The notes below the pieces were generated by a model. The model was not told the DNA's origin, searched no databases, and saw only the letters and a list, made by a program, of their open reading frames with translations. This document shows positions 1 to 11,367 of a stretch of 11,367 nucleotides of DNA, one piece after another; position 1 is the first letter of the stretch, and every line of letters starts with the position of its first letter. The DNA is from Candidatus Symbiothrix sp. (GTDB lineage: Bacteria > Bacteroidota > Bacteroidia > Bacteroidales > Azobacteroidaceae), in NCBI GenBank assembly GCA_031270525.1, contig JAISXN010000118.1, positions 1 to 11,367 of the forward strand, given 5' to 3'. The position numbers were made by a program, and so were the translations under genes.

Positions 1-10
1 ATATATCCGA

Positions 11-446
11 ATGACAATCAGCGATTACGAGCTGAATGAGGACGTGGTTATTGAAAATCCCGAAGTCCATGCTTTGGGGAGATGGATCGTTTTTAAGTTT
101 CAAAACATTTTCCCTAAAATGGAAATGTTATCAACGGAGAAGCCGTTAAAGGCAATGCCTTCGGTTTTAATCGCAACCAGTCGTGTGAATACCGATGAGG
201 TTATTTCAATCCACACAAATACCGCGACCATTAATATAGAAGTGGATGCAGGGTATTTGAACGGACTGTTTGAATTGTCGGAAAAATCGCCTGTTCTGGA
301 TAAAAGAAGCCGCCCGTTTGTTGAAAGAGGAGAAACTATCTGTTTCGGATGCGGGTTACAGGCTGGGATTTACCAACTTAAGCCATTTTTCAAGAGTTTT
401 TGCGGCACATATCGGGATGAAACCGAAACAATATAGCCGGTCTTAA
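11..446 (+). pseudogene. AraC-family transcriptional regulator, internally deleted and frameshifted
   Basis: This is a remnant of an AraC-type DNA-binding regulator. From the ATG at 11 the frame reads an N-terminal sensor-like part up to about position 297 (ending near SEKSPVL). In the next frame (codons starting at positions divisible by 3), about 297-446, the reading is IKEAARLLKEEK, then GYRLGFTNLSHFSRVF and GMKPKQYSRS, then a stop at 444-446. That is the second helix-turn-helix of an AraC domain, with its usual C-terminal end. The first helix-turn-helix and the linker are missing: the two pieces abut where an intact family member has roughly 150 residues between them. The + frame starting at 11 runs on to 436, but after about 300 its translation matches nothing expected. 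There is no stop upstream of 11 in the window, so the true start may lie outside. The protein is probably non-functional. Its former target is unknown; the sugar-oxidation genes downstream are a candidate by proximity only. Confidence 0.8.
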
Positions 447-458
447 ATTAAAATAGAT

Positions 459-490
459 GCAAAAGGGCGGCTTTCCCTGCACTCTTTTTC
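459..490 (+). terminator. weak possible terminator after the AraC remnant
   Basis: A short stem AGGG/CCCT (464-467 with 475-478) can be extended by GC/GC (459-460 with 479-480) across an AAA bulge. It is followed by a T run at 485-489. The stem is short and imperfect, so this is tentative. Confidence 0.3.
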
Positions 491-574
491 TTTGCTGGTG
501 GTCGTTTGATGGATGTTTCTACTATTGCAGAACAAATCCGGGAAAATATATGCATGAAATCCAAAGGAAATCAT

Positions 575-582
575 TACCTTTG
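575..582 (+). promoter_or_regulatory. -7 promoter element for the oxidoreductase/DUF1080 unit
   Basis: TACCTTTG is an exact match to the Bacteroidota -7 consensus TAnnTTTG and lies 53 bases before the ATG at 636. No convincing -33 TTTG is visible at the usual distance upstream. The same octamer occurs on the - strand at 9644-9651. Confidence 0.55.
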
Positions 583-635
583 CCGTACAGGATGCGTGTA
601 TCACATTTGTTTTAACCTAAATATACTTAAGAATA

Positions 636-1886
636 ATGCAAAGACGAGAATTTTTAAAGACGGCGGGCAGCATTGCCGCTTTCGCCATCATCCCGCGCCA
701 CGTGCTTGGACGGGGATTTATCGCCCCCAGCGACCAATTGACCAAAGGAATCATTGGTACCGGCGGCATGGGACGCGGACACGTAAACTACGGCGGCACC
801 CGATTAGTCGCTGTTTGCGATGTGGATAAAAACCACCTTGAACTCGGTAAGCAATTAGTCACAGGCAAGATAGCCGCCTACCACGATTTCCGGGAATTGA
901 TAGCTGACAAAAATGTCGATATCGTCCACATTGCCACCCCGCCGCACTGGCACGGCATCATGTCTGTCGAAGCGGCCAAAGCCGGCAAAGACATTTGGTG
1001 CGAAAAACCCATGACCCGCACCATCGGGGAAGGCAAACGTGTAATGGAAGCCGTCCGGCAATACGGACGGATGTACCGCCTCAACACCTGGTTTCGTTTC
1101 ACCGATAATTTCTACGGACTCGGAACGCTCGTAAAACCGCTTAAAAAATTAGTGCAAAGTGGTTTGCTCGGATGGCCGTTGACAGTAACCATCAGCCGGC
1201 ACACCGGTTTCGACTGGAAATTCTATTGGGTAGGCAAAGAATACCTCGAACCACAGGCTATTCCCGCCGAATTAGACTATAATTTCTGGTTAGGCCCTGC
1301 GCCTTACAAACCCTACAACGCGCACCGCGTACATCAAACTTTTCGCGGATACTGGGATTATGACGGCGGCGGACTGGGCGACATGGGACAACATTACATC
1401 GATCCCGTGCAATACATTCTCGGAAAAGACTATACCAGTCCGGTCAAAGTAGAAGTCAATGCGCCGCAGCAGCATCCCGACGCTATCGGCACATGGCATT
1501 CGATTACCTACACATACGACGACGGCTGCCGGATTGTACTCTGGGGTGGCGATTACGGCAATCCCGATACTCCTTACATCGCAGGACCCAAGGGAAATGT
1601 CTATAAAAATTTCGTATGTGATATTCCGGATTGGGAAAAGAAATTAGCCGACTATCCGGAACCCGAACCGCAGGTAACCGATTTTATCGAAAGCGTAAAA
1701 ACCCGGAAACCGTTCGCTCTGGACGAACAAAAAGGATTCCGCTCCGCTACGATTGTCAATATGGGTGTGGCCGCTCTGCAACTGAACCGTACCCTGCACT
1801 TCGACCCTGTAAAATTGGAATTTACGGGCGACGAGGCTGCCAATCGCTTGCTCAATCAGCCTATGCGTGAACCTTGGACGATTTGA
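636..1886 (+). CDS. Tat-exported Gfo/Idh/MocA family oxidoreductase
   Basis: A 416-residue NAD(P)-dependent dehydrogenase of the glucose-fructose oxidoreductase/inositol dehydrogenase/MocA family. The N-terminus has a twin-arginine signal (RREFLK at 3-8, then a hydrophobic stretch to about 25), so it is probably exported folded with its cofactor, as glucose-fructose oxidoreductase is. The Rossmann nucleotide-binding motif GTGGMG is at 41-46. The family signature CEKP is at 122-125, with the conserved lysine at 124. GGGLGDMGQH at 244-253 carries the conserved aspartate and histidine region of the active site. Length is normal for exported family members and the frame is intact. The gene directly downstream encodes a protein with two DUF1080 domains. 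In Bacteroides, enzymes of this pair of families oxidise the C3 hydroxyl of glycosides and cleave the 3-keto product, so a glycoside 3-dehydrogenase role is inferred. The actual sugar is not evident from sequence. The ATG at 636 is chosen because the Tat motif starts right after it. Confidence 0.9.
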   Translation: MQRREFLKTAGSIAAFAIIPRHVLGRGFIAPSDQLTKGIIGTGGMGRGHVNYGGTRLVAVCDVDKNHLELGKQLVTGKIAAYHDFRELIADKNVDIVHIATPPHWHGIMSVEAAKAGKDIWCEKPMTRTIGEGKRVMEAVRQYGRMYRLNTWFRFTDNFYGLGTLVKPLKKLVQSGLLGWPLTVTISRHTGFDWKFYWVGKEYLEPQAIPAELDYNFWLGPAPYKPYNAHRVHQTFRGYWDYDGGGLGDMGQHYIDPVQYILGKDYTSPVKVEVNAPQQHPDAIGTWHSITYTYDDGCRIVLWGGDYGNPDTPYIAGPKGNVYKNFVCDIPDWEKKLADYPEPEPQVTDFIESVKTRKPFALDEQKGFRSATIVNMGVAALQLNRTLHFDPVKLEFTGDEAANRLLNQPMREPWTI

Positions 1887-1924
1887 GAGTTGAGAATTGA
1901 GAATTGAGAATTAAAAATTAAGAA
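1883..1924 (+). repeat. 7-bp tandem repeat (TTGAGAA-type, six units)
   Basis: Six consecutive heptamers fill the gap between the oxidoreductase and the DUF1080 gene: TTGAGAG, TTGAGAA three times, then TTAAAAA and TTAAGAA. The first unit overlaps the TGA stop codon (1884-1886), and the last ends four bases before the ATG at 1929. No other spacer sequence is present. Confidence 0.9.
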
Positions 1925-1928
1925 TTAA

Positions 1929-4865
1929 ATGAAAAGAATATATTTGATTTTATTTGTACTGTTTTTGAGTTTGGGAACGCTATTTGCCCAGTCGCCGGGC
2001 AACCGGACGGCGGAAACCGTTATCGCCGATGTTTTGGCGCAAATTCCCGCTCAGGACAAAGAACAATATGTCCAACAACAAAAAGACCTTCTTTCGACAG
2101 GTGAAAGCGGAATTTTGCAGTTGGCAAAAATGCTGAACACTTCTCCCGAAAGCGCTGTCAAAGCGCAATACGCCCTGAACGGATTAACGACTTATACGAC
2201 GGAAATCCGGCAGGAAGACGCCCGTCTGATAGTAGTTAACGCCTATTTAAAAGCTTTAGACGAGTTGAGCGACGCCGATTCCAAAGCATTTATCATCCGT
2301 TTACTCCGGATGATTGCCAAAGATGAAGCTGTGAGTAAACTTACGTCCCTTTTGAACGACAAGGATTTGCGCAGTCCGGCGGAAGAAGCGTTAGCCTCTA
2401 TCAAAGGTACGGTATCGCAAGATGCACCGGAACCGTTGAATGACCCTGATTTGCAAAGCCTTTTTTCCGCATTGAAAAAAGCCAAACCGAAAAAAAAGGT
2501 TGAAATACTGAACAAAATTACTTTCCTGTTCGACAATCCTGCAAACAGAAACCTTGCCGATGCTTCCTGTACGGCTACGGTTGCCGGCTTATCGGCAAGC
2601 GACAACCGGGAACTCAAAACCGCTGCCGCTACCGTCCTGATGCAGCTCGGTGGAACCGAATCCATCGCTGCATTGGCTAAACTGTTGAACAGCAAAGACG
2701 AACAGGACATACAGTTAGGAAAAACACTCCTGCTTTCTACCAAAGGCGACATCGCTTCCTGCATTGTCCCCTATATGCAATCGGCGACCGACAAGGGGAA
2801 AATCGCTATCCTGCAATTACTTTCCGCACGGAAATCGGATACACAAAACAAAGTTGTTTTTGAACAGTTAAATTCCGCATCGCCCGAAGTAAAAGCCGCT
2901 GCATACGACATTTTGAAAGATGTTGTTACCGTAAAAGACTTACCGGTCTTGTACCGCCTTTTGGAAAATAACACTCCGGCCTTACCGGTTCAACAAGCGA
3001 TTATTGCCGCCCTGAAACCGCTTCCGAAAGAGGAACGGTTTGAAACAATCTCCACTCAAATCAACCGGACGGACAAGCGTAAACAATCGCTCTATTACAG
3101 CGTGTTGGCAGCTTCCGATAATATAAACGCATTGAATTATATCGTCGAAAAGTTCGATACCGGAACCGGAAAGGACAAAGACGCCGCTTTTCAGGCCTTG
3201 CTGGAATGGAAGGGCCTCGAATCTGCCGACCGCTTGTCGGCAATCGGGAAAAAAGGCGACGCCCAATATTCCGAAAAAGCCTTAAGCCGTTACATCCAAC
3301 TGGTTTCTTCTCCTTCCCTGAAAGGTGAAAACCGTCGTCTTTTCCTGACAAACGCTTTGGAAATCGCCGAAACGGATGCACAGAAAAAGGAAATCCTGAA
3401 ACAACTCGGACGAACCGGCTCGTATTTGGGCTTGTTATCGGCGGGTAATTATCTGGATGTTCCCGCCGTACGGCAGGAAGCCGCCGGCGCCGTAATGGAT
3501 ATTGCCCTGAACAACAAGGCATTTACCGGTAAAACCGTAAAAACTTTACTCGAAAAAACAGCCAAAGTATTGGATAATCCCGATGCCGGTTATCAGCGGG
3601 AAGCCATTCGCAAACACTTGGACGAAATGCCGGATGAAGAAGGTTTTGTTTCTATTTTCAACGGAAAAGACCTGACCGGATGGAAAGGCTTGGTCGAAAA
3701 TCCGGTCAAACGGTCGAAAATGAAACCTGCCGATTTGGCTAAGGCGCAAATCAAGGCCGACGAACAAATGCGCAAGGACTGGAAAGTCGAAAACGGTTTG
3801 CTGGTATTCGACGGTGCGGGATACGATAATATCTGTTCGGAAAAGCTGTATGGCGATTTTGAGATGTATGTCGACTGGCGGCTCGAACCTTCGCCCGACG
3901 CGGACGCAGGTATTTACCTGCGCGGCACGCCCCAGGTGCAAATCTGGAATACCGCCCGTACCAACGTCGGCGCTCAGGTCGGCTCCGGCGGTTTATACAA
4001 TAACCAAAGCAATCCGTCCAATCCGCTCAAAGTAGCCGATAACAAATTAGGTGAATGGAATACGTTCTATATTAAGATGGTTGGCGACCGGGTAACGGTT
4101 ATCTTTAATGGGGAATTGGTCGTTGACAATGTGATTCTTGAAAATTACTGGGACCGCTCACAGCCGGTTTTTCCCGTCGAACAAATTGAATTACAGGCGC
4201 ATGGAAGTAAGGTATATTACAAAAATATTTATATGAAAGAACTCAAACGAACTCGGCCTTTTGAATTGTCCGCACAGGAAAAGAAAGAAGGTTACAAAAT
4301 CCTGTTCGATGGTACGAATATGCACGAATGGACAGGTAACTTAGTTGATTATCAACTTGAAGACGGATGCATCAGCGTTCATCCGACAAGCAGTTTCGGC
4401 GGTAATCTCTACACAAAGAAAGAGTATGATAATTTTGCTTTCCGCTTTGAATTTCAACTCACTCCTTCGGCCAACAACGGTGTAGGCATCCGCGCTCCGA
4501 TGGAGGGCGACAATGCTTACAATGCTATGGAAATCCAAATTCTCGATTGTGAACATCCTGTTTATAAAGATATTGCGCCTTACCAGCATCACGGTTCGGT
4601 TTACGGAGTGATTGCAGCGGAACATGGAGCCATGAAACCCGTCGGCGAATGGAACGAGGAAGAGATTTATGCCAACGGCGACAATATTCGCGTTACGCTC
4701 AACGGCAAGGTGATTCTGGAAGGGAATATCCGTGAAGCGGCTAAAAACGGTACTGTCGATCATCAGGAGCATCCCGGATTGTTCAACAAGAGCGGGCATA
4801 TCGGGTTTCTGGGACATGGGAATGAACTGAAATTCAGGAATATCCGGGTGAAGGAATTGAAGTAA
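1929..4865 (+). CDS. secreted HEAT-like repeat protein with two DUF1080 (3-keto-disaccharide hydrolase) domains
   Basis: A 978-residue exported protein. Residues 1-20 are a type I signal peptide (basic start, Leu/Phe-rich core, cleavage likely at LFA-Q). Residues about 30-560 are helical repeats rich in Leu and Ala, resembling HEAT/ARM repeats, for example around 240-255, 315-345 and 510-530. Two DUF1080 modules follow. The first, about 572-773, begins GFVSIFNGKDLTGW and contains DAGIYLRG, GEWNTFYIK and a terminal YYKNIYMKEL. The second, about 788-978, begins GYKILFDGTNMHEW and contains GVGIRAP, MEIQILDCE, GSVYGV and a terminal FRNIRVKELK. This concanavalin-like jelly-roll family includes hydrolases and lyases acting on 3-keto-glycosides. 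The second copy keeps more of the family motifs, and the first may be a binding or diverged module. It probably forms an operon with the oxidoreductase upstream that would make its substrate. Which glycoside it cleaves, and whether both domains are active, cannot be read from the sequence. Confidence 0.88.
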   Translation: MKRIYLILFVLFLSLGTLFAQSPGNRTAETVIADVLAQIPAQDKEQYVQQQKDLLSTGESGILQLAKMLNTSPESAVKAQYALNGLTTYTTEIRQEDARLIVVNAYLKALDELSDADSKAFIIRLLRMIAKDEAVSKLTSLLNDKDLRSPAEEALASIKGTVSQDAPEPLNDPDLQSLFSALKKAKPKKKVEILNKITFLFDNPANRNLADASCTATVAGLSASDNRELKTAAATVLMQLGGTESIAALAKLLNSKDEQDIQLGKTLLLSTKGDIASCIVPYMQSATDKGKIAILQLLSARKSDTQNKVVFEQLNSASPEVKAAAYDILKDVVTVKDLPVLYRLLENNTPALPVQQAIIAALKPLPKEERFETISTQINRTDKRKQSLYYSVLAASDNINALNYIVEKFDTGTGKDKDAAFQALLEWKGLESADRLSAIGKKGDAQYSEKALSRYIQLVSSPSLKGENRRLFLTNALEIAETDAQKKEILKQLGRTGSYLGLLSAGNYLDVPAVRQEAAGAVMDIALNNKAFTGKTVKTLLEKTAKVLDNPDAGYQREAIRKHLDEMPDEEGFVSIFNGKDLTGWKGLVENPVKRSKMKPADLAKAQIKADEQMRKDWKVENGLLVFDGAGYDNICSEKLYGDFEMYVDWRLEPSPDADAGIYLRGTPQVQIWNTARTNVGAQVGSGGLYNNQSNPSNPLKVADNKLGEWNTFYIKMVGDRVTVIFNGELVVDNVILENYWDRSQPVFPVEQIELQAHGSKVYYKNIYMKELKRTRPFELSAQEKKEGYKILFDGTNMHEWTGNLVDYQLEDGCISVHPTSSFGGNLYTKKEYDNFAFRFEFQLTPSANNGVGIRAPMEGDNAYNAMEIQILDCEHPVYKDIAPYQHHGSVYGVIAAEHGAMKPVGEWNEEEIYANGDNIRVTLNGKVILEGNIREAAKNGTVDHQEHPGLFNKSGHIGFLGHGNELKFRNIRVKELK

Positions 4866-4874
4866 ATATAAAAA

Positions 4875-6605
4875 CTATGGTTTCTTACCGGTTAACTCCC
4901 GCGCCCTTTCCAAAGCCACGTTGATGTTATTGCAAATATTTTCCTCGCCTATTTTATCTGCAAATCCCGATTTGTCGAGCAAATCTCGAATTTTTTCGTT
5001 TACTCCCGACAATATCAGCCGGATGTTTTCTTTCTTCGACAACCGGTAAAGACTTTCCAGATTGTGCAGGCCCGTCGAATCCATAAAAGGCACTTTCCGC
5101 ATCCGGATTATCCGGATGCGGGGGCGTTTATTGTCTATTCCCGCCCACTGCATGCTTCCTTCCAGCTTATTGGCCACGCCGAAAAAGAAAGGCCCTTCAA
5201 TTTCATACACTTCAACGCCCTTCGGAAGAATCAGTTTATCGTTATCAGCCGTTTTTTCCGCATCGGATTCCATGTTTAATTCGTCCTTGACAATGGAAAT
5301 GCCGGACGTTTCGGATAATCGTTTCACGAGAAGAACCATCGCCAATAAAATACCTATTTCGATAGCGATAGTTAAATCGAAAATAACCGTCAGGAAGAAA
5401 GTTACCAGCAAAACGATAATGTCCGATTTGGGATTTTTCAGTAAAGAACGGAAAGTTCGCCATTCGCTCATGTTATAGGCAACAATTACCAAAACACCTG
5501 CTAAGCAAGCCATTGGAATATGTTTGGTCAATGGAACGAGGAAAAGTAATATCAACAATAAAACCACTGCGTGAATAATTCCAGCTACCGGAGTTCTTCC
5601 TCCGTTGTTGATATTGGTCATTGTTCGGGCAATCGCTCCCGTTACGGGGATTCCTCCGAACAAAGGCGTGATGATGTTGGCTGCGCCTTGGGCAATCAAT
5701 TCCGTGTTGGAATTTTGCCTGTCGCCTGTGATACCGTCGGCCACGGTCGCCGAAAGCAGGGATTCGATAGCTCCCAGCATGGCAATGGTAAAAGCCGAAG
5801 GCAAAAGCAGATTGACGGTCGATAAATTGATAGGAACCGTATGGGGTGCAGGCAGAGAAGCATTGATTTCAAAGCGGTCGCCAATGGTTTCGATACAAGT
5901 AATTCCCAGGTAGTTTTTCAGGATATAAACGAGTCCGGTTATCACAATAATCGCAATCAGCGAACCGGGAATTTTTTTTATCACTTTGGGTGAATAAATA
6001 ATGATAAGGATACTCAATATTCCTATTAGTAAAGACCAGATATCCAATGAAGTAATCGCTTTTCCGTAAGCAATCCATTTGGAAATAAAATCCGCCGGAA
6101 CGCTCTCCATGTCGAGGCCGAACAAATCTTTGATTTGTGTCGTGAAAATAACCAAAGCAATGCCGCTGGTAAATCCGACAATAATAGGGTAGGGCATGAA
6201 CTTGATGACGCTTCCCAACCGCAACACGCCCATCCCGACCAACATTATCCCGGCCAAAATGGTCGCAACGGCCAAACCGGCCAAACCAAACTGCTGAATA
6301 ATTCCGTAAACGATGATGATAAAAGCGCCGGTCGGACCTCCGATTTGTACGGAATTTCCACCTAAAAACGAAACGATAAATCCGCCGATAATGGCAGTAA
6401 TCAAACCTTTTTCCGGACTTACCCCCGATGCAATCCCGAAAGCGATAGCCAAAGGCAAAGCGACAATCCCGACAATGATGCCGGCCATCAGATCGCTCAG
6501 GAATTTCTCCTTTGAGTAATTTTTTAATGTAGTGAATAATTTGGGTTTAAATACGGATATCACCTTTGTATTGGAGATACGATTAAGCGAATCAAAAAAG
6601 TCCAT
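4875..6605 (-). CDS. SulP family inorganic anion transporter with STAS domain
   Basis: A 576-residue inner-membrane transporter of the SulP/SLC26 family, whose members carry sulfate, bicarbonate or related anions, often coupled to H+ or Na+. Residues about 36-430 contain many hydrophobic segments. They also hold conserved family stretches: LPLAIAFGIASGVSPEKGL (50-68), QIGGPTGAF (87-95), GDRQNSNTELIAQGAANI (294-311) and ARTMTNINNGGRTPVAGIIH (326-345). A cytoplasmic STAS domain covers about 458-570, with VPFMDSTGLHNLE at 505-517 around the usual phosphorylatable/regulatory Ser-Thr position. Length and order of parts are normal for bacterial members. The gene converges on the DUF1080 gene with 9 bp between stop codons. 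The substrate is not resolved: no carbonic anhydrase or sulfate-assimilation gene lies beside it. Confidence 0.93.
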   Translation of the reverse strand: MDFFDSLNRISNTKVISVFKPKLFTTLKNYSKEKFLSDLMAGIIVGIVALPLAIAFGIASGVSPEKGLITAIIGGFIVSFLGGNSVQIGGPTGAFIIIVYGIIQQFGLAGLAVATILAGIMLVGMGVLRLGSVIKFMPYPIIVGFTSGIALVIFTTQIKDLFGLDMESVPADFISKWIAYGKAITSLDIWSLLIGILSILIIIYSPKVIKKIPGSLIAIIVITGLVYILKNYLGITCIETIGDRFEINASLPAPHTVPINLSTVNLLLPSAFTIAMLGAIESLLSATVADGITGDRQNSNTELIAQGAANIITPLFGGIPVTGAIARTMTNINNGGRTPVAGIIHAVVLLLILLFLVPLTKHIPMACLAGVLVIVAYNMSEWRTFRSLLKNPKSDIIVLLVTFFLTVIFDLTIAIEIGILLAMVLLVKRLSETSGISIVKDELNMESDAEKTADNDKLILPKGVEVYEIEGPFFFGVANKLEGSMQWAGIDNKRPRIRIIRMRKVPFMDSTGLHNLESLYRLSKKENIRLILSGVNEKIRDLLDKSGFADKIGEENICNNINVALERARELTGKKP

Positions 6606-6632
6606 CTTTTTGCTTTATTTAAAAAATCGGTG

Positions 6633-6663
6633 CAAAATTACATGAAAATCTTACGATTTCCAA
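6633..6663 (-). promoter_or_regulatory. promoter of the SulP transporter gene
   Basis: Read on the - strand, TAATTTTG (6633-6640) matches the TAnnTTTG -7 consensus exactly. It is preceded, after a 19-base spacer, by TTGG (6660-6663) as a -33-like element. The -7 element lies 27 bases before the ATG that ends at 6605. Confidence 0.6.
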
Positions 6664-6800
6664 GTGCATGAAATGAAAAAAGTTTTTTTACAGAGGAAAG
6701 GCGACGCAATTGGAGAATGAAAATAGATTAAAACAATAGTTAATTTTATTCAACTTTCAAAAAATCGGACAATATGGTTAATATTTCTTTGATATTTTAT

Positions 6801-6808
6801 TAAATTTG
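6801..6808 (+). promoter_or_regulatory. -7 promoter element of the nitroreductase-like gene
   Basis: TAAATTTG matches TAnnTTTG exactly and sits 29 bases before the ATG at 6838. No good -33 element is visible at the usual spacing. The 232-bp gap 6606-6837 thus holds two divergent promoters. Confidence 0.55.
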
Positions 6809-6837
6809 CAAATCCTAAATAATAAAAAATAATTCCT

Positions 6838-7488
6838 ATGAAACACTTATTATTCATTCTGTGTATTTTCATTGCATGCACATCTATGTATGCACAAAAA
6901 CTCGAACCGATAAAGCTGAACACGCCGGACAAAACACGCGGTTCGATAGTGATGAAAGCCTTTGCCGACAGACATTCCGAACGTAATTTCTCCGAAAAGA
7001 AATTGAGTTTGCAAGACCTTTCGGATTTGCTTTGGGCTGCTTGTGGGATTAACCGTCCCGAAAAAGGCCTGATAACGGCTCCGTCCGCCATGAACAGGCA
7101 AGATATTGACGTCTATGCCATTATGGAAGAAGGCGCTTATTTGTACGACCCTAAAACCCATGAGCTTAAACCGGTTGCTGCCGGCGATTTCCGTCCTTTG
7201 ATTGCTGCCGGACAAGATTTTGCCCTAAAAGCGCCTGTTTCTCTATTGATTGTTTCCGAACTGTCCCGCTTGGGAAATGCGACCTCTGAAGGAACGCGAT
7301 TGACCGGGGCGGTGGACGGCGGAATCGTTTCGCAAAACATCTCGCTCTTTTGTGCCGGTTGCGGATTGGCGACAGTTCCCAGGGGTTCGATGAATAAAGA
7401 CGGACTGGCGAAAGCCTTGAATTTAAGTCCTACGCAAATGTTGGTTCTCAATCATCCGGTGGGGTATCCCGAAGTAACAAAAAAATAA
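6838..7488 (+). CDS. secreted nitroreductase family (SagB/ThcOx-like) flavoprotein
   Basis: A 216-residue FMN-dependent oxidoreductase of the nitroreductase superfamily, nearest in pattern to the SagB/ThcOx-type dehydrogenases. Residues 1-20 form a signal peptide with likely cleavage at MYA-Q. The cysteine at 14 makes a poor lipobox, so a soluble periplasmic form is preferred. RHSERNF (45-51) is the phosphate-binding Arg/Ser motif at the start of the fold. APSAMNRQ (81-88) and DGGIVSQNISL (160-170) are the other flavin and dimer-interface motifs, and NHPVGYP (205-211) is the usual C-terminal signature. The length suits a minimal single-domain member. The electron donor and substrate are unknown, and export is unusual for a flavin enzyme that normally uses cytoplasmic NAD(P)H. 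It stands 42 bp ahead of uvrB on the same strand, and no promoter is obvious between them, so the two may share a transcript. Confidence 0.88.
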   Translation: MKHLLFILCIFIACTSMYAQKLEPIKLNTPDKTRGSIVMKAFADRHSERNFSEKKLSLQDLSDLLWAACGINRPEKGLITAPSAMNRQDIDVYAIMEEGAYLYDPKTHELKPVAAGDFRPLIAAGQDFALKAPVSLLIVSELSRLGNATSEGTRLTGAVDGGIVSQNISLFCAGCGLATVPRGSMNKDGLAKALNLSPTQMLVLNHPVGYPEVTKK

Positions 7489-7530
7489 TGCAAACCGTAC
7501 AATTAAAATACGATATTATTTCATGGGTAC

Positions 7531-9534
<2,004 letters not shown>

Positions 9535-9557
9535 GGCAGGGTGAATTCATCCGTGCC
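9535..9557 (+). terminator. possible terminator hairpin directly after uvrB
   Basis: GGCA plus GGGTG (9535-9543) pairs with CATCC and TGCC (9548-9552, 9554-9557) around an AATT loop, with one bulged G at 9553 and one G-T pair. It begins at the base after the uvrB stop codon. The T tract is poor (CCTTAAAAA), so termination strength is doubtful. The hairpin at 9590-9616 could serve as a backup. Confidence 0.4.
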
Positions 9558-9589
9558 CCTTAAAAACGTCTTAAAACATTTAACAAATC

Positions 9590-9618
9590 TGTCTGTCACT
9601 GTATAGGTGACAGACACT
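9590..9618 (+). repeat. left inverted repeat (29 bp), itself a hairpin
   Basis: TGTCTGTCAC (9590-9599), loop TGTATAG, GTGACAGACA (9607-9616) make a perfect 10-bp stem, followed by CT. The reverse complement of all 29 bases recurs at 9947-9975 with a single mismatch. The asymmetric loop shows that the two copies really point in opposite directions. Confidence 0.95.
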
Positions 9619-9643
9619 TTAAGTTTTCATTATCAATTCGCGA

Positions 9644-9651
9644 CAAAGGTA
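9644..9651 (-). promoter_or_regulatory. orphan leftward -7 promoter element inside the inverted-repeat segment
   Basis: On the - strand this reads TACCTTTG, an exact TAnnTTTG match, identical to the element before the oxidoreductase gene. A matching -33 element is not evident. Transcription would run left through the left repeat and antisense to uvrB, with no - strand gene to receive it. Confidence 0.45.
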
Positions 9652-9946
9652 TAAATATTTAACCGATTGATTACTATCCTATTGAATGAATTTTTACCTG
9701 TCCGGTGAGCTTTTCGAACCGTCAATTTGCAAGGGCAAATTTCCATTAAAATCGCACCTAACTGATTGATTATAAACGTATCTCATCAATGTTTAGCTAA
9801 TAGTTATCTTTTTAATGCCAGTAATAAACTTACATTCAATATTTTAAAGATGTTTTTTAAAGTGACGTTAACCAATATTAACAATTTGCTTAACAATTTT
9901 GTAAACATTTTCTTTGTAATTAATTGTATTACAGTGCAATACAATT

Positions 9947-9975
9947 AGTGTCCGTCACCTATACAGTGACAGACA
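9947..9975 (-). repeat. right inverted repeat (29 bp), itself a hairpin
   Basis: TGTCCGTCAC (9949-9958), loop CTATACA, GTGACAGACA (9966-9975). This is the reverse complement of the left repeat except for C at 9953, which also places one mismatch in this copy's own stem. It lies 110 bp upstream of the ATG at 10086. Confidence 0.95.
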
Positions 9976-10085
9976 TTTAAAACACAAAAATTGATTGATT
10001 ATGTACTTGTGATTGAGATAATTACAAGGACTTTGGTTGAATGTAAACAAATGTTAAAGAAAAAATTGAAAAATTTGGAAAAAAG

Positions 10086-11150
10086 ATGAAAAAAGAACTT
10101 TTTTTGATGTTTACGCTGTTCCTGCTTGTATCGGGAACAGCCAATCTGAGCGCGCAAGTAAGGATTGGAGGGAGTAGTGAACCGCATACTGCCGCCGTAC
10201 TTGACTTGAATGTGACCGATGATGCAACCCCTTCCTCAAACAAGGGAGGTTTGGCTTTACCCCGGGTGGATTTGACTTCCGAAACACAGGAACTGAACGG
10301 CAAACCTCCTATAAATGGTATGCTGGTATATAATACCGGTACCGGTGTAGCTGGTGCCGGCGTATATGTCTGGATTACCGATAAATGGTGTAAGGCATCG
10401 ACTGTCGATTATACCGGTTCGGCTTCTATTCAACTTGACAACGGTAGTTTTCAGCGTGCAAAACTAGAGGGAGATGTAATAGCCGACGCCAACAGCAATA
10501 CTACGACCATTGCAACAGATGCGGTTACTTCTGCAAAGATAAAGGACGGTGAAGTTAAAGAAGATGATTTGGCTACCGGCGCTGTGACAGCCGCAAAACT
10601 GGCTCAAATGAATGCTAGGGAGGGTCAAGTATTAAGTTATAACGGAACGGCTTGGGCAGCGCGCAGCTTATTACCTGATGCCTGGCTGTACTTTGGGCTA
10701 AACGCTGAGTTTACTGTTGTGCTGAAAGGTTACTTTTCTGGTCCTCCGACGTCATCTTATGTCAGCGGTCTTTCCGGCGCGTTTAGTAGTACGTGGACCC
10801 CTAATGGCTTCGCTCAGAAGGACTCGTCTCTGCTTTGGGCTCCTGTTCAAGTGGGCACATATGCCAGGGCTCTACAGACGTGCTCTGGCACTTGGCGATT
10901 ACCTAACCTGCGAGAGCTTCATGAGTTCTACATGAAGACCGTTCGTCCCAATTACGCGACAAATGGATATTATTCCTATTATGACTACCGGGGAGTTATG
11001 CCTGGACTTGACGCCACCTTAGATATCTACTGGTCTAGTACACTATATAGCGGCAGCCGTGCATATTATTTGCGGATGACTGACGGGGCACGGGAAACTG
11101 TTCAATTGGAACAGTCACACGCTTACCGCTGCGTCAGAACTCGGCCGTAG
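10086..11150 (+). CDS. secreted modular protein with C-terminal Lcl/DUF1566-like (FISUMP-type) domain
   Basis: A 354-residue exported protein, probably at the cell surface. Residues 1-23 are a signal peptide with likely cleavage at LSA-Q. Residues about 24-104 form a module common in secreted Bacteroidota proteins: VRIGGSSEPHTAAVLDLN, GLALPRVDL, NGMLVYNTGTG and YVWITDKWCK. Residues about 112-190 are a spacer with short repeats resembling tail-fibre or stalk sequence, such as DAVTSAKIKDGE and TGAVTAAKLA. Residues about 198-354 form an Lcl/DUF1566-like domain with TWRLPNLRELHEFY (269-282), IYWSST (314-319), AYYLRMTDG (326-334) and YRCVR (347-351). This domain type has a C-type-lectin-like flavour and is often a binding tip. 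From about codon 195 the codon use shifts, with more CTG, CTA, GAG, AAG, CAG and AGG than elsewhere in the window, suggesting a separately acquired C-terminus. The ligand is unknown. A promoter is not evident in the present orientation of the upstream inverted-repeat segment. Confidence 0.82.
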   Translation: MKKELFLMFTLFLLVSGTANLSAQVRIGGSSEPHTAAVLDLNVTDDATPSSNKGGLALPRVDLTSETQELNGKPPINGMLVYNTGTGVAGAGVYVWITDKWCKASTVDYTGSASIQLDNGSFQRAKLEGDVIADANSNTTTIATDAVTSAKIKDGEVKEDDLATGAVTAAKLAQMNAREGQVLSYNGTAWAARSLLPDAWLYFGLNAEFTVVLKGYFSGPPTSSYVSGLSGAFSSTWTPNGFAQKDSSLLWAPVQVGTYARALQTCSGTWRLPNLRELHEFYMKTVRPNYATNGYYSYYDYRGVMPGLDATLDIYWSSTLYSGSRAYYLRMTDGARETVQLEQSHAYRCVRTRP

Positions 11151-11225
11151 ACTATTCGACTCTTTGACAATTAAATCGTCACCCCTCTCACGCTGAGCAG
11201 GTATTAACCGTTTATGTGCACAAAC

Positions 11226-11254
11226 GACGAGGGTTGAGAATCTCGACCCTTGTC
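11226..11254 (+). terminator. intrinsic terminator after the secreted protein gene
   Basis: GACGAGGGTTGAG (11226-11238) pairs with CTCGACCCTTGTC (11242-11254) over 13 bp with two G-T pairs and a 3-base loop, followed by ATTTTAAT. It lies 75 bases after the stop codon. Confidence 0.7.
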
Positions 11255-11262
11255 ATTTTAAT

Positions 11263-11287
11263 AAAGGTCGCAGGATTGCGAGTCTTT
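11263..11287 (+). other. second hairpin downstream of the terminator
   Basis: AAAGGTCGCA (11263-11272) pairs with TGCGA and TCTTT (11277-11281, 11283-11287) around a GGAT loop with a single bulged G. There is no T tract after it, so it is unlikely to be a simple terminator, and its role is unknown. Confidence 0.45.
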
Positions 11288-11367
11288 GTAGAAGCTACTT
11301 ATCAAAAATATTTCGACCTAACCGTTGATTTGGATTTCTCTGCAGATAAAACAGTTAAACAGACTTT

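Follow-up and report, generated by a model that had tools for sequence, protein, structure and literature searches.

The window analysed here is a stretch of 11,367 nt from a 1.49-Mb MAG assembly (genome G000), which is 53% complete. On the plus strand uvrB ends at position 9534, and further to the right lies the gene of a secreted-type protein. Between the two genes is a segment enclosed by inverted repeats, referred to as arms, with an outer flank (LF) on its left and the leader of the gene (RF) on its right (Table 1).

Table 1. Features of the locus, given by position in the window
Feature	Position	Strand	Remarks
Left outer flank (LF)	9561-9589		ends TTTAACAAATC; adjoins the promoter end in 39 LF/RF elements; conserved between copies
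Left inverted-repeat arm	9590-9618	+	core 9591-9615: half-site 9591-9599, 7-bp spacer 9600-9606, half-site 9607-9615
Bacteroidota-type -7 element TACCTTTG	9644-9651	-	faces left; plus-strand letters CAAAGGTA
Conserved box GATAGTAATCAATC	9665-9678	-	14 nt, 13 nt before the -7 element, at the place expected for a -33 element (by eye)
ATTTTGTAAACATT near the right end	9896-9909	+	conserved in own-genome copies
Right inverted-repeat arm	9947-9975	-	core 9950-9974; left-arm spacer in inverted orientation
Gene leader, right flank (RF)	9976-10085	+	conserved between paralogous genes; no TAnnTTTG
Secreted-type protein, 354 aa	10086-11150	+	family-specific N-terminus (PF26696, precomputed), Lcl_C domain
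Conserved 3' region	11148-11305	+	13-pair terminator-like hairpin at 11226-11254

A preliminary description of the locus had reported 29-bp inverted repeats with one mismatch around 328 gene-free bp. The arms were indeed found to be 29 nt long, 97% complementary and 328 nt apart, and the 27-nt arm matched twice in the window at up to 3 mismatches versus not at all in 200 dinucleotide shuffles. The sole open reading frame of at least 60 aa listed wholly inside the segment is a 60-aa frame starting from TTG, and no credible gene is present there. Among the features that had escaped the preliminary description, each arm is itself palindromic (9 + 7 + 9), and both the outer flank and the leader are conserved among copies of the element. 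The 25-bp arm core reads GTCTGTCAC-TGTATAG-GTGACRGAC, with two 9-nt half-sites in dyad symmetry and an asymmetric 7-bp spacer between them, and the second arm is the site of the first arm turned round. Symmetric half-sites with an odd number of base pairs between them, here 7, are suggestive of a tyrosine-type recombinase acting alone. An Rfam search of positions 9400-11367 gave no match.

The exact -7 element that had been placed near the left end, pointing left, is the one in Table 1. To the left of it no convincing gene was present on the minus strand, as had been stated, and the claim that no exact -7 element precedes the gene at 10086 also held, neither the element nor the 140-bp leader containing a rightward TAnnTTTG. 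After inversion the -7 element would occupy 9914-9921, with 165 bp between it and the ATG, in agreement with the earlier calculation. A clear -33 element had been declared absent; the TTTG-type Bacteroidota -33 was not found, and a different conserved box, overlooked at that time, occupies its place (by eye) and is kept with small changes across the copies. The sequence ATTTTGTAAACATT near the right end is possibly the -33 element of a second outward promoter; no -7 element was seen after it in the elements inspected.

Copies of the element and the genes behind it

The arm pattern occurred at 23 sites in G000, at 75 sites in the congener G018 and at none in 36 other congeners, and the reversed pattern, used as a control, was absent from all 38 genomes. 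A search for other loci with the same repeats had been proposed in the preliminary description, and the 23 arm sites in its own genome show that the module belongs to a family spread over the genome and is not a single locus. Single elements were also present in 'Prevotellaceae bacterium Pc512_bin92' (L185) and 'Tannerella sp. Pmx449_bin3' (L187), which, like G018, are presumably termite-gut bins. The viral contigs searched contained no paired element.

Tabulation of the arms with up to 5 substitutions and no indels gave 101 arms, with 23 from G000 and 78 from G018. The G018 rows include 66 of the 75 exact-pattern arms and leave out 9, and the table also omits contig C190, where the spacer is 2 nt longer, and contig C92, which has half an arm. 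Full paired elements numbered 42, of which 9 were in G000 and 33 in G018, and one further element was present in G018 (L173). Unpaired arms made up 17 of the 101, 9 of these being cut by contig ends. A flank of the TTAACAA type was found on 59 of the 101 tabulated arms. Pieces of element and leader of the own-genome type were seen in G018 at C164:3244-3302, at C92:11315-11460 and on C170 near 23384, and one 59-nt stretch of such pieces in the G018 bin was 100% identical. They may stem from recent transfer or from mixed bins. The gene-facing C92 copy described below belongs to the own-genome type.

The leftward promoter motif is conserved throughout the family. In 33 of the 42 paired elements an exact leftward TAnnTTTG stood at one spot, and the other 9 had TAnnTTTA there (by eye); the exact form was present in 32 of the 39 elements with LF on one side and RF on the other and in 1 of the 3 with LF on both sides. 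The middle bases were CC, AT, TA, TC, AC or GT and varied between own-genome, congener and L185 copies. A rightward TAnnTTTG was found inside only 1 of the 42 elements and in none of 39 leaders (140 bp each, 3 of them shortened by contig ends). Mononucleotide shuffles gave 0.57 TAnnTTTG motifs per element, both strands taken together.

The Lcl_C match of the window protein scored 31.7 bits, below the curated Pfam threshold of 34.9. Among the 120 relatives listed of 189, for which 8000 candidates had been scored, most were unnamed or 'hypothetical' and most had PF26696. The distance between the 25-bp arm core and the start of the gene is 111 bp in the window, and its median for the family genes was 108 bp. 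Enough downstream contig was available for 36 of the 39 LF/RF elements, and 35 of these 36 opened onto a signal-peptide start of the family (by eye), the exception being C15. Conversely, the N-terminus of the window protein had 50 matching places, of which G000 contained 8 and G018 contained 42. A tabulated arm lay at most 300 bp upstream of 33 of them, 7 had less than 150 bp of contig upstream, and 10 had room on the contig and no tabulated arm, C190 and C92 being among the ten. With 33 of 50 armed and 10 of 50 arm-less in spite of sufficient room, most members of the family carry the switch, though not all.

The dispersal of the copies could also be read as that of a mobile element of the MITE or cassette type, whose arms would be recombination or transposition ends that spread promoter and gene cassette without any switching. 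The copies are dispersed and have terminal inverted repeats, and the neighbouring genes vary from copy to copy (translations, by eye). Four copies, C145, C217, C170:26366 and L173, have LF on both sides; the flanks of C145 align over 52 bp and those of L173 are alike (by eye). The stretches inspected around C145, C217 and L173 showed no family gene next to these copies. Behind C170:26366, however, a family gene follows, its leader being separated from the arm by 15 nt of LF. The preliminary description had named the same unit scattered over unrelated loci with target duplications as the mark of a MITE. The unit is indeed dispersed, but mostly within one gene cassette, and a target duplication was not seen, C145, C217 and L173 having been inspected for it by eye. 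As the conserved outward promoter is also left unaccounted for, and likewise the near-constant distance to a single gene family (35 of the 36 copies that had room), a purely mobile element is improbable.

Other observations were made on the genes of this family and around them. From the stop codon onward, the conserved 3' region of the window matched the region after the paralogous gene on contig C29 (L031:5265-5421) at 87% over 159 nt, while the coding ends of the two genes gave no match. One relative, P0064, is filed under Candidatus Termititenax aidoneus, which belongs to another phylum; this filing reflects either sharing between gut symbionts or misassignment. The Lcl_C domain hinted at a diversity-generating retroelement. 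An ungapped scan of three own-genome loci, including the one with the sole RVT_1 match, revealed no adenine-biased template of the window gene, and the RVT_1 enzyme matches RT_UG38 best, which counts against such a retroelement; it was rejected for now. This enzyme, encoded on contig C144 of G000 (L056:982-2193, minus strand), is a 403-aa reverse transcriptase of an unknown-group or defence type, with 184.7 bits for RT_UG38 as the best PADLOC match.

Orientation of the copies and possible traces of recombination

In all 39 paired elements that have LF on one side and RF on the other, the promoter end (A) lies beside LF, which is the OFF orientation. The element of L185 was likewise OFF, giving 40 of 40 intact LF/RF loci; L187 was excluded from this count, as its right flank comprises just 7 nt. 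No intact inverted copy occurred among the 40 loci, and no locus was seen in both states. As assemblies show the majority state, this result leaves room for rare ON cells, but not for an even switch.

In two truncated copies of G018 the promoter end is the one next to the gene. The C190 copy has its box, then a degenerate -7 element (TAATTTCA) and an arm with the longer spacer, beyond which come the leader and the family gene. In the C92 copy the box is followed by TACCTTTG 105 bp before the ATG and by the half arm, which a short leader separates from its family gene. Both copies lack the inner end B and the second arm. The order A-arm-RF is the product expected from inverting LF-arm-A-B-arm-RF, and the two copies were therefore read as fossils of inversion; to judge from this order of parts, they are apparently remnants locked ON through loss of the second arm. 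A further family gene, C120:1144, is preceded by a segment that has no arm and is identical to the promoter end at 43 of 59 positions; it contains TATCTTTG, in sense direction toward this gene. Seven of the ten arm-less family genes were inspected (C70, C81 and C80 were left out), and 4 of the 7 had a sense TAnnTTTG within 300 bp, compared with 0 of 39 leaders of 140 bp, which is a weak sign, since the lengths searched were unequal and the motif is not rare by chance.

The spacer analysis covered 30 main-type elements of G018. Two spacer alleles occurred, TGTATTG and TATATTG, and the two arms of an element agreed in 28 of 30 cases; none of 20000 permutations was as good. Elements paired for the rarer allele, TATATTG, fell into at least two clades on the tree of the inner segments, one starred and one with support of 81/85, the bootstrap not being settled. 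Of the 30 elements, 9 had the half-site variant GTCTGTCTC on the gene side and none had it on the LF side. Strand exchange within the spacer would mix the spacers and keep the outer half-sites with their flanks, so the pattern of spacers and half-sites fits recombination. Part of the agreement between spacers could be inheritance with copying of whole elements.

These data also bear on the possibility that the element is a fixed regulatory module, which does not invert now, and did so only in ancient times if at all, and which was spread by cassette duplication. Its arms would be protein-binding or RNA hairpin sites and its leftward promoter would yield a short RNA. The single orientation of all 40 intact LF/RF loci fits this explanation, as does the failure to find a cognate recombinase in the element-bearing genomes searched. 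The left arm also forms a strong hairpin as RNA (-14.3 kcal/mol, z -4.7) with a terminator-like score on both strands. The predicted 93-nt leftward RNA, however, folds no better than chance (z -1.4; 17 of 200 shuffles did as well), and a fixed module leaves unexplained why 39 of the 42 elements have an inverted second arm with the same asymmetric spacer, why the spacers co-vary and why two copies face the gene. It is accordingly considered unlikely, if less so than the mobile element.

Several odd copies break at the edges of arms and were counted in favour of inversion. These are C145, C217 and L173 with their two LF, C26, which has the order LF-arm-RF without an inner part, and C170:23384, where foreign sequence is followed by an arm and RF. 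Two other breaks were counted against inversion: that of the truncated copy C23:3563 is located 10 nt inside an arm, and that of C170:26366 is 15 nt outside.

Search for a recombinase

The preliminary description had recommended a genome-wide search for a tyrosine or serine invertase. No cognate enzyme was found in G000 (53% complete), no serine recombinase was detected in this genome at the same completeness, and no recombinase gene was found beside the elements. G000 encodes, on contig C77, a 420-aa Arm-DNA-bind/Phage_integrase protein, as well as an XerD-like protein whose score fell slightly short of the cut-off. The XerD-like protein was the sole one seen in all four element-bearing genomes, at 55-94% identity to that of G000, and a second Xer-like pair was present in G018 and the L185 genome. 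The Xer enzymes are possible candidates for the invertase.

Two other enzymes were considered. The C77 integrase was rejected, since its presence does not follow that of the arms: a relative with 84% identity occurs in an arm-less congener, G018 has only a broken one with 36-43%, and relatives with 42-43% are present in the Tannerella bin. A Mpi-like serine invertase of 196-197 aa, the G018 and Tannerella-bin copies of which are 84% identical, is not supported as the switch enzyme; it had matches in 14 of 38 congeners, G018 included, of which 13 have no arms, and none in G000. G002, a small congener of 1.2 Mb in 5 contigs, gave five near-equal serine-invertase matches of 42% identity on C1, C2, C4 and C5. 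On C77 of G000, a gene for a 144-aa RhuM-like protein of PADLOC family PDC-S05 (L055:902-1336, minus strand) overlaps the end of the integrase gene.

Inversion model and relation to known switches

The preliminary description had interpreted the locus as an invertible promoter seen in its OFF orientation. This interpretation is partly supported, by the anatomy, the conserved -7 element, the co-varying spacers and the two gene-facing copies; an intact inverted copy was not found among the 40 loci. Because a family of arms with constant anatomy, the conserved -7 element, the co-varying spacers and the truncated gene-facing copies all agree with it, the invertible-promoter reading is favoured, and the elements are probably a multi-locus family of OFF-biased invertible promoters. 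Counted against it were the OFF state of all intact loci, the failure of the genome searches to find a cognate recombinase, the lack of a canonical -33 element, the broken condition of both gene-facing copies, one of them with a degenerate -7 element, and the 10 of 50 family genes that are arm-less.

According to this model, a putative site-specific recombinase would exchange strands in the 7-bp spacers of both arms and invert about 385 bp. The promoter in this segment, composed of the box and TAnnTTTG, would then point at the outer flank in the OFF state and, in the ON state, at the leader of a gene for a secreted lectin-like protein; the window would represent the OFF state. Intact copies would invert today and thereby turn the gene on, and OFF would be favoured so that a cell shows few of its dozens of paralogs. 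A more detailed version is tentative and, as a whole, rather doubtful. It assumes that alike invertible promoters before most members of one lectin-like surface family use a common site and a common enzyme, and that their asymmetric outer flanks keep them OFF. Each cell would turn on a few of them at random, loss of the second arm would lock a promoter ON, and exchange of arms between loci would reshuffle promoters and gene cassettes.

Weinacht is said to have described in 2004 that outer surface proteins of Bacteroides fragilis are switched by tyrosine recombinases. The present system resembles those switches in concerning surface proteins and in the tyrosine type suggested for its enzyme, but differs in that no recombinase gene was found beside the elements.

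In the excerpts available of two reports, promoters at capsule and surface loci of Bacteroidales are inverted by serine and tyrosine recombinases, and several scattered capsule promoters of B. fragilis are inverted by one global invertase, Mpi (PMC8375218, PMC12632263). The present family shares with the Mpi system described there the distribution of several promoters over surface loci of one Bacteroidales chromosome. The repeat quoted in these excerpts for the Mpi system is ARACGTTCGTN, and for B. intestinalis a 10-bp GTTCGTTTAA around 183-186 bp (PMC8375218/PMC12632263); a repeat of the ARACGTTCGTN type was absent from the arms when these were compared by eye with the quoted motif. Unlike the Mpi system, the elements described here have 25-bp palindromes with a 7-bp spacer, span about 385 bp and occur at tens of loci of one protein family. 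For a defined gut community, the parts available of PMC11892184 give a median of 8.5 invertons per genome in Bacteroidota, called from reads. Groups of invertons sharing a repeat had 2 to 72 members over all strains, some with the Bacteroidota promoter motif, and some invertons had a near-universal preference for one orientation (PMC11892184, same parts). The present family is like these groups in its shared inverted repeat, promoter motif and bias toward one orientation. It differs from the read-based invertons of those parts in that at least 34 paired elements with one arm type were found in one genome, G018, from assemblies.

No report of such switches in termite Bacteroidales was found in a limited literature search. 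The class of invertible promoters is known in Bacteroidales, and the present elements agree with it in having a promoter with the Bacteroidota -7 element, enclosed by inverted repeats, at intergenic surface loci; what is new is the repeat family, its scale and dedication to one protein family, and the OFF state of all intact copies. One repeat family is apparently dedicated to one expanded surface-protein family, and every intact assembled LF/RF copy is silent. If the model is true, this would be a bacterial counterpart of mostly silent antigen repertoires. The approximately 40 copies also provide natural replicates in which the determinants of the bias of a DNA switch could be measured.
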